The position numbers and the translations under genes are program-made. A model generated the notes under the pieces. The model made no database searches and had not been told where the DNA came from. It saw nothing but the letters and a program-made list of their open reading frames with translations. This document shows, in pieces, positions 1-64,000 of a stretch of DNA of 64,000 nucleotides. The DNA is taken from assembly GCF_900113765.1 (NCBI RefSeq), contig NZ_FOQO01000011.1, positions 124,001 through 188,000 on the forward strand, read 5' to 3'. How positions within the stretch are numbered: position 1 is the stretch's first letter; each line of letters opens with the position of its first letter. Source of the stretch: Parapedobacter indicus. GTDB taxonomy: Bacteria > Bacteroidota > Bacteroidia > Sphingobacteriales > Sphingobacteriaceae.

Positions 1-174
1 CGTGCGCGCCGACCCAAACATCGATACACACGGGCCTATTTTTGCCAGTTTTTCGAATCCATCGACGAACTCAGCCATGATTTTGAAAATCTGCCAGGAA
101 TCTTTCACTTTGATCTCCTGCCAGGTTTTGTTTTCAAAGGCCCGCATAATTTTATCTTCTCGCGTTCTCGCCAT
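1..174 (-). CDS. LOG-family (TIGR00730-type) Rossmann protein, N-terminal part only
   Basis: The first 58 codons of a gene that runs off the left edge of the window. Reading leftward from an ATG at 174 gives MARTREDKIMRAFENK..., then ...FEKLAKIGPCVSMFGSART at the edge. The CVS-FGSAR stretch is the start of the nucleotide-binding Rossmann fold of LOG/lysine decarboxylase-like proteins, which hydrolyse cytokinin-type nucleoside monophosphates or related nucleotides. The catalytic PGGxGT motif would lie outside the window, so activity cannot be judged. It is divergent from recR, 126 bp away, and the two probably share the promoter region between them. Confidence 0.82.
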   Translation of the reverse strand, partial: MARTREDKIMRAFENKTWQEIKVKDSWQIFKIMAEFVDGFEKLAKIGPCVSMFGSART

Positions 175-288
175 CGTTGGTGATTTTTGATTTTCGCTAA
201 AGTACTAATTTTTCGAGCAAAGCGGTTATCCGCTAAATCTTGTTATCAGTGTTCAATCCGTCTTTACAAACTTTTCGGCCCAAACATG

Positions 289-296
289 TATCTTTG
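289..296 (+). promoter_or_regulatory. Bacteroidetes -7 box (TATCTTTG) for recR
   Basis: TATCTTTG fits the TAnnTTTG -7 consensus and ends only four bases before the recR ATG at 301. A transcription start six or so bases downstream would fall on or next to the A of the ATG, so the recR message may be leaderless or nearly so. No clear TTG -33 element is seen at the right distance. Confidence 0.45.
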
Positions 297-300
297 CGTT

Positions 301-915
301 ATGAACTTTTCCTCCAAGCTGCTGGAACAGGCGGTGATTGAATTTGGGCGTCTGCCCGGGGTGGGACAGAAGACCGCCCTGCGCCTGGTGCTGCACCTAC
401 TGAAACAACCCGAGGCCGATGTCATGCGGTTTACCGAGGCGTTGAATCGCTTGAAACAGGAAATCCGGTATTGTACCACGTGCCATAATATTTCCGATCA
501 AACAATTTGCGAGATATGTGCCTCGCATAAACGTGACAAGGGATTGATCTGTGTGGTTGAGGATACGCGCGACGTGATGGCCATCGAAAATACCAATCAA
601 TATCACGGCGTATACCACGTGTTGGGTGGACTGATATCGCCCATGGACGGAGTAGGGCCGTCTGACCTTCAAATTGACAGCTTGGTTGGCCGTTTGAAGG
701 CCGGAGGGATACATGAGGTGGTCCTGGCGTTAAGTGCTACCATGGAAGGGGATACCACTATCTTTTACCTGTATAAGAAGCTCAAGGATTTCGGCGTGCA
801 GATCAGTACGATTGCGCGGGGCATTGCCTTTGGCGGTGAACTGGAATATGTGGATGAAGTAACCCTTGGCCGATCCATCGCTACCCGCGTACCTTATGAA
901 CGGAGTATTGCCTAA
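301..915 (+). CDS. recR: Recombination mediator protein RecR
   Basis: RecR acts with RecO (and RecF) in loading RecA on SSB-coated single-stranded DNA during gap repair. The 204-residue length is exactly usual. The N-terminal helix-hairpin-helix ([15 protein letters not shown], about residues 15-30), a C4 zinc finger (CTTC..CEIC, about residues 58-73) and the Toprim domain ([12 protein letters not shown], about 83-95) are all visible. I chose the ATG at 301 ([12 protein letters not shown]), the standard RecR N-terminus, rather than the upstream in-frame start at 187. It is followed one base later by a methyltransferase gene. Confidence 0.97.
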
Positions 916-916
916 G

Positions 917-1723
917 ATGGAAGAACTGGATTACATCAGCAAAAACAGGCAGTCGTGGAACAACCGTGTGGATGTGCATGTTCAATCTGCATTTTATGAT
1001 AACGAGCGTTTCCTCCAAGGGAAATCTTCGTTAAACGCGATTGAACTCGGATTGCTGGGTGACGTTGCAGGAAAAACCATACTGCACTTACAATGTCATT
1101 TTGGACAAGACAGCATCTCGTTGGCCCGAATGGGGGCTTCCGTCACGGCTGTTGACCTTTCGGATAGGGCCATTGAAAAAGGCCGGCTGTTTGCGGAACA
1201 GATCGGTGTAGCCGTTGATTTTATCTGTTGCGATATTTATGATTTAGCTGGTCATTTGGATAGGCAGTTTGACATTGTATTCACAAGCTACGGCACCATC
1301 GGCTGGCTTCCGGACCTGGATAAGTGGGGGGCACTCGTGTCGCGCTTCCTAAAACCGGGAGGTAAATTTGTATTTGTGGAATTTCACCCGGTGGTGTGGA
1401 TGTTCGATGACGATTTCGACCGCATCGCTTATCCATACTCCAGTTCTGAGGCATTTGTCGAAACACAATCGGGTACGTATGCCGAACGTGATGCTCCAAT
1501 TGAATCCCAATACGTCTGCTGGAACCATGGACTCGGGAAGGTACTGCAAGCATTGGTGGGTGCCAGACTTGAACTCATTTCCTTTGAAGAATTCGACTAT
1601 TCTCCCTACAATTGCTTTAAACATGCGATTGAATACGAGCCGGGAAAATTCCGGATCGAGCATATAGGTAACAAAATGCCAATGGTGTATGCGTTGAAAG
1701 CCCTTCAAAAAAACAAACCTTGA
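917..1723 (+). CDS. Class I SAM-dependent methyltransferase
   Basis: A 268-residue soluble methyltransferase of unknown substrate. SAM-binding motif I is ILHLQCHFGQDSISLARMGA (about residues 55-75), followed by the acidic motif II end VTAVDLSD and a motif IV-like FDIVFTSYG. The form LQCHFGQD instead of the usual GxGxG is typical of a UbiE/Tam-like subgroup common in Bacteroidetes. The ATG at 917, one base after the recR stop, was preferred over an in-frame start at 866 that would overlap recR by 50 bases. Its stop overlaps the TTG start of the next gene (TTGA), so the three genes probably form one transcript. Confidence 0.88.
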   Translation: MEELDYISKNRQSWNNRVDVHVQSAFYDNERFLQGKSSLNAIELGLLGDVAGKTILHLQCHFGQDSISLARMGASVTAVDLSDRAIEKGRLFAEQIGVAVDFICCDIYDLAGHLDRQFDIVFTSYGTIGWLPDLDKWGALVSRFLKPGGKFVFVEFHPVVWMFDDDFDRIAYPYSSSEAFVETQSGTYAERDAPIESQYVCWNHGLGKVLQALVGARLELISFEEFDYSPYNCFKHAIEYEPGKFRIEHIGNKMPMVYALKALQKNKP

Positions 1724-2538
1724 ATGAATTGAAAAACAAAACAGTCGTTATCACAGGTGCGTCATCCGGTATCGGCCTAGCCTGTGCGGAGGCATTTGCA
1801 CGGCAGGGAACATCTCTCGTGTTGGGTGCAAGACGTTATGTCGATTTATGTACAATCAGCCAATCCTTAGAGTCGACGTATGGCATACGTGCGGTAGCCG
1901 TGCAGTGCGATGTAGCCAAAGAAACGGATTGCCAGATGCTGATACAGCAAGCAGTAACTACTTTTGGCGGTGTGGATGTATTGGTAAATAATGCGGGAAT
2001 CAGCATGCGTGCACTGTTTGCCGATTTGGATCTACAGGTGTTACACAGGCTAATGGATGTCAATTTTTGGGGTACAGTGTACTGCACCAAGTACGCCATG
2101 GACGAGTTACTCCACAGTAAGGGATCTGTCGTGGCCGTGTCATCTATTGCCGGCTACCGCGGCTTACCGGGGCGCACGGGGTATTCAGCTTCCAAATTTG
2201 CCATTCATGGATTCATGGAATCATTACGCGTCGAAAACCTGAAAACCGGGCTGCATGTGATGCTGGCCTGCCCAGGCTTTACCGCCTCCAATATTCGGCA
2301 GACCGCGTTGGATGCCAAGGGCAGTACACACGGAGAAACCAGCATGGACGAACACAAAATGATGACGGCCGGAGAAGTTGCCGAGCGCATCGTGCAGGGA
2401 GTTATCCAGCGTAAACGTACGTTGGTCATGACCCGACAGGGTAAGTTGGCCGTATGGATGAATAAGCTGCTGCCTGCTTGGGTAGATGGGCAGGTGTATA
2501 AGCTGTTTGCGAAAGAAAAAAATCCGTTGATAAAGTAG
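1720..2538 (+). CDS. SDR-family oxidoreductase
   Basis: A classical short-chain dehydrogenase/reductase of 272 residues. The NAD(P)-binding TGASSGIG lies at residues 12-19, the structural NNAGIS near 90, and the catalytic Ser-Tyr-Lys set is in VSSIAGYRGLPGRTGYSASK (about 140-160). The substrate is unknown; the C-terminal tail with many basic residues resembles DltE/YqjQ-type SDRs. The start is a TTG at 1720 that overlaps the stop of the upstream methyltransferase by four bases. This puts MNELKNKTVVITGASSG directly in front of the fold, as expected. It ends 12 bp from a convergent MFS gene. Confidence 0.9.
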   Translation: MNELKNKTVVITGASSGIGLACAEAFARQGTSLVLGARRYVDLCTISQSLESTYGIRAVAVQCDVAKETDCQMLIQQAVTTFGGVDVLVNNAGISMRALFADLDLQVLHRLMDVNFWGTVYCTKYAMDELLHSKGSVVAVSSIAGYRGLPGRTGYSASKFAIHGFMESLRVENLKTGLHVMLACPGFTASNIRQTALDAKGSTHGETSMDEHKMMTAGEVAERIVQGVIQRKRTLVMTRQGKLAVWMNKLLPAWVDGQVYKLFAKEKNPLIK

Positions 2539-2550
2539 GGAATTCGGACG

Positions 2551-3750
2551 TTACATTTTTCTTACGACGAAATATAGGCCGCCCGAGATGCCAACGAGCA
2601 CCACCGCCGTGCCCCACCAGAGAATGTTGAATCCATAATTGTCGGCGACGTGTGTGCCGATGAACGGAGAAAAAACATGTGCGGCCGAAAAAGCCAATGC
2701 ATTCAATCCCATATAGGCTCCTTGGTTTTGCTTAGAAGCGCGTTTTACCGCAACGGAGGCCATGAAAGGCATGGCTAGGATTTCTGAAATACTCATCAGG
2801 AAAATGGAAAGGTAGAGTATCCAATAACCTGTAGGAATGGGTAGCAATGCAAAAGAAACGGCACAAAGCGCCGTTCCCCAGAAAATACTGCTTGCATAGG
2901 AGAGACGGCGTTCCGCCATATGTACGAGCAACATTTCGAAAATTACAACGACAAATCCGCTGAATCCGAGGATAATACCTACTTGACCTTCCGTAAGGCC
3001 GTGGCCTTTTTGGTAAAAAAGTGGTAATGTGCTTAATAGTTGGAAAAAGCAGATCGCGTAGATGCAGCAGAGAAGGCTGAATACTAAGAAAATTTGATCT
3101 TGATAGGGTGATCGGGTAGGGGATGCCGGCGTTCCGGTCGTTTCAGTATGTCTCTTTATATTTCCTTTTCGCTTACGGAAAAATGCAACAAAGGTTAGGG
3201 TAGCGATAAAGGCTCCCAGCGCATTTCCATAAAAAATCCAGTTATAAGAAAATGAAGCCAGAAAGCCCCCCAAGGCAGGCCCGATGGAGAAACCGAGATT
3301 AATGGCCATCCGGTTAAGCGAAAAAGCGCGGGTAATATTTTCAGGTTTTGCATAACGCGCCACGGAAACGGAGTTGGCCGGACGGAAGGATTCGGTGGTT
3401 ACACTCAAGATGTAAATAATAGCGGCAAGAGCTTCAACCGAAGTAAAATGGGGAATAATCAAAAACAGTGGAACCGATACAAGCAGACTTAGTGTCTGAA
3501 CCCAGAAATTACCATAGCGATCCGTCAGCCACCCGCCTAACCAGGAGCCCGTTACTGCGCCTAGTCCGAAACAGGCTAGCACAACACCTGCTTCCGTAAT
3601 CGTGAAGCCCAATGCTTGGGTCATATAGATACTAAGGAAGGGGAGGACCATAGCGCCCGTGCGGTTGATCAACATGACCAATGCCAACATCCATGCGGAT
3701 TTTGACAACCCCTTGTATGAGTCTATGTATATGCGTAAAAGTTCTTTCAT
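2551..3750 (-). CDS. MFS transporter
   Basis: An inner-membrane major facilitator with twelve predicted hydrophobic helices in about 399 residues. The loop 2-3 signature appears as GSWLGGWLTDRYGNFWVQ. The substrate cannot be told from sequence; the overall look is that of multidrug/YdeR-type exporters annotated simply as MFS. I use the ATG at 3750 (MKELLRIYIDSYKGLSKSAW) because it starts with the usual short amphipathic N-terminus. An in-frame start at 3780 adds only ten residues. It stands alone on this strand, convergent with the SDR gene. Confidence 0.88.
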   Translation of the reverse strand: MKELLRIYIDSYKGLSKSAWMLALVMLINRTGAMVLPFLSIYMTQALGFTITEAGVVLACFGLGAVTGSWLGGWLTDRYGNFWVQTLSLLVSVPLFLIIPHFTSVEALAAIIYILSVTTESFRPANSVSVARYAKPENITRAFSLNRMAINLGFSIGPALGGFLASFSYNWIFYGNALGAFIATLTFVAFFRKRKGNIKRHTETTGTPASPTRSPYQDQIFLVFSLLCCIYAICFFQLLSTLPLFYQKGHGLTEGQVGIILGFSGFVVVIFEMLLVHMAERRLSYASSIFWGTALCAVSFALLPIPTGYWILYLSIFLMSISEILAMPFMASVAVKRASKQNQGAYMGLNALAFSAAHVFSPFIGTHVADNYGFNILWWGTAVVLVGISGGLYFVVRKM

Positions 3751-3844
3751 GATACATGCAGATAACAACGATCTGACCAATTAGTGCGGATTTCCCCGCT
3801 TACTGCCCGAATGCCACAATAAAAATCCGGAATAATTTTGCGCG

Positions 3845-4810
3845 TTATCCGCGTTCCATTACTGCAGACATCCGTTCCGACATCTTGTACCGCCCCGCAG
3901 TTACCAATTTTTTCTTTTTCGACTGCCGTTCAAATATGTAGTCCAGTCGGCCCAGATTAATACCGGCAAACCCTACCTGGTTGATGGTGGTCATCTGACC
4001 GTCGAGATTGCGGATATGTTCCGGTTCGGGCATGAAGGTATGGGTATGCCCACCGATGATCAGGTCGATGTTACGCGTGTTCCTTGCCAACACCACATCG
4101 GAAACTTTATTTCCTTGGTATTTGTAGCCCAAGTGGGAGAGGCAGACGACGAGGTTGCATCGGTAGTCCTGTTTGAGTCGTTCGGCAAGTACATTGGCAG
4201 TAGTGACGGGGTCGAGATAGCGTACCCCTTGGCAACGTGTCGGATCTACTAATCCGGCCAGCTGGATTCCCAGTCCGAATACTCCAATCCGAAGGCCTTG
4301 TTTCCTGAAGATGATGTAATCGCGTGTCTTTCCTTTCAGAAGCGTGTCACTAAAATCGTAATTGGCTGTAAGGAACGGAAATTTGGCATAGGGAAGCATT
4401 TTAGCCAAGCCCTCCAATCCATTGTCAAACTCGTGGTTGCCAAAGGTACTCGCATCGTAGCGCATTCTACTCATGAGTTCCAATTCCACCTTCCCTCCAA
4501 ATAGGTTAAAATAAGGGGTTCCCTGTACGGTATCGCCTGCATCGAGCAAGAGCACGTTACGTTGTTCGCTCCGGATGCGCTCCACCAGGGTAGCCCGACG
4601 CGCCACGCCGCCCAGTCCCTGGTTGCGTGAGCCGTCCATCGGAAACGGATCAATACGGCTATGCACGTCGTTGGTATGTAGGATGGTCAGTGTGACATGA
4701 TCTTCATTGGCCAAAGCAGTCAACGGAATACCGCCGACCGTCGAAAGTGCGGCAAGTGTACCCGCTTGTTTCAGAAAACGACGCCTATTGATCGTGGATA
4801 ATTCGTCCAT
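3845..4810 (-). CDS. 5'-nucleotidase-type metallophosphoesterase domain protein (exported)
   Basis: A 321-residue calcineurin-like phosphoesterase corresponding to the N-terminal half of UshA-type 5'-nucleotidases. The metal-binding motifs are present in order: ILHTNDVHSR (about 43-52), LDAGDTVQGTP (about 95), FGNHEFD (GNHE, about 123) and GGHTHTF (about 253). The N-terminus NRRRFLKQAG followed by a hydrophobic stretch is a probable Tat signal, which suggests export of a folded metalloenzyme. The usual C-terminal substrate-binding domain is absent and is encoded separately by the upstream gene, with which it overlaps by 26 bases. Confidence 0.9.
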   Translation of the reverse strand: MDELSTINRRRFLKQAGTLAALSTVGGIPLTALANEDHVTLTILHTNDVHSRIDPFPMDGSRNQGLGGVARRATLVERIRSEQRNVLLLDAGDTVQGTPYFNLFGGKVELELMSRMRYDASTFGNHEFDNGLEGLAKMLPYAKFPFLTANYDFSDTLLKGKTRDYIIFRKQGLRIGVFGLGIQLAGLVDPTRCQGVRYLDPVTTANVLAERLKQDYRCNLVVCLSHLGYKYQGNKVSDVVLARNTRNIDLIIGGHTHTFMPEPEHIRNLDGQMTTINQVGFAGINLGRLDYIFERQSKKKKLVTAGRYKMSERMSAVMERG

Positions 4811-5552
4811 CGAGTTGTGTATTTATGTGTTTACCTGCCTGCGTTTGTTCGCTTACATAGGTGATCAATGCTTCCCGTACTTTCTGACCCAGGTTGATGC
4901 GGCTAACCGGGCTATTCAGTCCGCGGGAATTGTCGCCTCCGTTGGCGAGATAGTCGTAGGTAATTAGTTTATAAGTATGGGAAAGCTCCAGTGGTTTCCC
5001 TGCTACTGCGATATCGGTGGCTTTGCCGTCGCTGATTTTCATGCGCAACCCCGATACGGGCTGGCCGCCAGTGGCAGCGATGAATTCAGCCAGTTGCTGA
5101 ACACTCTTACCCGAGAGCTCTAGCAGCACCAATTCGTTTTCAAACGGCATCAGTTCAAAAAGGTTGCCTATTGTGATGTCTCCTTGCTGCAATTCAATGC
5201 GCAGGCCGCCCTTTGTACCAAAGGAAAATTCAGCATCCGGGTATTGCTTTTTTCCTTCCGCCAGCAACGCATCGGTAAAAAAATTGCCAAGCCGTGTTTC
5301 GGGTACGTTGCTGGGTTTGGTAAGGGCAACATCGGTGTGGCCGATTACACGGTCCATTTCGGCTTCCAATTGTTGTTTATAGGGTCGATAATACTCCATA
5401 TAGGCCGCGTCAGGCGTAAGGGTACTGTCAATCTGCTGTTGGGTGTATTGATGGCTGGCGGGGACAAAATACCGATGGCAGGAAGTCAATAACGCAACGA
5501 AGAGAAAAAAACCGAAATGCGAGATGGATACGTTGATTTGGAAATGTTTCAT
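4785..5552 (-). CDS. 5'-nucleotidase C-terminal domain lipoprotein
   Basis: This 255-residue protein matches the C-terminal, substrate-recognising domain of 5'-nucleotidase/UshA enzymes (NFFTDALL, FGTKGGLRIELQQGDITIGNLFELMPFENELVLLELSG, then ITYDYLANGGD). It has a lipoprotein signal ending in LLTSC (Cys about residue 25), so it should be anchored in a membrane facing the periplasm or outside. It lies upstream of the catalytic-domain gene and overlaps it by 26 bases, implying translational coupling. Together they probably form a two-subunit enzyme, the catalytic half Tat-exported and the binding half lipid-anchored. Confidence 0.88.
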   Translation of the reverse strand: MKHFQINVSISHFGFFLFVALLTSCHRYFVPASHQYTQQQIDSTLTPDAAYMEYYRPYKQQLEAEMDRVIGHTDVALTKPSNVPETRLGNFFTDALLAEGKKQYPDAEFSFGTKGGLRIELQQGDITIGNLFELMPFENELVLLELSGKSVQQLAEFIAATGGQPVSGLRMKISDGKATDIAVAGKPLELSHTYKLITYDYLANGGDNSRGLNSPVSRINLGQKVREALITYVSEQTQAGKHINTQLDGRIIHDQ

Positions 5553-5627
5553 AATCTCCCTTTGAACCGCGCAAAGTTAGTCAACCTGGATGAAATCAGG
5601 AATAACTAATTGTTAAAAGGCATCGAG

Positions 5628-6695
5628 TTATCCCCTTACCTTATCGTCCGGCTGATCGTTGGTATGGGTGGTAAGGACTGTTCGGATCCGGGTCCGCACA
5701 TTTGTTCTATCCCGTACTTGCGGAAAGCTGCGTTTTTTGATAAATAGATTGGACAATTTATAGGCATCCCAATTAATCAGGAAGACACTTCCCAGAATAA
5801 CCGCAAGTGCCATTAATTGTGAATAACTTACTGTCTCGTGGGCAAACCAAGCGCCGAGTAATACAGCAACAATCGGATTCACGTAGGTATGTGTGCTTAC
5901 CTCTGTAGCCGGTCGTACCTGCAGCAGCCAGATGTACGAGCTATACGCGACGATGGAACCCATGCCAATCAGGTAGGTGATAGCCCACCAGGCCGAGGCC
6001 GGTACCATGTCAAAACGGAAACCGGTGATTTCCCCCCGGCCGGCGGCGGTCAGTGTAAAGGCAATTCCGGCAATAAACATCTGCCATGCAGTGCCGACCA
6101 AGCTGTTTCCTTTCTCAACTTTTTTGGATTTTCCATAATATTTGGAATATAAGGAACCGATAGTCCACGCGAGCGCACCGAGCAGCAGGAGCGACATACC
6201 CATAATATTTGACTGCCGTTGAGCGGCATCCAATGCCTGGGCCAGACGGTCGCCGAATAACATGACCACACCGAAAAATCCCATAAAAAGACCGATGACA
6301 ATTGATAAGTTGCTGAAATTGGTCTTCCAATTTGGTTTATCCAACACAATAAACCAAATGGCAGCAGACGCTGACATAATGGCGACAAGCCCGCTAGGCA
6401 TGAATTGTTCAACCCATATAATGATGCCGTTGTCAACGTATAAGAGTAACAAACCCATCAGTCCGGCATGAAAGATGGTGGCGCGGTGGAAAAGCCGGTA
6501 CCCCTGGAAATAACACCAAACCAGCATAAGCAGTCCCGCAGTGCTGAACCGTATGGCCCCCAGCAGGAATGGGCCGAAACCCGCCAACGCTTTGTGGATA
6601 AAAAAAAACGTTGACCCCCAGACTATGTAAATCATAGCAAATGCCACGATAATCTGTAATTTCGAATACCTGACTTGTGTTAGCTTTGTCGTCAT
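5628..6695 (-). CDS. EamA/DMT-family transporter
   Basis: A ten-helix drug/metabolite-type membrane protein with the two EamA repeats. The first repeat begins AFAMIYIVWGSTFFFIHKAL, the classic WGSTFF signature. The second carries the PATEVSTHTYVNPIVAVLLGAWFAHE stretch. It is 355 residues long with a hydrophilic basic tail of about 45 residues after the last helix (KKRSFPQVRDRTNVRTRIRT), longer than usual for the family. The substrate is unknown, an amino acid or metabolite efflux role being typical. The adjacent Lrp/AsnC-family gene lies upstream on the same strand 75 bp away, which suggests that regulator may control it. Confidence 0.9.
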   Translation of the reverse strand: MTTKLTQVRYSKLQIIVAFAMIYIVWGSTFFFIHKALAGFGPFLLGAIRFSTAGLLMLVWCYFQGYRLFHRATIFHAGLMGLLLLYVDNGIIIWVEQFMPSGLVAIMSASAAIWFIVLDKPNWKTNFSNLSIVIGLFMGFFGVVMLFGDRLAQALDAAQRQSNIMGMSLLLLGALAWTIGSLYSKYYGKSKKVEKGNSLVGTAWQMFIAGIAFTLTAAGRGEITGFRFDMVPASAWWAITYLIGMGSIVAYSSYIWLLQVRPATEVSTHTYVNPIVAVLLGAWFAHETVSYSQLMALAVILGSVFLINWDAYKLSNLFIKKRSFPQVRDRTNVRTRIRTVLTTHTNDQPDDKVRG

Positions 6696-6770
6696 ATCAC
6701 TTTATCCTTACTCTTTATCCCTCATCTCCCCGTTTCCTCATTCCTCTACGCCTTGTTCCCTCACTTCCTA

Positions 6771-7244
6771 TCACTCGGGAATCACTAACTGCTGTTCTTC
6801 TTTAACCGTTTCCAGAACAATGGTCGTGCGGGTGGAAATAATGCTGGGTATCTTTGCAAATGAATTACGCATCAGCTCTACCAGCGCCGCCGAATCTGCC
6901 GTACGCACTTTCACTAAGTAACCATCGTCGCCCGCGATGTCGTGTACTTCCTGTACTTCGGGAATGGCTGCCAGCGCCTGCCCCGTGGTGGCGCATCCAA
7001 TGCCATCGGCTGCGCGGATAAAAATGAACGAGAGTAACGTTTGATCCAATGCTGCCGGATTGATTTTCGTCCGGTATTGCAGGATCACTTCCCGTTGTTC
7101 CAGCTTTTTGATTCGTTCCAGGATTGCCGAGGGAGCCATTCCCAATTCGCGGGCAATATCTGCATTGCTGATTCGGGCGTTTTCCTGCATTAACCGCAGG
7201 ATGGCATGATCGGTTTGATCCAAGTTGTATTCTATTTTGTTCAT
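6771..7244 (-). CDS. Lrp/AsnC-family transcriptional regulator
   Basis: A 157-residue feast/famine regulator. The N-terminal AsnC-type helix-turn-helix runs through LDQTDHAILRLMQENARISNADIARELGMAPSAILERIKKLE (about residues 8-50). The C-terminal RAM ligand-binding domain follows (VHDIAGDDGYLVKVR, about 100-115). The ATG at 7244 (MNKIEYNLDQTD) is the family N-terminus; the reading frame stays open far upstream, but that stretch is AT-rich and does not look coding. It lies just upstream of the EamA exporter, a common pairing in which an Lrp-type sensor of an amino acid controls an exporter. Confidence 0.95.
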   Translation of the reverse strand: MNKIEYNLDQTDHAILRLMQENARISNADIARELGMAPSAILERIKKLEQREVILQYRTKINPAALDQTLLSFIFIRAADGIGCATTGQALAAIPEVQEVHDIAGDDGYLVKVRTADSAALVELMRNSFAKIPSIISTRTTIVLETVKEEQQLVIPE

Positions 7245-7369
7245 TGTTCTGCAAATATATATAATATTTGAATTATATTCAAAATTTACGATAAAATATT
7301 GAATTATGTTCTTTGTTAGTTGGTGTGAGCCGTAAATAGTTTCGTAACAAATAAAAAGTGAGAAATAAG

Positions 7370-7400
7370 TTGATTTAATTAACGGTGTTAAGTAAATTTG
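7370..7400 (+). promoter_or_regulatory. Bacteroidetes promoter for the TetR-RND efflux operon
   Basis: TTG at 7370-7372 and TAAATTTG at 7393-7400 are spaced 20 bases apart, matching the -33/-7 arrangement of Bacteroidetes housekeeping promoters. The TetR start codon is 19 bp downstream of the -7 box. The region is AT-rich and shared with the divergent Lrp-type gene. Confidence 0.55.
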
Positions 7401-7418
7401 CTTCGTTAATTTAATGCA

Positions 7419-8063
7419 ATGGGAATCAAAGAAAGAAAAGAAAGGCACAGAGAAGATTTCAAGGCTCGGATTCTGCAGGCAGCTAAGAAGTTGTTTGTGA
7501 CGGACGGCTATGAGGCGACTTCCATACGGAAAATCGCTGCAGAGATTGAGTTCAGTCCGACGACGATATATTTGTATTATAAGGATAAGACCGATATCGC
7601 TTACGCGCTTCATCAAGAGGGATTTGGTTTGATGCGTGAGCGGTTTTCTGCGCTTGCATACGTTGATGATCCTTTTGAGCGATTGAAGGCAATGGGTAGG
7701 GGGTACATTCAATTTGCGATTGATCATCCGGACTTTTATGAGTTGATGTTCATCATGAAAGAGCCGATGCAGTATTTGCAGGCACATCACCCGGAAGACG
7801 AATGGGAGGAGGGCGAGCAGGTATTTAATACGTTGATGCAAACCGTAGAAGGGTGTAAAGCGCACGGTTATTTCAGCAGTATGCCCACCGAAGAAATGGC
7901 GATGCTTTCCTGGAGTGTAGTGCACGGGTTATGTTCGTTACATATTACTAGTCATTTTAAACACATTGCAGAAAAGTGCAGCGATATCGAACTCGTTAAG
8001 CAGGATACGTTGCTGGAGAGTGTATTTGGCGCATATTTACAATTGTTGGAGCGACTCAAATAA
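7419..8063 (+). CDS. TetR/AcrR-family transcriptional regulator
   Basis: A 214-residue regulator heading an efflux operon. The N-terminal DNA-binding domain has the TetR pattern RILQAAKKLFVTDGYEATSIRKIAAEIEFSPTTIYLYYKDK (about residues 16-57). The C-terminal part resembles the WHG/TetR_C ligand domain, with FYELMFIMKEP. As is common for RND pumps in Bacteroidetes, it is the first gene of the operon it presumably represses and is co-directional with tolC, adaptor and pump. The gap to the TolC-like gene is 33 bp. The inducer is unknown. Confidence 0.94.
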   Translation: MGIKERKERHREDFKARILQAAKKLFVTDGYEATSIRKIAAEIEFSPTTIYLYYKDKTDIAYALHQEGFGLMRERFSALAYVDDPFERLKAMGRGYIQFAIDHPDFYELMFIMKEPMQYLQAHHPEDEWEEGEQVFNTLMQTVEGCKAHGYFSSMPTEEMAMLSWSVVHGLCSLHITSHFKHIAEKCSDIELVKQDTLLESVFGAYLQLLERLK

Positions 8064-8096
8064 TTTTTTTTTGCTCATATATAAACACTGTTAATA

Positions 8097-9452
8097 ATGA
8101 GAACAGTATTAATAATCATGCTGGGGTTTATCGTTGAACAAGGGATGGCACAAGGAGTACTTGATAATTATATCAGGGAAGGATTGGAAACCAACCTGGT
8201 GATGAAACAGCGCACAGTATCGCTTCAAAAGGCCACGTATGCATTGAAGTCGGCCAAAAGCATGTACCTGCCTACCGTGGCCTTGCAAGCAGGGTATCAG
8301 ACGGCCGACGGGGGGCGGAACATCCCACTTCCGATAGGCGACTTGCTCAATCCCGTTTATCGTACATTAAACCAGCTGACAGGAACGGGTGCGTTTCCCG
8401 AAATTGAAAATGAAACCATCAATTTCCTGCCGAGAAATTACTACGATGCGCACATCCGCACCACCATGCCACTTATCAATACGGATATCGGTGCGAATAA
8501 ACGTATTCATGAACAGCAGTTGCAACTCAGCGAACTGGACGTGGCCATCTACAAGCGGGAATTGATTAAGGAAATCAAGGTAGCCTATTTCAATTACCTC
8601 AGTGCGTTGCGGGCCAAGGATATTTACCGGGCTGCGGTAAACCTCGCCCGGGAGGGAGAGCGTACCAACGAGAAACTGGTGGAGAACGGAAAGGGACTGC
8701 CCGCATATGTGCTGCGTTCAAACAGCGAAGTTGCGGAGTCTGAAGCCCGGTTGACGGACGCCGAAATGAAGGCACGTAACGCACGGGCTTATTTTAATAG
8801 CCTGCTCAATCGTGCGGAAGAAGCGGAGGTGGATACCACTTTTGACCATGAAACCGCACTGTTACAGGCTGCGTCTATATTGCGCAACGATAGCGACGCC
8901 GGCCGTGAGCGGGAGGAACTCCAATCGTTATCCACCGCCATTGGCATCCGTTCCACGATGTTGAAAATGGACCAACGGTTTGTCGTCCCCAAATTGAATG
9001 CCTTCCTGGATCTGGGATCACAATCGGAAGGCTTTCATTTCAACGGCCAGACACGTTATTACATGGCAGGGCTGCAGTTGGAATTTCCCATTTTCAGCGG
9101 CAACCGCAATAAATATAAAATCCAGCAGTCACGCCTGGATTTACAGGATGCACAGTTGCAATTGGAACAAACAAAACAACAGCTGCAGCTTGCAAATTCC
9201 ATGGCATATCGCAACCTACAGTCCGCATGGAAGAACTATCAATCGTTGAAAAGCCAGCTGGAGGCTGCACAGGCGTACCGGCGGCTGATTGCCAAAGGCT
9301 ACCAAGCCGGATCGAACAGTTACATCGAGACGGTAGATGCACGCAATCAGTACACCTCCGCCAGTATGGCACTGCTGATCAATACCTATCAGGTACTATC
9401 AGCAGCAGCAAGCCTCGAACGTGAACAAGCAAGTTATCCCCTTACCCAATAA
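8097..9452 (+). CDS. TolC-family outer membrane efflux protein
   Basis: The outer-membrane channel of the tripartite pump encoded here, 451 residues. A cleavable signal peptide (MRTVLIIMLGFIVEQGMAQ) is followed by two OEP repeats rich in long heptad-type helices (for example LYRAAVNLAREGERTNEKLVE-like and QQSRLDLQDAQLQLEQTKQQ regions), ending with YQVLSAAASLE. It lies between the TetR regulator and the periplasmic adaptor, 12 bp upstream of the latter. Confidence 0.95.
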   Translation: MRTVLIIMLGFIVEQGMAQGVLDNYIREGLETNLVMKQRTVSLQKATYALKSAKSMYLPTVALQAGYQTADGGRNIPLPIGDLLNPVYRTLNQLTGTGAFPEIENETINFLPRNYYDAHIRTTMPLINTDIGANKRIHEQQLQLSELDVAIYKRELIKEIKVAYFNYLSALRAKDIYRAAVNLAREGERTNEKLVENGKGLPAYVLRSNSEVAESEARLTDAEMKARNARAYFNSLLNRAEEAEVDTTFDHETALLQAASILRNDSDAGREREELQSLSTAIGIRSTMLKMDQRFVVPKLNAFLDLGSQSEGFHFNGQTRYYMAGLQLEFPIFSGNRNKYKIQQSRLDLQDAQLQLEQTKQQLQLANSMAYRNLQSAWKNYQSLKSQLEAAQAYRRLIAKGYQAGSNSYIETVDARNQYTSASMALLINTYQVLSAAASLEREQASYPLTQ

Positions 9453-9464
9453 AAACAGAAGACA

Positions 9465-10517
9465 ATGGACATAAAATCATTCAGCTATTATCCCATGGCC
9501 CTTGTACTGATCCTGAGTGCGTGTGGCTCAGATGAGCAGCGTACCGATGACCTGGCAGACAGCGAGGTAATCCCCGTGCGCATTATTCAGCTGGCGGTGC
9601 GCGATACCAGCCAGGTAGTCCATGCCACGGGTACCTTTACAACCGACGATGAAACCGTGTTGGCGTTTAAGAACGGTGGCGTGATCCAGCAGCTCCACGT
9701 AAAAGAGGGCGACTCCTTCAAGAAAGGGCAATTGCTGGCATCGTTGGAACCTACGGAAATCAATACCGCGGTGAGGCAGGCGCAGCTGGGGGTGGAGAAA
9801 GCTGAGCGTGACTACCGCCGCGCTCGGCAGTTGTTCCTCGACAGCGTAGCCACACAGGAGCAGATGGAAAATGCGAAAACGGCATTTGAAGCTGCCAAAC
9901 AGGATGCAGACCGTGCTGCTTACAACTTGGGACATACCCGTATCCATGCGGCGTTCGATGGGTACGTATTGCAGCGCCCGGCCAGCACCGGGCAGGTGGT
10001 CGGACCGGGAGCCCCGGTGCTGTTGGTTAGCAGTACGGGGCGTAACGGCTGGTTACTTAAAGCGGGGGTGAGCGACCGGCAATGGTCGGCCATCCAATTG
10101 GGCGATAACGCGGAGGTAACCACAGATGCAGTCCGCGGCAAGCATTTTCCAGCGAAGGTATTCCGCAAATCCGAAGGAATCGACCCGCAGTCCGGAACGT
10201 TTACGGTATACCTGAAACTGGCAGGGAACGACGGACTTCCTACTGTAGCATCGGGTATGTTTGGTAAGGCTGAAATCCAGCTGTCGACCAAAACAGGTGC
10301 CTGGTTTATTCCCTATGAAGCCTTATTGGACGGCGATGCGGGTGCCGGTTATGTGTTCGTTACCGACGATGGGCAAACGGCACGCCGGATTCCGGTACAA
10401 ATAGGAAGCATACAGAAAGACCGTGTCGTGGTGACCGGCGGACTGGAAGATGCAACCTCCCTGATTGTGTCGGGCAGTCCTTACCTTCGCGATGGTTCAA
10501 AAATAACGGTAAAATAG
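9465..10517 (+). CDS. RND efflux periplasmic adaptor subunit (lipoprotein)
   Basis: A membrane-fusion protein of 350 residues that bridges pump and outer-membrane channel. It has a lipoprotein signal with lipobox LSAC (Cys about 20). A lipoyl/biotinyl-like half motif follows (GGVIQQLHVKEGDSFKKGQLLASLEP, about 75-100), then a short helical hairpin (about 105-150), the second lipoyl half (IHAAFDGYVLQRPASTGQVVGPG) and a beta-barrel domain. It is six bases upstream of the pump gene. Confidence 0.95.
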   Translation: MDIKSFSYYPMALVLILSACGSDEQRTDDLADSEVIPVRIIQLAVRDTSQVVHATGTFTTDDETVLAFKNGGVIQQLHVKEGDSFKKGQLLASLEPTEINTAVRQAQLGVEKAERDYRRARQLFLDSVATQEQMENAKTAFEAAKQDADRAAYNLGHTRIHAAFDGYVLQRPASTGQVVGPGAPVLLVSSTGRNGWLLKAGVSDRQWSAIQLGDNAEVTTDAVRGKHFPAKVFRKSEGIDPQSGTFTVYLKLAGNDGLPTVASGMFGKAEIQLSTKTGAWFIPYEALLDGDAGAGYVFVTDDGQTARRIPVQIGSIQKDRVVVTGGLEDATSLIVSGSPYLRDGSKITVK

Positions 10518-10523
10518 ACAGTC

Positions 10524-13500
10524 ATGGACCTGATCAAATATCCGATTAAGAATTATCAGTTTACGCTCATCATGGTGCTCATGGTGATCGCCATCGGTGT
10601 AAGCAGCATCCTGACCATGCCCCGTGCAGAAGACCCCGAAATGCGCCCCCCAAACTTTCCGGTGGTAGTGATCTATCCAGGTACCAACCCCAAGGACATG
10701 GAACAGCTCGTTGTGAAGCCCATTGAATCCCGGCTTTATGACCTGGATAACATCAAACGTATTCGCACGACGATCGTCAACGGCTTGGCGGTGCTGTTTG
10801 TAGAGTATGAGCACGACGTAGACTACGATAATAAATATCAAGAGCTGATCCGAGAGGTGAGTGCGCTGCGCCCACAGCTACCAGCTGAGCTTTACAGCAT
10901 CGATGTGCAGCAAATCGATCCCACGGGGGTTAATGTCCTGCAGGTGGCGCTGATTTCCGAAAATGCATCACGCAAGGTGATGAAAGATATATCGGATGAT
11001 CTCAAGGAGGAGCTGGAGAAGGTAAAAGCGCTTAAGGAGGTGGAGGTAAGCGGGCTGACAGATCAACTGATCCGCGTAGACGTCGAGCCAGCGCGTCTGG
11101 CACAATTGGGAATCCCGCTCAATCAGGTGATGCAAGCCATCCAGAGCGAAGGCGCGAATATTCCCGGTGGCAGCGTGCTTGCAGGCGGAAGGATATTCAG
11201 TATCAAGACCAGCGGCAATTATCAAAGCGTCGACGGCATCCGTAATACCATTGTGTCGAGTGCGCAGGGGAAAAATATCCTGTTGCGGGACATCGCCGAT
11301 GTGTATACCGATTTCGCTCCCGAAACACACATCACCCGCTTAAATGGACATCGGGCTGTGTTTGTCAATGCCGCACAAAAGGCGGGGGAGAACATCAGCC
11401 GCACGCAGGAGGCCTACCTCCAGGTGCTGGACCAATTCCGGGAACGTCTGCCCGACAACATCGACATGGTGCTGCACTTCGACCAGGGTGAAAATGTGAA
11501 CAATCGGCTGAGCGGCCTGGGGGTCGATTTCCTGATCGCGGTAACGTTGGTACTCCTCACGCTGCTTCCGCTTGGCACCCGGGCTTCGCTGGTGGTAATG
11601 ATTGCAGTGCCGCTGTCATTAGCCATGGGAGTTATCATGCTCAATATATTCGGCTATTCATTGAATCAGTTAAGTATTGTGGGTTTTGTGGTAGCATTGG
11701 GATTGGTTGTGGACGACAGTATCGTGGTGGTCGAAAATATCGAGCGATGGATGCGGGAAGGATTTTCGCGGGTCGAGGCAGCTATTAAGGGTACGCATCA
11801 GATTGCCCTGGCGGTGGTGGGCTGTACGGCCACATTGGCCATCGCCTTCATGCCACTGATGTTTATGCCGGAAGCTGCCGGGGACTTTATCCGCAGCTTG
11901 CCCATGGCGGTCATCGGATCGGTGCTCGCTTCCATGCTCGTGGCGCTGTTGGTGGTGCCTTTCCTTTCCAGCCGTCTGCTGAAACCGCATGAAAACCCGG
12001 AAGGAAATGCGGTGCTTCGCTGGCTGCAGCGGACCATTCACAGTACTTATTCCGTATTGCTCGACCGGGCGTTGAAACGTCCCTGGCATGCCTTGGGTAT
12101 AGCGGCATTGATTTTTGCCGTCGCCCTGGCTCTTATCCCCATCATCGGGTTCAGCCTGTTTCCCGCATCGGAAAAGCCGCAGTTTCTGATCCGCATCAGC
12201 GCGCCGTTGCAGGCGAATATTTACACCACGGACAGCATTACCCGCCAGATTGAGAGGGAGCTCGATTCGTTGCCTGAAGTACGGTACTTTGCATCCAATG
12301 TGGGCAAGGGTAATCCGCGGATCTATTATAACGTGGAGCAGGCCAACGAACGGGCTGATTTTGCCGAAATCTTTGTGCAGCTGCAACCTGAAACACGGGC
12401 ACGGGATAAAGAGGAGCTGATTGAGCGGCTCCGGAAGCGTTGGACTCCCTACTTGGGTGCCAAAGTGGAGGTGAAGAATTTCGAGCAGGGCGTGCCCGTC
12501 ATCTCGCCCGTGGAAGTACGGTTATTCGGGGATAACCTGGATACCTTGAAGCAGCTCGCTTACCGGGTGGAACAGATGATGGAGCAAACGCCCGGCGCAT
12601 TGTATGTAAATAACCCGGTGAGCAACGATAAAACCGATATCCGGGTAGACATCCAGCGCGATAAAGCCTTGGCACTCGGAGTGCCAACGGCCAACATCGA
12701 CCGTACGGTCCGCATGGTGCTGGCAGGACTGGATGTAACGACGTATACGGATCCTGGATCAGACGACGACGATTACCTTGTGCGGCTGAGCGTGCCCCGG
12801 GCGGCGTATCCCGATCTGTCGGTATTCGATCAGGTTTATGTAGACAATGTGCAGGGAACCGCGATACCTTTTAGTCAGCTGGCTACGCTGCAACTGATGC
12901 CTTCGCCTCCCGCAATTTACCACATCAATCGCGACCGTACGGTTTCGGTTAACTGCTTCGTGGATGCCGGGTATTCCAACGACGAAGTCATTCAGCACGT
13001 CATTGATCAAATGGATGCTATGAAATTACCTGCGGGATACCATTACGAGATGGGAGGCGAGGTGGAAAGCCGGGAGCAATCGTTCGGTGGCTTCGGTACG
13101 GTAATTCTGGTTACAGTATTTCTATTTATCGCGGTACTCGTGCTTGAATTCAAGACGTTGAAAAGTACGTTGATCGTACTTTCAGTCATTCCGCTGGGTA
13201 TCGTGGGAGCCGCGTTGGCACTGTTGGTTACGGGAAACACGTTGTCTTTTGTTGCTACCATCGGGTTGGTGGCACTGGCTGGGATTGAGGTCAAGAATAC
13301 CATTCTATTGGTCGATTTCACCAATCAGCTGCGTAGAGAAGGTATGGAACTCAATGAAGCGATCGAAAAGGCAGGAGAGATGCGTTTTTTGCCCATCATC
13401 CTGACATCGCTGACTGCGATCGGTGGTTTATTGCCCATAGCGTGGTCAAGCAACCCGCTGATTTCGCCGTTGGCGATTGTAATGATCGGCGGCTTAATTA

Positions 13501-13580
13501 GCTCAACGCTGCTCTCGCGTGTGGTTACACCGGTCGTTTACAAATTGATGCCGCCTAAAATTAACATGAAAACAAATTAA
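10524..13580 (+). CDS. RND-family efflux pump permease (AcrB/MexF-like)
   Basis: A 1018-residue inner-membrane, proton-driven exporter of the hydrophobe/amphiphile efflux family. It has one N-terminal helix, a large periplasmic domain, helices 2-7 (about 325-535), a second periplasmic domain and a final group of helices after about residue 855. The proton-relay Asp pair in helix 4 is visible in VVALGLVVDDSIVVVEN (about 390-405). The usual duplication of the two halves is evident. Substrates cannot be predicted. It closes the TetR-tolC-adaptor-pump operon, and its stop overlaps a convergent small ORF by four bases. Confidence 0.96.
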   Translation: MDLIKYPIKNYQFTLIMVLMVIAIGVSSILTMPRAEDPEMRPPNFPVVVIYPGTNPKDMEQLVVKPIESRLYDLDNIKRIRTTIVNGLAVLFVEYEHDVDYDNKYQELIREVSALRPQLPAELYSIDVQQIDPTGVNVLQVALISENASRKVMKDISDDLKEELEKVKALKEVEVSGLTDQLIRVDVEPARLAQLGIPLNQVMQAIQSEGANIPGGSVLAGGRIFSIKTSGNYQSVDGIRNTIVSSAQGKNILLRDIADVYTDFAPETHITRLNGHRAVFVNAAQKAGENISRTQEAYLQVLDQFRERLPDNIDMVLHFDQGENVNNRLSGLGVDFLIAVTLVLLTLLPLGTRASLVVMIAVPLSLAMGVIMLNIFGYSLNQLSIVGFVVALGLVVDDSIVVVENIERWMREGFSRVEAAIKGTHQIALAVVGCTATLAIAFMPLMFMPEAAGDFIRSLPMAVIGSVLASMLVALLVVPFLSSRLLKPHENPEGNAVLRWLQRTIHSTYSVLLDRALKRPWHALGIAALIFAVALALIPIIGFSLFPASEKPQFLIRISAPLQANIYTTDSITRQIERELDSLPEVRYFASNVGKGNPRIYYNVEQANERADFAEIFVQLQPETRARDKEELIERLRKRWTPYLGAKVEVKNFEQGVPVISPVEVRLFGDNLDTLKQLAYRVEQMMEQTPGALYVNNPVSNDKTDIRVDIQRDKALALGVPTANIDRTVRMVLAGLDVTTYTDPGSDDDDYLVRLSVPRAAYPDLSVFDQVYVDNVQGTAIPFSQLATLQLMPSPPAIYHINRDRTVSVNCFVDAGYSNDEVIQHVIDQMDAMKLPAGYHYEMGGEVESREQSFGGFGTVILVTVFLFIAVLVLEFKTLKSTLIVLSVIPLGIVGAALALLVTGNTLSFVATIGLVALAGIEVKNTILLVDFTNQLRREGMELNEAIEKAGEMRFLPIILTSLTAIGGLLPIAWSSNPLISPLAIVMIGGLISSTLLSRVVTPVVYKLMPPKINMKTN

Positions 13581-13762
13581 CTGTTTTCGTTGCCTTGGCT
13601 GTTGTCAATCTTGGTCTTGCCTGTGCGGACGCCGCCCGCATTGGGCAGGCCTTGGTGACGTTTGAGGGTCCGCGTATCTTTGAATGTTTTGTCGGAGGTA
13701 GGATTTCCCATTTCCGTGTTACGGCTTCGTTCCGGGGTTTCTGCGATGCTCTTTCTTTTCAT
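13577..13762 (-). CDS. Small hydrophilic protein of unknown function
   Basis: A possible 61-residue protein, very polar and rich in Arg, Lys, Thr, Asn and Gly (MKRKSIAETPERSRNTEMGN at its start, NSQGNENS at its end), without hydrophobic segments and probably disordered. I do not recognise a family. Support comes from a clean ATG start, codon use like neighbouring genes and a stop that just meets the convergent RND gene. It follows the AI-2E-type permease gene by 58 bp on the same strand. It could still be a chance ORF. Confidence 0.42.
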   Translation of the reverse strand: MKRKSIAETPERSRNTEMGNPTSDKTFKDTRTLKRHQGLPNAGGVRTGKTKIDNSQGNENS

Positions 13763-13820
13763 GGTGTTTGCATTTAATTACATGAGAGTTAACAGATCAC
13801 CATGCCAATTGTTCGGGAAT

Positions 13821-15005
13821 TTATGTTTCCGGCCCATCGCCTTTATCCACCGGTGGGTTATTTTTTGCTTTCTGCTCTTTGGCTTCCAAAATATCACGCA
13901 GGTTCCATCGCTTGAGCAGAATTTTCGTTGAGTATCGCTTGAGGTGATACTTTTCCGGTTCTCCGATGAGAAAGCCGAATGCGTTCATTGACGGTACGGC
14001 ATCAAAAATGACTTTAATTGTAGCCGTAAGCGGCAGTGCCAGAATCAATCCAGCAAGACCGAAAAGCATGCCGCCCAGTAAGATGGAAATGATGGCCATG
14101 AGGGGGTTGATGCTGACTTTGCTGCCTACAATATTAGGGGTAATCACATTGCCCTCCAGAAACTGCACAACCTGAAACCAGGCGATAACACCCACAGCAT
14201 ACCAGGCGCTGTCTTTGGTTGCCAACGCAAATAAAGCCGGAAGTATCGAACCAATAGCGATGCCGATGTAGGGGAGAAGCATAAGCAGGGAAGCCAGTGT
14301 GCCAAAGAACCATGCATATTGGATGCCCATAATCCACAGACCAACCGTGTTGAGTATCGCTACGATGCCCATTACGGTAACTAATCCCAGCAAGTAGCTT
14401 TGTACCACCGAATAAATCTTGTTAAGTGTGTTATGCACCACATCCTGTGGTGTTGAGCGGAATGCACGGAAAAAGAATTCACGGAAAAAAACCCGATAAT
14501 AGAGCAAAAAGAAGGAAAACAAGGGAACCAAAATAGCACCTGCCAGCACATTGCCCAGTGAGCCGAAGGCGGCGGTGATATAGGATGTTGCATTGGATAA
14601 AATTTGATTGGCCTGACTTCTTAGTCGTTCAACCACTTCCGTAGGTTCCAGTCCAAAACGTTCTTGCAACCAATGCTGTATCGTGTCGAAAATGGATAGA
14701 AATTTGGTTTGGATTTCTGCCCCATCCCGGCCAATCACGATCACCTGATGAACAATGAACCAAATCAATCCGGATAAAATGGCAATGGCTAAAATAACCG
14801 CAAGTAAGGCGGAAAACGCTTTCCCCAGCCGAAGGCGTTCTAAAGTTCCAGCCACCGGATAAAGCGAAATGGCAATGAGAATGGAAAACATCAGAGGAAG
14901 TAGCACGCCCTGCAGGACGTACATCAATGCGATGATAAGCGCCAGTGAAATCAGGCTTGCCGCCAATTCCATTGCATAGGGTCGTTTGGTAGGAGTTTCT
15001 TGCAT
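13821..15005 (-). CDS. AI-2E family transporter (PerM/YdiK-type permease)
   Basis: A 394-residue membrane protein with about eight hydrophobic segments and the family's layout: two N-terminal helices close together (ALIIALMYVLQGVLLPLMFSI), a central amphipathic region (about 95-145), then a helix cluster. The signatures PYIGIAIGSILPALFAL and NVITPNIVGSKVSINPLMAI lie in the C-terminal half (about 250-320). Despite the name, family members include Na+/H+ antiporters and exporters; no specific substrate is implied. It is the only long gene between the efflux operon and a folded intergenic segment. Confidence 0.92.
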   Translation of the reverse strand: MQETPTKRPYAMELAASLISLALIIALMYVLQGVLLPLMFSILIAISLYPVAGTLERLRLGKAFSALLAVILAIAILSGLIWFIVHQVIVIGRDGAEIQTKFLSIFDTIQHWLQERFGLEPTEVVERLRSQANQILSNATSYITAAFGSLGNVLAGAILVPLFSFFLLYYRVFFREFFFRAFRSTPQDVVHNTLNKIYSVVQSYLLGLVTVMGIVAILNTVGLWIMGIQYAWFFGTLASLLMLLPYIGIAIGSILPALFALATKDSAWYAVGVIAWFQVVQFLEGNVITPNIVGSKVSINPLMAIISILLGGMLFGLAGLILALPLTATIKVIFDAVPSMNAFGFLIGEPEKYHLKRYSTKILLKRWNLRDILEAKEQKAKNNPPVDKGDGPET

Positions 15006-15498
15006 ATGATTCAGATAAGCCGTGTATATAATTTTCCCTCTTTCAAAGATAGTGAAATAAATACGATAACGCTATTTGTGAAGGATTCGGAGAAGGAACA
15101 AAAAATCAAACGGAATGTTTTGGCCAGCGGTTCAAAAAAATGCGGCTATGATAAGCTTGTCATTGTCTTCGGCGGTGATGCCACCTTTGTCGCAAGCTCG
15201 GTGCACCTTTGTTGCGGATTGTCCGCAACGAGCGTGGGCCAAGGTAGGGACAAAGGTCGGCTGATTGTGGGTTAATCACCGAAGCCGGTCCGAAGCCGTA
15301 TACCGGTGGCATCTGATTGCGAGCTAAACCGTCACCATTCTTGGTGACTTTGGAAATTGAATAATCCTTCTCTTACATATGTGGGCAACTTAAGGTTGAT
15401 TTCTTAAAAATTAATTTAAACTGTAAATTTCGATCGAAAGAGCCGGGGATAAAAAGCTAACGTTGGCCACTCTTTATGATTTCAACTATTATGCGAGA
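15006..15498. repeat. Gene-free, strongly folded segment with nested inverted and direct repeats
   Basis: No convincing gene is present in these 493 bp. Between about 15168 and 15348 there are several structures. GATGCCACC (15177-15185) pairs with GGTGGCATC (15305-15313). CACCTTTGT is repeated directly at 15182 and 15204. A perfect 8-bp hairpin GTTGCGGA/TCCGCAAC with a 3-base loop lies at 15211-15229, and CCGAAGCC is repeated nearby. A second perfect hairpin GTCACCA/TGGTGAC is at 15331-15348. The segment lies 3' of the exported-protein genes read leftward and upstream of the AI-2E permease. It may be a remnant of a mobile element, a repeat element or a structured RNA. Confidence 0.5.
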
Positions 15499-16491
15499 CT
15501 ATTGCGATATTTGCTGTCCGTCTTTATACATAAAAGGTCTTTCTTCCCTTCCTTTGGTTAGATTTCGAAGTAAAAGCAAACTGCCCTTCGGTACATTCTC
15601 AAACACCAAAAAATTGCTAACCTGACCTCGCTTGGATTCTAAAGGCTTCCATCGATTATCTTCCCAATATAGTAGCTGATAGAGCTCTCCAAATTTGATG
15701 AAGTTATCATCATTTCGGCATCAGAACCGTATCTTTTTTATGCTTTTTGGACTTTCAAAAGCCAAGCCTACCCAATTATTGTGAGTACTGTCTCCTTGAA
15801 AATAGGTAAGCGCTTCCCCATCAAATGCCCGTTCTCTAGTATTAGGGTTGCTGTCTCCTACCGTTGTCCCGATTACCGTTCCAGCCAACGTTTGTCCATT
15901 TTCATCATATGTCTCTATTTCGGCTATATCTCCCTGTGTGGAATCGGGAGCTAAATAACGGAAATATCGATATCTCTTCGAGGTGTCTATCAGTATATCA
16001 TGATACGTCATTTCGGGGACTGAATCGATGACGTACAGATCATGTGAAGGGGAAAATCCGGCATTGTTGACTGCTTGGAACTTACCACCCTTTAAGGCCT
16101 GAGTGCGTGTGTTCCACCAATCAAACACAGGATACTTCCGTGTCAAATGGACTGTTTCCAAAAGTTCTCTGCTAGGCACCAACAATCTGGTTGTCCCGTT
16201 TGAATCCAAGAGCAGGGGAGGGACAATGGGAATAATTTTTTGCGACTGGTATAAGACGGGCAAATAGACAACTTGACGACCCATATCAGAAAATACAACT
16301 CGATTTCCATGTATTTTGCCAGCTTCGTATTTCTCGGGATCGCTATCATTTCCCGTGTAGTGATTCAGGACCTTCTCCAGCTCTCTTCTGTTGTCGCCTG
16401 CTTCTGACAACGTCTGTTCAAGACGATCATCGGCAAGATTACAACTGCACAACAGAATACCGATACCGAAAAAAAACTGCCAGTTTCGCAT
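15499..16491 (-). pseudogene. Lipoprotein with discoidin-like C-terminus, interrupted by an in-frame TGA
   Basis: An exported protein beginning MRNWQFFFGIGILLCSCNLADD (lipobox LLCSC, Cys about 17). The reading frame meets a TGA at 15721-15723 after KSIKKIRF but stays open and convincingly coding beyond it. The text CRNDDNFIKFGELYQLLYWE, then a 'W-PLESKRG' segment and LLLLRNLTKG, runs to a TAG at 15499-15501. The downstream part is the natural end of the fold (IRF-xx-RNDDN ... ELYQLLYW is a conserved discoidin-type strand series). So either the gene is disrupted by a nonsense change or the base call is wrong. The uninterrupted part alone would be 256 residues. Function unknown. Confidence 0.7.
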
Positions 16492-16517
16492 CGCTTGATT
16501 AAGCCTTACAGGGCATT

Positions 16518-17099
16518 TCAGAACGAACGATCCATTCGATACCCGCCTCGTTTATATTTTAACAGGCGCGATATCGGTAGTTCCCAGGGCCAATCGATGT
16601 AATACTGCTTTTGCACCACTTTTTCGAATAAACGGTCTGGTTCCTGATACCACGCTCCGATATAACTGTGTGCAAATATCTCTATTAAATCCATTTCATC
16701 ATTGGTGAGCGGGACTTTGCCCCCATAACCCGTGAACATGAAATAGATTTCCTTGAACCTAGGCTCTGGAATGAAATACAGAATCGCGCCCAATTCGCCG
16801 TCTGGATTTTGCTGGCATAACTCCTCTGCCCGTTCTAAGGTGATTGCACGATCAAACATCCAGATCAATTCCCTGAAGTTGTTCTTAAGAAATTTTTGAT
16901 CGACAGGCATTGCTTCGGCACTACCATCGTTCCGGGGCGTGCCATACAACCGGTTCTCTTCCCTGCCCACCACCATGAAATCAACCGAGTCAGAGACGTA
17001 GAAAATACGGAACCCCGGTGGAACGCGGCGGTCAATTGAATCGGGTTGCTGTGCAACCGCTGTTGCTACACCAAAAAAGATCAACAATAATGTTCTCAT
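16518..17099 (-). CDS. Exported protein of unknown function
   Basis: A 193-residue protein with a clear signal peptide (MRTLLLIFFGVATAVAQ) and no recognised domain. It is rich in aromatic and acidic residues (ELIWMFDRAITLERAEELCQQNPDGELG) and ends with RGGYRMDRSF. It precedes the interrupted lipoprotein gene by 26 bp on the same strand, and the two are probably co-transcribed. I do not recognise the family. Confidence 0.7.
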   Translation of the reverse strand: MRTLLLIFFGVATAVAQQPDSIDRRVPPGFRIFYVSDSVDFMVVGREENRLYGTPRNDGSAEAMPVDQKFLKNNFRELIWMFDRAITLERAEELCQQNPDGELGAILYFIPEPRFKEIYFMFTGYGGKVPLTNDEMDLIEIFAHSYIGAWYQEPDRLFEKVVQKQYYIDWPWELPISRLLKYKRGGYRMDRSF

Positions 17100-17107
17100 A
17101 TAACAAA

Positions 17108-17395
17108 TCAGTTAGACACACATTCACTGAATGTCAGGACGCGCTTAATCAGGAATGGAGATAAACCGGCAACGTGATCTTCATATATAAATACGTTTTC
17201 CTTACCTGCAAGTGGGGCGTCGTGTTTGTTCCTGAATTTGGCAAAGAAAGTAGCATACTCAGTGTTGTTCTGAACATCCATATTATTAAAAAACACCGTA
17301 GCGCCGTTGAAATTATCTTCTATCATTCTATTGAGAAATTTTCGGCAGGTTTGTTGGGGGCATCGTGAAAATCCGTTATACTTTCTCTTGCTCAA
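17108..17395 (-). CDS. Possible small protein or gene remnant, unknown
   Basis: A 95-codon ORF, MSKRKYNGFSRCPQQTCRKF at its start, with no signal peptide or family I recognise. An internal Met (MIEDNFNG) could be the true start. It overlaps the 3' end of hepT by 20 bases and stops eight bases before the next exported-protein gene. It may be the decayed 3' end of a larger gene, in keeping with the unsettled look of the 15-18 kb region, or a chance ORF. Confidence 0.33.
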   Translation of the reverse strand: MSKRKYNGFSRCPQQTCRKFLNRMIEDNFNGATVFFNNMDVQNNTEYATFFAKFRNKHDAPLAGKENVFIYEDHVAGLSPFLIKRVLTFSECVSN

Positions 17396-17726
17396 GGATG
17401 ATGGTCATATACTCACGAAGTATTGGGACTTCCGAGATTACGGTATCCCAAACGATATCGTAGTCAATCCCAAAATAATGATGAATAATACGATTTCTTA
17501 AATCGTTCATTTCTCGCCAAGGAACGAAAGGGTATTTTGATTTGAAATTCGGATGTATTTTACTGCTCGCTTCGCCAATAATTTCTAAACTTCGGCAAAT
17601 CGCTTTTGAAAGGCGTTGGTCCACTAAGAAATCGTCATAGCCATTTTGGGACGATTCTTTCAGAAGGTAATCGCATTCCGCTAAAATATGCCGGATAAAC
17701 TCAATTGCCGAGAGATGCATAAGCAA
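17376..17726 (-). CDS. hepT: HepT-like ribonuclease toxin (DUF86)
   Basis: A 116-residue helical HEPN-family protein, the toxin of HepT/MntA (type VII) toxin-antitoxin systems. The catalytic RX4HXY motif is seen as RNRIIHHY in WREMNDLRNRIIHHYFGIDY (about residues 78-97), and the family signature EIIGEASSKI is at about 50. It starts inside the 3' end of the MntA gene (26-base overlap), the usual antitoxin-first order with coupled translation. By family knowledge HepT cleaves RNA and MntA blocks it by AMPylating the Tyr of the motif, which is present here. Confidence 0.87.
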   Translation of the reverse strand: MLMHLSAIEFIRHILAECDYLLKESSQNGYDDFLVDQRLSKAICRSLEIIGEASSKIHPNFKSKYPFVPWREMNDLRNRIIHHYFGIDYDIVWDTVISEVPILREYMTIILEQEKV

Positions 17727-18039
17727 CGGTATCCAAGATGTGGGGGCCGATATAAGGACTAAGCGATTGTTTCGTGATCAAGTCGACTTTTGTGCCTAAT
17801 AAATCTTCAAGGTAATAATTTAAAGCCAAAAAATTGCGGAGCGTCTTATGCTCCTTTTCGATATCCACCAATAAATCGACATCACTATCTCGGTGTGAAT
17901 CACCCCTTGCATAGCTCCCGAACAATCCGATTTCTTTCACACCATAGCGCCTAAGCTCTTGTTTTTTTTCGGCAAGAGCATTAAGAATGGATTCTTTGTT
18001 TTTAACAGATGGCGCCATTTTCTTGTGAGTATTATCCAC
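17701..18039 (-). CDS. mntA: MntA-like minimal nucleotidyltransferase antitoxin
   Basis: A 112-residue nucleotidyltransferase of the minimal (MNT) type. The catalytic GSX10DXD motif is intact as GLFGSYARGDSHRDSDVDLLVD (about residues 40-61), so AMPylating activity is plausible. It is upstream of and overlaps hepT by 26 bases. An alternative start at the second Met (18018) is possible because the first residues, MDNTHKK, are not conserved in the family. The pair may protect the locus or cell against stress or phage, but nothing in the flanks shows a specific role. Confidence 0.87.
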   Translation of the reverse strand: MDNTHKKMAPSVKNKESILNALAEKKQELRRYGVKEIGLFGSYARGDSHRDSDVDLLVDIEKEHKTLRNFLALNYYLEDLLGTKVDLITKQSLSPYIGPHILDTVAYASLGN

Positions 18040-18071
18040 AAAGATACCAATAATTTACAACTTCAGCGCTC

Positions 18072-20201
18072 CTACGAAATCAACGTAAAATCAATCTGCC
18101 GTTTGGCCAAATCTACTTTCTTTACCCGTATTTGTACCTCGTCGCCGAGCTGATACCGCTTTTTCTTCCGTTGGCCGATGATGGCATAATTCTTCTCGTC
18201 CAGCGCATAGAAATCGTCCGTAATATCACGCAACCGGACCATGCCCTCGCATTTGTTTTCTTCAATCTCGACATACATGCCCCATTCCGTTACACCGGAT
18301 ACAATGCCCAGATACGTTTCGCCCACCTGATCCTGTAAAAATTCAGCTTGCTTGTATTTCACGGACGCGCGTTCGGCATCCGCTGCTTTCTTCTCCATCT
18401 GGGAGGAATGTTCGCAGAGTTTTTCGTAAGCTTCGGCATTGACTGATTTGCCGCCTTCGAGGTAATGTTCTAATAAGCGGTGTACCATCACATCCGGGTA
18501 CCGTCGGATGGGAGAGGTGAAGTGGGTATAGTAGTCGAACGCCAGTCCATAATGGCTGGTTTTCTTGGTGGTGTAAATGGCCTTGGCCATCGAACGGATG
18601 GCGAGCGTCGTCAGCACATTCTGCTCTTTGGTGCCTTCCACCCGGTCCATCAGGGCATTGAGCGAACGGGTGGTTTCGCGGTCCGATTTCGTATTGAGCT
18701 TATATCCAAAGCGGGCGGCAAATTGAGCAAAGGCCATGATACTTTCCTCTTTCGGTACATCGTGCACCCGGTATACGAACGTCTTTTTGTTGTTGCCCTT
18801 TCCCTGCTTGCCGATGAATTCCGCCACACGACGGTTGGCCAGCAACATGAAATCTTCAATCAACTTATGGGCGTCCTTACGCTCCTTGACGTATACCCCC
18901 AGTGGTTTGCCATTTTCATCCAAGTTGAACTTGACCTCCGTGGTTTCGAAGCTGATGGCACCGTGCTTGAATTTCCGATCGCGCAGGATGTAGGCCAACT
19001 GATTTAACGTGAGTAATTCGTGGCTGAATTCGCCTTCTTTGTTTTCGAGTATTTCCTGCGCTTCCTCGTAGCTGAACCGCCTATCGGAATGAATAATGCT
19101 TTTTCCGAACCATTCGTGGATGACATTGGCATGCTCATCCATTTCAAATACAGCGGAAAAGACAAGGCGATCTTCGTGTGGCCGCAAGGAGCAAAGGTCG
19201 TTGGATAGCCGTTCGGGAAGCATCGGAATCACACGATCCACCAGGTAAACCGAGGTTCCGCGCTCGAAAGCCTCTTTGTCCAAAGGCTGATCCGGTCGCA
19301 CGAAGTGCGTCACATCTGCAATGTGTACGCCGATTTCATAGTGGCCATTGGGAAGTTGCTGGAAGGAGATCGCATCGTCAAAATCCTTGGCATCGGCTGG
19401 GTCAATGGTAAAGGTGGTGACGGGCCGGAAGTCGCGTCGTTTGTCGATTTCTTCGGGAGAAATTGTCGACTGAAACGCAGTAGCCTCCTGCTCCACCGCG
19501 TGGGGGAACTCCAGGGGAAAGCCAAAGTCGGCCAGAATGGCGTTCATCTCCGTGTCATTTTCGCCTTTCTTGCCGAGAACGTGTTTTACCCTGCCTACCG
19601 GGTTTTTACTATCTTGAGGCCATTCGGTAATGGTTACCACGACTTTTTCACCGTTTTCGGCACCGTTTAGATCAGCGAGCGGCACGAAGACATCATTCAG
19701 CATTTTCCGGTCATCGGCGATCAGGAATGCAAAGCGTGGTGATATGTTGATTGTACCGGTAAATTCAGTGCGGGCACGTTCGAGAATTTCGACGACTTCC
19801 CCTTCCTTCCGCTTGCCGCGTCGTTTTTCATAGGCGTGCACCTTTACCCGGTCGCCATGCAGCGCCTGCCGTAATTTGCGGGGGGCGATGTAAATATCGT
19901 CTTCAAATTCATCCTCGGGCACAATAAACGCTGAGCCGTCTGCTGTCATATCTACCCGGCCTACGACGAATGCTTTCAATTCTTTCAGCGCATACTTCCC
20001 TTTTTCCACTTCTTTAAATGATCCTGCGCGGGTTTCTTCCTGTAGAATATTCAGAATGGCATTTCGCGATTCGGGATCGGTTAGATTCAGCTTTGCGGCC
20101 ACCTGTTTGTAATTCAGGGGCTTATTTCCCGATTTTTCGATCACATCAGCGATCAACTGCGTGAGTATATGTTTAAATGCTTGGTTTTTTTTGTTTGACA
20201 T
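18072..20201 (-). CDS. rnr: Ribonuclease R
   Basis: A processive 3'-5' exoribonuclease of 709 residues. It has an N-terminal winged-helix-like region (about 1-70), cold-shock/OB domains (about 75-230), the RNB catalytic domain with DPADAKDFDDAIS (about 270-283, the metal-binding Asp cluster), YLVDRVIPMLPERLSNDLCSL and the later HFTSPIRRYPD. A C-terminal S1 domain starts near 625 (VGETYLGIVSGVTEWGMYVEI). It degrades structured RNA and takes part in rRNA and mRNA turnover. It stands alone, with a 137-bp AT-rich upstream gap containing short imperfect repeats. Confidence 0.96.
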   Translation of the reverse strand: MSNKKNQAFKHILTQLIADVIEKSGNKPLNYKQVAAKLNLTDPESRNAILNILQEETRAGSFKEVEKGKYALKELKAFVVGRVDMTADGSAFIVPEDEFEDDIYIAPRKLRQALHGDRVKVHAYEKRRGKRKEGEVVEILERARTEFTGTINISPRFAFLIADDRKMLNDVFVPLADLNGAENGEKVVVTITEWPQDSKNPVGRVKHVLGKKGENDTEMNAILADFGFPLEFPHAVEQEATAFQSTISPEEIDKRRDFRPVTTFTIDPADAKDFDDAISFQQLPNGHYEIGVHIADVTHFVRPDQPLDKEAFERGTSVYLVDRVIPMLPERLSNDLCSLRPHEDRLVFSAVFEMDEHANVIHEWFGKSIIHSDRRFSYEEAQEILENKEGEFSHELLTLNQLAYILRDRKFKHGAISFETTEVKFNLDENGKPLGVYVKERKDAHKLIEDFMLLANRRVAEFIGKQGKGNNKKTFVYRVHDVPKEESIMAFAQFAARFGYKLNTKSDRETTRSLNALMDRVEGTKEQNVLTTLAIRSMAKAIYTTKKTSHYGLAFDYYTHFTSPIRRYPDVMVHRLLEHYLEGGKSVNAEAYEKLCEHSSQMEKKAADAERASVKYKQAEFLQDQVGETYLGIVSGVTEWGMYVEIEENKCEGMVRLRDITDDFYALDEKNYAIIGQRKKKRYQLGDEVQIRVKKVDLAKRQIDFTLIS

Positions 20202-20338
20202 GGTTTGAGTATTGAGATTAGTTATCGGCTGTCAGCTATCGGCTACTAGATAGTCTGTTGCATATGTTTTGTAATTGTTTTATGTTGTTTATTTTATCTT
20301 GAGTAATTCAATTGTAATTACTGACTGTTAACTACCAT

Positions 20339-21052
20339 CTATTCAGCGAAGCTAATCGCCTCTGGTTCGATCAATGGTTCACCGCGCAACCTTCGCAATA
20401 TTTGTGCCGTGGTGATAATGTCCTTTTCACAATAGACGCGGATCCGGTCCAAATTGTTTTCGGCGTGGTATACCCGGTACACATCCTCGCCGCTGATATC
20501 GTCTTTGGGTGTTGGGATATCCAGCACCGCCGCCATGAGGTTGAGCGAGGTATAGCTGCGGAAATCACCGAATCGCCACAGCTCCATGGTGTCCAGGTAA
20601 TTAGTTTCCCAAGGCTTTTTGCCGGAGATATCCAGTTGGGCCGGAATGGATAAGCCGTTGATGAGCATCCGTCTGCATATAAAGGGAAAATCAAAGTTCC
20701 GGCCATTATGCGCACAGAGGATAAGATTCGGGGGCTGTGCCTGCAATACAGCTGCAAAAGCGGTTAGCAGTTCTTTTTCGTCGCTGTGTGCGAAGGATTT
20801 GATACGGAAGCCGGTCTGGCCTCCCCGGTAGTGAAATACCCCGGCCGATAGACAGATAATTTTCCCAAATTCGGCATGTAATCCGGCATTTGGATATACA
20901 TCGGCGGCGCTTTCTTCTTCTTTTAGTGTATTGCGTACTTTGTGTGTCCATAATTGCTGGAAGTGATCGGGCAATTCGGCGTAAGCGGCTTTCTGGGATA
21001 CCGTTTCGATATCCAATACCAATATTTGTTGCAAATCGATCGTTTCTAACAT
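20339..21052 (-). CDS. 3'-5' exonuclease (PolB-like DEDDy family)
   Basis: A 237-residue predicted exonuclease related to the proofreading domain of B-family polymerases. The acidic motifs are ILVLDIETVS (about residues 12-21, DIE), LCAHNGRNFDFPFICRR (about 115-130, N-x3-F-D) and the C-terminal Y-x3-D in VYCEKDI (about 208-214). No polymerase domain is attached. It lies two bases downstream of pbpC on the same strand, so it is likely co-transcribed with it, although no functional link is obvious. Confidence 0.88.
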   Translation of the reverse strand: MLETIDLQQILVLDIETVSQKAAYAELPDHFQQLWTHKVRNTLKEEESAADVYPNAGLHAEFGKIICLSAGVFHYRGGQTGFRIKSFAHSDEKELLTAFAAVLQAQPPNLILCAHNGRNFDFPFICRRMLINGLSIPAQLDISGKKPWETNYLDTMELWRFGDFRSYTSLNLMAAVLDIPTPKDDISGEDVYRVYHAENNLDRIRVYCEKDIITTAQILRRLRGEPLIEPEAISFAE

Positions 21053-21054
21053 GG

Positions 21055-23457
21055 CTATTTTTGTAAAATTTCAAAACGCTGGCTGATCCGTATGCCCTGA
21101 TCGTCTACTAAGGTGATGCGATGATTTCCGGTGGGTATATCGAGTGCCAGCTGGTGGAAGGTTTGTGTTTCGCCCACGAATGTGTCATCGAGGTGCCAGT
21201 ATATCCGGGTGCCTCCTTTGCGGTGAGCAGCATTGAAGATAACCTGTCCGCGCTGTCCGCCGATTTCCAGCGGTATATAGATTTTTGCATTATCTTTTGG
21301 GTAGATCATTTCCATGACGCGACCCTCACTGCTTGGATAACAGCCAGCGGCGAAAGGTGGCAGTTCCCGGTAGTTGCTATGACGGGGTTTGTAATAATAT
21401 TCCATGGCGGGCGGTAGTACAAACCATTTGGCCAACACCATCCGATCGGGAGCGGTGCAGTCTGCCGTTACCTGTAAGGTGCCCTCAAGATTTGTGTGTA
21501 TGGTTTGGTGGTAGGGGCATGCAGCTGTCCGGTGGCCCGGCACGGGAATATACACCGTGTCGGCGTGCAGGCAATCCGGCCCGGCCAAGTAGCCGCTTTC
21601 AGGGCATACGGCCGTCTGCACCATCCGGTCAAGAGGTGCTGTAAACCACCCCGAAGATGGTAGCAGGTCGAATATGTCAAACAAAATAGGGGCTGCAGTT
21701 TGGATGCCGGTAAGCCCCGGTCGGCCTTCACCGTCGGCATTCCCTACCCATACGCAGACCACATGGGTGGGAGTGAGCCCCACTGCCCAGCCATCGCGGA
21801 AGCCAAAGCTGGTACCGGTTTTCCAGGCAACTTTCTTGGACGATGCAAACTGTTCCCACAAGGCTTCCTCTCCGGGGCGCATCACCTCATTCATGGCCTG
21901 AAATGTAAAATAAAGTGAAGCATGGTCGATGACGGAAGCCCGCTCTGGGGCTTTTTTAGGCGTTTGGACGTCGTTTTCCAGGTACGACGGTGCATGATAG
22001 TCTTCGGCGTTATAATTTGCATTGTATCGCCCGTAATGATTTAGCGTACGCGCCATACTGGCGTACGTGCCGGCCAGCTCCCACGGGGTGACTTCACAGC
22101 CCCCGAGGATCATCGAAAGACCATAGAAATCCGCAGGTTTATTGAGTGTGTGGATACCGACGCGCTTCAGATAGGGGTGAAAGCGCTGATATTTGTATTG
22201 CTGCAGCATTTTTACGGCAGGTATATTGAGCGAACGGCTCAATGCTCGGGAGGCCGGAATGGCACCGTCGTATCCAAGATCATAGTTTTGAGGCATGTAA
22301 CCTCCGATTTGCGTCGGAATATCAGGAATGAGTGTATGAGGTAGCATCAATCCGTCGGTAAGCATGGCTGCATAGAGCAGGGGCTTCAATGTGCTACCAG
22401 GGCTCCGCAATGAAGTGATCATGTCTACCTGATTTTCCGATTCATCGGATCTGGGTGTATGTACGTTGCCTACGTAGGCAAGCGCATGGCCTGTTTCCAC
22501 ATCCAATACAAGTGCGGCAGCGTTGTGGATACCGTTGGCACTGAGGTTGCGATGGTAGCGGTCGATAATATCAGATACCTGCTGCTGCAATTGGATGTTA
22601 AGCGACGTACGTACGCGTGTCTGAGCAATTCCCAACTGTTCGTATTCTTTTTTGAAACGTTCCAGGAGATGCGGGGCCAGTCGTGGAAGCGGATGAGGTT
22701 TATTTGGTAGCGGTTCCAGTTTGGCAAGTTCAGCGGTGCCGGAGTCGATGGTGCCCTTGGAGGCTAATTTGTCCAATAAGGCATTCCGTTTAGCGAGTAA
22801 TAGCGTTCGGTTACGACCGGGGTGAATGAGGCTTGGCGCATTGGGTAGTACGGCAAGCATGGCTGTCTCTGCCCATGAAAGCCGTTCGGAGGGGCGGCCG
22901 AAATAACGCCAAGCGGCGGCGTCCAGTCCCACCACGTTACTGCCGAAGGGAGCATTTGCACTGTACAACCGCAGAATAGCAGCTTTGCTGTAGCCTGCTT
23001 CCAGTCGGAGTGCCAAAAATGCTTCAATGAATTTTTGCCAGACGGTGCGGGGCTTATTACGGCTCATCCGAATCACCTGCATGTTGAGTGTACTGCCACC
23101 GCTGATTACCCGTTTTCCTGAAATATTTTGGAAAACAGCCCGCATCATCGCAATGGGATCTACACCAGGATGCAGGTAGAACCGCTTGTCTTCGAAAGCC
23201 ACGATGCACTTAGCGAATTTTTCAGGAACCACATCCCTGGCGGGAAATCGCCATTGCCCATCTGTGGCGATCGACGCACCCAGTAGGTTTCCCATCTTGT
23301 CTTCGATCACATAAGATGTGGGGGAGAGAAAGAGATGCTTGGGAAGCGCGATGTAAAAAAGCAATCCTAAAACGGCTATGGAACCTATGGCAATTTTGCC
23401 TTTCGGGGTTTTACAAAAAGCGATGAAATACCTAAAATGTATCTTAATCCAAGCCAT
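21055..23457 (-). CDS. pbpC: Penicillin-binding protein 1C
   Basis: A bifunctional peptidoglycan synthase of about 800 residues. A single N-terminal membrane anchor (AIGSIAVLGLLFYIALP) is followed by the glycosyltransferase-51 domain with AFEDKRFYLHPGVDP and GGSTLNMQVIRM. The transpeptidase domain has SPGSTLKPLLY (SxxK), SRSLNIPA (SxN) and KTGTSFGFRDGW (KTG). The C-terminal BiPBP_C domain (about 700-800) is the hallmark of PBP1C. I chose the ATG at 23457 (MAWIKIHFRYF), because the frame's upstream extension is a short hydrophobic run not seen in the family. Confidence 0.94.
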   Translation of the reverse strand: MAWIKIHFRYFIAFCKTPKGKIAIGSIAVLGLLFYIALPKHLFLSPTSYVIEDKMGNLLGASIATDGQWRFPARDVVPEKFAKCIVAFEDKRFYLHPGVDPIAMMRAVFQNISGKRVISGGSTLNMQVIRMSRNKPRTVWQKFIEAFLALRLEAGYSKAAILRLYSANAPFGSNVVGLDAAAWRYFGRPSERLSWAETAMLAVLPNAPSLIHPGRNRTLLLAKRNALLDKLASKGTIDSGTAELAKLEPLPNKPHPLPRLAPHLLERFKKEYEQLGIAQTRVRTSLNIQLQQQVSDIIDRYHRNLSANGIHNAAALVLDVETGHALAYVGNVHTPRSDESENQVDMITSLRSPGSTLKPLLYAAMLTDGLMLPHTLIPDIPTQIGGYMPQNYDLGYDGAIPASRALSRSLNIPAVKMLQQYKYQRFHPYLKRVGIHTLNKPADFYGLSMILGGCEVTPWELAGTYASMARTLNHYGRYNANYNAEDYHAPSYLENDVQTPKKAPERASVIDHASLYFTFQAMNEVMRPGEEALWEQFASSKKVAWKTGTSFGFRDGWAVGLTPTHVVCVWVGNADGEGRPGLTGIQTAAPILFDIFDLLPSSGWFTAPLDRMVQTAVCPESGYLAGPDCLHADTVYIPVPGHRTAACPYHQTIHTNLEGTLQVTADCTAPDRMVLAKWFVLPPAMEYYYKPRHSNYRELPPFAAGCYPSSEGRVMEMIYPKDNAKIYIPLEIGGQRGQVIFNAAHRKGGTRIYWHLDDTFVGETQTFHQLALDIPTGNHRITLVDDQGIRISQRFEILQK

Positions 23458-23818
23458 TACTTCGCTAAGGTACAAAAATAATAGCACCAATTCAGGGAGC
23501 GACGCTGGTGTTTGTTTGCTAAAATTAATGTAGAACTAAAGAATAATATGGTTTAATTTTTATGTTGATTAATAAGTTTTTATAGTGTTATTTGCTATAT
23601 TTTTAGCTATATATTTTGAATGTTTTTAGCAAAAAGATCTTACGTGTATCTTTTCAATGTTCATTTAGTTTTCGATCAATTTGAAGGATATTTGCTAAAT
23701 AATAGCAGGTGAACTTTATACTTAGTTAATACTATAAAAACCCTGATTTATAATTTTTTATAATTAAATAACTAAAATTTTAACTGAAATTATATTTTTT
23801 GTTTAGCAAGAGGTTGAA
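23458..23818. other. AT-rich intergenic region
   Basis: These 361 bp separate the end of the fur-family gene from the start of pbpC, both read leftward. The stretch is much richer in A and T than its neighbours, with long homopolymer runs and no ORF or stable hairpin that I can support. It probably holds the pbpC promoter near 23.5 kb. Confidence 0.4.
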
Positions 23819-24277
23819 CTATTTGTGAGCCTTGCATTCGGCACAAAGGCCTACGGCATTGATGCCGACGGACTGGAGTTGGTACCCTTCGGGTAGGTTG
23901 ATTTTGGGTAGCTTAATGTCATCTAGGCAGTAGATGTTGTTGCATGATGAGCAGATGAAGTGTACGTGCTCATCGTGGTGATGGTGCTCATCGCATGCTG
24001 TTGAACACAGCGCATACGTAGCGGTGCCGTGAAGGTCAAATATTTTATGGAGAATACCCTTTTCTTCAAAGGTAGCCAATACCCGATAAAGCGTTACACG
24101 GTCCACAGCGTCACCCAGCATCCGCTCAAGCTCCGGTTGGGAGATGGCGGTCTCTTTTTCAGAAATGATTTTTAATACGCCGAGTCTTGGCTGCGTAACC
24201 TTTAATTTATTCTGGCGGAGCAGGCGGACAAATTTTTCGTCGGCTGTAACCTGATCTTTTTCAGTTGCTGTCCCCAT
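23819..24277 (-). CDS. Fur-family transcriptional regulator
   Basis: A 152-residue ferric-uptake-type repressor. The winged helix covers about residues 15-90 (KLKVTQPRLGVLKIISEKETAISQPEL, DRVTLYRVLATFEEKGILHK). The dimerisation domain has metal ligands in CDEHHHHDEHVHFICSSC (about 100-118) and a CxxC at the C-terminus (CAECKAHK). Two CxxC pairs suggest a structural zinc as in Fur, Zur and PerR, but the sensed metal cannot be settled from sequence. I use the ATG at 24277 (MGTATEKD); longer starts would run through the hairpin and into the transaldolase gene. Confidence 0.93.
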   Translation of the reverse strand: MGTATEKDQVTADEKFVRLLRQNKLKVTQPRLGVLKIISEKETAISQPELERMLGDAVDRVTLYRVLATFEEKGILHKIFDLHGTATYALCSTACDEHHHHDEHVHFICSSCNNIYCLDDIKLPKINLPEGYQLQSVGINAVGLCAECKAHK

Positions 24278-24295
24278 AATGCATGCAATTGATAT

Positions 24296-24317
24296 GCCCA
24301 CGGTCGAAACCGTGGGC
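24296..24317 (-). terminator. Perfect hairpin between transaldolase and fur-family gene
   Basis: GCCCACGGT and ACCGTGGGC form a 9-bp perfect stem around a 4-base CGAA loop (reads UUCG on the minus strand, an extra-stable tetraloop type). It lies 12 bases after the transaldolase stop and 18 bases before the fur-family ATG. There is no good T-run after it, so it may terminate weakly, stabilise the upstream message or modulate read-through. Confidence 0.6.
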
Positions 24318-24329
24318 TTGGGGGTGAAA

Positions 24330-24989
24330 TTATTTTCCTGCTGCTTTGGCATGATCCGCCAGGAACTGGGCGAGGCCATTGTCCGTAAGCGGGTGCTTAA
24401 GCAAACCTAATATGGCAGACAGGGGGCCGGTCATCACATCGGCTCCGATTTTTGCGCATTCTACGATATGCATTACGTGGCGGATGGAGGCAGCTAATAT
24501 TTGTGTTTCGTATCCATAGTTGTCATAAATCAACCGGATGTCTTCAATCAAGGACAATCCGTCGGTTGAGATGTCATCCAAGCGGCCCAAAAAAGGAGAT
24601 ACATACGTAGCACCTGCCTTGGCCGCCAGCAATGCTTGTCCGGACGAGAATACCAGCGTACAATTGGTCTTAATACCTTTACTGCTGAAATATTTGATCG
24701 CTTTCACGCCTTCTTTGATCATGGGCACCTTTACCACGATCTTATCGTTGAGTTTTGCTAGTGCTTCACCTTCTTTAACAATATTGTCGAAGTCAGTGGC
24801 GATCACTTCTGCACTTACGTCGCCCTCCACAATGTCGCAGATGGCTTTGTAATGATTGATGATGTTGTCTTGTCCCGTAATTCCTTCTTTGGCCATCAGG
24901 CTTGGATTGGTGGTTACACCATCCAGTACGCCAAGATCCTGGGCTTCTTTGATCTGTTGAAGGTTGGCAGTATCAATGAAAAATTTCAT
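24330..24989 (-). CDS. Small transaldolase / fructose-6-phosphate aldolase family
   Basis: A 219-residue single-domain TIM barrel of the TalC/FSA subfamily. It begins [20 protein letters not shown] and carries [14 protein letters not shown], the Schiff-base Lys in KIVVKVPMI (about residue 85), and [17 protein letters not shown]. Whether it acts as a transaldolase of the pentose phosphate pathway or as fructose-6-phosphate aldolase depends on active-site residues I cannot assign with confidence. It lies upstream of the fur-family gene, separated by a strong hairpin. Confidence 0.92.
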
Positions 24990-25141
24990 ATGTTAAATTA
25001 AATATAAAGTTATTGAACAATCTGTTCAGTTACAAGCGGTAAAATTACGCATAATTGTCTGAATTACCGAAAAAGTTTTCGCAGACTGTGGTATGGATTT
25101 TGTGTCAAAATGGCTAGCCCGGCACCCATCAATCGCCAAGC

Positions 25142-26350
25142 ATGTATATCTTACGAGCATTCAGACATCGCAACTACAGACTACACTTTACCGGACAGGC
25201 CATTTCGTTGATGGGTACGTGGATGCAACGTATCGCGGTAAGCTGGTTGGTATATCGGCTCACGGAATCGGCCTTTATTCTTGGCTTTATCTCGTTCCTG
25301 TCACTGGTTCCTTCATTGGTACTGTCGCCATTCATCGGAAGCTTCATAGACCGCCAAAACAAGTACCGGATATTGCTCATTACACAGAGTGGGCTGATGT
25401 TCCAAGCCGGTGCGCTGGCCCTACTGGTATTTTTGGGAAACTACAGCGTCTTTTGGATCGGCGTGCTCAGTTTGTTGCAAGGGATCATCAATACGTTCGA
25501 CGTAACGGCCAGGCAGTCGCTGATGGTGGAACTGGTGCCGGACCGGGCAGACCTGCCCAATGCGATTGCGCTTAATTCCTCGGCCTTCAATGCGGCACGG
25601 ATGGTAGGGCCAGCAGTCGGTGGCATCCTGCTGAGTACGTATGGAGAAGCCGTGTGCTTTACTGCCAACTTCGTAAGCTTCATCGCTGTATTGGGTACGC
25701 TGCTCGCGATGAAATTATCGCTTTCGCCACCTGCGGTCAAGCAGGAAAGTGCGTGGCAGGGATTAAAAGAAGGCTTTAGTTACCTGCGTCATTCTCCTCA
25801 TCTTTCGTCACTTGTCTTGTTGCTCGGTGCTTCGAGTTTATTAGTGATTCCCTACACGACGCTGCTTCCTGTGATCGCACGCGAAATGTTCAGCGGCGAC
25901 GCCACCACGTTCAGTTGGTTTGAGAGTGCAGCAGGATTGGGCGCAATGACGGGTGCTATCTACATGGCACTTACGAAAGCGGGTACTAACCTGCGTTTTC
26001 GCGTCATGAAAGCCGCCGGATTATTTGCATTCGGGATTCTGATGCTTTCCTTTGCTTCGTGGTTGCCTGTTGCTTTATTGTGTACTGTGCTGGCATCCAT
26101 GGGAATGATGGTTCAGAACTCAAGTATCAATACTTATATACAAACGCATGCCATGCCTGCTTATCGCGCTCGTGCAATCAGTTATTACATCATGGCCTTC
26201 CAAGGTGTCTTTCCGCTCGGAAGTCTGCTGATCGGGGCACTCGCCAATGCATGGGGCATACACTACACGTTGGTGTTCCAAGGGGTGGCAGGTGCATTGA
26301 TTGCGCTTGGTTTCGTGGGATATATCCGTATCCATATCCTGAAACGGTAA
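25142..26350 (+). CDS. MFS transporter (EntS-like MFS_3 type)
   Basis: A 402-residue, twelve-helix major facilitator of the MFS_3/enterobactin-exporter-like group. It opens with FRHRNYRLHFTGQAISLMGTWMQRIAVSWLVYRLT and carries VVELVPDRADLPNAIALNSSAFNAARMVGPAVGG-type features (here LMVELVPDRADL and NAARMVGPAVGG), both characteristic of the group. The substrate is unknown; siderophore or drug export is usual. It is divergent from the transaldolase gene and convergent with a GNAT gene seven bases away. Confidence 0.9.
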   Translation: MYILRAFRHRNYRLHFTGQAISLMGTWMQRIAVSWLVYRLTESAFILGFISFLSLVPSLVLSPFIGSFIDRQNKYRILLITQSGLMFQAGALALLVFLGNYSVFWIGVLSLLQGIINTFDVTARQSLMVELVPDRADLPNAIALNSSAFNAARMVGPAVGGILLSTYGEAVCFTANFVSFIAVLGTLLAMKLSLSPPAVKQESAWQGLKEGFSYLRHSPHLSSLVLLLGASSLLVIPYTTLLPVIAREMFSGDATTFSWFESAAGLGAMTGAIYMALTKAGTNLRFRVMKAAGLFAFGILMLSFASWLPVALLCTVLASMGMMVQNSSINTYIQTHAMPAYRARAISYYIMAFQGVFPLGSLLIGALANAWGIHYTLVFQGVAGALIALGFVGYIRIHILKR

Positions 26351-26356
26351 CGATAG

Positions 26357-26842
26357 CTAGGTGCCTTGGAAAGAAGGTAACCGTAATTCCATCCTGATAT
26401 CGGCACGTTGATATTCGGAGGATTCAACGGGTACATCCTTGAAACCCATAGACCGGTATAGCCTCAACGCTGGTGCTAACTGATGGTTCGAATAGAGAAT
26501 CAATTGCTTTGCTCCTAGTTCGATAGCTGCTTGGATGGCAGCGGCACAAAGCATTTTTCCGATACCCCTGCCACGGTAGGATTCTTCTAAGCCCATCTTG
26601 GCTAATTCAAATACAGCATCGGAAATACGTATGAGTGCTGCAGTGCCAACGATTTTTTCGCTCATCTGCGCCAGGAAAATTTTCCCACCTGTTTTTAAGA
26701 TCGCTTCCTCGGGATTTGTGTGGACATATATATCCATGGGTTCCAACTGGAAATACTGGGTTACCCATGCGGTATTTATCCGTTCGAAATCTGCGCGAAA
26801 TCTAGGTTCATAGGGAATAATCAATGGTTTGTCTCTGTTCAT
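26357..26842 (-). CDS. GNAT-family N-acetyltransferase
   Basis: A 161-residue acetyl-CoA-dependent acetyltransferase. Motif A is visible as LGLEESYRGRGIGKMLCAAAI-like text (MGLEESYRGRGIGKML, about residues 93-108, RGxG), followed by the LILYSNHQLAPALRLYRSMGF segment typical of motif B. The substrate is unknown. Its start overlaps the stop of the upstream EamA gene by four bases, so the two are translationally coupled. Confidence 0.9.
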   Translation of the reverse strand: MNRDKPLIIPYEPRFRADFERINTAWVTQYFQLEPMDIYVHTNPEEAILKTGGKIFLAQMSEKIVGTAALIRISDAVFELAKMGLEESYRGRGIGKMLCAAAIQAAIELGAKQLILYSNHQLAPALRLYRSMGFKDVPVESSEYQRADIRMELRLPSFQGT

Positions 26843-27744
26843 ATCTTTGCTTTTTGGCGATAACTTTTATTGATGAAAAATACACCACCTAAGGTGACGA
26901 TCAATGCCAACGCCGTAATTCCCGTGAGCCGCTCATGAAGAAAAAAGTAACCCAGCAGAAGCGCTATAAACGGATTGACATAGGCGTAAACGGATGCCAA
27001 TCCGGGCGGCAGGTGTTTAAGAGCGTACAGAAAACAACCATATGACGCCAGAGAGCCGAAAATAATCAGGTAAGCCAATGCCCACAGGCTGTCGGAAGTA
27101 ACGGTGGCCAATTGTGAATAGTCGTCTAGGAAAATACTACCCAAGAGCAATACCACACCCCCACTGGTTAACTGGAAGGCGACATTTACCAAGGTCTTGG
27201 CGGCGGAGGGCCGATGCTTGGTATATACCGTGCCGGCAGCCCAGCAGAAGCAGGCGAAGAAAGCCGCCAATACGCCGTAGCGGTAATTGGAGTTGCCCAG
27301 GTCCGCCACGTTATCGCGGAAGATAAGACCGACACCAACACATCCCAATAACAATCCGATCACCAAGTAGACATTGATCGCTTTGCGGTCAGTGCCCGCA
27401 ATGTAGCCGATAAGCACGACATAGACCGGCATGATGGAAACAATGAGCGCCGCCAGTCCGCTGGGTATATACCGTTCGGCCCACCCGACTACACCGTTGC
27501 CAAGCGCGATCATCAATGTGCCAGCAATAAACTGCCGGCCGATGTCGCGACGGCTGATGGCCAATCTCTGTCCGGACAACAACAAAAGCACCATCATCAA
27601 CACACCGGCGATAACCTGTCGGACACCTGAAAACAGAAACGCGGGAACGGTCGCGACCCCGATGCGCATGGCAAAATAGGTGGTGCCCCATACAACGCAG
27701 ACAACTGCTAAGGCCAAATATGCATTTATAGTTTTTCTATCCAT
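26839..27744 (-). CDS. EamA/DMT-family transporter
   Basis: A ten-helix exporter-type membrane protein of about 301 residues with two EamA repeats. The first begins LALAVVCVVWGTTYFAMRIGV; the second includes YVNPFIALLLGYFFLHERLTG. The ATG at 27744 (MDRKTINAYLAL) is the usual compact N-terminus, so I reject the in-frame start at 27801. It is paired with a GNAT gene by a four-base overlap, a coupling that often joins a modifying enzyme to export of a small molecule. That role is inference. Confidence 0.9.
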   Translation of the reverse strand: MDRKTINAYLALAVVCVVWGTTYFAMRIGVATVPAFLFSGVRQVIAGVLMMVLLLLSGQRLAISRRDIGRQFIAGTLMIALGNGVVGWAERYIPSGLAALIVSIMPVYVVLIGYIAGTDRKAINVYLVIGLLLGCVGVGLIFRDNVADLGNSNYRYGVLAAFFACFCWAAGTVYTKHRPSAAKTLVNVAFQLTSGGVVLLLGSIFLDDYSQLATVTSDSLWALAYLIIFGSLASYGCFLYALKHLPPGLASVYAYVNPFIALLLGYFFLHERLTGITALALIVTLGGVFFINKSYRQKAKI

Positions 27745-27807
27745 GACGGTGTTAAAGTGATGACAAATTTCGGGCAGTGTGATGGAAGATAGCAGATACA
27801 ATTTTAA

Positions 27808-29202
27808 CTATTTATACCCGTACAGTTTGGGGAGATTTCCGCCGGGTCTCCATACTTTTGAAGGATGCTTATGTGCATAGTTAACGATCAGCTGCATCAT
27901 GTACCGGTTGCTGATATAGGGGGTGAGCATTTCTTTCACTTCTTCTGGAGCACGGATATCTGCAAACTGGCTGATGTGACCCATGCCGTGCAATTTGCCG
28001 TTTTCCACCCAGATGCAACTGACCTCGGTTTCATCCCGCCCGCTATCGAAAATAGCAAACGTGGGAAGTTCATTCGCTAGGTAATCAAGCGCTTGTTGCA
28101 CACGCTGGTTGTGGATGTCAGGTGTGTCGACCATCGGCTTTTCTATCAATTGTTTGGGACCACCAAAGGTACAATACTGTGGATGTAGATTAAATTGTTC
28201 AATTAATCGGAGAAGTAAGTTTACGGCATCTAATTGGTTGTGAAACAAATGTGTATGTTGGTGATTTCTGCTATGCTTCCCGATGGCGAGCCGGAGATAC
28301 CCTGCGTGGTCTTCATAGGTGTACAGCGCATATTTGGGCTCAAATCGTTTCAACGAGCGGTTGTATGCGGGCCAATGCCGTTTGATTTCTGCCGCTTCCA
28401 ACAGAAGCGCCATAAGTTCAGTGCCACAGCGTTCATAAGTGACGGAGTGAATGTGACGGAGAAAGTGTTGCCGCTGGGGGTTGGGGTTATGCCCGGAGAA
28501 GTGCTGGGCAACACGGCCGCGTATGTTATTTGCTTTCCCTACGTAAATGATTTTTCCGCCCAAGTCCCGGAAATAATATACTCCGGTATTTTCAGGTAGG
28601 GCGTCGAATTGATCTTTGGGTAAATTGGGGGGCAACTGTTGGTGTTTCGATTTCTTTTTCAGCATTTCCGCCAGGCTGCCATTGGTATCCCATTCCATCA
28701 ACTTGCCAAAGAGAATGGCGGTGGCTTCCGCGTCGCCGCCTGCACGGTGCCGGTTGCTGATGGGGATTCCGAGTGCGTCGCACAACCTTCCGAGGCTGTA
28801 GGAGAGCAATCCCGGTCGGATCTTCCGGCTCAGCCGGACGGTACACAGTTTCGGTGAGGTAAGTGAGAACCCCGCCAGCTCCAGGTGGTATTTCAGGAAA
28901 GAATAGTCGAAATTCACATTATGGGCTACAAACACACATTCGTCCAGCAGGTCGAAAATACGGGGCGCCAGTTCGCTGAACGTAGGGCTGTGTGCCACCA
29001 TGTCTGGCGTAATGCCCGTCATGGCTTGGATGTAAAGGGGAATGGAGCACTGTGGATTGACCAGCGACTCGAAACGTTCAACTACCTTTTTCCCGTCGTG
29101 AATCCGTATGGCTACTTCGGTAATACTACTGCCAGCGGCATAGCCGCCCGTGGTTTCAATATCCACAATAGCATATAAGGTGATTTCGGAATGCTGCCCC
29201 AT
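27808..29202 (-). CDS. DEDDh exonuclease (DnaQ-like) fused to GIY-YIG (UvrC-like) domain
   Basis: A 464-residue two-nuclease fusion. Residues about 8-175 form a DnaQ-type exonuclease: YAIVDIETTGGYAAGSSI (DxE), FVAHNVNFDYSFLKYH (HNxxFD) and HRAGGDAEATA (HxAxxD). Residues about 200-285 form a GIY-YIG endonuclease fold: ENTGVYYFRDLGGKIIYVGKANNIRGRVAQHFSG, then YERCGTELMALLLEAAEIKRHWPAYN as in UvrC N-domains. The C-terminal 150 residues are unassigned. The combination is known in Bacteroidetes and some other bacteria and is usually annotated as DNA polymerase III epsilon or Cho-like; a repair role is likely. Confidence 0.92.
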   Translation of the reverse strand: MGQHSEITLYAIVDIETTGGYAAGSSITEVAIRIHDGKKVVERFESLVNPQCSIPLYIQAMTGITPDMVAHSPTFSELAPRIFDLLDECVFVAHNVNFDYSFLKYHLELAGFSLTSPKLCTVRLSRKIRPGLLSYSLGRLCDALGIPISNRHRAGGDAEATAILFGKLMEWDTNGSLAEMLKKKSKHQQLPPNLPKDQFDALPENTGVYYFRDLGGKIIYVGKANNIRGRVAQHFSGHNPNPQRQHFLRHIHSVTYERCGTELMALLLEAAEIKRHWPAYNRSLKRFEPKYALYTYEDHAGYLRLAIGKHSRNHQHTHLFHNQLDAVNLLLRLIEQFNLHPQYCTFGGPKQLIEKPMVDTPDIHNQRVQQALDYLANELPTFAIFDSGRDETEVSCIWVENGKLHGMGHISQFADIRAPEEVKEMLTPYISNRYMMQLIVNYAHKHPSKVWRPGGNLPKLYGYK

Positions 29203-29445
29203 AGGGCAAATATACTAAAATAGTTAGTCTATTAAGGAATTGAAATTATTTTTTGAGGAGGCTCCTTACTTGCCATTAAATCGCTGCCAGACCGCTGCGT
29301 GTGGCTTAGCCGTCTTCCTGCGGTGAGCGGGCGGTCTGCTGCCTGTTTTTCGCACCCCTCCCGCAAGGAGACCGCAGTTTAAGCGCCAACCACCCCCTCT
29401 GAGATGCGGAGCCTTTTAGCCACAGACAGGCGTGTCTAGTAAATA
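29203..29445. repeat. GC-rich intergenic segment with nested inverted repeats
   Basis: No gene is seen in these 243 bp. CAGACCGC (29288-29295) and GCGGTCTG (29331-29338) are perfect complements about 35 bases apart. An outer pair GGCTCC (about 29270) and GGAGCC (about 29408) encloses them. AGGAGGCTCCT near 29266 is itself nearly palindromic. The base composition differs from the AT-rich gaps elsewhere. It lies downstream of the four-helix membrane-protein gene and upstream of the exonuclease fusion; it could be a repeat element or a structured RNA. Confidence 0.42.
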
Positions 29446-29928
29446 TTACATCGTATCCGTAGGTGCGGACGCGCTGACAGATGGCTCAGCGGGAGGCTCG
29501 GTAGTAACTTCCGCAACCCGCTTTTTGCTACGTGGCGCAATCATGAAATAAAGACAGGAAAGCGACCACGAGCCCCAGAAAAGATAGCCTCCGCTATGAA
29601 AACTTTCCTTCATCAACCGGTGGGAGGTGGTGGTAAAATCCAGGTAAGTGAAGTAGGCGCCAATAAGCCCAAAAAGTAGCATCAGCAGGATGGTTGCCAA
29701 CGCGAGGCGCTGTCCAAGGAGCCGCTTGACGAGCCATAGCACAAAAATTAGTATGAGCTGCAGCGCAAACAGCAAGACGGCTGTTTTCCACCAAATTCTG
29801 AAGATACCATACTCACTATACAATACACGAATACCCACTTTTCCAACGAACGACATTTGGGATACCAATATGCCGGAAATTGTAGAAAGTAACGCCTGTA
29901 GGGCAATGAGGGTGCCTAAGCCTTTCAT
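29446..29928 (-). CDS. Four-helix membrane protein of unknown function
   Basis: A 160-residue protein with four predicted membrane helices (about residues 5-28, 48-70, 76-98 and 112-130) and a low-complexity C-terminal tail rich in Pro, Ser, Thr and Ala (TTEPPAEPSVSASAPTDTM). Similar proteins occur in Sphingobacteriaceae as hypotheticals; no function is known to me. It follows the lipoprotein gene by six bases on the same strand. Confidence 0.75.
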   Translation of the reverse strand: MKGLGTLIALQALLSTISGILVSQMSFVGKVGIRVLYSEYGIFRIWWKTAVLLFALQLILIFVLWLVKRLLGQRLALATILLMLLFGLIGAYFTYLDFTTTSHRLMKESFHSGGYLFWGSWSLSCLYFMIAPRSKKRVAEVTTEPPAEPSVSASAPTDTM

Positions 29929-29934
29929 CTTGTG

Positions 29935-30507
29935 CTATTTGATGACTTCCCAACCGGCGTCGCCATTAAATCGTAGCGAATAGGTTTTTTTAGTGAATGA
30001 AGCGTTGTTATCCGGATCCTTTTTGGCGAAATCCGCAAAATCAGTCTCGGCTTTCCGAAGGGTTACGGTTGCTTTTACGCGGCTTTTACCGGTTTGTTCC
30101 ACGAGCACGCCGCCCTCCTCATCGAGCGTGTATTCAAATGTCTTCACAGTTGCCTTTTTGTCCGTTTTTTCCAATACAAAGGGGATGGACTTATCGGTTA
30201 GCTTGACGAGGTAGACGAATGTACTGTCTTTCGAAAGGAACCTTTTGCGCTCTTTCAGTCGTTCCAAGGTGACGTAACCACCCTTTTCCAATCGCTCGTA
30301 GGCAACGAGGAGATCGCTGTCCGAACGCTGGCTGAATTTTAGTTCCCCATAGTCCATTTCGGCGGTCTCATAGACCGGATTAGCTTCGATGTAATGCGCT
30401 ATCTCGCCCAGTGCAATACGGTCGCTGATCGATTTTTCATGGCCACAGGCTCCCCAAAGGAAAGCAATAAAGAGCAGGGGGGTGTATCGATAGTAAAAGG
30501 GTACCAT
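29935..30507 (-). CDS. Lipoprotein of unknown function
   Basis: A 190-residue protein with a short lipoprotein signal (MVPFYYRYTPLLFIAFLWGACG, Cys about 21) and a charged, beta-rich body, including ATVTLRKAETDFADFAKKDP and ending LRFNGDAGWEVIK. The ATG at 30507 gives a proper signal peptide, whereas the longer in-frame start at 30627 would overlap the epimerase gene and put unlikely residues ahead of the signal. It forms a pair with the four-helix membrane protein gene. No domain recognised. Confidence 0.75.
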   Translation of the reverse strand: MVPFYYRYTPLLFIAFLWGACGHEKSISDRIALGEIAHYIEANPVYETAEMDYGELKFSQRSDSDLLVAYERLEKGGYVTLERLKERKRFLSKDSTFVYLVKLTDKSIPFVLEKTDKKATVKTFEYTLDEEGGVLVEQTGKSRVKATVTLRKAETDFADFAKKDPDNNASFTKKTYSLRFNGDAGWEVIK

Positions 30508-30623
30508 AAATGAACGTTTTGTCAAAGATAGGTGTTTGCAAAAGTTGTTCCAATACCTCACTCTCGGTAATAAATGGATCTTTCCTAGCACAATCATTGT
30601 GCTAGGAATACAAGTATAGGAGA

Positions 30624-31646
30624 TCAAAGTCTTACCGGATCATAGTAACTCAGGTACCAATCAATAAAGTTTTTTACCCCTGTATCCACAGAGGTTTGAA
30701 CCCGGTAATCGAAGTCTGTTTTCAATTTGTCGACATTGGCCCAGGTCTTTTCCACATCGCCAGCCTGCATGGGCAGGTATTCCTTAATAGCTTTCTTGCC
30801 GGTGTGCTTTTCGATGGATTCGATGAAATCCAACAGCCTGACCGGCTTGCTGTTGCCCACATTATAGAGGTTATATTTGGATGGACGTCCCTCTGGTTCG
30901 AAGGCGACGATGTGCTTGATGCTGTCGACTACATCGTCTACGTAGGTAAAGTCACGGTATAAGTTACCGTGATTAAAAACCTGGATGGGTTTGCCTTTTA
31001 GGATAGCATCTGTAAACAGGAACATCGCCATATCGGGCCTGCCCCAGGGGCCATAAACTGTAAAAAAACGCAACCCGGTTGTTTTCAGTCCATAAAGGTG
31101 ACTGTACGTGTGGGCCATCAGTTCGTTGCTGCGCTTGGTAGCCGCGTAGAGGCTCACTGGATGATCTACACGGTCGTCTTCCGAAAAAGGAATCTTATCG
31201 TTCGTTCCGTAGATGGAAGAGCTGGACGCATAGACCAGGTGGTTAATGCGATAGTGCCGGCAACATTCCAGCACGTTGGCAAACCCTACAAGATTGGATT
31301 GTATATAGGCGGGTGGGTTTTCCAAGGAATACCGTACTCCGACCTGAGCGGCTAAATGCACCACCAGTTCGAACGCTTCGCTGCGGAAAAGTGAATCTAG
31401 CTTGTCGGCATGGGTGATATCCAATTGCTGAAAAGAATAGTTTGGATGGGTTTTGCTGGGTACCGGTTTGCTTTCCTGTGTTTGCTGTCTTTCGATGCCA
31501 CAAACCGCCAACCGCGCATATTTCAGGTCGACATCGTAGTAGTTGTTAAGGCTGTCAAGGCCGACAACCGTGTGTCCTTCCGCCAGGAGCATCTGCACGG
31601 CATGAAAGCCGATAAAGCCTGCTGCTCCCGTTACCAATATCTTCAT
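30624..31646 (-). CDS. NAD-dependent sugar-nucleotide epimerase (UDP-glucuronate 4-epimerase type)
   Basis: An extended SDR of 340 residues. The dinucleotide-binding GAAGFIGFHAVQMLL is at residues 7-21, the catalytic YxxxK is in SLYAATKRSNELMAHTYSHLYG (about 165-185), and TGLRFFTVYGPWGRPDMA follows. The last stretch, and the overall similarity to CapI/LpsL proteins, point to UDP-glucuronate to UDP-galacturonate conversion for surface polysaccharide. It is 11 bp downstream of the arginine decarboxylase-like gene on the same strand. Confidence 0.92.
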   Translation of the reverse strand: MKILVTGAAGFIGFHAVQMLLAEGHTVVGLDSLNNYYDVDLKYARLAVCGIERQQTQESKPVPSKTHPNYSFQQLDITHADKLDSLFRSEAFELVVHLAAQVGVRYSLENPPAYIQSNLVGFANVLECCRHYRINHLVYASSSSIYGTNDKIPFSEDDRVDHPVSLYAATKRSNELMAHTYSHLYGLKTTGLRFFTVYGPWGRPDMAMFLFTDAILKGKPIQVFNHGNLYRDFTYVDDVVDSIKHIVAFEPEGRPSKYNLYNVGNSKPVRLLDFIESIEKHTGKKAIKEYLPMQAGDVEKTWANVDKLKTDFDYRVQTSVDTGVKNFIDWYLSYYDPVRL

Positions 31647-31657
31647 CCGGATTTTTA

Positions 31658-33049
31658 TTATTGATATCCCAATAGCCTGAGCACCTGCTTGCTGTTCTGT
31701 TCTTCACCGAATACTTCAAAGTTGAAGGTTTCATCGCGGTTTCTCCGGATGAGCACATGCTTGGGCGAGGGGAGCAGGCAGTGGTGGATGCCTCCATATC
31801 CGCTTAGCACCTCCTGATACGCACCGGTATGGAAAAAACCAAGGTACTGTATTTTGCGGGTCTTAGGCATGAATACGTTGTTCATGTGGGCTTCCTGGTT
31901 GTAATAGTCTTGCCCATCGCACGTAATGCCTCCGAGGTTTACCCGTTCATATTCCGAATCCCAGTTATTGATGGGTAAGAGGATGTATTTCTGATTGAGC
32001 GCCCATACATCCGGTAGATTGGTGATGAATGAGCCATCTAGCATCAGCCACTTTTCCCGGTCGTTCTGCTGCTTGCGTCCAAGTACTTTATACAGAATGC
32101 CCGAAGCTTCCGCTACGGTGTATTTACCGAATTCGGTAATAATATCCGGCTCCATCACCTCGTGCTGGGCACAGATCTGCTTAATCCGGTTGACGATTTC
32201 ATTGACCATGTATTCGTAGTCGAAATCGTGCACCAGCGAGTCCTTGAAAGGCATGCCTCCGCCGATATCTAGGGTATCGAGGTCGGGGTTTATTTTCTTG
32301 AACTTGCAGTACAGCGTGACGTATTTTTCCAGTTCGTTCCAGTAATAAGGAGTATCCGAAATGCCCGAATTGATAAAGAAGTGGAGCAGCTTAACCCGGA
32401 AGTTGGGGTTAGGCACAACTTTATTGTTGTAGAAATCCAGGATATCCTCCAGTCGGATGCCCAGCCGGGAGGTATAAAACTGTGAATCTGGCTGTTCTTC
32501 CGCTGCAATCCGGATGCCCAAATTACAGGGTTCATCCAACTCAACTTCGTCGTCGTAGATGTTGAATTCTTCCTTGTTATCCAGCACGGGTATGATGTTC
32601 TTGTACCCATCATGAAGCATATCCACGATGTATTGTTTGTATTGGTAGGTTTTGAACCCGTTGCAGATCACGGTGATGTCTTTGTTGACAATGCCTTTTT
32701 TTTCCAAGGCGTCAATCATTGGCATATCAAAAGCCGATGACGTCTCCAAGTGGATGTCATTTTTCAAGGCTTCTTCTACTACATGGCGGAAGTGGGAGCT
32801 TTTCGTACAGTAACAATATTTATAAGTGCCCCGGTAATTATGCTTTAAGATGGCGGTTTGGAACAATATCTTTGCCTGCTGGATCTTTTTACTGATGATA
32901 GGAAGGTAAGTGAACCGCAGCGGGGTTCCGTAAGTCTCAATCATTTCCATGAGGTTGAGATCGTGGAAATACAGCTCGTCGTCGATAATATCAAATCCAT
33001 CTTGGGGAAACCCCACGCTTAGGTCAAGAAATTCCTGGTAGCTTTGCAT
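31658..33049 (-). CDS. PLP-dependent arginine decarboxylase-like enzyme (fold III)
   Basis: A 463-residue alanine-racemase-fold decarboxylase. The Schiff-base Lys is probably in YKYCYCTKSSHF (about residue 82), the glycine-rich phosphate loop is DIGGGMPF (about 268), and the C-terminal catalytic Cys is in GGITCDGQDYYNQ (about 375). It belongs to the Bacteroidetes group annotated as arginine decarboxylase, much shorter than the 630-residue SpeA of proteobacteria. Substrate preference is therefore inferred. It is divergent from argS with adjoining promoters, which fits a shared link to arginine. Confidence 0.85.
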   Translation of the reverse strand: MQSYQEFLDLSVGFPQDGFDIIDDELYFHDLNLMEMIETYGTPLRFTYLPIISKKIQQAKILFQTAILKHNYRGTYKYCYCTKSSHFRHVVEEALKNDIHLETSSAFDMPMIDALEKKGIVNKDITVICNGFKTYQYKQYIVDMLHDGYKNIIPVLDNKEEFNIYDDEVELDEPCNLGIRIAAEEQPDSQFYTSRLGIRLEDILDFYNNKVVPNPNFRVKLLHFFINSGISDTPYYWNELEKYVTLYCKFKKINPDLDTLDIGGGMPFKDSLVHDFDYEYMVNEIVNRIKQICAQHEVMEPDIITEFGKYTVAEASGILYKVLGRKQQNDREKWLMLDGSFITNLPDVWALNQKYILLPINNWDSEYERVNLGGITCDGQDYYNQEAHMNNVFMPKTRKIQYLGFFHTGAYQEVLSGYGGIHHCLLPSPKHVLIRRNRDETFNFEVFGEEQNSKQVLRLLGYQ

Positions 33050-33139
33050 TTTCTTTTTTTGTTCTAAATAATCCCCTGCTTTTCAACGGCAGAAGCGAAA
33101 TAGACCAAACATCCATTTGCATATAAAGGCGTGTTTGTC

Positions 33140-33147
33140 TAAGTTTG
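33140..33147 (+). promoter_or_regulatory. -7 box of the argS promoter (TAAGTTTG)
   Basis: TAAGTTTG matches TAnnTTTG, and TTG at 33117-33119 supplies the -33 element about 20 bases upstream. The surrounding text TTGCATATAAA...GCG..TTT.TCTAAGTTTG is shared, with a few changes, with the pirin promoter near 61.73 kb. The argS ATG is about 97 bp downstream. Confidence 0.6.
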
Positions 33148-33148
33148 G

Positions 33149-33156
33149 CAAAGATA
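33149..33156 (-). promoter_or_regulatory. -7 box for the arginine decarboxylase-like gene (TATCTTTG, minus strand)
   Basis: The plus strand CAAAGATA reads TATCTTTG on the minus strand, a full TAnnTTTG match. It lies one base from the argS -7 box, so the two polymerases could not occupy both promoters at once. No clean minus-strand TTG is seen about 20 bases upstream, which lowers confidence. Confidence 0.42.
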
Positions 33157-33243
33157 TGTTTTCGGTGCGAAATGAAACAGTTATCTAAATGTAATTTTAT
33201 GATTTCGATACCGGTGCTAAGGAATTAATGCTTAAATACTTAC

Positions 33244-35028
33244 ATGATCAACGCCATACAGCAACAACTTATAAAATATACTAAACAGGCAGTCAGGGAA
33301 TTATATCATTCAGACGTACCCGATCATCAAATCACGTTACAGGAAACACGGAAGGAATTTGAAGGACAATTGACGATCGTCACCTTTCCATTTACCCGGT
33401 TTTCCAAAAAAACACCCGAGCTGACCGGCCAGGAAATCGGCAACTACCTGTTGCCCCATATTCCCGCCATTGCGTCGTTCAACGTAATCAAGGGGTTCCT
33501 CAATATTAGCCTTTCCGATGCGTATTGGGCGGATTTATTTACAACAGCTATCACGAAGAAAAGTTTTGGCACCTTTTCTCCCAACGGCAGGAAGGTCATG
33601 GTGGAATATTCGTCGCCAAATACCAACAAACCGCTCCACCTCGGCCATATCCGTAATAATTTATTGGGCTACTCGGTAGCCGAGATTCTGAAGAGGTATG
33701 GTTACGAGGTCGTAAAAGCTAATTTGGTGAATGACCGCGGTATCCATATCTGCAAGTCAATGCTCGCCTGGCAACGATGGGGAAGCGGAGAAACTCCCGA
33801 AAGCAGCGGCCTCAAAGGGGATCACCTGGTGGGAAAATACTATGTGTTGTTCGACAAGGCCTATAAACAGGAGATCGATGCGTTACGAGCGCAAGGAATG
33901 ACCGAAGAGGAAGCCAAGAAGCAGGCGCCGGTTATCCGCGAAGCGCAGCAGATGCTCCAACAGTGGGAAGCAGGCGACGAACAGGTTATTAAGTTATGGA
34001 AATTGATGAATGGTTGGGTATACGCCGGTTTTGAACAAACCTATGGCCAGCTTGGTGTAAATTTCGATAAGTATTATTACGAGTCAGACACCTATCTGCT
34101 CGGCAAAGATATCATTCAGGAAGGACTGGATAAGGGGGTGTTTTTCAGAAAAGAAGACAACTCGGTTTGGATTGATCTGAAGGAAGATGGTCTGGATGAA
34201 AAGTTGGTGTTGCGTGGAGATGGTACTTCGGTATACATTACCCAGGATCTGGGTACAGCTCAGCTGAAATTTGACGAGTTTGGGATGGATGAGTCTATTT
34301 ATGTGGTCGGCAACGAGCAAGACTACCATTTTAATGTACTCTTTCTGATTTTAAAGAAATTGGGCAGGTCATGGGCCGAAGGACTTTTCCACTTGTCGTA
34401 TGGCATGGTCGATTTGCCTTCAGGCAAGATGAAATCGCGGGAGGGCACCGTGGTAGATGCCGATGACCTGATGGATGAAATGACAGAAACAGCTAAGAAG
34501 CGGACGGAAGAGCTAGGCAAGACCGAGGGGCTGTCAGATCCGGAAAAAGCACACCTTTATCACATCATTGGCATGGGAGCCCTGAAGTATTTCCTGCTGA
34601 AAGTGGAACCCAAAAAACGCTTACTGTTTGATCCCAATGAGTCTATCGATTTTCAGGGACATACAGGGCCGTTTATCCAATATACACATGCTCGTATTCA
34701 GTCTGTCTTGACGAAAGGAAGTTTTTCGGAAAGTACCCCGTTGCCTGTTCGGGATGAGTTAACGGATAGCGAACGTGACTTGATTCGGCTCTTGGGCGAC
34801 TTTCCGGCTGTTATCGAAGCGTCCGCAAAAGAATTCAGTCCGGCACAATTGGCCAATTATTGTTTTGAATTGGCCAAACAGTATAATAAATTTTATCATG
34901 AAGAATCCATCCTCAAAGCAGCCGTGGAATCCATCAAGAATTTTAGATTACACCTTTCAAAGGCTACTGCCCGGATCATATCAGACGGAATGAATCTGTT
35001 GGGTATTGAAGTGCCGGAACGAATGTAA
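33244..35028 (+). CDS. argS: Arginyl-tRNA synthetase
   Basis: A class I synthetase of 594 residues charging tRNA-Arg. It has the N-terminal Add-1 domain (about 1-100), the HIGH motif as KPLHLGHIRNNL (about 128), the KMSK-like loop as SGKMKSREGTVVDADDL (about 395), and the C-terminal DALR anticodon-binding domain (about 475-594) ending in the typical GMNLLGIEVPERM. The ATG at 33244 gives the standard N-terminus. It is divergent from the arginine decarboxylase-like gene. Confidence 0.97.
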   Translation: MINAIQQQLIKYTKQAVRELYHSDVPDHQITLQETRKEFEGQLTIVTFPFTRFSKKTPELTGQEIGNYLLPHIPAIASFNVIKGFLNISLSDAYWADLFTTAITKKSFGTFSPNGRKVMVEYSSPNTNKPLHLGHIRNNLLGYSVAEILKRYGYEVVKANLVNDRGIHICKSMLAWQRWGSGETPESSGLKGDHLVGKYYVLFDKAYKQEIDALRAQGMTEEEAKKQAPVIREAQQMLQQWEAGDEQVIKLWKLMNGWVYAGFEQTYGQLGVNFDKYYYESDTYLLGKDIIQEGLDKGVFFRKEDNSVWIDLKEDGLDEKLVLRGDGTSVYITQDLGTAQLKFDEFGMDESIYVVGNEQDYHFNVLFLILKKLGRSWAEGLFHLSYGMVDLPSGKMKSREGTVVDADDLMDEMTETAKKRTEELGKTEGLSDPEKAHLYHIIGMGALKYFLLKVEPKKRLLFDPNESIDFQGHTGPFIQYTHARIQSVLTKGSFSESTPLPVRDELTDSERDLIRLLGDFPAVIEASAKEFSPAQLANYCFELAKQYNKFYHEESILKAAVESIKNFRLHLSKATARIISDGMNLLGIEVPERM

Positions 35029-35096
35029 GGAGAACTCGGAAAGATGCAGAAGTTGGAAAGACCGGAAATTCGGGAGATCCGGAAATATAGCAGCAA

Positions 35097-36164
35097 ATGA
35101 GCAAATCTAGTATAAACGTTGGCCTTATTGGCTTCGGCATAGGTGGACAAGTGTTCCATGCGCCGATTATTACTTCAGTGGACGGGCTGCGCCTGCATAA
35201 GGTAAGTGCCCGGCGTCCTGAACACCTGGAAATTCTTCACCGCCGGTATCCGGATACCCTGATCGTCGACAACGCAGATGCCATCATCCATGCCGACGAC
35301 ATCGACCTGGTGGTGGTGGCGACTTCCAACGACATGCATTATCCCTTTACGAAAGCGGCCCTCTTGGCAGGAAAGCATGTTGTGGTGGAAAAACCTTTCA
35401 CTAACACAACAGCGGAGGCCGACGAACTTATCGCGTTGGCAAAGCAACAGAACCGCTTATTAAGCGTGCATCACAACCAACGGTGGAACAGTGACTACCT
35501 TACGTTACGGAAGGTGATTGCGAGTGGAAGGCTGGGACGATTGGTCTCTTTTGAAGCTCGTTTCGACCGTTTTCGCAATGCACTCCGTCCGAATGCATGG
35601 CGCGAAGCCAACCTGCCAGGATCGGGTATCTGGTACGACCTCGGGGCACACCTGGTAGATCAGAGTCTGCAACTTTTCGGTCTGCCGCTGGCAATAAATG
35701 CGGATTTACGCATCCAACGACCCGGTGCCGGTGCAGTGGATGATTTTGATGTGATTCTCCATTACCCCAAAGTTAAGGTGTCGTTAAAGGGAGCCATGCT
35801 CGTTAAGGAGCCTACCCCCCGGTACGCACTGTATGGAATGGACGGCGCGTTTGTGAAACCAGGCATGGATCCACAGGAAGCTGCATTGCGGGGTGGTGCA
35901 TGGCCCAAGGGTGATCCCGATTGGGGAAAAGAACCGCAGGAAATATGGGGCAAGCTCAATGTCCTGGAAAATGGCGAAGATCGCCTGGAACAGATAGAAA
36001 GTGAACGGGGGGATTATCCCGGTTTTTACCGGAATATACGGGATGCGATTGCTGCTAGAGAAGAGCTGGCTGTTACAGCCGAACAGGCTCGGAATGTCAT
36101 TTACGTAATTGAGATGGGTGAAAAAAGCTGGGCGGAGCGACGAACGGTAGATTTACGATTTTAG
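35097..36164 (+). CDS. Gfo/Idh/MocA-family oxidoreductase
   Basis: A 355-residue NAD(P)-dependent oxidoreductase. The N-terminal Rossmann motif is VGLIGFGIGGQVFHAPII (about 8-25), the conserved EKP triad is HVVVEKPF (about 92-99), and a catalytic-type GIWYDLGAHLVDQ (DLGxHxxD, about 176-188) follows. It resembles the YdgJ/YvaA (scyllo-inositol dehydrogenase-like) branch, but the sugar substrate is not certain. It is followed one base later by a flavoprotein gene, so the two are likely co-transcribed. Confidence 0.93.
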   Translation: MSKSSINVGLIGFGIGGQVFHAPIITSVDGLRLHKVSARRPEHLEILHRRYPDTLIVDNADAIIHADDIDLVVVATSNDMHYPFTKAALLAGKHVVVEKPFTNTTAEADELIALAKQQNRLLSVHHNQRWNSDYLTLRKVIASGRLGRLVSFEARFDRFRNALRPNAWREANLPGSGIWYDLGAHLVDQSLQLFGLPLAINADLRIQRPGAGAVDDFDVILHYPKVKVSLKGAMLVKEPTPRYALYGMDGAFVKPGMDPQEAALRGGAWPKGDPDWGKEPQEIWGKLNVLENGEDRLEQIESERGDYPGFYRNIRDAIAAREELAVTAEQARNVIYVIEMGEKSWAERRTVDLRF

Positions 36165-36165
36165 G

Positions 36166-37374
36166 TTGGCGACGGAAGACAATCCTTACGATGCCGTGAT
36201 CGTCGGCGGCGGTGCCTGCGGTCTCATGTGCGCCATACAGGCGGGGCTGCGGGGAAAACAAACATTGGTTTTGGAACGAAACGACCATCCGGGGGCGAAG
36301 ATTCGCATTTCCGGCGGTGGTCGTTGTAATTACACCAATTTGAATACGGGCATTGACAATTTTGTATCCGTTGATCCTTCGTTTGCTAGCCATGCCCTGT
36401 CGAGCTGGACGGTAAAAGATACGGTTGGTTTTTTTGAACACCAGGGAATCGTTGGTAAAGAGAAGACGCTTGGCCAGCTATTCCCAATAAGTAACAACGC
36501 GAAAGATGTCGTGTCTGTATTGACGCGGCTGATGCAACGGTACGGGCAGCGGTTGCAAACCGGAAGCAACGCATTGTCCGTCGATAAACGGATGGATGGC
36601 CTATTTGAAGTAACCTATGAAAGCAGTGGAGTGAGGCATCGCATGATCACCCCAAAAGTGGTTTTTGCAAGCGGTGGGTTGCCGGTAGCAAAGCTGGGTG
36701 CCAGCGACTTTGCCATACGGATAGCGCGCCGGTTCGGATTAGAAATTGTGCCGACGGCTCCGGCGCTGGTTCCGCTGACGATCACGGGCAAAGATGCGGA
36801 ATGGTTTGCCGCATTGTCGGGCAATAGCGTGTTTTGCCGCGTATCCAATGAGCGTATTCACTTCGAAGAGAATATCCTGTTTACACATTGGGGAGTGAGC
36901 GGTCCGGCAATTCTGCAAATTTCTTCTTACTGGAGGCCGGGAGAAAGCATTGTCCTGAACCTGCTGCCGACACATTCCTTGGAACAGTTGATACAGACCG
37001 AACGGGCAGCTGGCGGAAGGCGACTGGTGGGACAGCTTTTGGGCGATTTTTATTCGCGGAGACTGGTAGAAGCACTTGGCCGTTTTCTTCCCATTCAAAC
37101 TAAAATAGCCTCGTTGGGCAAGGCAGACGCCAAACGGATTGCAGACACAATTCATCACTTTGTCGTGAAGCCTGCAGGAGATAAAGGGTATGACAAAGCG
37201 GAAGTGATGCGTGGGGGCATTGCCACCCGGGAGTTGGCGCAGACAACGCTGGAAGCGAAGAAAGTACCCGGATTATATTTCGGCGGAGAGTGTGTAGATA
37301 TGACGGGGTGGCTGGGTGGCTATAATTTTCAATGGGCATGGGCCAGTGGCTATGTCATTGCTCAGGCAATTTGA
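36166..37374 (+). CDS. BaiN/RdsA-family NAD(P)/FAD-dependent oxidoreductase (HI0933-like)
   Basis: A 402-residue flavoprotein of the YhiN/HI0933 family. FAD-binding DAVIVGGGACGLMCAIQAG (about 9-27) is followed by PGAKIRISGGGRCNYTN (about 44-60), which is diagnostic. The C-terminal FAD contact is GLYFGGECVDMTGWLGGYNFQWAWASG (about 366-392). The start is a TTG at 36166, one base after the preceding stop, because no ATG precedes the nucleotide-binding strand. The physiological substrate is not known for most members. Confidence 0.92.
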   Translation: MATEDNPYDAVIVGGGACGLMCAIQAGLRGKQTLVLERNDHPGAKIRISGGGRCNYTNLNTGIDNFVSVDPSFASHALSSWTVKDTVGFFEHQGIVGKEKTLGQLFPISNNAKDVVSVLTRLMQRYGQRLQTGSNALSVDKRMDGLFEVTYESSGVRHRMITPKVVFASGGLPVAKLGASDFAIRIARRFGLEIVPTAPALVPLTITGKDAEWFAALSGNSVFCRVSNERIHFEENILFTHWGVSGPAILQISSYWRPGESIVLNLLPTHSLEQLIQTERAAGGRRLVGQLLGDFYSRRLVEALGRFLPIQTKIASLGKADAKRIADTIHHFVVKPAGDKGYDKAEVMRGGIATRELAQTTLEAKKVPGLYFGGECVDMTGWLGGYNFQWAWASGYVIAQAI

Positions 37375-37387
37375 TGTGATATTTTTT

Positions 37388-37417
37388 TTGGAAGGCTAAA
37401 ACGGTTTATTATATTTG
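37388..37417 (+). promoter_or_regulatory. Bacteroidetes promoter for the sugar MFS transporter gene
   Basis: TTG at 37388-37390 and TATATTTG at 37410-37417 are 19 bases apart, a close match to the -33/-7 consensus. The ATG at 37442 lies 24 bp downstream. Confidence 0.6.
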
Positions 37418-37441
37418 GGCCACTGATTTAAAACCTTACGA

Positions 37442-38707
37442 ATGGAGAACACCTTACCGCCGGCAGCAAAGGAAGTGCCGGCTCGTCACGCCGCCAAACT
37501 CACAGAGCGCAATTATTTATTGGTATTTGGATTTGTCACGTTGTTGTTTCTGTTATGGGGCGTGGCCATCACCATGGGGGATGTTCTAAATAAGCATTTT
37601 CAGGCAGTGCTTGGGATCAGCAAAGCCCAGTCTGGCTTGGTGCAGTTTTCCATCTTTGGGGCCTACGCTGTCATGGGAATTCCTGCGGGGCTTTTCATGA
37701 AGCGGTTTGGTTACAAGAGCGGTGTATTGTTGGGGCTAGCGCTTTATGCCGTGGGAGCGTTCCTGTTTGTACCTGCGGCAGAGGCCGAATCGTTCGGCTT
37801 CTTCCGGATAGCCCTCTTTGTCTTAGCTTGCGGCTTGGCTACACTGGAAACCGTGTCACATCCCTTTATTGCTGTATTGGGCGAACAGGCGTCAAGCGAT
37901 AGGCGAATCAATTTTGCCCAATCGTTCAACGGGCTGGGAACCATTATCGGCCCCACGCTAGGGAGCTATTTTATTCTAAGTGGAAACATCGGTACAACGG
38001 GAAGTCTTACTTCGGTGAAGTTGCTGTACATCGGTATCGGGATCACGATTACCCTCGTGGCGGTGGCATTTAGTCTGTTGCGTGTTCCGGCATTGCCTAC
38101 GGAACACGTTCCTAGCAGTTCCGATCCGGCGGCAACGACAGCACCCAAAAAAAGTCTTTTCCAGCATCGTCATTTTGTTTGGGCCTTTGTGGCGCAATTT
38201 TTTAACACCGCAGCCCAGGGCGGTACCTGGGCGTTTTTCATTAATTACGGTCATGAAAAGATGGGGCTCAGCGACGAGATGGCCGGATACTATTTTGCCG
38301 TGAGCATGGTGATGATGACAGTCGGACGGTTTGTGGGAACATTCCTGATGAAATTCATTGCGCCAAACAAGTTGTTGGCTGTGTTTGCACTGTGTAACGT
38401 GCTGATGTGTTTGCTTATCGCGCAAAGCTGGGGATGGCCGTCGTTTGTGGCGCTGTTGATGCTTAATTTCTTTTTCAGCATTATGTTTCCGACGATTTTC
38501 AGTCTTGGTCTCAAGAATCTGGGACCGCATACGCAGCGTGCCTCTTCCTTCATTGTAATGGGCGTAGTAGGAGCGGCCCTCTTCCCGTTTGTTATGGGTA
38601 AGGTAGCTGATTACGATGTCGCTACGGCGTATTACCTACCGATCATCTGCTATTTGGTGATTTTCCTGTTTGGGGCAAAGCTGTATAAAACCGGTCCACG
38701 CTTCTGA
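37442..38707 (+). CDS. Sugar MFS transporter (FucP/GluP-like)
   Basis: A 421-residue major facilitator of the FHS (fucose-galactose-glucose:H+ symporter) group, with about twelve helices. The N-terminal FVTLLFLLWGVAITMGDVLNKHFQ is the diagnostic FHS helix 1 with an acidic residue near its end. ETVSHPFIAVLGEQASSDRRINFAQSFNGLGTIIGP follows in the first half, as in FucP/GluP. Uptake of a hexose or 6-deoxyhexose is likely. It has its own promoter and is followed directly by the RNase P RNA gene. Confidence 0.92.
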   Translation: MENTLPPAAKEVPARHAAKLTERNYLLVFGFVTLLFLLWGVAITMGDVLNKHFQAVLGISKAQSGLVQFSIFGAYAVMGIPAGLFMKRFGYKSGVLLGLALYAVGAFLFVPAAEAESFGFFRIALFVLACGLATLETVSHPFIAVLGEQASSDRRINFAQSFNGLGTIIGPTLGSYFILSGNIGTTGSLTSVKLLYIGIGITITLVAVAFSLLRVPALPTEHVPSSSDPAATTAPKKSLFQHRHFVWAFVAQFFNTAAQGGTWAFFINYGHEKMGLSDEMAGYYFAVSMVMMTVGRFVGTFLMKFIAPNKLLAVFALCNVLMCLLIAQSWGWPSFVALLMLNFFFSIMFPTIFSLGLKNLGPHTQRASSFIVMGVVGAALFPFVMGKVADYDVATAYYLPIICYLVIFLFGAKLYKTGPRF

Positions 38708-38724
38708 ATTCGTGACTTATTGTT

Positions 38725-38732
38725 TACCTTTG
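38725..38732 (+). promoter_or_regulatory. -7 box of the RNase P RNA gene (TACCTTTG)
   Basis: TACCTTTG fits TAnnTTTG and ends about six bases before the predicted 5' end of the RNA at 38738. It begins only 18 bases after the stop codon of the upstream MFS gene, so the promoter's upstream half lies within that gene's end. Confidence 0.5.
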
Positions 38733-38737
38733 CAGCA

Positions 38738-39126
38738 AAAAGCAGGCCCGTTCTATCGCCGCGGCAGCAGCCGGGGAGGAAAGTCCGGACAACACAGAGC
38801 ACCTCGCTTCCTAACGGGAAGGGCCCCGATGCAGATTGGGGTACGGAAAGTGCCACAGAAAACAAACCGCTTCGATTCGTTGGAGCAAGGGTGAAAACGT
38901 GGGGTAAGAGCCCACGGCTTTGTATGGCAACATACATCGCGGTAAACCCCGGGGGTTGAAAGGCCAAATAGGTTGCGGATTACTGGAGCTGCTCGCTTCT
39001 AATTTGCCGGTAGGCAAACACCGCAACGGGTAGGCCGATGGAGCCTGCTAGTGATGGCAGGCCTAGATAAATGATAGAAGCCCCGCTTGCGGGGAACAGA
39101 ATCCGGCTTATAGGGTTTGCTTTTTT
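38738..39126 (+). ncRNA. rnpB: RNase P RNA (class A)
   Basis: The catalytic RNA that trims tRNA 5' leaders, about 389 nt. The 5' universally conserved GAGGAAAGTCCGGAC (about 38776) and the 3' counterpart AGATAAATGATAGAAG... ACAGAATCCGGCTTAT (about 39064-39110) are present. AAGCAGGCCC at the start pairs with GGGTTTGCTT at the end (helix P1), which defines both ends to within a few bases. The T-run after the last helix may serve as terminator. The gene sits alone between an MFS gene and an NtrC-type regulator gene. Confidence 0.96.
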
Positions 39127-39139
39127 GTAAAATACAAAT

Positions 39140-40555
39140 ATGACCAAGATATTAATCATTGACGACGAACGGGCTATCCGTAGTACCCTCAGAGAAATTC
39201 TTGAATACGAAGATTATAAGGTAATCGATACGGACAATGGTATCGATGGTTTGGCGATTATCAAAAAAGAAGATATCGATCTGGTACTTTGCGATATTAA
39301 AATGAGCAAGATGGATGGGATGGAAGTGCTTACCGAAGCAATAGCCATCAAACCCGATCTACCTTTTATCATGATATCGGGGCACGGTACCATCGAAACT
39401 GCTGTCGAAGCGAGCAAAAAGGGTGCTTACGATTTTATTTCCAAACCACCCGATCTGAATCGGTTATTGATCACGGTACGTAATGCATTGGAACGCGGTA
39501 CTTTGGTTACCGAAACGAAGGTGCTGAAGCGGAAAGTAAGCAAAACGCGTGATATACTTGGTGATTCAGGTGCCATCCAACGCATCAAAGAAACGATCGA
39601 GCGGGTTGCTCCAACCGATGCCAGGGTACTGATAACAGGGGCCAACGGTAGCGGTAAAGAATTGGTTGCGCGTTGGCTGCATGAAAAATCGCCGCGGGCG
39701 GGAGCGCCATTGGTCGAAGTGAACTGTGCTGCCATCCCGTCAGAATTAATTGAAAGCGAGCTTTTTGGACACGAAAAGGGGTCATTTACATCTGCCGTAA
39801 AACAACGCATCGGGAAGTTCGAACAGGCGCATAACGGAACGCTGTTTTTGGATGAGATCGGCGACATGAGCCTTTCTGCCCAGGCAAAGGTGCTGAGGGC
39901 ATTGCAGGAAAATAAGATCACCCGCGTAGGTGGGGAGAAGGAGATTACCGTCAACGTACGGGTGATTGCAGCGACTAACAAGGATTTGCTCAAAGAGATC
40001 GATGCGGGTAATTTCCGTATGGACTTGTACCATCGATTGAGTGTTATCATTATTCATGTTCCGCCGTTGACCGAGCGGAAAGGAGATATCCCTACTTTGG
40101 CCGAGCATTTTTGCGAGGAGGTTTGCAACGAATACAACATGCCGGTGAAGAAAATCACCGTGGACGCAATGGACGCCCTCAAAGAACTGCCCTGGACTGG
40201 CAATATCCGGGAACTGCGTAATATGGTAGAACGTCTGATTATCCTGAGTGATAAGTCGATTACCGACAGAGATGTACGGACGTTTGCAAACCCCAGTTTA
40301 GCAAGTGTGAGCCACGAAGAAGTTGCAAAAGTGGATGAAGCGGCTATTTCTCACCCCGCAGTAATCAACCTGATGACCCAATACGATGATTTCTCCTCAT
40401 TTCAGGACTTCAAGGATCATACAGAAAAAGAATACATCAAATACAAATTGGAAAAAAATGGATGGAATGTATCCAAAACAGCGGATGAAATTGATATCCA
40501 ACGCAGCCATTTGTATAGCAAGATCGAAAAATACGGTTTGAAAAGAGAATCATAG
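39140..40555 (+). CDS. NtrC-type response regulator (REC-AAA+-Fis)
   Basis: A 471-residue sigma-54-activator-like regulator. The receiver domain has IIDDE (about 6-10) and phospho-acceptor Asp in VLCDIKMSKMDG (about 54). The AAA+ domain has Walker A GANGSGKE (about 169), and Walker B-type FLDEIGDMS. The loop that contacts sigma-54, normally GAFTGA, reads GSFTSA. The C-terminus has an FIS-like helix-turn-helix (WNVSKTADEIDIQRSHLYSKIEKYGL). No partner kinase gene is adjacent. It starts just after rnpB and may be read partly from the rnpB promoter. Confidence 0.93.
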   Translation: MTKILIIDDERAIRSTLREILEYEDYKVIDTDNGIDGLAIIKKEDIDLVLCDIKMSKMDGMEVLTEAIAIKPDLPFIMISGHGTIETAVEASKKGAYDFISKPPDLNRLLITVRNALERGTLVTETKVLKRKVSKTRDILGDSGAIQRIKETIERVAPTDARVLITGANGSGKELVARWLHEKSPRAGAPLVEVNCAAIPSELIESELFGHEKGSFTSAVKQRIGKFEQAHNGTLFLDEIGDMSLSAQAKVLRALQENKITRVGGEKEITVNVRVIAATNKDLLKEIDAGNFRMDLYHRLSVIIIHVPPLTERKGDIPTLAEHFCEEVCNEYNMPVKKITVDAMDALKELPWTGNIRELRNMVERLIILSDKSITDRDVRTFANPSLASVSHEEVAKVDEAAISHPAVINLMTQYDDFSSFQDFKDHTEKEYIKYKLEKNGWNVSKTADEIDIQRSHLYSKIEKYGLKRES

Positions 40556-40569
40556 CCCACATGGGCTAT
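40552..40569. terminator. Hairpin between convergent genes
   Basis: ATAGCCC and GGGCTAT form a perfect 7-bp stem with a 4-base loop ACAT, overlapping the stop codon of the NtrC-type gene. It sits between that gene and a convergent small membrane-protein gene, so it can act in both directions, although T-runs on either side are short. Confidence 0.55.
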
Positions 40570-40573
40570 GATT

Positions 40574-40756
40574 TCATTCGTTAAATTTTCTGTATTGTTT
40601 CCGAACAAGTACAATCACAACGATAACCAGTACAATTCCCCCAAGAACGATGTAGCCATACGTCTGCCAGGGGCTTGCAGCCGTTTCGGGTTCGCTGTGC
40701 TGAATAACGGCGATGAGGTTAAAAAACGCAAATAATAAGGCAACGGTACTGTGCAT
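40574..40756 (-). CDS. Small single-span membrane protein
   Basis: A 60-residue protein with an N-terminal hydrophobic signal-like segment (MHSTVALLFAFFNLIAVIQH), a short polar loop and a strong membrane helix (YIVLGGIVLVIVVIVLVRK) ending in a basic tail KQYRKFNE. The ATG at 40756 was chosen because the upstream extension reads as non-coding. Family unknown; similar tiny membrane proteins are common near regulators in this group, but I see no direct functional link. Confidence 0.6.
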   Translation of the reverse strand: MHSTVALLFAFFNLIAVIQHSEPETAASPWQTYGYIVLGGIVLVIVVIVLVRKQYRKFNE

Positions 40757-40850
40757 GATGGCATCATAATTTCCGTACAATATACAAATATAAATGCACA
40801 AATAACCGTTATGTTTTTTTTATTTCGCTTTTTGACAAAACGTATGCCCG

Positions 40851-42032
40851 CTAGGCAATTTCAGCGATAAATACGCCATCACGGTTGACCGCATCCCGGT
40901 TTTTAAGGATATTTCCCAAATTTACCTTGCCAATTACATATTTGAAATTGTTGGCGTAAAAACGTTCGCTGATGGACGAAAATCCGAGTGTTTCGATCAG
41001 CTGTTCATCTTCATAACGAAGGTAGACCTGAATGTCCCAATCGGTGCTATATGTCAGTTCACCCGCCCCAAGATGTTTTTTATATTCGTATTTGTATCCG
41101 TACCGGAGCGCAGCAATGTCAGACAACACCGCAGATCCGGTGGGATGCCCTCCAGCACCCTTGCCATAGAAAAATTGTTCATCAGCAAATGCAGCTTTAA
41201 CCAGTACACCGTTATACTCGTTTTCCACGGCGTAAAGGATGTTGTCGGGAGAGACCAGTTTTGGCAGTACGTAGAGAATGACTGCTTTGTCGTTAATTTC
41301 CCGTGCGGTAGGAATTAGTTTTATTCTGAAATTTTTCTCCCGCGCAAATTGAATATCCGAAGCGCCCAACTTATCGATTCCGATGTTTAAGATGGCATCG
41401 GGGGATAAATACAAGCCATAAGCATGGGAGGCAACGATGGTCAATTTAAATTTAGCGTCAAATCCGCCGACGTCTAACGTAGGATCGGTTTCCGCAAACC
41501 CAAGGTCTTGTGCTTGTTTCAATGCGGTTGAATACGCTAAGTTTTCATTGAATATTTTCGAAAGAATGTAGTTGGATGAACCGTTGAAGATACCAGTTAC
41601 CGAATGCAATAGCTCGTTGTCATAGTATTCTTCCAGGTTTCGGATAATGGGGATACTGCCGCACACAGCACCTTCGTAAAGTAGGCTGGTGCCATGTTTA
41701 TGCTGAATATCCACCAATTCTTCCAGGTGGGTGGCGATCATCTTTTTATTTGCCGAAACCACATTCTTGCCCGATCGGAGTGCTGCGGAAACGATGTCAA
41801 AGGCTGCCGCGGCGTCATCTATTAATTCGACCACGGTATTGATTTCGGGGTCGTCCAACACAGACCTCGCATCCGTGGTGAATAACGATGCGGGCAATGT
41901 TCTTTTTTTTTCGGGATGTTTGATGACGAACCGTTTGATGGCAAGGTTGAGATTTTTGGTCTTGATGATGTCGTGTAGCCCTTGTCCCACTACGCCGAAA
42001 CCGAAAAGTCCTAAGGTAAGTTTGTTGTCCAT
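40851..42032 (-). CDS. hom: Homoserine dehydrogenase
   Basis: A 393-residue NAD(P)-dependent enzyme converting aspartate semialdehyde to homoserine. The N-terminal Rossmann motif is LGLFGFGVVGQGLHD (about 6-20). The catalytic-domain signatures are NGSSNYILSKIFNENLAYSTALKQAQDLGFAETDPTLDVGGFDAKFKL (about 150-197), with the catalytic Lys in DAKFKL. It is short for a hom gene: the usual C-terminal ACT regulatory domain is lacking or reduced. As last gene of the metY-metX-hom unit it supplies homoserine for methionine synthesis. Confidence 0.93.
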   Translation of the reverse strand: MDNKLTLGLFGFGVVGQGLHDIIKTKNLNLAIKRFVIKHPEKKRTLPASLFTTDARSVLDDPEINTVVELIDDAAAAFDIVSAALRSGKNVVSANKKMIATHLEELVDIQHKHGTSLLYEGAVCGSIPIIRNLEEYYDNELLHSVTGIFNGSSNYILSKIFNENLAYSTALKQAQDLGFAETDPTLDVGGFDAKFKLTIVASHAYGLYLSPDAILNIGIDKLGASDIQFAREKNFRIKLIPTAREINDKAVILYVLPKLVSPDNILYAVENEYNGVLVKAAFADEQFFYGKGAGGHPTGSAVLSDIAALRYGYKYEYKKHLGAGELTYSTDWDIQVYLRYEDEQLIETLGFSSISERFYANNFKYVIGKVNLGNILKNRDAVNRDGVFIAEIA

Positions 42033-42054
42033 GTTTGCTGTTATGTCAATATAG

Positions 42055-43122
42055 TTAGCTCACTTGTTGATAAGCTAGTTGATTTTGGGTCGCCTTGTTG
42101 TGACTGAGGAACCTTGAGATCTCTTCCGTAATCCGCTCGGTCTCTATAAGAAAGCCGTCATGTCCATAAAATGAGTTGATTTCGGCATATACCGCGTCTG
42201 GAATGTGGTTGGTTAGGAATTTTTGCTCCGTTATGGGGAATAAGAGGTCGCTGTTGATTCCAATGACCAATGTTTTTGCCTTGATCTGGCGCAAAACGTC
42301 ACGTATATCCGCGCGTCCGCGTCCGATATTGTGCCCATCCATCGCTTTGCTCAGGAACCAATAGCTATAAGCGTTGAAACGCTTGACCAGTTTCTCTCCC
42401 TGATAATTCTGATACGAAGAGGCCCGGAAGCCATCTGTTTTTTCATTCGAAGTTTCCAGTTGAGTGGCCCCATAGGTGTCATATCCGCGATAAGACAGCA
42501 ATGCCATACTGCGGGCCGCTTTCAGCCCTTTCGCCCCCCCATTAGGTTTGTTCGCATAAAAGGTCCGATCGGCACTGATGGCAAGTCGCTGACTTTCATT
42601 GAATGCGATACCCCAGGGAGAATGGATGGCATTTGTCGCAACAAGTACCAGGCGGTCAATCCGGCTGGAATCCATAATAGCCCATTCCAACACTTGCTGG
42701 CCACCCAACGAGCCACCAATGGCCAACGCGATTTTTTCGATGCCTAAATGAGCTGCAAGCAATCGGTGCGCGGCCGCTACATCCCGGATAGAAAACGAAG
42801 GGAAAGCTAAGTAATAGGGTTGTCCGGTTGCCGGATTGATGCTCAAAGGGTAGGTAGTCCCGTAAGGAGATCCGATACTGTTTGCACAAATTATAAAATA
42901 ATCTTTCGGATTGAAGAAATCAGTTGAGCCGAACAATCCCGGCCACCACTCGAAAACGTCCGAATTACCCGTAAGTGCATGACAAACCCATACCACGTTA
43001 TCTTTCCGTTCATTCAGGCTACCATATGTGTGGTAAGCGATTCGAAGGTTTTCGATTCGCTTACCACTTTCAAGTGTGAATGTATCTGAACACGTAAATG
43101 TTTGTATGCTCATACGAGGCAT
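42055..43122 (-). CDS. metX: Homoserine O-acetyltransferase
   Basis: A 355-residue alpha/beta hydrolase-fold enzyme that acetylates homoserine with acetyl-CoA. The nucleophile Ser is in IGGSLGGQQVLEWA (about 145-158), the family text YHTYGSLNERKDNVVWVCHALTG and GSPYGTTYP precede it, and the catalytic His is in SFYGHDGFLIE (about 320). Its stop is 22 bp before hom, and it begins two bases after metY, so the operon is tightly packed. Confidence 0.96.
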   Translation of the reverse strand: MPRMSIQTFTCSDTFTLESGKRIENLRIAYHTYGSLNERKDNVVWVCHALTGNSDVFEWWPGLFGSTDFFNPKDYFIICANSIGSPYGTTYPLSINPATGQPYYLAFPSFSIRDVAAAHRLLAAHLGIEKIALAIGGSLGGQQVLEWAIMDSSRIDRLVLVATNAIHSPWGIAFNESQRLAISADRTFYANKPNGGAKGLKAARSMALLSYRGYDTYGATQLETSNEKTDGFRASSYQNYQGEKLVKRFNAYSYWFLSKAMDGHNIGRGRADIRDVLRQIKAKTLVIGINSDLLFPITEQKFLTNHIPDAVYAEINSFYGHDGFLIETERITEEISRFLSHNKATQNQLAYQQVS

Positions 43123-43124
43123 AA

Positions 43125-44429
<1,305 letters not shown>

Positions 44430-44487
44430 TTATTGTTTTAGAATTTTAAATTTGTTTTAAAATGGATAATCCGATTGGATGCTATTT

Positions 44488-44527
44488 AGCTATAACCGCC
44501 TTAAACGGCGGCTACTCGTGAATAGCT
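44488..44527 (-). promoter_or_regulatory. Two-tier hairpin in the metY leader
   Basis: Inner stem CCGCC (44496-44500) with GGCGG (44507-44511) around a 6-base loop; outer stem AGCTAT (44488-44493) with ATAGCT (44522-44527). It begins, on the minus strand, about ten bases after the stop codon of the Cys-rich leader ORF and ends about 61 bases before the metY ATG. A ribosome stalled on the last Cys codons would come close to it or cover part of it, as in attenuation leaders. No long U-run follows, so it may act on translation rather than on termination. Confidence 0.5.
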
Positions 44528-44537
44528 GGCAAAGGGC

Positions 44538-44639
44538 CTAGCAACATCCGCACATACCCTGTACGCCCGGGCACATTCGGCGGACTCCCGCCCTTATGGA
44601 TGCTAAATAATGAAAGTTACTTGAAAAATCCGTATTCAT
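44538..44639 (-). CDS. Cys- and Met-rich leader peptide ORF upstream of metY
   Basis: An ATG at 44639, ten bases after the P1 helix of the SAM-I aptamer, opens a frame of 33 codons ending in TAG at 44538-44540. The peptide begins MNTDFSSNFHYLASIRAGVR and ends RMCPGVQGMCGCC, with four Cys and two further Met in the last twelve residues. It is too short for standard gene finding. The concentration of Cys codons just before the stop, the position between aptamer and metY, and the hairpin after it are the features of an amino-acid-responsive leader peptide. Translation itself is not shown by sequence. Confidence 0.5.
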   Translation of the reverse strand: MNTDFSSNFHYLASIRAGVRRMCPGVQGMCGCC

Positions 44640-44649
44640 CGTCTTATTA

Positions 44650-44760
44650 TTTATATGCTCCCAATCGATATCGTTTGGGACAGGAATTGGCACCTTTTCC
44701 ACCGTTTGCGAATGGTTGCCAGTGGGTCACTGAGCCAGTCTCTCGCCACTTCTTTATAAA
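44650..44760 (-). promoter_or_regulatory. SAM-I (S-box) riboswitch aptamer
   Basis: On the minus strand the element starts with TTTATA, which pairs with TATAAA at its end (helix P1). Inside lie the conserved GCGAGAGACTGGCTCAGTGA, CTGGCAACC and AAAGGTGCCAATTCC blocks of SAM-I riboswitches, followed by the P4-like TCCCAAACGA...TTGGGAGCA hairpin. It precedes metY-metX-hom by about 220 bases and should repress the operon when S-adenosylmethionine is abundant. Confidence 0.93.
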
Positions 44761-44812
44761 CCAAGACCTTAAAGAGGAATTGATTTGTATGTGCCTAAAC
44801 ACATAACGGATG

Positions 44813-44844
44813 CAAATATAGCGGGTGCGATTTGGTTGTGCAAA
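44813..44844 (-). promoter_or_regulatory. Promoter of the metY-metX-hom operon
   Basis: On the minus strand TTTG (plus 44841-44844) and TATATTTG (plus 44813-44820) are 20 bases apart, a near-perfect Bacteroidetes promoter. Transcription would begin near 44807, about 45 bases before the SAM-I aptamer. The predicted 5' leader is therefore close to 380 nt. Confidence 0.65.
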
Positions 44845-44867
44845 GTTTTTTTGATTTTTTTGCGAAG

Positions 44868-45281
44868 ATGAGCATTACTTTTAATACTGCGGCGTTGTTA
44901 TTCCCTGCGATCAGCTTGATTATGTTGGCATATACCAACCGGTTTCTGGCGCTGGCGGCGCTGGTCCGTAGCCTGCACGCGAAATACCTTGAACATAATA
45001 AAAGCGGGGTCCTGCATGGACAGATCAAGAATCTGCGCTATCGGCTTAAACTTATCAGGCAAATGCAAGCCTTGGGTGTAGTAAGCTTTATTACCTGTAT
45101 TGTTTGCATGTATTGTATTTACATGGAATTCAAGTTTTTTACGGAGCTGACATTTGCCCTGAGTCTGCTGTTCTTTGCCGTATCGTTGATTATTTCATTG
45201 GTTGAAATTCAGGTAAGCAATAGAGCACTGGAATTGGAACTTGGAGATATGGAGGGCAGGAAAAAAAGCGGCCCCCAGTAG
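44868..45281 (+). CDS. DUF2721 domain membrane protein
   Basis: A 137-residue protein with three predicted helices: TAALLFPAISLIMLAYTNRFLALAALVRSLH (about 6-36), and a pair at about 70-90 and 95-115. The RFLALAALVR-LHA pattern followed by a basic amphipathic stretch (IKNLRYRLKLIRQ) is typical of DUF2721. The function is unknown. I chose the ATG at 44868 (MSITFNTAALLFPAI) over the frame's upstream start because it gives the family N-terminus. It is divergent from the met operon and convergent with glutamine synthetase. Confidence 0.82.
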   Translation: MSITFNTAALLFPAISLIMLAYTNRFLALAALVRSLHAKYLEHNKSGVLHGQIKNLRYRLKLIRQMQALGVVSFITCIVCMYCIYMEFKFFTELTFALSLLFFAVSLIISLVEIQVSNRALELELGDMEGRKKSGPQ

Positions 45282-45290
45282 GAGGCCGCT
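45261..45290 (-). terminator. Intrinsic terminator for glutamine synthetase gene
   Basis: On the minus strand AGCGGCC and GGCCGCT form a 7-bp GC-rich stem followed by a run of seven T, 26 bases after the glnN stop. The stem overlaps the last codons of the convergent DUF2721 gene. Confidence 0.82.
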
Positions 45291-45315
45291 GAATTTAAGT
45301 TTAGAAGGGTGTTAG

Positions 45316-47502
45316 TTATCGTACGAATAGCAGCTCCCGCAATTTTGGCAACGGCCATTGGCCATCGTCCACAATCTGCTCCAACTTATTGATGTGATAA
45401 CGAATCTTATCAAAGTAAGGTTTCACATTTTCATCGTAAGCAATTGCTTTTTCACGGACATCTTCCAGTATATTGGCTTTTTTGCGTTCCTGACGCATCG
45501 CTTCAGCATCGATAAGGATGGTGTTGATGTGGTTGGAAATACGCTCAATCAGGTTGGATTGTGAGCCGTAGGCCTCGGATTTAAAGCCGAGATCTTTCAA
45601 TCCTTTTACATTGGTAATCAAATCGTTTTGGTAATGGAAAGCTGCAGGAGCCAGGATACTATTTACGATCTCCCCAATGACGCGGGCTTCAATCTGAATT
45701 TTCTTGTAATAGCTTTCCAGCAGGATCTCGTGCCGCGCTTCGCTTTCACGTTTGCTCAACACGGACAAACTTTCAAACAACTCCAGTGATTTTTCACTGA
45801 CGTATACATCCAATGCTCTGGGTGTGGTCTTGATGTTAGAAAGGCCGCGTTTGTGCGCTTCTTCTTCCCATTCTTTGCTGTATCCATTGCCTTCAAAACG
45901 GATGGCTTTGGACTCTTTGATGTATTTGCGTACAACGTTGAGCAGCGCCAGGTCTTTTTTCGTGCCCTTTTTGATTTGTTTGTCCACTTCCGACTTAAAC
46001 TCGATCAATTGGCTGGCAACGATCGCATTGAGCACCGTCATCGGACTCGCGCTGTTGGCAGAGGAACCAACGGCCCGGAATTCAAATTTGTTTCCAGTGA
46101 ATGCAAACGGCGATGTCCGGTTGCGGTCGGTATTGTCTAACTGCAATTCAGGTATTTTCGGGATCCCGTGCCAGAGCATTGCTTCGTTTTTCACTTTTTT
46201 GGCTACTCTTGCCGTTTCCACTTCGTCAAGCACGGCATTGAGCTGGCTTCCGAGGAAGATGGAAATGATGGCGGGCGGCGCTTCATTAGCACCCAGACGG
46301 TGGTCATTTGCGGCGCTGGCAATGGAGGCGCGCAGCAGATCTGCGTGATCGTGCACCGCTTTGATGACGTTAACAAAAAAGGTCAAGAACATCAGGTTGG
46401 TCTTCGGAGTTTTCCCCGGGGAAAGCAGGTTGACGCCTGTATTGGTAATCATCGACCAGTTGTTATGCTTGCCAGAACCGTTTATGTCGGCATAAGGTTT
46501 CTCGTGAATGAGTACCTTAAATTTATGACGGAGTGCCACCTGCTCCATCAAATTAAGAAGCAATTGATTGTGGTCGATGGCAAGGTTGATTTCCTCGAAC
46601 ATGGGCGCACATTCGAACTGCGAGGGAGCAACCTCGTTATGACGGGTTTTCAATGGAATACCCAATTTAAGTGCTTCTTGTTCCAAATCTACCATGAAAG
46701 CCAACACGCGCTCAGGAATTGCACCGAAATAATGGTCCTCCAATTGTTGCCCTTTGGCTGACATGTGTCCGAACAAGGTCCGACCGGTCAGTTGTAAATC
46801 AGGCCTTGCATTAAACAATGCTAAATCCACCAGGAAATATTCCTGCTCGATACCAAGCGATGCGAAGACTTTCGTGACCGATTTATCGAAGAAATTGGCG
46901 ACATCTACCGCAGCTTTATCCAACACATTCACTGCTTTTAGCAACGGTGCTTTGTAGTCGAGTGCTTCGCCGGTATACGAAACAAATATCGTAGGGATAC
47001 AAAGCGTCTTACTGCCACCGGTTTCGTAGATGAATGCGGGAGAAGAGGGATCCCAGCCGGTATAGCCCCGGGCTTCAAACGTATTGCGGATACCACCACT
47101 GGGAAAGCTGGATGCATCTGGTTCCTGTTGTACCAGTGCACTGGCGGTGAATTTGTCAATGGCAGATCCGTCAGGCAAGGGTTCAAAAAATGCATCGTGC
47201 TTTTCAGCCGTCGCGCCTGTTAGTGGCTGAAACCAGTGGGTGTAATGTGTTACGCCATTGCTGATCGCCCAGCTTTTCATCGCTTGTGAGATGTGTTCGG
47301 CAAGATCCAGACTGATTGTCTTTCCTTCATCAATCGTTTCCATCAATTCCGCGTAAGCGTTTTTTGGAAGAAATTCCTTCATCTTGGCGGTTGTGAATAC
47401 ATTTTTGCAGTAATAAGATGATGGTTTGATGGTTTCAGATGTTTTGTCGTTGTTTAATCTGGATATGGCAGTCTCTACTGCTTTAAATCTTAATTCTGAC
47501 AT
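45316..47502 (-). CDS. glnN: Type III glutamine synthetase (GlnN)
   Basis: A large, 728-residue glutamine synthetase of the GSIII class first described in Bacteroides, making glutamine from glutamate, ammonia and ATP. The GSIII-specific N-terminal text (AYAELMETIDEGKTISLDLAEHISQAMKSWAI) is followed by catalytic motifs QEYFLVD, RHNEVAPSQFECAPMFEE and NGSGKHNNWSM (about 338-350), and AFTGNKFEFRAVGSSAN. Compared with the GSI class it lacks the adenylylation Tyr region. It has an own terminator and a palindrome-containing upstream region that may bind a nitrogen regulator. Confidence 0.96.
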   Translation of the reverse strand: MSELRFKAVETAISRLNNDKTSETIKPSSYYCKNVFTTAKMKEFLPKNAYAELMETIDEGKTISLDLAEHISQAMKSWAISNGVTHYTHWFQPLTGATAEKHDAFFEPLPDGSAIDKFTASALVQQEPDASSFPSGGIRNTFEARGYTGWDPSSPAFIYETGGSKTLCIPTIFVSYTGEALDYKAPLLKAVNVLDKAAVDVANFFDKSVTKVFASLGIEQEYFLVDLALFNARPDLQLTGRTLFGHMSAKGQQLEDHYFGAIPERVLAFMVDLEQEALKLGIPLKTRHNEVAPSQFECAPMFEEINLAIDHNQLLLNLMEQVALRHKFKVLIHEKPYADINGSGKHNNWSMITNTGVNLLSPGKTPKTNLMFLTFFVNVIKAVHDHADLLRASIASAANDHRLGANEAPPAIISIFLGSQLNAVLDEVETARVAKKVKNEAMLWHGIPKIPELQLDNTDRNRTSPFAFTGNKFEFRAVGSSANSASPMTVLNAIVASQLIEFKSEVDKQIKKGTKKDLALLNVVRKYIKESKAIRFEGNGYSKEWEEEAHKRGLSNIKTTPRALDVYVSEKSLELFESLSVLSKRESEARHEILLESYYKKIQIEARVIGEIVNSILAPAAFHYQNDLITNVKGLKDLGFKSEAYGSQSNLIERISNHINTILIDAEAMRQERKKANILEDVREKAIAYDENVKPYFDKIRYHINKLEQIVDDGQWPLPKLRELLFVR

Positions 47503-47599
47503 TTAATTTTCATTTATTTGTTTAACGCGCTGTTATTTTTTTGAATTATGCTCCAATATTCGAAAAAAAAAATGACATTTCCTTATTTTTTTGTTATAA

Positions 47600-47630
47600 A
47601 TGAAAATATTTTTCATGTTTTATGAAAAAT
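47600..47630 (-). promoter_or_regulatory. Palindrome and half-site upstream of glnN
   Basis: ATGAAAATATTTTTCAT at 47600-47616 is an almost perfect 17-base palindrome, followed by a further ATGAAAAAT half at 47622-47630, about 100 bases upstream of the glnN start. The AT-rich spacing is suitable for an operator, but no regulator can be named. Confidence 0.35.
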
Positions 47631-47674
47631 TACTCTGTTTTTTCATTTATCGTTGCGTAATTTACAATGTAGAA

Positions 47675-50515
47675 CTAATTGCCGAACCCCCAGTCGATCC
47701 CTTTCAGGGTTGCCGGAACACCCTTTTCTATCCAAGGCGCTGCAGGTTTCCCCTTTAGGAAATGGTCGAAAAACTCCAATTCACGACGCTGGATATCTTT
47801 GCGGTTTTGCCGTTGTACTAAGTTATGTGCCTCGCCATTGTAGTTCAATAGCCAAACGGGTTTCTGCAACCGACGTAGGGCGGTAAACATTTCGATACCC
47901 TGGTACCAAGGGACTGCACCATCGGCATCGTTGCTCATGATCACCACTGGCGTGGTCACATTGGGCAGGTGGAATAACGGAGAGTTTTCGATGTAAAGAG
48001 CTGGATTTTCCCACAGTGTAGCGCCTATGCGGCTTTGGGTACGCTCGTACTGGAACTGGCGGTTCATGCCACTTCCCCAGCGGATGCCTCCATATGCCGA
48101 TGTCATATTTACAACCGGTGCACCAGACCATGCCGCCGCATACATATCGGTGCGGGTGATTAAGTGAGCCACTTGGTAACCTCCCCAACTTTGTCCCTGA
48201 ATGCCGAGCTTGCCGCTATCGACCCACGGTTGTTTTTTCAATTCTTCCATACCTGAATTGACGTACTCCTCCGCCGATCGGCCCGGATAGCCGGTTTCAT
48301 AGCGGATATCGGGCGCGAAGACCAAGTATCCGTTGCTTACGAAAAAACTGATGTTAAGGCGTGAAGGTGTGGGAGTAGGCGGAATGTACGTATGAAGTCC
48401 GTCAGAAAGTCTTTCATAAAAATAGGCGATAACGGGATATTTTTTATTGGGATCAAAATCTTCCGGTTTATAAAGAATGCCTTCAGCAGCATGTCCTTTC
48501 GGTGTCGTCCATTGCATCAGTTCAGCGGTTCCCCAATTGTAATTTGTTTGCTGGGGGTTAATGCTGCTCAATTTGGTTTCACTTGTGAAATCAGGCGACG
48601 TGTATAGATCGGGAGAACTTACATAGCTTTCTTTGGTGTATAAATAGTGCTTGGTTTCTGTGGCCCTTTGAACAGCCCCCAGGCGAAAAGGTCCCATGCT
48701 GATTTCCTTCGGGTCCCGGTTGTTCCGACCATTGGATACATACCAACCATTTTCTTTGTTGATATGATTAAATGCTGATAAAATCAAGGGCTCCTTCTTA
48801 TCAATAATGGTGGGTTTCCTCGGTCTGCCTGGCAAATTTCTGTCATTGGCAAAATGGATGTATCGAAACGTAACCTGATTGCTTCTGCCGGCCCCGTTTG
48901 TGAGGATTCTGCGTTCGGTGCCATCGAGGGCAAACGCCCAGATGTCGTATTTATCATTTATGAACACGGCCGCATCGTCTTCCGTCCAACCGGCGATGCC
49001 ATATCCATTGGGCTCATCGGGTACATCATTATCTTCATCTGAAAAGATTACAGGCAAGTCGGCGTTTAAACGCAGTGTGCTGCCCGACTGGATGGTGTGA
49101 CTATACCAGCTGCTATCCGATCGATTAAACCAAACGATATAGTTGCCGGTTGGTGAAAGGCTGATGGAGCCTCTGATGTTAGCTGCTATTTTTTTTCGGC
49201 TTCCATCTGTGGTAGATACCGCGTAGATATCCTGAAATGACCCCGTTTGCCATTGCGTTTCGATGCGCCTTCCTATATCGGTCGTGCCCAATGCAAATTC
49301 ATTGTCTGCATCATACGTCAATCGCACTTCGGGTAGCTGTTCATCGGCCAAAGGGATCACCTTCCTTCCTTGTTTGGGATAGGTGACAGCCAGGTAACTC
49401 CGGTTTAGCTCTTCCCGGAGGTTAACCAATTGCTGAGGTTGCAGGTAATCGTCTTTCCAATGCCAGATGTCTACATTGGCATGTTCAAATTCAACGAGGG
49501 TTGTATCTTTTACCCGTGGAACAGGGGCAATGCCAAAAAAGAGTTTTTTTCCGTTTTTACTAAATCTGACATCGCCGTCGCCGCTTATATACCAATTGGA
49601 CGGCACGCCGTTCGTATACGCATCGGCAATGACAATGGCTGTATCTTGGGCGGGTGTATAGTAATATAATTTGAATGCTTTCTGAAGGGACTTTTCAGGA
49701 CTTTTGTCGGCTGTGAACGCAAGCTGCGAGGTAGATTCGTCAAAAGCAATGTTTTTATATACACCCTTTCCGCGGCTGATGTGATGAGCCGCATCGGACA
49801 CCAGGTCGTAGTAATATAGTCCAGCGTCTGCGCCGATGCTATCTTTTTCGGCAGCAGTACGCACAAATACCAACGCGTTTCCGTCTTTGTTGAAGTGATA
49901 CATGTTTACGCGTTCAAATGTGGTTTCGTTGCCGCTTGCCAGGTTCCGAATATGCAAGATAGATACAGGCTTTTTGTGAGAAGGTTTGTCGGTTTCAGCC
50001 GTGTCTGCTTTCAGGGTATCCGGGGATGGTGGAAGGTCTTCACGTACATAGGCTAGGTATTCGCTCGTTTCCTCGGGGATTTTGTAGGATTTTACGTTAG
50101 GTATTTTAATAAGGTTTGCGGTTTCCAGGGCAAATATCGCTAGTGAGTCCTTGGGCATTTCATCGGGCTTCTTTTTCCGGATGCGCGCTTCGCGGGATTC
50201 GCTGAAAAAAGGTTTGATCAAGGCGACCAGAAACCGTTGGTCTGCAGAAAAATCGGCTTGAAATCCCCGGTCGATCTTTCCAATCTGCTGCTTATGCGGC
50301 GTAGTAATAAACAGCTGTGCATCCCCTTCTTGGGGCGTGACCGTATAAAAAATAAAACTTCCGTCTGCCGAAATTCCCGATGAACCAATGCTTTGCCAGC
50401 CATCATATACGCTATGATCCAATGGTTTTTTTTGAGCAGATGTAGTATAAGGGACTAATAAAAAAGGTAAAAAGAAGGCGATGTTTCGCCGAATAAAAGA
50501 AACTTGGGTTTTCAT
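47675..50515 (-). CDS. S9-family (prolyl oligopeptidase-like) exported peptidase
   Basis: A 946-residue serine peptidase with a signal peptide (MKTQVSFIRRNIAFFLPFLLVPYTTSAQ), an N-terminal beta-propeller/TolB-like region (about 40-650) and a C-terminal alpha/beta-hydrolase domain. The catalytic triad is visible: Ser in GIQGQSWGGYQ (about 787), Asp in SNDADGAVPWYQG (about 873) and His in NYNGEAHNLVQ (about 905). It likely hydrolyses short peptides in the periplasm. The ATG at 50515 gives the signal peptide; an in-frame start at 50692 would add about 59 unlikely residues. Confidence 0.93.
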   Translation of the reverse strand: MKTQVSFIRRNIAFFLPFLLVPYTTSAQKKPLDHSVYDGWQSIGSSGISADGSFIFYTVTPQEGDAQLFITTPHKQQIGKIDRGFQADFSADQRFLVALIKPFFSESREARIRKKKPDEMPKDSLAIFALETANLIKIPNVKSYKIPEETSEYLAYVREDLPPSPDTLKADTAETDKPSHKKPVSILHIRNLASGNETTFERVNMYHFNKDGNALVFVRTAAEKDSIGADAGLYYYDLVSDAAHHISRGKGVYKNIAFDESTSQLAFTADKSPEKSLQKAFKLYYYTPAQDTAIVIADAYTNGVPSNWYISGDGDVRFSKNGKKLFFGIAPVPRVKDTTLVEFEHANVDIWHWKDDYLQPQQLVNLREELNRSYLAVTYPKQGRKVIPLADEQLPEVRLTYDADNEFALGTTDIGRRIETQWQTGSFQDIYAVSTTDGSRKKIAANIRGSISLSPTGNYIVWFNRSDSSWYSHTIQSGSTLRLNADLPVIFSDEDNDVPDEPNGYGIAGWTEDDAAVFINDKYDIWAFALDGTERRILTNGAGRSNQVTFRYIHFANDRNLPGRPRKPTIIDKKEPLILSAFNHINKENGWYVSNGRNNRDPKEISMGPFRLGAVQRATETKHYLYTKESYVSSPDLYTSPDFTSETKLSSINPQQTNYNWGTAELMQWTTPKGHAAEGILYKPEDFDPNKKYPVIAYFYERLSDGLHTYIPPTPTPSRLNISFFVSNGYLVFAPDIRYETGYPGRSAEEYVNSGMEELKKQPWVDSGKLGIQGQSWGGYQVAHLITRTDMYAAAWSGAPVVNMTSAYGGIRWGSGMNRQFQYERTQSRIGATLWENPALYIENSPLFHLPNVTTPVVIMSNDADGAVPWYQGIEMFTALRRLQKPVWLLNYNGEAHNLVQRQNRKDIQRRELEFFDHFLKGKPAAPWIEKGVPATLKGIDWGFGN

Positions 50516-50734
50516 GGATGCAATATTGGTATAATTAGCTGTAATTGCGGGCAGCTGTACTATTTTTTTTACAAGCAAAGAAAACACGGTCAGGCAAGTT
50601 TGGTGTTGCCAACGTAACAAAGCTGTTGAGAGCGTGTCAAAATTACTGTTTTTCGCATGATCTCGGAATGAGGTTTCTTGTCCTGAAGGCAAATAGTTTA
50701 TTTTTACAGCAATCTTAGATTAAATGAATCATAC

Positions 50735-51430
50735 GTGGCGGCTATATTAAGTGTAAAGGAAGTGGGCAAGACCTACGAAAGTGCAGGCAAATCACTAACT
50801 GTTCTGCATCGGATTAATTTTGAGGTGGAGGCGGCTTCAACCGTGTCCATCGTTGGCCCTTCCGGGAGTGGAAAAACCACCTTATTGGGGCTGTGCGCAG
50901 GATTGGATCGCGCTAGCCTGGGGAGTATCGTGCTGAACGGAGTCTGCTTAGATGAACTTGGCGAAGACGACCGGGCTAAGGTGCGTAATCAGTATGTAGG
51001 CTTTGTTTTTCAGAATTTTCAATTACTCCCTACCTTGACTGCACTGGAAAATGTAATGGTGCCGCTTGAACTTCGCGGCGAGCGGGGAAGTAGAAGCCGG
51101 GCATTGGAACTGTTGGATAAAGTAGGATTGGCCGATCGGGGTCATCACTACCCGTTGCAGCTTTCGGGGGGTGAACAACAGCGGGTATCGATTGCCCGGG
51201 CGTTTTCCAATTCACCGCAGATTCTGTTTGCGGATGAGCCGACAGGAAATCTGGATGCTGAAACCAGTGAAACGATCGAGCGTCTCCTGTTTAATCTCAA
51301 TCGGGATATGGGAACCACGTTGGTGCTGGTGACACATGATATGGAATTGGCATTCAAAACAAAGCGAGTCATTCGCATGAAAGGAGGAGGCGTGATTTCC
51401 GATGAGGTTACACAACCTAAAGAACTGTAA
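50735..51430 (+). CDS. ABC transporter ATP-binding protein (YbbA/LolD-like)
   Basis: A 231-residue ATPase with Walker A VGPSGSGKTTLLG (about 38-50), Q-loop FVFQNFQLL, signature LSGGEQQRVSIARAF (about 140-154) and Walker B ILFADEPTGNLD (about 161-172). It belongs to the MacB/LolD/YbbA group with FtsX-type permeases. The start is a GTG at 50735, because the nearest ATG is in another frame. It is immediately followed, one base later, by its permease gene. Confidence 0.94.
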   Translation: MAAILSVKEVGKTYESAGKSLTVLHRINFEVEAASTVSIVGPSGSGKTTLLGLCAGLDRASLGSIVLNGVCLDELGEDDRAKVRNQYVGFVFQNFQLLPTLTALENVMVPLELRGERGSRSRALELLDKVGLADRGHHYPLQLSGGEQQRVSIARAFSNSPQILFADEPTGNLDAETSETIERLLFNLNRDMGTTLVLVTHDMELAFKTKRVIRMKGGGVISDEVTQPKEL

Positions 51431-51431
51431 T

Positions 51432-53993
51432 ATGGCAATGCCTTCAACGCGTAATAAGCTGGCCGCTGATTGGATTGTCCGCATGGCGTGGCGTGATAGT
51501 AGGAGGAGCCGATCCCGCCTGTTTTTGTTTGTCTCATCGATTATTATCGGAATTGCTGCGTTGGTAGCCATTTACGCATTGGGCGATAATTTGGAGAAAG
51601 ATATCGACAATCAGGCCGCTACGTTGGTAGGGGCTGATCTGGTGATCCATAGCAATCATTCTTTAGAAGAGGCAGAACAACGGCTCGTCGATTCGGTTAA
51701 GGGTTTGAGCGCGGCGCATTCCGAAGAGCGGAGCTTCGCATCCATGGTGCTGTTTGCGAAGAACGGTGGTACGCGACTGGTTCAGGTACGGGCGCTTGGA
51801 GGCGACTTTCCCTATTATGGGAAACTGGAAACCGTGCCGGAAGCGGCCGGAACTGATTTCAGAAACCATCGGCAAGCACTCGTTGATAAAACACTCCTGT
51901 TGCAGTTTGGTGCCGAGGTGGGCGACTCGATAAAAGTAGGCGATGTGCTATTTGAAATTGCCGGCCGCTTAAACCAAGCTCCGGGACAAAGTGGACTTTC
52001 CACCACCGTAGCACCGGCGGTATTCATTCCATTGGCGTACTTGGATGCTACGGGGCTCAATCAGAAAGGCAGCCGGATTAATTACAACTATTATTTTCAA
52101 TTACCGGATGGCTCGGATGCAGACGAGCTTGCCGGCGGTCTTGATTCACTGCTGGAAGTGCATCGGATGGGGTATGATACGATTGCTACGCGCAAACAGG
52201 AAACCGGGCGGTCGTTTTCCGATTTAAATAAATTTTTATCGTTGGTCGGCTTCATTGCGCTGCTGCTCGGATGTATCGGCGTTTCCAGTGCCATCCATAT
52301 CTATATCAAAGAAAAGCTAGGTAGCATAGCGATCCTGCGCTGCCTGGGAGCCAGTTCGCGGCAGGCGTTCCTGATTTTCTTGGTACAAGTAATTGGCGTG
52401 GGGTTTATCGGTTCGTTAATCGGAGCGGTACTTGGAACATGCATCCAACAATTTTTGCCGTTGGTGTTCAAAGATTTTGTTCCTGTTGACATCAGCAGCG
52501 ACATCTCGTGGAGCGCCATTTTGCAGGGAATTGGCTTGGGGGTCTGGATATCCGTCCTGTTTGCCCTGCTGCCGTTGATCGGTATCCGGAATATCGCACC
52601 GTTGAATACCTTACGACTGTCGTTGGATTCCCAGAATCCGGTCAAAGACCGGCTGAGTTGGATTGTCTACGGCCTGATTGCGTTGTTCATCTTCGGTTAT
52701 GCCTATTTGCAATTGAGTGGCTTTCTGCAAACCCTTGTATTTACCGCCGGTGTCGCACTGGCATTCGCGGTATTATTTGCGACAGCAAGTTTGTTGATCT
52801 GGTTGGTCCGGCGCTTTTTCCCCGCGTCGTGGAGCTACCTGTGGAGACAGGGGCTTTCCAATCTGTTCAGGCCCCATAACCAAACGGTTATCCTGGTCAT
52901 TTCCATTGGACTGGGAACGGCCTTCATTGCCACGTTGTTGTTGGTTCAGGAAATGCTTATCGCACGTGTTTCGTTATCGGCAAGTGATAACCAGCCCAAT
53001 ATGGTGCTTTTTGACATCCAGTCGTCCCAAAAGGAGGACGTAGCTGAATTGGTTACGGAACAGGGGCTCCCGGTATTGGACCAAGTGCCGATTGTGACCG
53101 TACAACTGGAAGCGATCAACGGCATTACAGCAGAACAGGCACGGGCAGATAGTACCCTACAGGTGTCACGACGAGCATTGGGTGGTGAGTTGAGGACAAC
53201 TTACCGCGCTGCATTGAGCGATTCGGAAAAAGTCACAGCTGGAACGTGGGTCGGCAAAACTGCTCCGGGAGATACGGCACGTGTATCGCTGGAAGAAGGA
53301 TATGCAAACCGGATCCGGGTATCGCTCGGGGATACGCTCTTATTTAACGTGCAGGGAGTGCGTATTCCGACCATCGTTGGCAGCCTGCGAGAGGTGGATT
53401 GGAATCGTGTGCAGACCAATTTTCGGTTGATTTTTCCGATGGGCGTGATTGACAATGCCCCTCAATTCCATGTATTGATGACCCGGGTTCCAGATGATGT
53501 GGTATCTGCCCGGATGCAGCAAGCTGCGGTCAGGCAATTTCCCAACGTATCCATTATTGACCTGGGGTTGATTTTATCTGTATTGGATGAAATTTTGGAT
53601 AAAATTGGATTTGTTGTCCGTTTCATGGGAGGGTTCAGTATGCTCACCGGTTTCGTGGTATTGGTGGCTTCTGTGATGATCAGTAAATATCAGCGAATCA
53701 AGGAAAGCGTTCTGCTACGTACCATGGGTGCCTCGAGAAAACAAATTTTAGTCATCACTGCACTGGAATATTCCTTTTTGGGATTATTGGCGTCCGTTGC
53801 GGGGGTATTGCTTGCGCTGGTCGGCAGTTGGGCGTTGGCTATTTTTAGTTTTGAAGTACCGTTCGTACCGGATCTGCTTGCCATGGGGTTGCTGATCGTA
53901 GGAATTACAGCCATCACGGTGTTCGTTGGCCTTTTCAACAGCAGGGGTATCACACAGCGACCACCACTCGAAATCCTGCGTAAAGATATCTGA
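51432..53993 (+). CDS. FtsX-family ABC permease (YbbP-like)
   Basis: An 863-residue permease with an N-terminal helix (LFLFVSSIIIGIAALVAIYALGDNL), a large periplasmic domain, then two clusters of helices with FtsX domains (about 280-400 and 740-860) and a central helix group near 425-510. The architecture matches YbbP-type permeases, which work with YbbA and possibly a hydrolase partner in envelope or lipid metabolism. The ATG at 51432 was chosen, one base after the ATPase stop. It is convergent with a serine hydrolase gene. Confidence 0.92.
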   Translation: MAMPSTRNKLAADWIVRMAWRDSRRSRSRLFLFVSSIIIGIAALVAIYALGDNLEKDIDNQAATLVGADLVIHSNHSLEEAEQRLVDSVKGLSAAHSEERSFASMVLFAKNGGTRLVQVRALGGDFPYYGKLETVPEAAGTDFRNHRQALVDKTLLLQFGAEVGDSIKVGDVLFEIAGRLNQAPGQSGLSTTVAPAVFIPLAYLDATGLNQKGSRINYNYYFQLPDGSDADELAGGLDSLLEVHRMGYDTIATRKQETGRSFSDLNKFLSLVGFIALLLGCIGVSSAIHIYIKEKLGSIAILRCLGASSRQAFLIFLVQVIGVGFIGSLIGAVLGTCIQQFLPLVFKDFVPVDISSDISWSAILQGIGLGVWISVLFALLPLIGIRNIAPLNTLRLSLDSQNPVKDRLSWIVYGLIALFIFGYAYLQLSGFLQTLVFTAGVALAFAVLFATASLLIWLVRRFFPASWSYLWRQGLSNLFRPHNQTVILVISIGLGTAFIATLLLVQEMLIARVSLSASDNQPNMVLFDIQSSQKEDVAELVTEQGLPVLDQVPIVTVQLEAINGITAEQARADSTLQVSRRALGGELRTTYRAALSDSEKVTAGTWVGKTAPGDTARVSLEEGYANRIRVSLGDTLLFNVQGVRIPTIVGSLREVDWNRVQTNFRLIFPMGVIDNAPQFHVLMTRVPDDVVSARMQQAAVRQFPNVSIIDLGLILSVLDEILDKIGFVVRFMGGFSMLTGFVVLVASVMISKYQRIKESVLLRTMGASRKQILVITALEYSFLGLLASVAGVLLALVGSWALAIFSFEVPFVPDLLAMGLLIVGITAITVFVGLFNSRGITQRPPLEILRKDI

Positions 53994-54000
53994 TTACGGA

Positions 54001-55437
54001 TTACTTCAGCATGTATTTTAAGATGGCCAACGCGACGGAATCCACCGATTCCGCTGTATTCGACAAAACAACAATGGCCATTTTTTTGTCGGGTGTTAAC
54101 GCGAGGTAACTACTGCTGCCAAATGTACCACCATTGTGCCAATAGATAAGCTCATCGCCAACTACGTTCATGTGCCAAGCCAACCCGATATCCGTTTCGG
54201 GGGGATTGAAATAGGTGAATTGCCGGGTGAGTGCCAACGCGTGCTCTAAATCGGTTTCAGGCATTTTGAAATGTGCTTTGGCGTACAAGAGTAAGTCAGA
54301 TACGGTCGATTTTAGTGATCCGTGCGCAGTAAACGCATCAAATGTCCACAATGGAGTTTCTATGCCTTTTTCATTGTAACCTTTCGCCACATATTGACTG
54401 TCAGGATTAGGATGTTCTGTTGTATTTTTCAATCCCAATGGCTGACAGATAATTTCCTGAATCATTTCGTCGTATGGCTTTCCATAGATGGTCGAAAGGA
54501 TATCACCCAGAATTCCAAAGCCGAGATTGCTGTATTGATAGATGGAATCCGGCGGAACCGTTGCTTTGTAGGATTTCAGGTAGGTATATAAGTGCGCTTT
54601 CGTATAACCGCTATACGGATTGAGGGAATGGCCGGCGGCCGTTGCATCAATATTGTCAGGCATCCGGGGCAAGCCGGAAGTGTGGTTAGCCAATTGCCTC
54701 AGGGTGATCCGTTGCAGGTCGGGATTTACGGCGACTGAATCGGGCAGGTAGTTGGTAATCGAATCATCTAAATTTACCTGCTGGGTTTGGGCAAGATAGG
54801 CGAGTAGGGTGGCGGTAAAAGTCTTGCTGATGGAGCCGATTTCAAACAGTGTGTTTTCATCGGGAAGCTGCTTATTGCCCTTTTCGGTTTCACCGTAATA
54901 AAAAGCACTGGTTTTTCCGGCATTGATGATGCCGATGGCCAGCGCATGGGTATGACCCTTGCGGCTGTAACTTAGTGCCACGGAATCTACATACCGATCA
55001 AATTCAGAGGCAGCCGTATTGCTTGATTCAACGGGTACGGTCTTCTCCGGTACCGGATCACCGGCATAAGGCTGGAAAAGAAAAACGTCGATTTTGTTGA
55101 GGCTGTCCAATCCCAATACCAATTGAAGGGGGGTACTGATAAAATTCAGCTTATAAATACCCGCACCTTTCTCGTAGGTTTTTAATTCGGCCGACTGAAT
55201 CTGTCCCAATGGATACAGCTGTTGGGTCATCACCGTCTGGAACGCCTGCAGCGAAAGCGATTGCTTAAATTTCGAACTGCCCAATGCATAGATGGAATCC
55301 GTTTCCTGTTGATTAAAATGGTACTCTACCTTATTGAACACCGCCTGATTGATTCGTTGGGCCGGATCTTCCTCCTGGGCAAACACCGCAGCACATAAGG
55401 ACAATGAAATAAGTAAGACACAGGTGGTTCTGATCAT
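54001..55437 (-). CDS. Serine hydrolase (beta-lactamase/PBP4*-type), with N-terminal DUF3887-like domain
   Basis: A 478-residue exported protein: signal peptide MIRTTCVLLISLSLCAAVFAQ, an N-terminal domain (about 25-130) resembling DUF3887, and a class C beta-lactamase-like domain from about 155. The nucleophile is in FEIGSISKTFTATLLAYL (SxxK, about 204) and the YxN motif in YQYSNLGFGILGD (about 305). The third motif appears as HNGGTFGSSSYLA (HxG). It probably acts on D-amino-acid peptides or related ester/amide bonds. It lies 36 bp downstream of the LytR-type regulator gene on the same strand. Confidence 0.9.
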   Translation of the reverse strand: MIRTTCVLLISLSLCAAVFAQEEDPAQRINQAVFNKVEYHFNQQETDSIYALGSSKFKQSLSLQAFQTVMTQQLYPLGQIQSAELKTYEKGAGIYKLNFISTPLQLVLGLDSLNKIDVFLFQPYAGDPVPEKTVPVESSNTAASEFDRYVDSVALSYSRKGHTHALAIGIINAGKTSAFYYGETEKGNKQLPDENTLFEIGSISKTFTATLLAYLAQTQQVNLDDSITNYLPDSVAVNPDLQRITLRQLANHTSGLPRMPDNIDATAAGHSLNPYSGYTKAHLYTYLKSYKATVPPDSIYQYSNLGFGILGDILSTIYGKPYDEMIQEIICQPLGLKNTTEHPNPDSQYVAKGYNEKGIETPLWTFDAFTAHGSLKSTVSDLLLYAKAHFKMPETDLEHALALTRQFTYFNPPETDIGLAWHMNVVGDELIYWHNGGTFGSSSYLALTPDKKMAIVVLSNTAESVDSVALAILKYMLK

Positions 55438-55473
55438 GATTCCAAACATCTCGCAAAATTACGTGAAACGTAT

Positions 55474-56217
55474 TTACATTCCTAATAATTGTTTGAGACG
55501 TGTGTAGCCGTTTTTACTGACATTTACTTTTTTTCCGTTGGATAGGACGGCAATGTGGCTGTCTTTCTCGTGGGGTTCCAAACGGACAATGTGATCGATT
55601 TTGACGATAAACGAACGGTGCACGCGAATGAATTGGCCGGAATCCAACTGCTCTTCAAAAGAGGTCATGGTCCTATTTTTCAAAAATGTCCCTTCATCGG
55701 TATGGATTTTCACATAATCGTCATCGGCTTCCAGGTAAATTATACTGGCTGTAGGAATAATTTTAATTTTGGTGCCCGTCTTTACCACAATACGTTCAAG
55801 TTGGCCCGGCGTGTGACTGATATCGTCAATCAATTTTCGTGTATTTTCCCGGTCGGTTGTCAGCTGGCGCGTATCAAGAAACTTGGCAACGGCCTGATCA
55901 AAGCGCGCCTTGCTAATGGGCTTAAGTAAGTAATCGACGGCATGCTGCTCGAACGCCCGGATGGCCTGGTCATCAAAAGCAGTCGTAAAAATAACCGCTG
56001 GTTGTTTATCGATGATCTCGAGCATTTCAAAACCGTTGATTTTCGGCATCTGTATGTCCAGGAATATGAGGTCTGGCTGGTGTTGCATGATTGCTTTGAC
56101 GCCTTCAAAACCATCGTTGCATTCAGCCACGACAGTTATTTGAGGGTAGCTTTCGAGGTACTCCGCCACCATGCTCCGTGCCAAAGGTTCATCATCTATC
56201 AATACCGCTTTAATCAT
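55474..56217 (-). CDS. LytTR-family response regulator
   Basis: A 247-residue regulator: receiver domain with VLIDDEPLAR (about 4-13) and phospho-acceptor Asp in PDLIFLDIQMPKINGFE (about 55), then LytTR DNA-binding domain (about 140-245) with IIYLEADDDYVKIHTDEGTFLKNRTMTSFEEQL and FIRVHRSFIV. The ATG at 56217 (MIKAVLIDDEPL) is the family start; the frame is open far upstream only because it runs antisense through the kinase gene. It overlaps the kinase stop by four bases. Confidence 0.95.
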   Translation of the reverse strand: MIKAVLIDDEPLARSMVAEYLESYPQITVVAECNDGFEGVKAIMQHQPDLIFLDIQMPKINGFEMLEIIDKQPAVIFTTAFDDQAIRAFEQHAVDYLLKPISKARFDQAVAKFLDTRQLTTDRENTRKLIDDISHTPGQLERIVVKTGTKIKIIPTASIIYLEADDDYVKIHTDEGTFLKNRTMTSFEEQLDSGQFIRVHRSFIVKIDHIVRLEPHEKDSHIAVLSNGKKVNVSKNGYTRLKQLLGM

Positions 56218-57257
56218 AACTGGGGAATCTTGATTATGCTGGTAAAGATATGTGTTGTTGCTTGAGTTTCCAACAAATCTGTTCGTCCGAACAACAAATA
56301 CAAGCGACGCTGCACGCCACGTAGTCCAAATCCCGTACCTCTGCGCGGCTTGTTGCTTTGGCTGTCGTACGGGTTTTCGATTTGTATTTGCAGCATGTGG
56401 TTGTGACAGGAGCAAGCCACCCCGATGGTCACTTTTTCCGTGGTGTCGTACAATCCGTATTTGATCGCATTTTCGACCAGGGGCTGCATAATCATTGCCG
56501 GCAATGTTTTCATCAAGCATTCTTCGTCGTAGGTAACCCGCGTTTCCAGTCGATGTCCAAAACGTACTTTTTCAATTGATAGGTACAATTGCAGATGTTC
56601 CAGTTCGTCTTTCAGGGCAATTAGTTGCTGGTCATCTTTACGTAGGGTTCCGCGCAGAAAATCCGACAATTGAAAGGTCATGTTCCGTGCTTCTTCCGGT
56701 TTACGCCCAATCAGCGCAATAATGGAATTGAGACTGTTGAAGAGAAAGTGGGGCTGAAGCTGTTGCCGGAGGTTGTAAAGCTCGGCTTCCCGTGCAAGCC
56801 GCTCGGCATCGGCTTTCCGTTGCTCGTTTTCTTTGTGCTCCTGTTGAATGTTCCAAAGGATATTGATCATAGCAATCCAGGCAATCAGCAGGGTATTGAT
56901 GAAAAAACGCAGGGGTAGTGATAGATCGATATGGTTGAGGTAATTTTTGTCGTAAATAACGTATTGCAGTATCCAACGATCGAGCGACACACTGATGGCT
57001 GCCAATGCAAGCCCCCAAACGACAATGTAGAAATAGCCCTTTCGACGGGGGAGATAGTGGTTTAACGCATTGGCAATGATGTAGCAACAAAGTGAAGTCG
57101 CCGTTGCACTTACTAAACTGTCATTAAGCGCCAAATTGAAATCAACTTCAAACCACCAAAGCAGCACCGTTTGAACGAATGCATAAATGATCCAGATGAT
57201 AAAGCAGCTGATATTGATCAATCGCTGTCTCGATGAGGTATATGGGATACCGCTCAC
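56214..57257 (-). CDS. LytS-type sensor histidine kinase (His_kinase domain)
   Basis: A 347-residue membrane kinase with four predicted helices (about 15-150), a coiled segment rich in Glu, Lys and Arg (HKENEQRKADAERLAREAELYNL, about 165-187), and a His_kinase domain with the phospho-acceptor His in LQPHFLFNSLNSIIALI (about 193). An N-box-like PLVENAIKYGL and GTGFGLRGVQRRL (G-box) follow. It is the partner of the downstream LytTR regulator (four-base overlap). It lies 10 bp after the LiaF-like gene. Confidence 0.94.
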   Translation of the reverse strand: MSGIPYTSSRQRLINISCFIIWIIYAFVQTVLLWWFEVDFNLALNDSLVSATATSLCCYIIANALNHYLPRRKGYFYIVVWGLALAAISVSLDRWILQYVIYDKNYLNHIDLSLPLRFFINTLLIAWIAMINILWNIQQEHKENEQRKADAERLAREAELYNLRQQLQPHFLFNSLNSIIALIGRKPEEARNMTFQLSDFLRGTLRKDDQQLIALKDELEHLQLYLSIEKVRFGHRLETRVTYDEECLMKTLPAMIMQPLVENAIKYGLYDTTEKVTIGVACSCHNHMLQIQIENPYDSQSNKPRRGTGFGLRGVQRRLYLLFGRTDLLETQATTHIFTSIIKIPQL

Positions 57258-57266
57258 TTGTGTCGA

Positions 57267-58142
57267 TTATATGCTTTTGATGGTAATCCCTCCAAATAGG
57301 GAAGTACCTTTTATATAGACAACTTTTTGGTCATCGTGAGGGATACCTTGCGTAAAACGCTTGTCATCCACTTCGCCAAATACCGATACTACGTCTGAAT
57401 GAATTTTCCAATGGGAAGGCACGATGATTTTTGTTCCTGCGAAAATCTGGAACACGTCGATTACAATGGGCTGTTGGATATCTGCCTGAATCAGGTTGAT
57501 ATCCGTACCGCCAAAAATATTGACCACTTCTCCACCTTGAAAGTTCTTGGAAATGATCGTTTTTTTTACGTCGCCGAAGATCGAAGTAGACTTTAGGTAA
57601 TCTTCGCTAGAAAAGCCAGCAAACTCCTCAGATTCTTCTGCTTGGCTAAATTCTTGGTTAAATGCCGGAGCCCCACCGGATGCAGGGCTGTCGGGTTGTT
57701 CGTTTACCACACGTTTATCCCATTCGTAGTAACCAGAATCATATCGTCTACGGAATCGATGACGGCGATCAAACCTTGGCGGGTGAGGACCGGTTCGCCC
57801 TTTGCCCAACAGAAGCCATAACCCGATGCCAATAATAAGAGCGGGCCAAAGAAACGGACCGATATCAAGATCCGTTATGTTCCTGAGGAGAAAAAATGAT
57901 CCGATTCCCAGTAATATATAGGATGATGGATTCCGGAAGTTGGAATTTCCACCGATAATCAGGCCGATAACGATAAGTATCATGGGCCACATATTGCCCC
58001 AATTGAATATCCAATGGGGAAAGAGCCAACCGAGACCCAATTTCCCCGCAAGCAATATGGCGCCGATGCCTACGATAATAATTCCCGCCCACATTCTGCC
58101 GGTATTCGGACTATTATGTGTTGGACGATGTTGCTTATTCAT
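57267..58142 (-). CDS. LiaF/DUF5668-type membrane protein with toastrack-like domain
   Basis: A 291-residue protein with four predicted helices near the N-terminus (GRMWAGIIIVGIGAILLAGKL; MWPMILIVIGLIIGG; SYILLGIGSFFLLRN; WPALIIGIGLWLLLG), an acidic linker and a C-terminal beta-helix-like domain of repeated FGG/FG strands (STSIFGDVKKTIISK, VVNIFGGTDIN, VVSVFGEVDD, GTSLFGGITIKSI). This resembles LiaF/VraT-type regulators of cell-envelope two-component systems. It is first in a four-gene unit with LytS-type kinase, LytR-type regulator and serine hydrolase, so a sensing or modulating role is likely. Confidence 0.85.
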   Translation of the reverse strand: MNKQHRPTHNSPNTGRMWAGIIIVGIGAILLAGKLGLGWLFPHWIFNWGNMWPMILIVIGLIIGGNSNFRNPSSYILLGIGSFFLLRNITDLDIGPFLWPALIIGIGLWLLLGKGRTGPHPPRFDRRHRFRRRYDSGYYEWDKRVVNEQPDSPASGGAPAFNQEFSQAEESEEFAGFSSEDYLKSTSIFGDVKKTIISKNFQGGEVVNIFGGTDINLIQADIQQPIVIDVFQIFAGTKIIVPSHWKIHSDVVSVFGEVDDKRFTQGIPHDDQKVVYIKGTSLFGGITIKSI

Positions 58143-58383
58143 GATATATGGTTAAAATATTTTACGTGCAAAAGAAATACTTGTTCAAAGGTATATGGAT
58201 TCGATGCGTTCTGCAAGTCCGATTAGGTGACGGATCACTTTTTCTCGGTGAATTGCCGGTTTATTTCGGTGAAAAAGTAGCTAAAAATATTTTTTTACAA
58301 TTTAAGGGAAAGATTTGCATTAATAAACTAAATTCTTTTATATTTATCCCGATTCTGACAACAAGAAATAAATAAGCTTAACA

Positions 58384-58722
58384 ATGGGAGATTTTGACAA
58401 CAAAGAGCGTGAGGAGGTTTTTTCAAAAAAGGTAAGGGCAGGTAAGCGCACTTATTTTTTCGATGTAAAGGCAACGCGATCCAATGATTATTACATTACG
58501 ATCACGGAGAGCAAGAAGCGGTTTGAGGATGGCGTATTCATCAAACATAAAATATTCCTGTATAAAGAGGATTTTGAAAAATTTGCGGAAGGGCTGAGCG
58601 ATGTCGTTGATTACATTAAGGATCATCAGGAGGTCGTTGAAAAGCGCTACGAACCCGGTTTTGAAGGCAATGGCGTGGGGGTGGCAGACGACGCAGATTC
58701 CAAAGACGACTTTTCTTATTAG
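58384..58722 (+). CDS. DUF3276 (PUR-alpha-like) protein
   Basis: A 112-residue protein of the DUF3276 family, whose fold resembles the single-strand nucleic-acid-binding PUR domain. It begins MGDFDNKEREEVFSKKVRAG and has VRAGKRTYFFDVKATRSNDYYITITESKKRFEDG, the family core. The C-terminal 25 residues are acidic and disordered. The gene sits alone with a long AT-rich leader and a terminator; nucleic-acid binding is inferred from the family. Confidence 0.92.
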   Translation: MGDFDNKEREEVFSKKVRAGKRTYFFDVKATRSNDYYITITESKKRFEDGVFIKHKIFLYKEDFEKFAEGLSDVVDYIKDHQEVVEKRYEPGFEGNGVGVADDADSKDDFSY

Positions 58723-58746
58723 CCAATAGGTGATCGTATTATCATA

Positions 58747-58776
58747 GAAAGCCTTGCATTCCTGTGAGGCTTTTTT
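58747..58776 (+). terminator. Intrinsic terminator after the DUF3276 gene
   Basis: AAAGCCT and AGGCTTT form a 7-bp stem around a 12-base loop, followed by TTTTTT, 25 bases after the DUF3276 stop. Confidence 0.75.
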
Positions 58777-58800
58777 AGTATCTACTAAGTTTTTTCAGTT

Positions 58801-59658
58801 ATGCGTTGGAAAGGTGGCAGACAAAGTGACAATTTTGAGGATCGCCGGGGGATGTCTTCCGGAGGAAAACTTGCATTAGGCGGCGTTGGCGGCATCATTG
58901 TGCTCATCGTTGGGTTATTGCTGGGTGGCGATCCGCAGCAGATGCTGGAACAGTTGCAAACCGGTACTCAGACAACGGAGGGACCGGTTGAAATCAGTGC
59001 CGAAGAAGCAGAACTCACCGAGTTTGTGAAGGTGGTTCATGCCAGTACGGAAGACGTGTGGCAAACGATTTTTCGCTCCCAAGGGCAGGAATTCCGGCCG
59101 AATACCTTGGTACTTTACCGGGATCAGACACCCACGGATGGATGCGGTATGGGCGCTTCTGCGTACGGTCCGTTTTATTGCCCCGCCGATGAAAAGGTAT
59201 ATATCGATCTCAGTTTCAATGACGAACTGCATGAGCGTTTTGGTGCCACGGGTGATTTTGCGATGGCCTACGTCCTGGCGCACGAGGTGGGGCATCACAT
59301 TCAGAAGTTAACCGGAGCGATGGATCAGGTAAATGCGGCCAGACAGCGGCTTAGTGAAGTTCAGTATAATAAGCTACAGGTGATGCTGGAGCTGCAAGCT
59401 GATTTTTACGCTGGTGTGTGGGCACATCATTCCAATAAAAATTCAGATGTTTACCTGGAGTACGACGATATCCGGGAGGGGATGGAGGCCGCGGCGGCGG
59501 TTGGCGATGACCGGTTACAGATGCAGTCGCAGGGACATGTGGTGCCCGAAGCATTCACCCATGGTACTTCTGAGCAGCGGGCTTATTGGTTCAAAAAGGG
59601 ATTTGATACGGGTGATATGCAACAGGGAGATACGTTTACTGATCCGAGTTTGCAATAA
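58801..59658 (+). CDS. Neutral zinc metallopeptidase (YpfJ family)
   Basis: A 285-residue protein with an N-terminal cytoplasmic segment (MRWKGGRQSDNFEDRRG), one membrane helix (LALGGVGGIIVLIVGLLLGG, about 24-43) and a peptidase domain. The zinc-binding HEVGHHIQ (HExxH) is at about 160. The third ligand is likely within LELQADFYAGVWAHH (about 198). CGMGASAYGPFYCPADEKVYIDLSFNDEL is the family signature. The function is unknown. Confidence 0.93.
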   Translation: MRWKGGRQSDNFEDRRGMSSGGKLALGGVGGIIVLIVGLLLGGDPQQMLEQLQTGTQTTEGPVEISAEEAELTEFVKVVHASTEDVWQTIFRSQGQEFRPNTLVLYRDQTPTDGCGMGASAYGPFYCPADEKVYIDLSFNDELHERFGATGDFAMAYVLAHEVGHHIQKLTGAMDQVNAARQRLSEVQYNKLQVMLELQADFYAGVWAHHSNKNSDVYLEYDDIREGMEAAAAVGDDRLQMQSQGHVVPEAFTHGTSEQRAYWFKKGFDTGDMQQGDTFTDPSLQ

Positions 59659-59662
59659 GTAA

Positions 59663-60643
59663 CTATTGAATCAGTAGGTTACATCCCCGGATGTCACTTT
59701 GATCGAAACGCCCCAGTACTTCAAAATGGCCCTCGGAATGCGTTTTCCCGAGGTCTTGGGTGGCGATGAACGCGCAGGATTGCATGTTGGCCAGGTCGAT
59801 CACATTAATGCCCCCCGTTAACCCTTCTGGAAGGGTGCAAAAGGGGTCGTTCGTATCGCGGACGACAATTTTCATCCATGGAGGACCGCAAAATAAACCA
59901 TTTCCTGTCGAATAGGCTTGTGATAGCAGTTCGGTCATGCCATACTCCGAGTGTATGGATGCCACGTTAAACCCCGCGCAAAGCAGTTCATGTACTTCTT
60001 CCCGGACCATTTCCCGTCTGCGGCCCTTCATGCCGCCCGTTTCCATGACCAAAAGCCCGGGAAAATCCATTCGGTATTTTTCCACAAAATCTAACAATGC
60101 ATACGTAACGCCAATCAGCAATGTTTTACTACCTTTTGCTTTCAACTGCTCCAAAGCGTCAAATAATGCTGCATGGTCATACAGGAAATAGCCGCTCAAC
60201 GGGTCCTTGCTTTGGTGGATCAAATCGTTCACCATGTAGATAAGCGACGATCCCTCCCGTTCGGCATAAGCGGGGAGGAGCGCCAAGATGGTCCAATCTT
60301 CGGCAGATCCGTAGCAGCGCGTAAATGCCGTGCGGAAACTTTTTTCATAAATAGCCACGTCGGCAACGAAGTGTTTGCTTTGCACACTGCCCGTAGTGCC
60401 CGAGCTGCTGAAGACCACCTGCGGCTCCCGATTTACGGACAAGATCGTATGCTTTTTGAAAAACTCAATAGGTAAAAAAGGGATATCTTCTGGCTGTTTG
60501 ATGAGATCCGTATTTACACCCAGCAAGGCGAGGTACTTGGCATACACTGCGCAATGGCGGGACTGATACCGAAAGATTTCCAGGCAGCTATCGTCAAACT
60601 CCTGCGGTGAAGCAATGGAAAATATGTGATCTGCCGATAACAT
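59663..60643 (-). CDS. LuxE/PaaK-like acyl-protein synthetase family protein
   Basis: A 326-residue adenylate-forming-type protein related to LuxE. The phosphate-binding loop is VVFSSSGTTGSVQSKH (about 76-91), and SGYFLYDHAALFDAL and MTELLSQAYSTGNGLFCGPPWMKIVVRD follow as in the LuxE/PaaK family. It probably activates a fatty acid or aromatic acid. No reductase or luciferase genes are near, so luminescence is not suggested. It follows fabG by 12 bp on the same strand. Confidence 0.88.
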   Translation of the reverse strand: MLSADHIFSIASPQEFDDSCLEIFRYQSRHCAVYAKYLALLGVNTDLIKQPEDIPFLPIEFFKKHTILSVNREPQVVFSSSGTTGSVQSKHFVADVAIYEKSFRTAFTRCYGSAEDWTILALLPAYAEREGSSLIYMVNDLIHQSKDPLSGYFLYDHAALFDALEQLKAKGSKTLLIGVTYALLDFVEKYRMDFPGLLVMETGGMKGRRREMVREEVHELLCAGFNVASIHSEYGMTELLSQAYSTGNGLFCGPPWMKIVVRDTNDPFCTLPEGLTGGINVIDLANMQSCAFIATQDLGKTHSEGHFEVLGRFDQSDIRGCNLLIQ

Positions 60644-60655
60644 GCGTATGAACCG

Positions 60656-61399
60656 TTACAGCATTCCGCCACACACGGAAAGTACCTGCCCATTGATGTA
60701 CGAAGCAAGGTCAGATGCGAGAAATAGACAGGCGTTAGCCACGTCTTCAGTCTCTCCAGCTCGTTTCAGCGGGATGTTTTGCTCCCAACCTTCCACAACC
60801 TTCGGGTCCAGTACATCCGTCATTTCCGTGCGGATAAATCCCGGTGCAATGACATTGGTGCGGATGTTGCGCGATCCCAATTCTTTGGCTACCGATTTGG
60901 AAAAACCAATGATGCCTGCTTTTGAGGCGGCGTAATTGGCTTGTCCGGCGTTTCCCTGTACGCCCACCACGGAGCTCATGTTGATGAATACGCCTTTGCG
61001 GTTTTTCATCATGATTTTGGAAGCCGCCTTCGTGACGTTAAACACAGATTTCAAGTTTACTTGGAGTACGTCGTCCCATTGATCTTCGGTCATCCGGAGC
61101 AACAAACCATCCTTGGTAATTCCGGCATTGTTGATCACCGCATCCAGGGTTCCAAATTCTGATACAATATCGCTGATTAATTTTTCGGCTTCGTCAAAAA
61201 TGGACGCATCAGACCGATAGCCTTTTATTTTAGTGCCATGAACCAGAAGCTCCTTTTCAAGGGCTTCTCCTTTCTCTACAGACGATAGGTAGGTAAATGC
61301 CACATTTGCACCGTGCATGGCAAATGTTTCCGCTATTTTCCGGCCAATTCCTTTGGATGCACCGGTAATTAGTGCTGTTTTTCCTTCGAGTAGTTTCAT
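60656..61399 (-). CDS. fabG: 3-oxoacyl-ACP reductase (FabG)
   Basis: A 247-residue NADPH-dependent SDR that reduces beta-ketoacyl-ACP in fatty-acid elongation. TGASKGIGRKIAETFA (about 11-26), NNAGITKDGLLLRM (about 87-100), SSVVGVQGNAGQANYAASKAG (catalytic Ser-Tyr-Lys, about 138-158) and the C-terminal YINGQVLSVCGGM are typical of FabG. It is co-transcribed with the LuxE-like gene, which suggests use in a dedicated acyl pathway rather than, or as well as, housekeeping synthesis. Confidence 0.92.
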   Translation of the reverse strand: MKLLEGKTALITGASKGIGRKIAETFAMHGANVAFTYLSSVEKGEALEKELLVHGTKIKGYRSDASIFDEAEKLISDIVSEFGTLDAVINNAGITKDGLLLRMTEDQWDDVLQVNLKSVFNVTKAASKIMMKNRKGVFINMSSVVGVQGNAGQANYAASKAGIIGFSKSVAKELGSRNIRTNVIAPGFIRTEMTDVLDPKVVEGWEQNIPLKRAGETEDVANACLFLASDLASYINGQVLSVCGGML

Positions 61400-61698
61400 T
61401 CGTTCTATATGCTATTACAAGGTATGAGCGCAAACTTAGAAAAAAATACCGACCTGTCATTGCAATTTAAATTATTGTAATCCTTTTACGAAAGCCTACG
61501 ATACACAGCACTTGCAAGGTACGGTTGGATATGGCAGATACCAGTATGTCGAACAATCCTGTGTTGGTGAACGATGTAGACAAACGTATGGCTGTGGAGC
61601 TTGGGTGGTTTGCTGTATTAACGGCGATTTTTTGTTGGTAGTTTTGTGTATATTTCCGCTATAAAAGTTGTCTTTCAGTGGCAGCCGAGTAGATCGAC
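61400..61698. other. Gene-free stretch between fabG and the pirin promoter
   Basis: Apart from the pirin promoter at its right end, the divergent gap between fabG and the pirin gene (383 bp in all) holds no gene I can support. A minus-strand ORF at 61496-61717 has an implausible composition (rich in Thr, Pro, Cys) and no match I recognise. Confidence 0.4.
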
Positions 61699-61758
61699 AA
61701 TTCGCTTTTATATTCAACGCGATTATATTGCATATAAAAGCGAATTTATCTAAGTTTG
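61699..61758 (+). promoter_or_regulatory. Pirin promoter with a 15-bp perfect inverted repeat
   Basis: The arms AATTCGCTTTTATAT (61699-61713) and ATATAAAAGCGAATT (61732-61746) are perfect complements, 18 bases apart. The right arm lies between the -33-like TTG (61728-61730) and the -7 box TAAGTTTG (61751-61758). A dimeric repressor bound here would block polymerase. The ATG of the pirin gene is 25 bp after the -7 box. Confidence 0.65.
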
Positions 61759-61782
61759 ACGTGATGTCTCAACTGTAAATTT

Positions 61783-62697
61783 ATGCTTGATATCGTTATA
61801 GAAACCCGGCAGGCCGAAATTGCACCAGGTTTTGCCGTTAAGCGTATACTTCCCTACCGGCTTCGGAGAATGGTGGGGCCGTTTATTTTCATGGATCATG
61901 GTGGTCCGGTGAATATCCCTGCAGCGCCAGTAAACAATTTAGATGTGCTGCCGCATCCGCATATTGGCCTATCCACAGTCAGCTATTTATTCAGTGGTCA
62001 TGTAACCCATAGGGATAGTCTTGGCGTGGAGCAGGTGATAAAACCCGGTGAGGTCAACTGGATGACTGCCGGGAAAGGCATTGCGCACAGCGAACGATTT
62101 GAAGATCCGGCGATGCTGAACGGAGGAGAATTGGAAATGATACAAACATGGGTGGCACTCCCCGAAAAGGATGAAGAAAGTGACCCCTCCTTTAGCAACT
62201 ACAAGGCCGAACAATTGCCCGTTTTTACGGACAAAGGTGTTTGGATGCGTTTGATTGCAGGCGATGCCTACGGCTTGAAAAGTAATGTCAGCACACATTC
62301 CCCGTTGTTCTATGTGCATGTCGCATTGGAGCCGGGTGCTCGTTTTGGTCTGCCTACAGGACATAGCGAAAGAGGGGCATACATTGCTCGGGGCAGCGTC
62401 GAAGTAAGCGGGATTACTTATACAGCAGGACAGCTATTGGTATTCACCAAGGGGGTTGATCCGTTGATTATTGCCCGCGAGCAAACTACATTGATGCTGC
62501 TTGGTGGAGAACATCTGGGCGAACGGCATATTTGGTGGAATTTCGTTTCCAGTAGAAAGGAGCGGATCGAGCAAGCTAAGGAGGACTGGAAACAAGGGCG
62601 TATTGTGTTGCCGCCAATGGATAACGAAACGTATATACCCTTGCCAGAAGGCCGCGGCAAATCCTCAAATGATCCGCCCCCCAATGCGCTTTCTTGA
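61783..62697 (+). CDS. Pirin family protein
   Basis: A 304-residue bicupin. The N-terminal cupin carries the pirin signature RMVGPFIFMDHGGPV and the metal-binding HPHIGLSTVSYLFSGHVTHRDSLG (about 52-75), plus the Glu-bearing HSERFEDP later. Pirins bind iron and some act as quercetinases; in bacteria many respond to redox stress. It has its own promoter overlapped by a long inverted repeat and no co-directional neighbour within 100 bp. Confidence 0.93.
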   Translation: MLDIVIETRQAEIAPGFAVKRILPYRLRRMVGPFIFMDHGGPVNIPAAPVNNLDVLPHPHIGLSTVSYLFSGHVTHRDSLGVEQVIKPGEVNWMTAGKGIAHSERFEDPAMLNGGELEMIQTWVALPEKDEESDPSFSNYKAEQLPVFTDKGVWMRLIAGDAYGLKSNVSTHSPLFYVHVALEPGARFGLPTGHSERGAYIARGSVEVSGITYTAGQLLVFTKGVDPLIIAREQTTLMLLGGEHLGERHIWWNFVSSRKERIEQAKEDWKQGRIVLPPMDNETYIPLPEGRGKSSNDPPPNALS

Positions 62698-62816
62698 CCA
62701 ATTTTATAATAAAGAGTTCCAACTAGGTCCTGGTTTACTTGCTTTATTTATTGTGCTCCCGAAAGCAAGATAAAACAAAACCTGCCACTGCTTGTCTTAC
62801 GGGAAAGACCGCGCAT

Positions 62817-62960
62817 ATGACAGACAATAAAAATAAACCCTACGAACTATGCTATCTGCAGGAGAAATTCGGCGTCAGCCCTGAAGGGGTACAGGCAACG
62901 ATGGATGCCCCGGGCAACGACCGCGACAAAGTGGAACAGTACCTCAAACAGAAGCGGTGA
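62817..62960 (+). CDS. DUF3606 domain small protein
   Basis: A 47-residue protein of the DUF3606 family (MTDNKNKPYELCYLQEKFGV...AGNDRDKVEQYLKQ-like, here PGNDRDKVEQYLKQKR). It has a compact helix-turn-helix-like pattern (FGVSPEGVQATMDAPGND). The function is unknown. Its stop overlaps the GTG start of the AlkB-like gene (GTGA), implying translational coupling. Confidence 0.8.
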   Translation: MTDNKNKPYELCYLQEKFGVSPEGVQATMDAPGNDRDKVEQYLKQKR

Positions 62961-63532
62961 ATCACCAGGGGACGTTATTTCCCGAGCCGCAACGTATGCC
63001 AGATGGGTTCACCTATCAAGATGAGTTTCTGGAGGCCGAGGAAGAGCAGGATTTGCTACGGATAGTCGCTAATGAAGTACTCCATCCCATGGTGTTCCGT
63101 GGCTTTGAGGCGAAGCGTAAGGTGAAAAGCTACGGCTATCATTACCATTTCGACAGCCGGACGATCACCGAAGGGGTACCGATTCCGGAAGGGTACCGTT
63201 GGCTGCTGGAAAAAGTGGCGACCGCGGTTAGCCTGCCGAACACGGCCTTGAAAGAATTGCTGGTTACCGAATACCCACCTGGGTCGGTCATTAACTGGCA
63301 TCGCGACGCACCCCCGTTTGAACTCATCATCGGCATTTCCCTACAGTCCGATTGCACGTTCCGCTTCCGGCCATACGATTCGGACAAACGTACGCGACGG
63401 TCGGTAATCGGCTTTCCACTCAGGCGTCGGTCCATGTATGTGATGAGCCGCGAATCGCGCAATGAATGGGAGCATAGCACCGCGCCGGTTCAGACGACAC
63501 GTTACTCCCTGACGATACGGACGCTACGGTGA
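62957..63532 (+). CDS. AlkB-like 2-oxoglutarate/Fe(II) dioxygenase
   Basis: A 191-residue enzyme of the alkylation-repair AlkB superfamily. The iron ligands HRD (INWHRDAPPFE, about residue 115) and the distal His in NEWEHSTAPV (about 173) are visible. The 2-oxoglutarate-binding arginines lie in TRYSLTIRTLR (about 180-191). The start is GTG at 62957, overlapping the DUF3606 stop by four bases; the first Met-coded possibility downstream would cut into the N-terminus. It probably removes alkyl groups from DNA or RNA bases. Confidence 0.92.
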   Translation: MNHQGTLFPEPQRMPDGFTYQDEFLEAEEEQDLLRIVANEVLHPMVFRGFEAKRKVKSYGYHYHFDSRTITEGVPIPEGYRWLLEKVATAVSLPNTALKELLVTEYPPGSVINWHRDAPPFELIIGISLQSDCTFRFRPYDSDKRTRRSVIGFPLRRRSMYVMSRESRNEWEHSTAPVQTTRYSLTIRTLR

Positions 63533-63660
63533 TTCCAGTTCTTCAAAGCTTTTTGCGCATTTTAGTAAGGATAGTACCTGCACTAGTCAGTTTTAACACG
63601 ATTATATTCTTCCGATTTCTCCACTACCTTACGACTAGCCGAGCCAGGGTTATCTTCTTA

Positions 63661-64000
63661 AGAGCTAACTTCCAGCTTATACCTTTTAAGAATGTGCGTT
63701 CAATAATCGAAGATAAAAAAGGCAATATTTGGCTCGGTGGCGATGATGGACTTTGGCGCTATGACGGCAGTATATTTACTAATTTTACACAGCAGTTTGT
63801 TGGCTATGTTTACGAAGATACAAATGGAGACATCTGGATTAGTTCAGAAAGTGATAGAACGAAAAGTCCCGGCTGGACGCTTTCCCGCTATACGGAAAAG
63901 TGGTTAGCAAATCATGCGACTTTACCCGAAATAATAACGACGAATGAAGGAATTATCTTTGGAATTCTGGAAGCGGATAATGGAAGTATTTGGTTTGGTA
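63661..64000 (+). CDS. Two-component regulator propeller protein, partial, 5' end unclear (possibly truncated)
   Basis: The frame is open to the right window edge and carries propeller-type repeats: VRSIIEDKKGNIWLGGDDGL, YEDTNGDIWISSES and LEADNGSIWFG (to the edge). These blade signatures (EDxxGNIWLG) belong to 'two-component regulator propeller' proteins, often sensor domains of hybrid kinases or secreted. Homologs I know have a signal peptide and several earlier repeats, none of which is found here. The frame stays open back to a GTG at 63529 that overlaps the AlkB stop, but that stretch has no recognisable coding signal, so the gene may lack its 5' end. Confidence 0.55.

Follow-up and report, generated by a model that had tools for sequence, protein, structure and literature searches.

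A SAM-I riboswitch adjoining a conserved Cys-tailed leader ORF upstream of metY: a probable joint reader of SAM and Cys in Sphingobacteriaceae

The metY-metX-hom operon of Parapedobacter indicus is preceded by an RNA leader in which a SAM-I riboswitch aptamer adjoins a short open reading frame (ORF) with Cys codons clustered before its stop. The ORF is almost certainly a conserved translated leader, judging by its occurrence, reading frame and codon changes among relatives, and the comparative data suggest that the leader RNA probably reads both SAM and Cys through it. The locus lies on the minus strand of the stretch of 64 000 nucleotides that was analysed, referred to here as the window. Its features are listed below, with the basis of each assignment in brackets.

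44813–44844, minus strand: Bacteroidota-type promoter, TTTG, 20 nt and TATATTTG (sequence)
44648–44762, minus strand: predicted SAM-I riboswitch aptamer (RF00162, 76.2 bits, cut-off 44.4)
44538–44639, minus strand: leader peptide ORF of 33 codons, MNTDFSSNFHYLASIRAGVRRMCPGVQGMCGCC (ORF, with frame, Cys-tail and synonymous tests)
44538–44576, minus strand: tail of regulatory codons, MCPGVQGMCGCC and stop (Cys/Met enrichment of leader tails)
44481–44526, minus strand: two-tier hairpin after the leader stop, without a U-tract (minimum free energy fold, shuffles)
43125–44426, minus strand: metY, O-acetylhomoserine sulfhydrylase (TIGR01326, 674 bits, above cut-off)
42055–43122, minus strand: metX-like homoserine O-acetyltransferase of the metY operon (best match TIGR01392, 348 bits, below the cut-off of 500)
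40851–42032, minus strand: homoserine dehydrogenase (hom) of the metY operon (NF004976, 315 bits, cut-off 205)

The promoter elements, TTTG at 44844–44841 and TATATTTG at 44820–44813, are 20 nt apart and fit the Bacteroidota consensus at −33/−7 (TTTG/TAnnTTTG); promoter hexamers were also picked up by a sigma-70 scan. Between promoter and leader ORF lies the 115-nt aptamer, which belongs to SAM-I by its covariance model and is complete (model positions 1–108 of 108). The ORF ends in MCGCC, and a conserved CGA codon at 44577–44579 (CGA AUG, Arg-Met) directly precedes its regulatory-codon tail. An earlier note on this DNA had placed promoter, SAM-I aptamer, ORF, hairpin and metY in this order, and every element was found. 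Two of its measures had to be adjusted: the leader ATG, placed there ten bases past the aptamer, follows the end of the P1 3′ strand by 8 nt, and the two-tier hairpin, given as 44527–44488, is really a few bases longer (44526–44481). Searches of Pfam and NCBIfam with the leader peptide, and of Rfam with the hairpin, gave no family. The intergenic region holding the metY promoter is shared by a divergent plus-strand gene (44832–45281) with an N-terminus conserved within the genus (L004, L014, L021). The window also contains an RNase P RNA of bacterial class A (38740–39126, plus strand, 262.7 bits).

Regions upstream of metY were collected from the family Sphingobacteriaceae and then from the class. 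The family yielded 170 distinct regions with SAM-I, 165 recognized by a core pattern and five more by eye, and 169 of these have a leader ORF at the equivalent place. Outside this family, loci with SAM-I and a leader before metY occur in roughly nine further families of the class. The reading frame was examined in a set of 186 entries, four of which repeat genomes already in the family set, while for a few (e.g. L070 and L278) the longer ORF of an overlapping pair was taken. The ORF span is open in frames 0, +1 and +2 in 186, 6 and 32 entries, respectively; openness of frame 0 follows from entry selection, and the baseline is given by the other two frames and by shuffled sequences. Starting at the fixed ATG, at least 27 codons are open in 99% of the observed sequences versus 24% of the shuffles. 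Leader length is variable, with a 5–95% range of 31–46 codons.

Coding is also indicated by single-base codon changes, which were counted in 28 close pairs. The earlier note had named conservation of the ORF and its Cys cluster, with a bias towards synonymous changes, as a check on its reading. ORF and Cys tail both proved conserved, and the tail carries the bias: 22 substitutions are synonymous and 34 non-synonymous, that is 39% synonymous versus 16% expected (p = 3e-5). Constraint on the ORF body is weak (28% synonymous versus 21% expected in the same pairs); the body evolves fast in sequence while its reading frame stays. When 300 genomes of the order were searched for an exact match to the tail of the window's ORF, only the window's own genome was hit, so that nucleotide identity is the wrong yardstick for this element.

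The composition of the leader end is distinctive. Cys accounts for 26% of the last 15 codons versus 0.7% of the preceding ones, and Met for 12% versus 0.7%. Typical tails are CMCMCCCC, CMCCCIQ and RMCCC, with RMC...CC in the window's genus. At least two Cys codons are present within the last 20 codons of 153 of the 186 entries, and at least one in 175. A short leader ORF with regulatory codons clustered near its end, the layout expected of an attenuator, is thus what was found. Of the 82 Arg codons that stand directly before Met in the tail, 67 are CGA, compared with only 17 of 193 Arg codons in other positions.

Exceptions to the Cys tail exist. The Cys-poor leaders are mostly from Sphingobacterium and end in RMR, with a conserved string, CGAATGCGNTAG; eight Sphingobacterium leaders have no Cys within the last 20 codons, and CGAAUGCGNUAG is retained in this genus even after Cys loss. 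The closest relative examined (L057), whose MetY N-terminus is 98% identical to that of the window, has a leader ending in RMCRD with a single Cys, and two other loci (L273, L274) have SAM-I and an ORF lacking Cys. Loss of the Cys codons in close relatives that keep the riboswitch, which the earlier note would have counted against its reading, is accordingly seen in a minority of lineages.

Among the SAM-I loci compared, the Cys tail is specific to metY leaders. None of the SAM-I loci before other genes (metE-, iscS-, metF-, peroxiredoxin-like or outer-membrane genes, named by eye) has such a Cys-tailed ORF after P1, and no convincing Cys-tailed leader was found near cysE/cysM or other PF01053 genes of the window's genome. 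Two ORFs from other settings were noted. A second Cys-tailed ORF of the window's genus, MYQTNTHRDHRGWPTYDQIRRVSDERIMFHITIPSCCMCCC (L338, ~1390–1515; G187:C1:58304), lies ~134 nt upstream of a gene for a SusC/TonB-like outer-membrane protein, and no SAM-I core was seen there. In Flavobacterium pectinovorum (L124), a 65-codon ORF whose last codons are rich in Cys (SRCCRNRLCLLPSGCFSMQIF) terminates 17 nt upstream of metY, again with no SAM-I core seen before that gene; this ORF may represent a leader of a different type.

The position of the ORF points to a role for the riboswitch that the earlier note had not considered, namely an action of SAM-I on the leader's own start. The leader ATG lies ~8–12 nt past the P1 3′ strand in most SAM-I loci. 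In one genome (G306, locus L229) leader ORF and hairpin are absent, and metY itself starts 10 nt past the aptamer, with an ATG whose surroundings (AAGACatATG) are nearly identical. The spacing of the leader ATG, together with the placement of metY in this one genome, suggests that SAM-I controls its adjacent start, which in the usual layout is that of the leader. P1 3′ strand and leader ATG do not overlap directly. That SAM-I gates translation of the leader is a tentative proposal, to which we give slightly less than even weight. The only other SAM-I of the genome (L001, G000:C19:396554–396659) precedes metE and has no Cys ORF; a two-tier hairpin without U-tract was recognized there by eye, which suggests that the metE and metY SAM-I leaders share one output step.

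The hairpin that follows the leader stop has a minimum free energy of about −25 kcal/mol (z −3.4), and none of 200 shuffles was equally stable. In Sphingobacterium, the stop codon UAG of the leader sits within the 5′ arm of the hairpin UAGUCGUC/GACGACCA. Here 98% of the cells are paired and three pairs are changed on both sides; the covariation score was reached by none of 500 shuffles, a comparison that favours pairing, since the choice of the arms depended in part on their complementarity and a constant AAAA spacer linked them. Over all entries, the distance from the leader stop to the start of the first stable helix has a median of 5 nt (upper quartile 12), which is within reach of a terminating ribosome.

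Classic hairpin termination, as in the attenuation layout named in the earlier note, is not supported for this leader. An intrinsic terminator (hairpin plus U-tract) is lacking in the window and in 184 of the 186 SAM-group entries, the other two having one; a permissive terminator scan returned mostly non-terminator folds. The metY start is not sequestered either, since the hairpin ends 54 nt upstream of its ATG, and the minimum free energy fold leaves the 13 nt immediately ahead of this ATG single-stranded. Sensing of both SAM and Cys, also put forward in the earlier note, is still the best reading, but pairing of Cys codons with downstream segments was no better in the SAM group than in shuffled sequence. 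Because there is no U-tract terminator and the metY start is free, Rho-dependent termination is favoured as the output, and Rho is encoded in the window's genome. It is nevertheless the weakest step of the model, and we regard it as possible but doubtful. The C-over-G ratio of the ORF body was considered as a hint of Rho action; it is a weak one at family level (1.79) and does not hold for the window's ORF body (0.82). Likewise discarded was TAGCATCC, present inside the ORF and at the 3′ arm of the hairpin, as a partner of the Cys codons: the genus alignment gave no sign of such pairing.

Relatives without the riboswitch offer a simpler version of the Cys part. In several genomes from other families of the class, metY is preceded by Cys leaders but not by SAM-I, e.g. 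MNKNYNTMCTCMRLFAEGCCICAC. Eight such loci (L279, L281, L289, L290, L291, L293, L298 and L299) were negative for SAM-I before metY in the Rfam search, and their Cys leaders matched no Rfam family. In L281, L289, L290, L293 and L299, the Cys leaders are followed by clear intrinsic terminators, mostly as two leader–terminator units in series (the first unit of L299 was identified by eye). In L289 and L293, a coding segment past the first Cys codons pairs with the 5′ arm of the terminator better than shuffled sequence does. The first units of both loci gave p = 0.002 and the second unit of L293 gave p = 0.016, compared with p = 0.2 for the second unit of L289. The combined p is 1e-4 over 11 leader–terminator pairs. 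The layout in L289 and L293 is that of a textbook attenuator and, by analogy, supports a function of the window's leader as Cys sensor.

A model in three steps would accommodate these findings. When SAM is bound, P1 would close against the leader start region and keep ribosomes off; in Bacteroidota this region would be an unstructured, A-rich segment instead of a Shine–Dalgarno sequence. When SAM is low, the leader would be translated. With scarce Cys-tRNA, the ribosome would then stall at the Cys codons before the stop, and with ample Cys it would proceed to the stop, where it would either cover the 5′ arm of the hairpin or set it free. The RNA state formed would decide whether RNA polymerase continues into metY, likeliest via Rho. 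To judge from the terminator-bearing relatives, from which we infer the sign of the response, metY expression should go up under Cys starvation. In such a scheme, the direct target of SAM-I would be translation of the leader peptide, not the biosynthetic gene, and the two metabolites would act through a hierarchical gate on the synthesis of homocysteine in several Bacteroidota families; we hold this generalization with some reserve, as an idea with not quite an even chance of being right. The metabolic setting is compatible with joint sensing. A cysE-like and a cysK/M gene lie just beyond the edge of the window, ~20 kb away from metY, and the genome encodes several PF01053 enzymes, so that two routes are available to sulfide, one directly to Cys and one via MetY to homocysteine. 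It is reasonable that SAM and Cys should be sensed together at this branch point.

The link between the two sensors is the part of the model with the most serious competitor. The riboswitch might act alone on elongation or stability, and the neighbouring leader would then be a separate, ungated Cys attenuator. The modules are indeed separable, as Cys leaders without SAM-I and SAM-I without Cys leaders both exist, and the gap between P1 and the leader ATG would agree with independence. Against this stand the near-constant spacing (8–12 nt) in most loci, the occupation of the leader's spot by metY itself in L229, which points to control of the adjacent start, and a SAM-I for which no separate expression platform, such as a terminator, was seen. 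We consider independence unlikely. Less probable still is that the nascent peptide, rather than the supply of Cys-tRNA, sets the stall, either through arrest at an Arg-Met-(Cys/Arg) end or through slow codons (CGA, terminal Cys). Such an arrest would explain the preference for CGA before Met and the retention of CGAAUGCGNUAG in Sphingobacterium where Cys is gone. Yet the number and order of Cys vary freely (CMCMCCCC, CCCCC, MCGCC), which suits codon sensing better, and the terminator-bearing relatives retain Cys and Met but mostly not RM.

The nature of the ORF itself leaves little room for other readings. An ordinary small Cys-rich protein, binding metal or thiols and encoded in the operon leader, would share the clear coding signature; its fast-evolving body, its variable length, the lack of a Pfam or NCBIfam match and the fixed place between riboswitch and hairpin make this very improbable. 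Even harder to credit is a chance ORF whose Cys codons are by-products of an RNA pairing element. Runs of TGT/TGC could pair with downstream GCA/ACA segments in some Mucilaginibacter, but such pairing does not exceed that of shuffled sequence, and coding is favoured by all three tests, of frame, Cys tail and synonymous change. The reading that we prefer is a translated leader that joins the SAM and Cys signals.

This leader, conserved across Sphingobacteriaceae, stands at the metabolic branch that leads from sulfide to homocysteine. It represents conserved, testable leader-peptide control in a phylum with thinly studied regulatory RNAs and with translation starts that lack a strong Shine–Dalgarno sequence. 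Because nature offers Cys leaders with terminators and no SAM-I, SAM-I without a Cys leader, and the two combined, the order of the sensors can be tested. In the main texts of the open-access literature, no description came to light of a Bacteroidota metY preceded by a Cys leader, nor of SAM-I joined to a leader peptide; the earlier note knew of no description of the pairing in Bacteroidetes. To our knowledge, few natural leaders join a riboswitch and an amino-acid leader peptide.

By sequence, the window aptamer is a full member of SAM-I (S-box, RF00162). S-box riboswitches typically act through a terminator or through sequestration of the start of the structural gene, whereas the start adjoining the aptamer in the window belongs to a leader peptide. 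The mgtA leader, too, reads more than one signal and is not known to have a SAM aptamer or Cys codons. The tandem attenuators of Salmonella mgtCBR (PMC3641672) also resemble the window in that leader ORFs and RNA structure read several signals; the signals are different ones, and these attenuators are not known to involve a SAM aptamer or Cys codons. The SAM-II riboswitch of Sinorhizobium metA (PMC9373788) shares with the window a nearby start codon, layered control and a methionine gene, and differs in riboswitch class, in an in-frame alternative start, in its intrinsic terminator and in having no Cys leader. Within Bacteroidota, amino-acid operons of Flavobacterium psychrophilum have been proposed to be under leader-peptide attenuation (PMC9723704), and short ORFs were noted in long leaders of B. 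thetaiotaomicron (PMC7366714).

Cys-rich upstream ORFs are known in actinobacteria, as the earlier note stated, but also outside them. The uORFC-8-2 motif before cysS of Rhodobacterales (PMC8632094) has tandem Cys codons and a proposed ribosome-mediated attenuation, as in the window; unlike the window, this alphaproteobacterial motif has an intrinsic terminator, controls cysteinyl-tRNA synthetase and is described without a riboswitch. In Mycobacterium, cys operons are preceded by Cys-run leader ORFs without terminators (PMC1262725), and Cys-responsive attenuators have been reported (Canestrari 2020, as cited in PMC13236596). The M. smegmatis case is presented in PMC13236596 as translation attenuation. 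In a polycysteine attenuator of this type, a hairpin would sequester the start of the next gene; in the window, the metY start lies ~54 nt past the hairpin and is unsequestered. Nor is the window's Cys-run ORF leaderless at the 5′ end of the transcript, as in the mycobacterial type, since the SAM-I aptamer precedes it. The mycobacterial polycysteine leaders are described with no riboswitch in front and stand in another phylum before another gene. They resemble the window in their short ORF with a Cys run near the stop, in their place upstream of sulfur genes, and in the lack of an intrinsic terminator, with Rho-dependent termination proposed.
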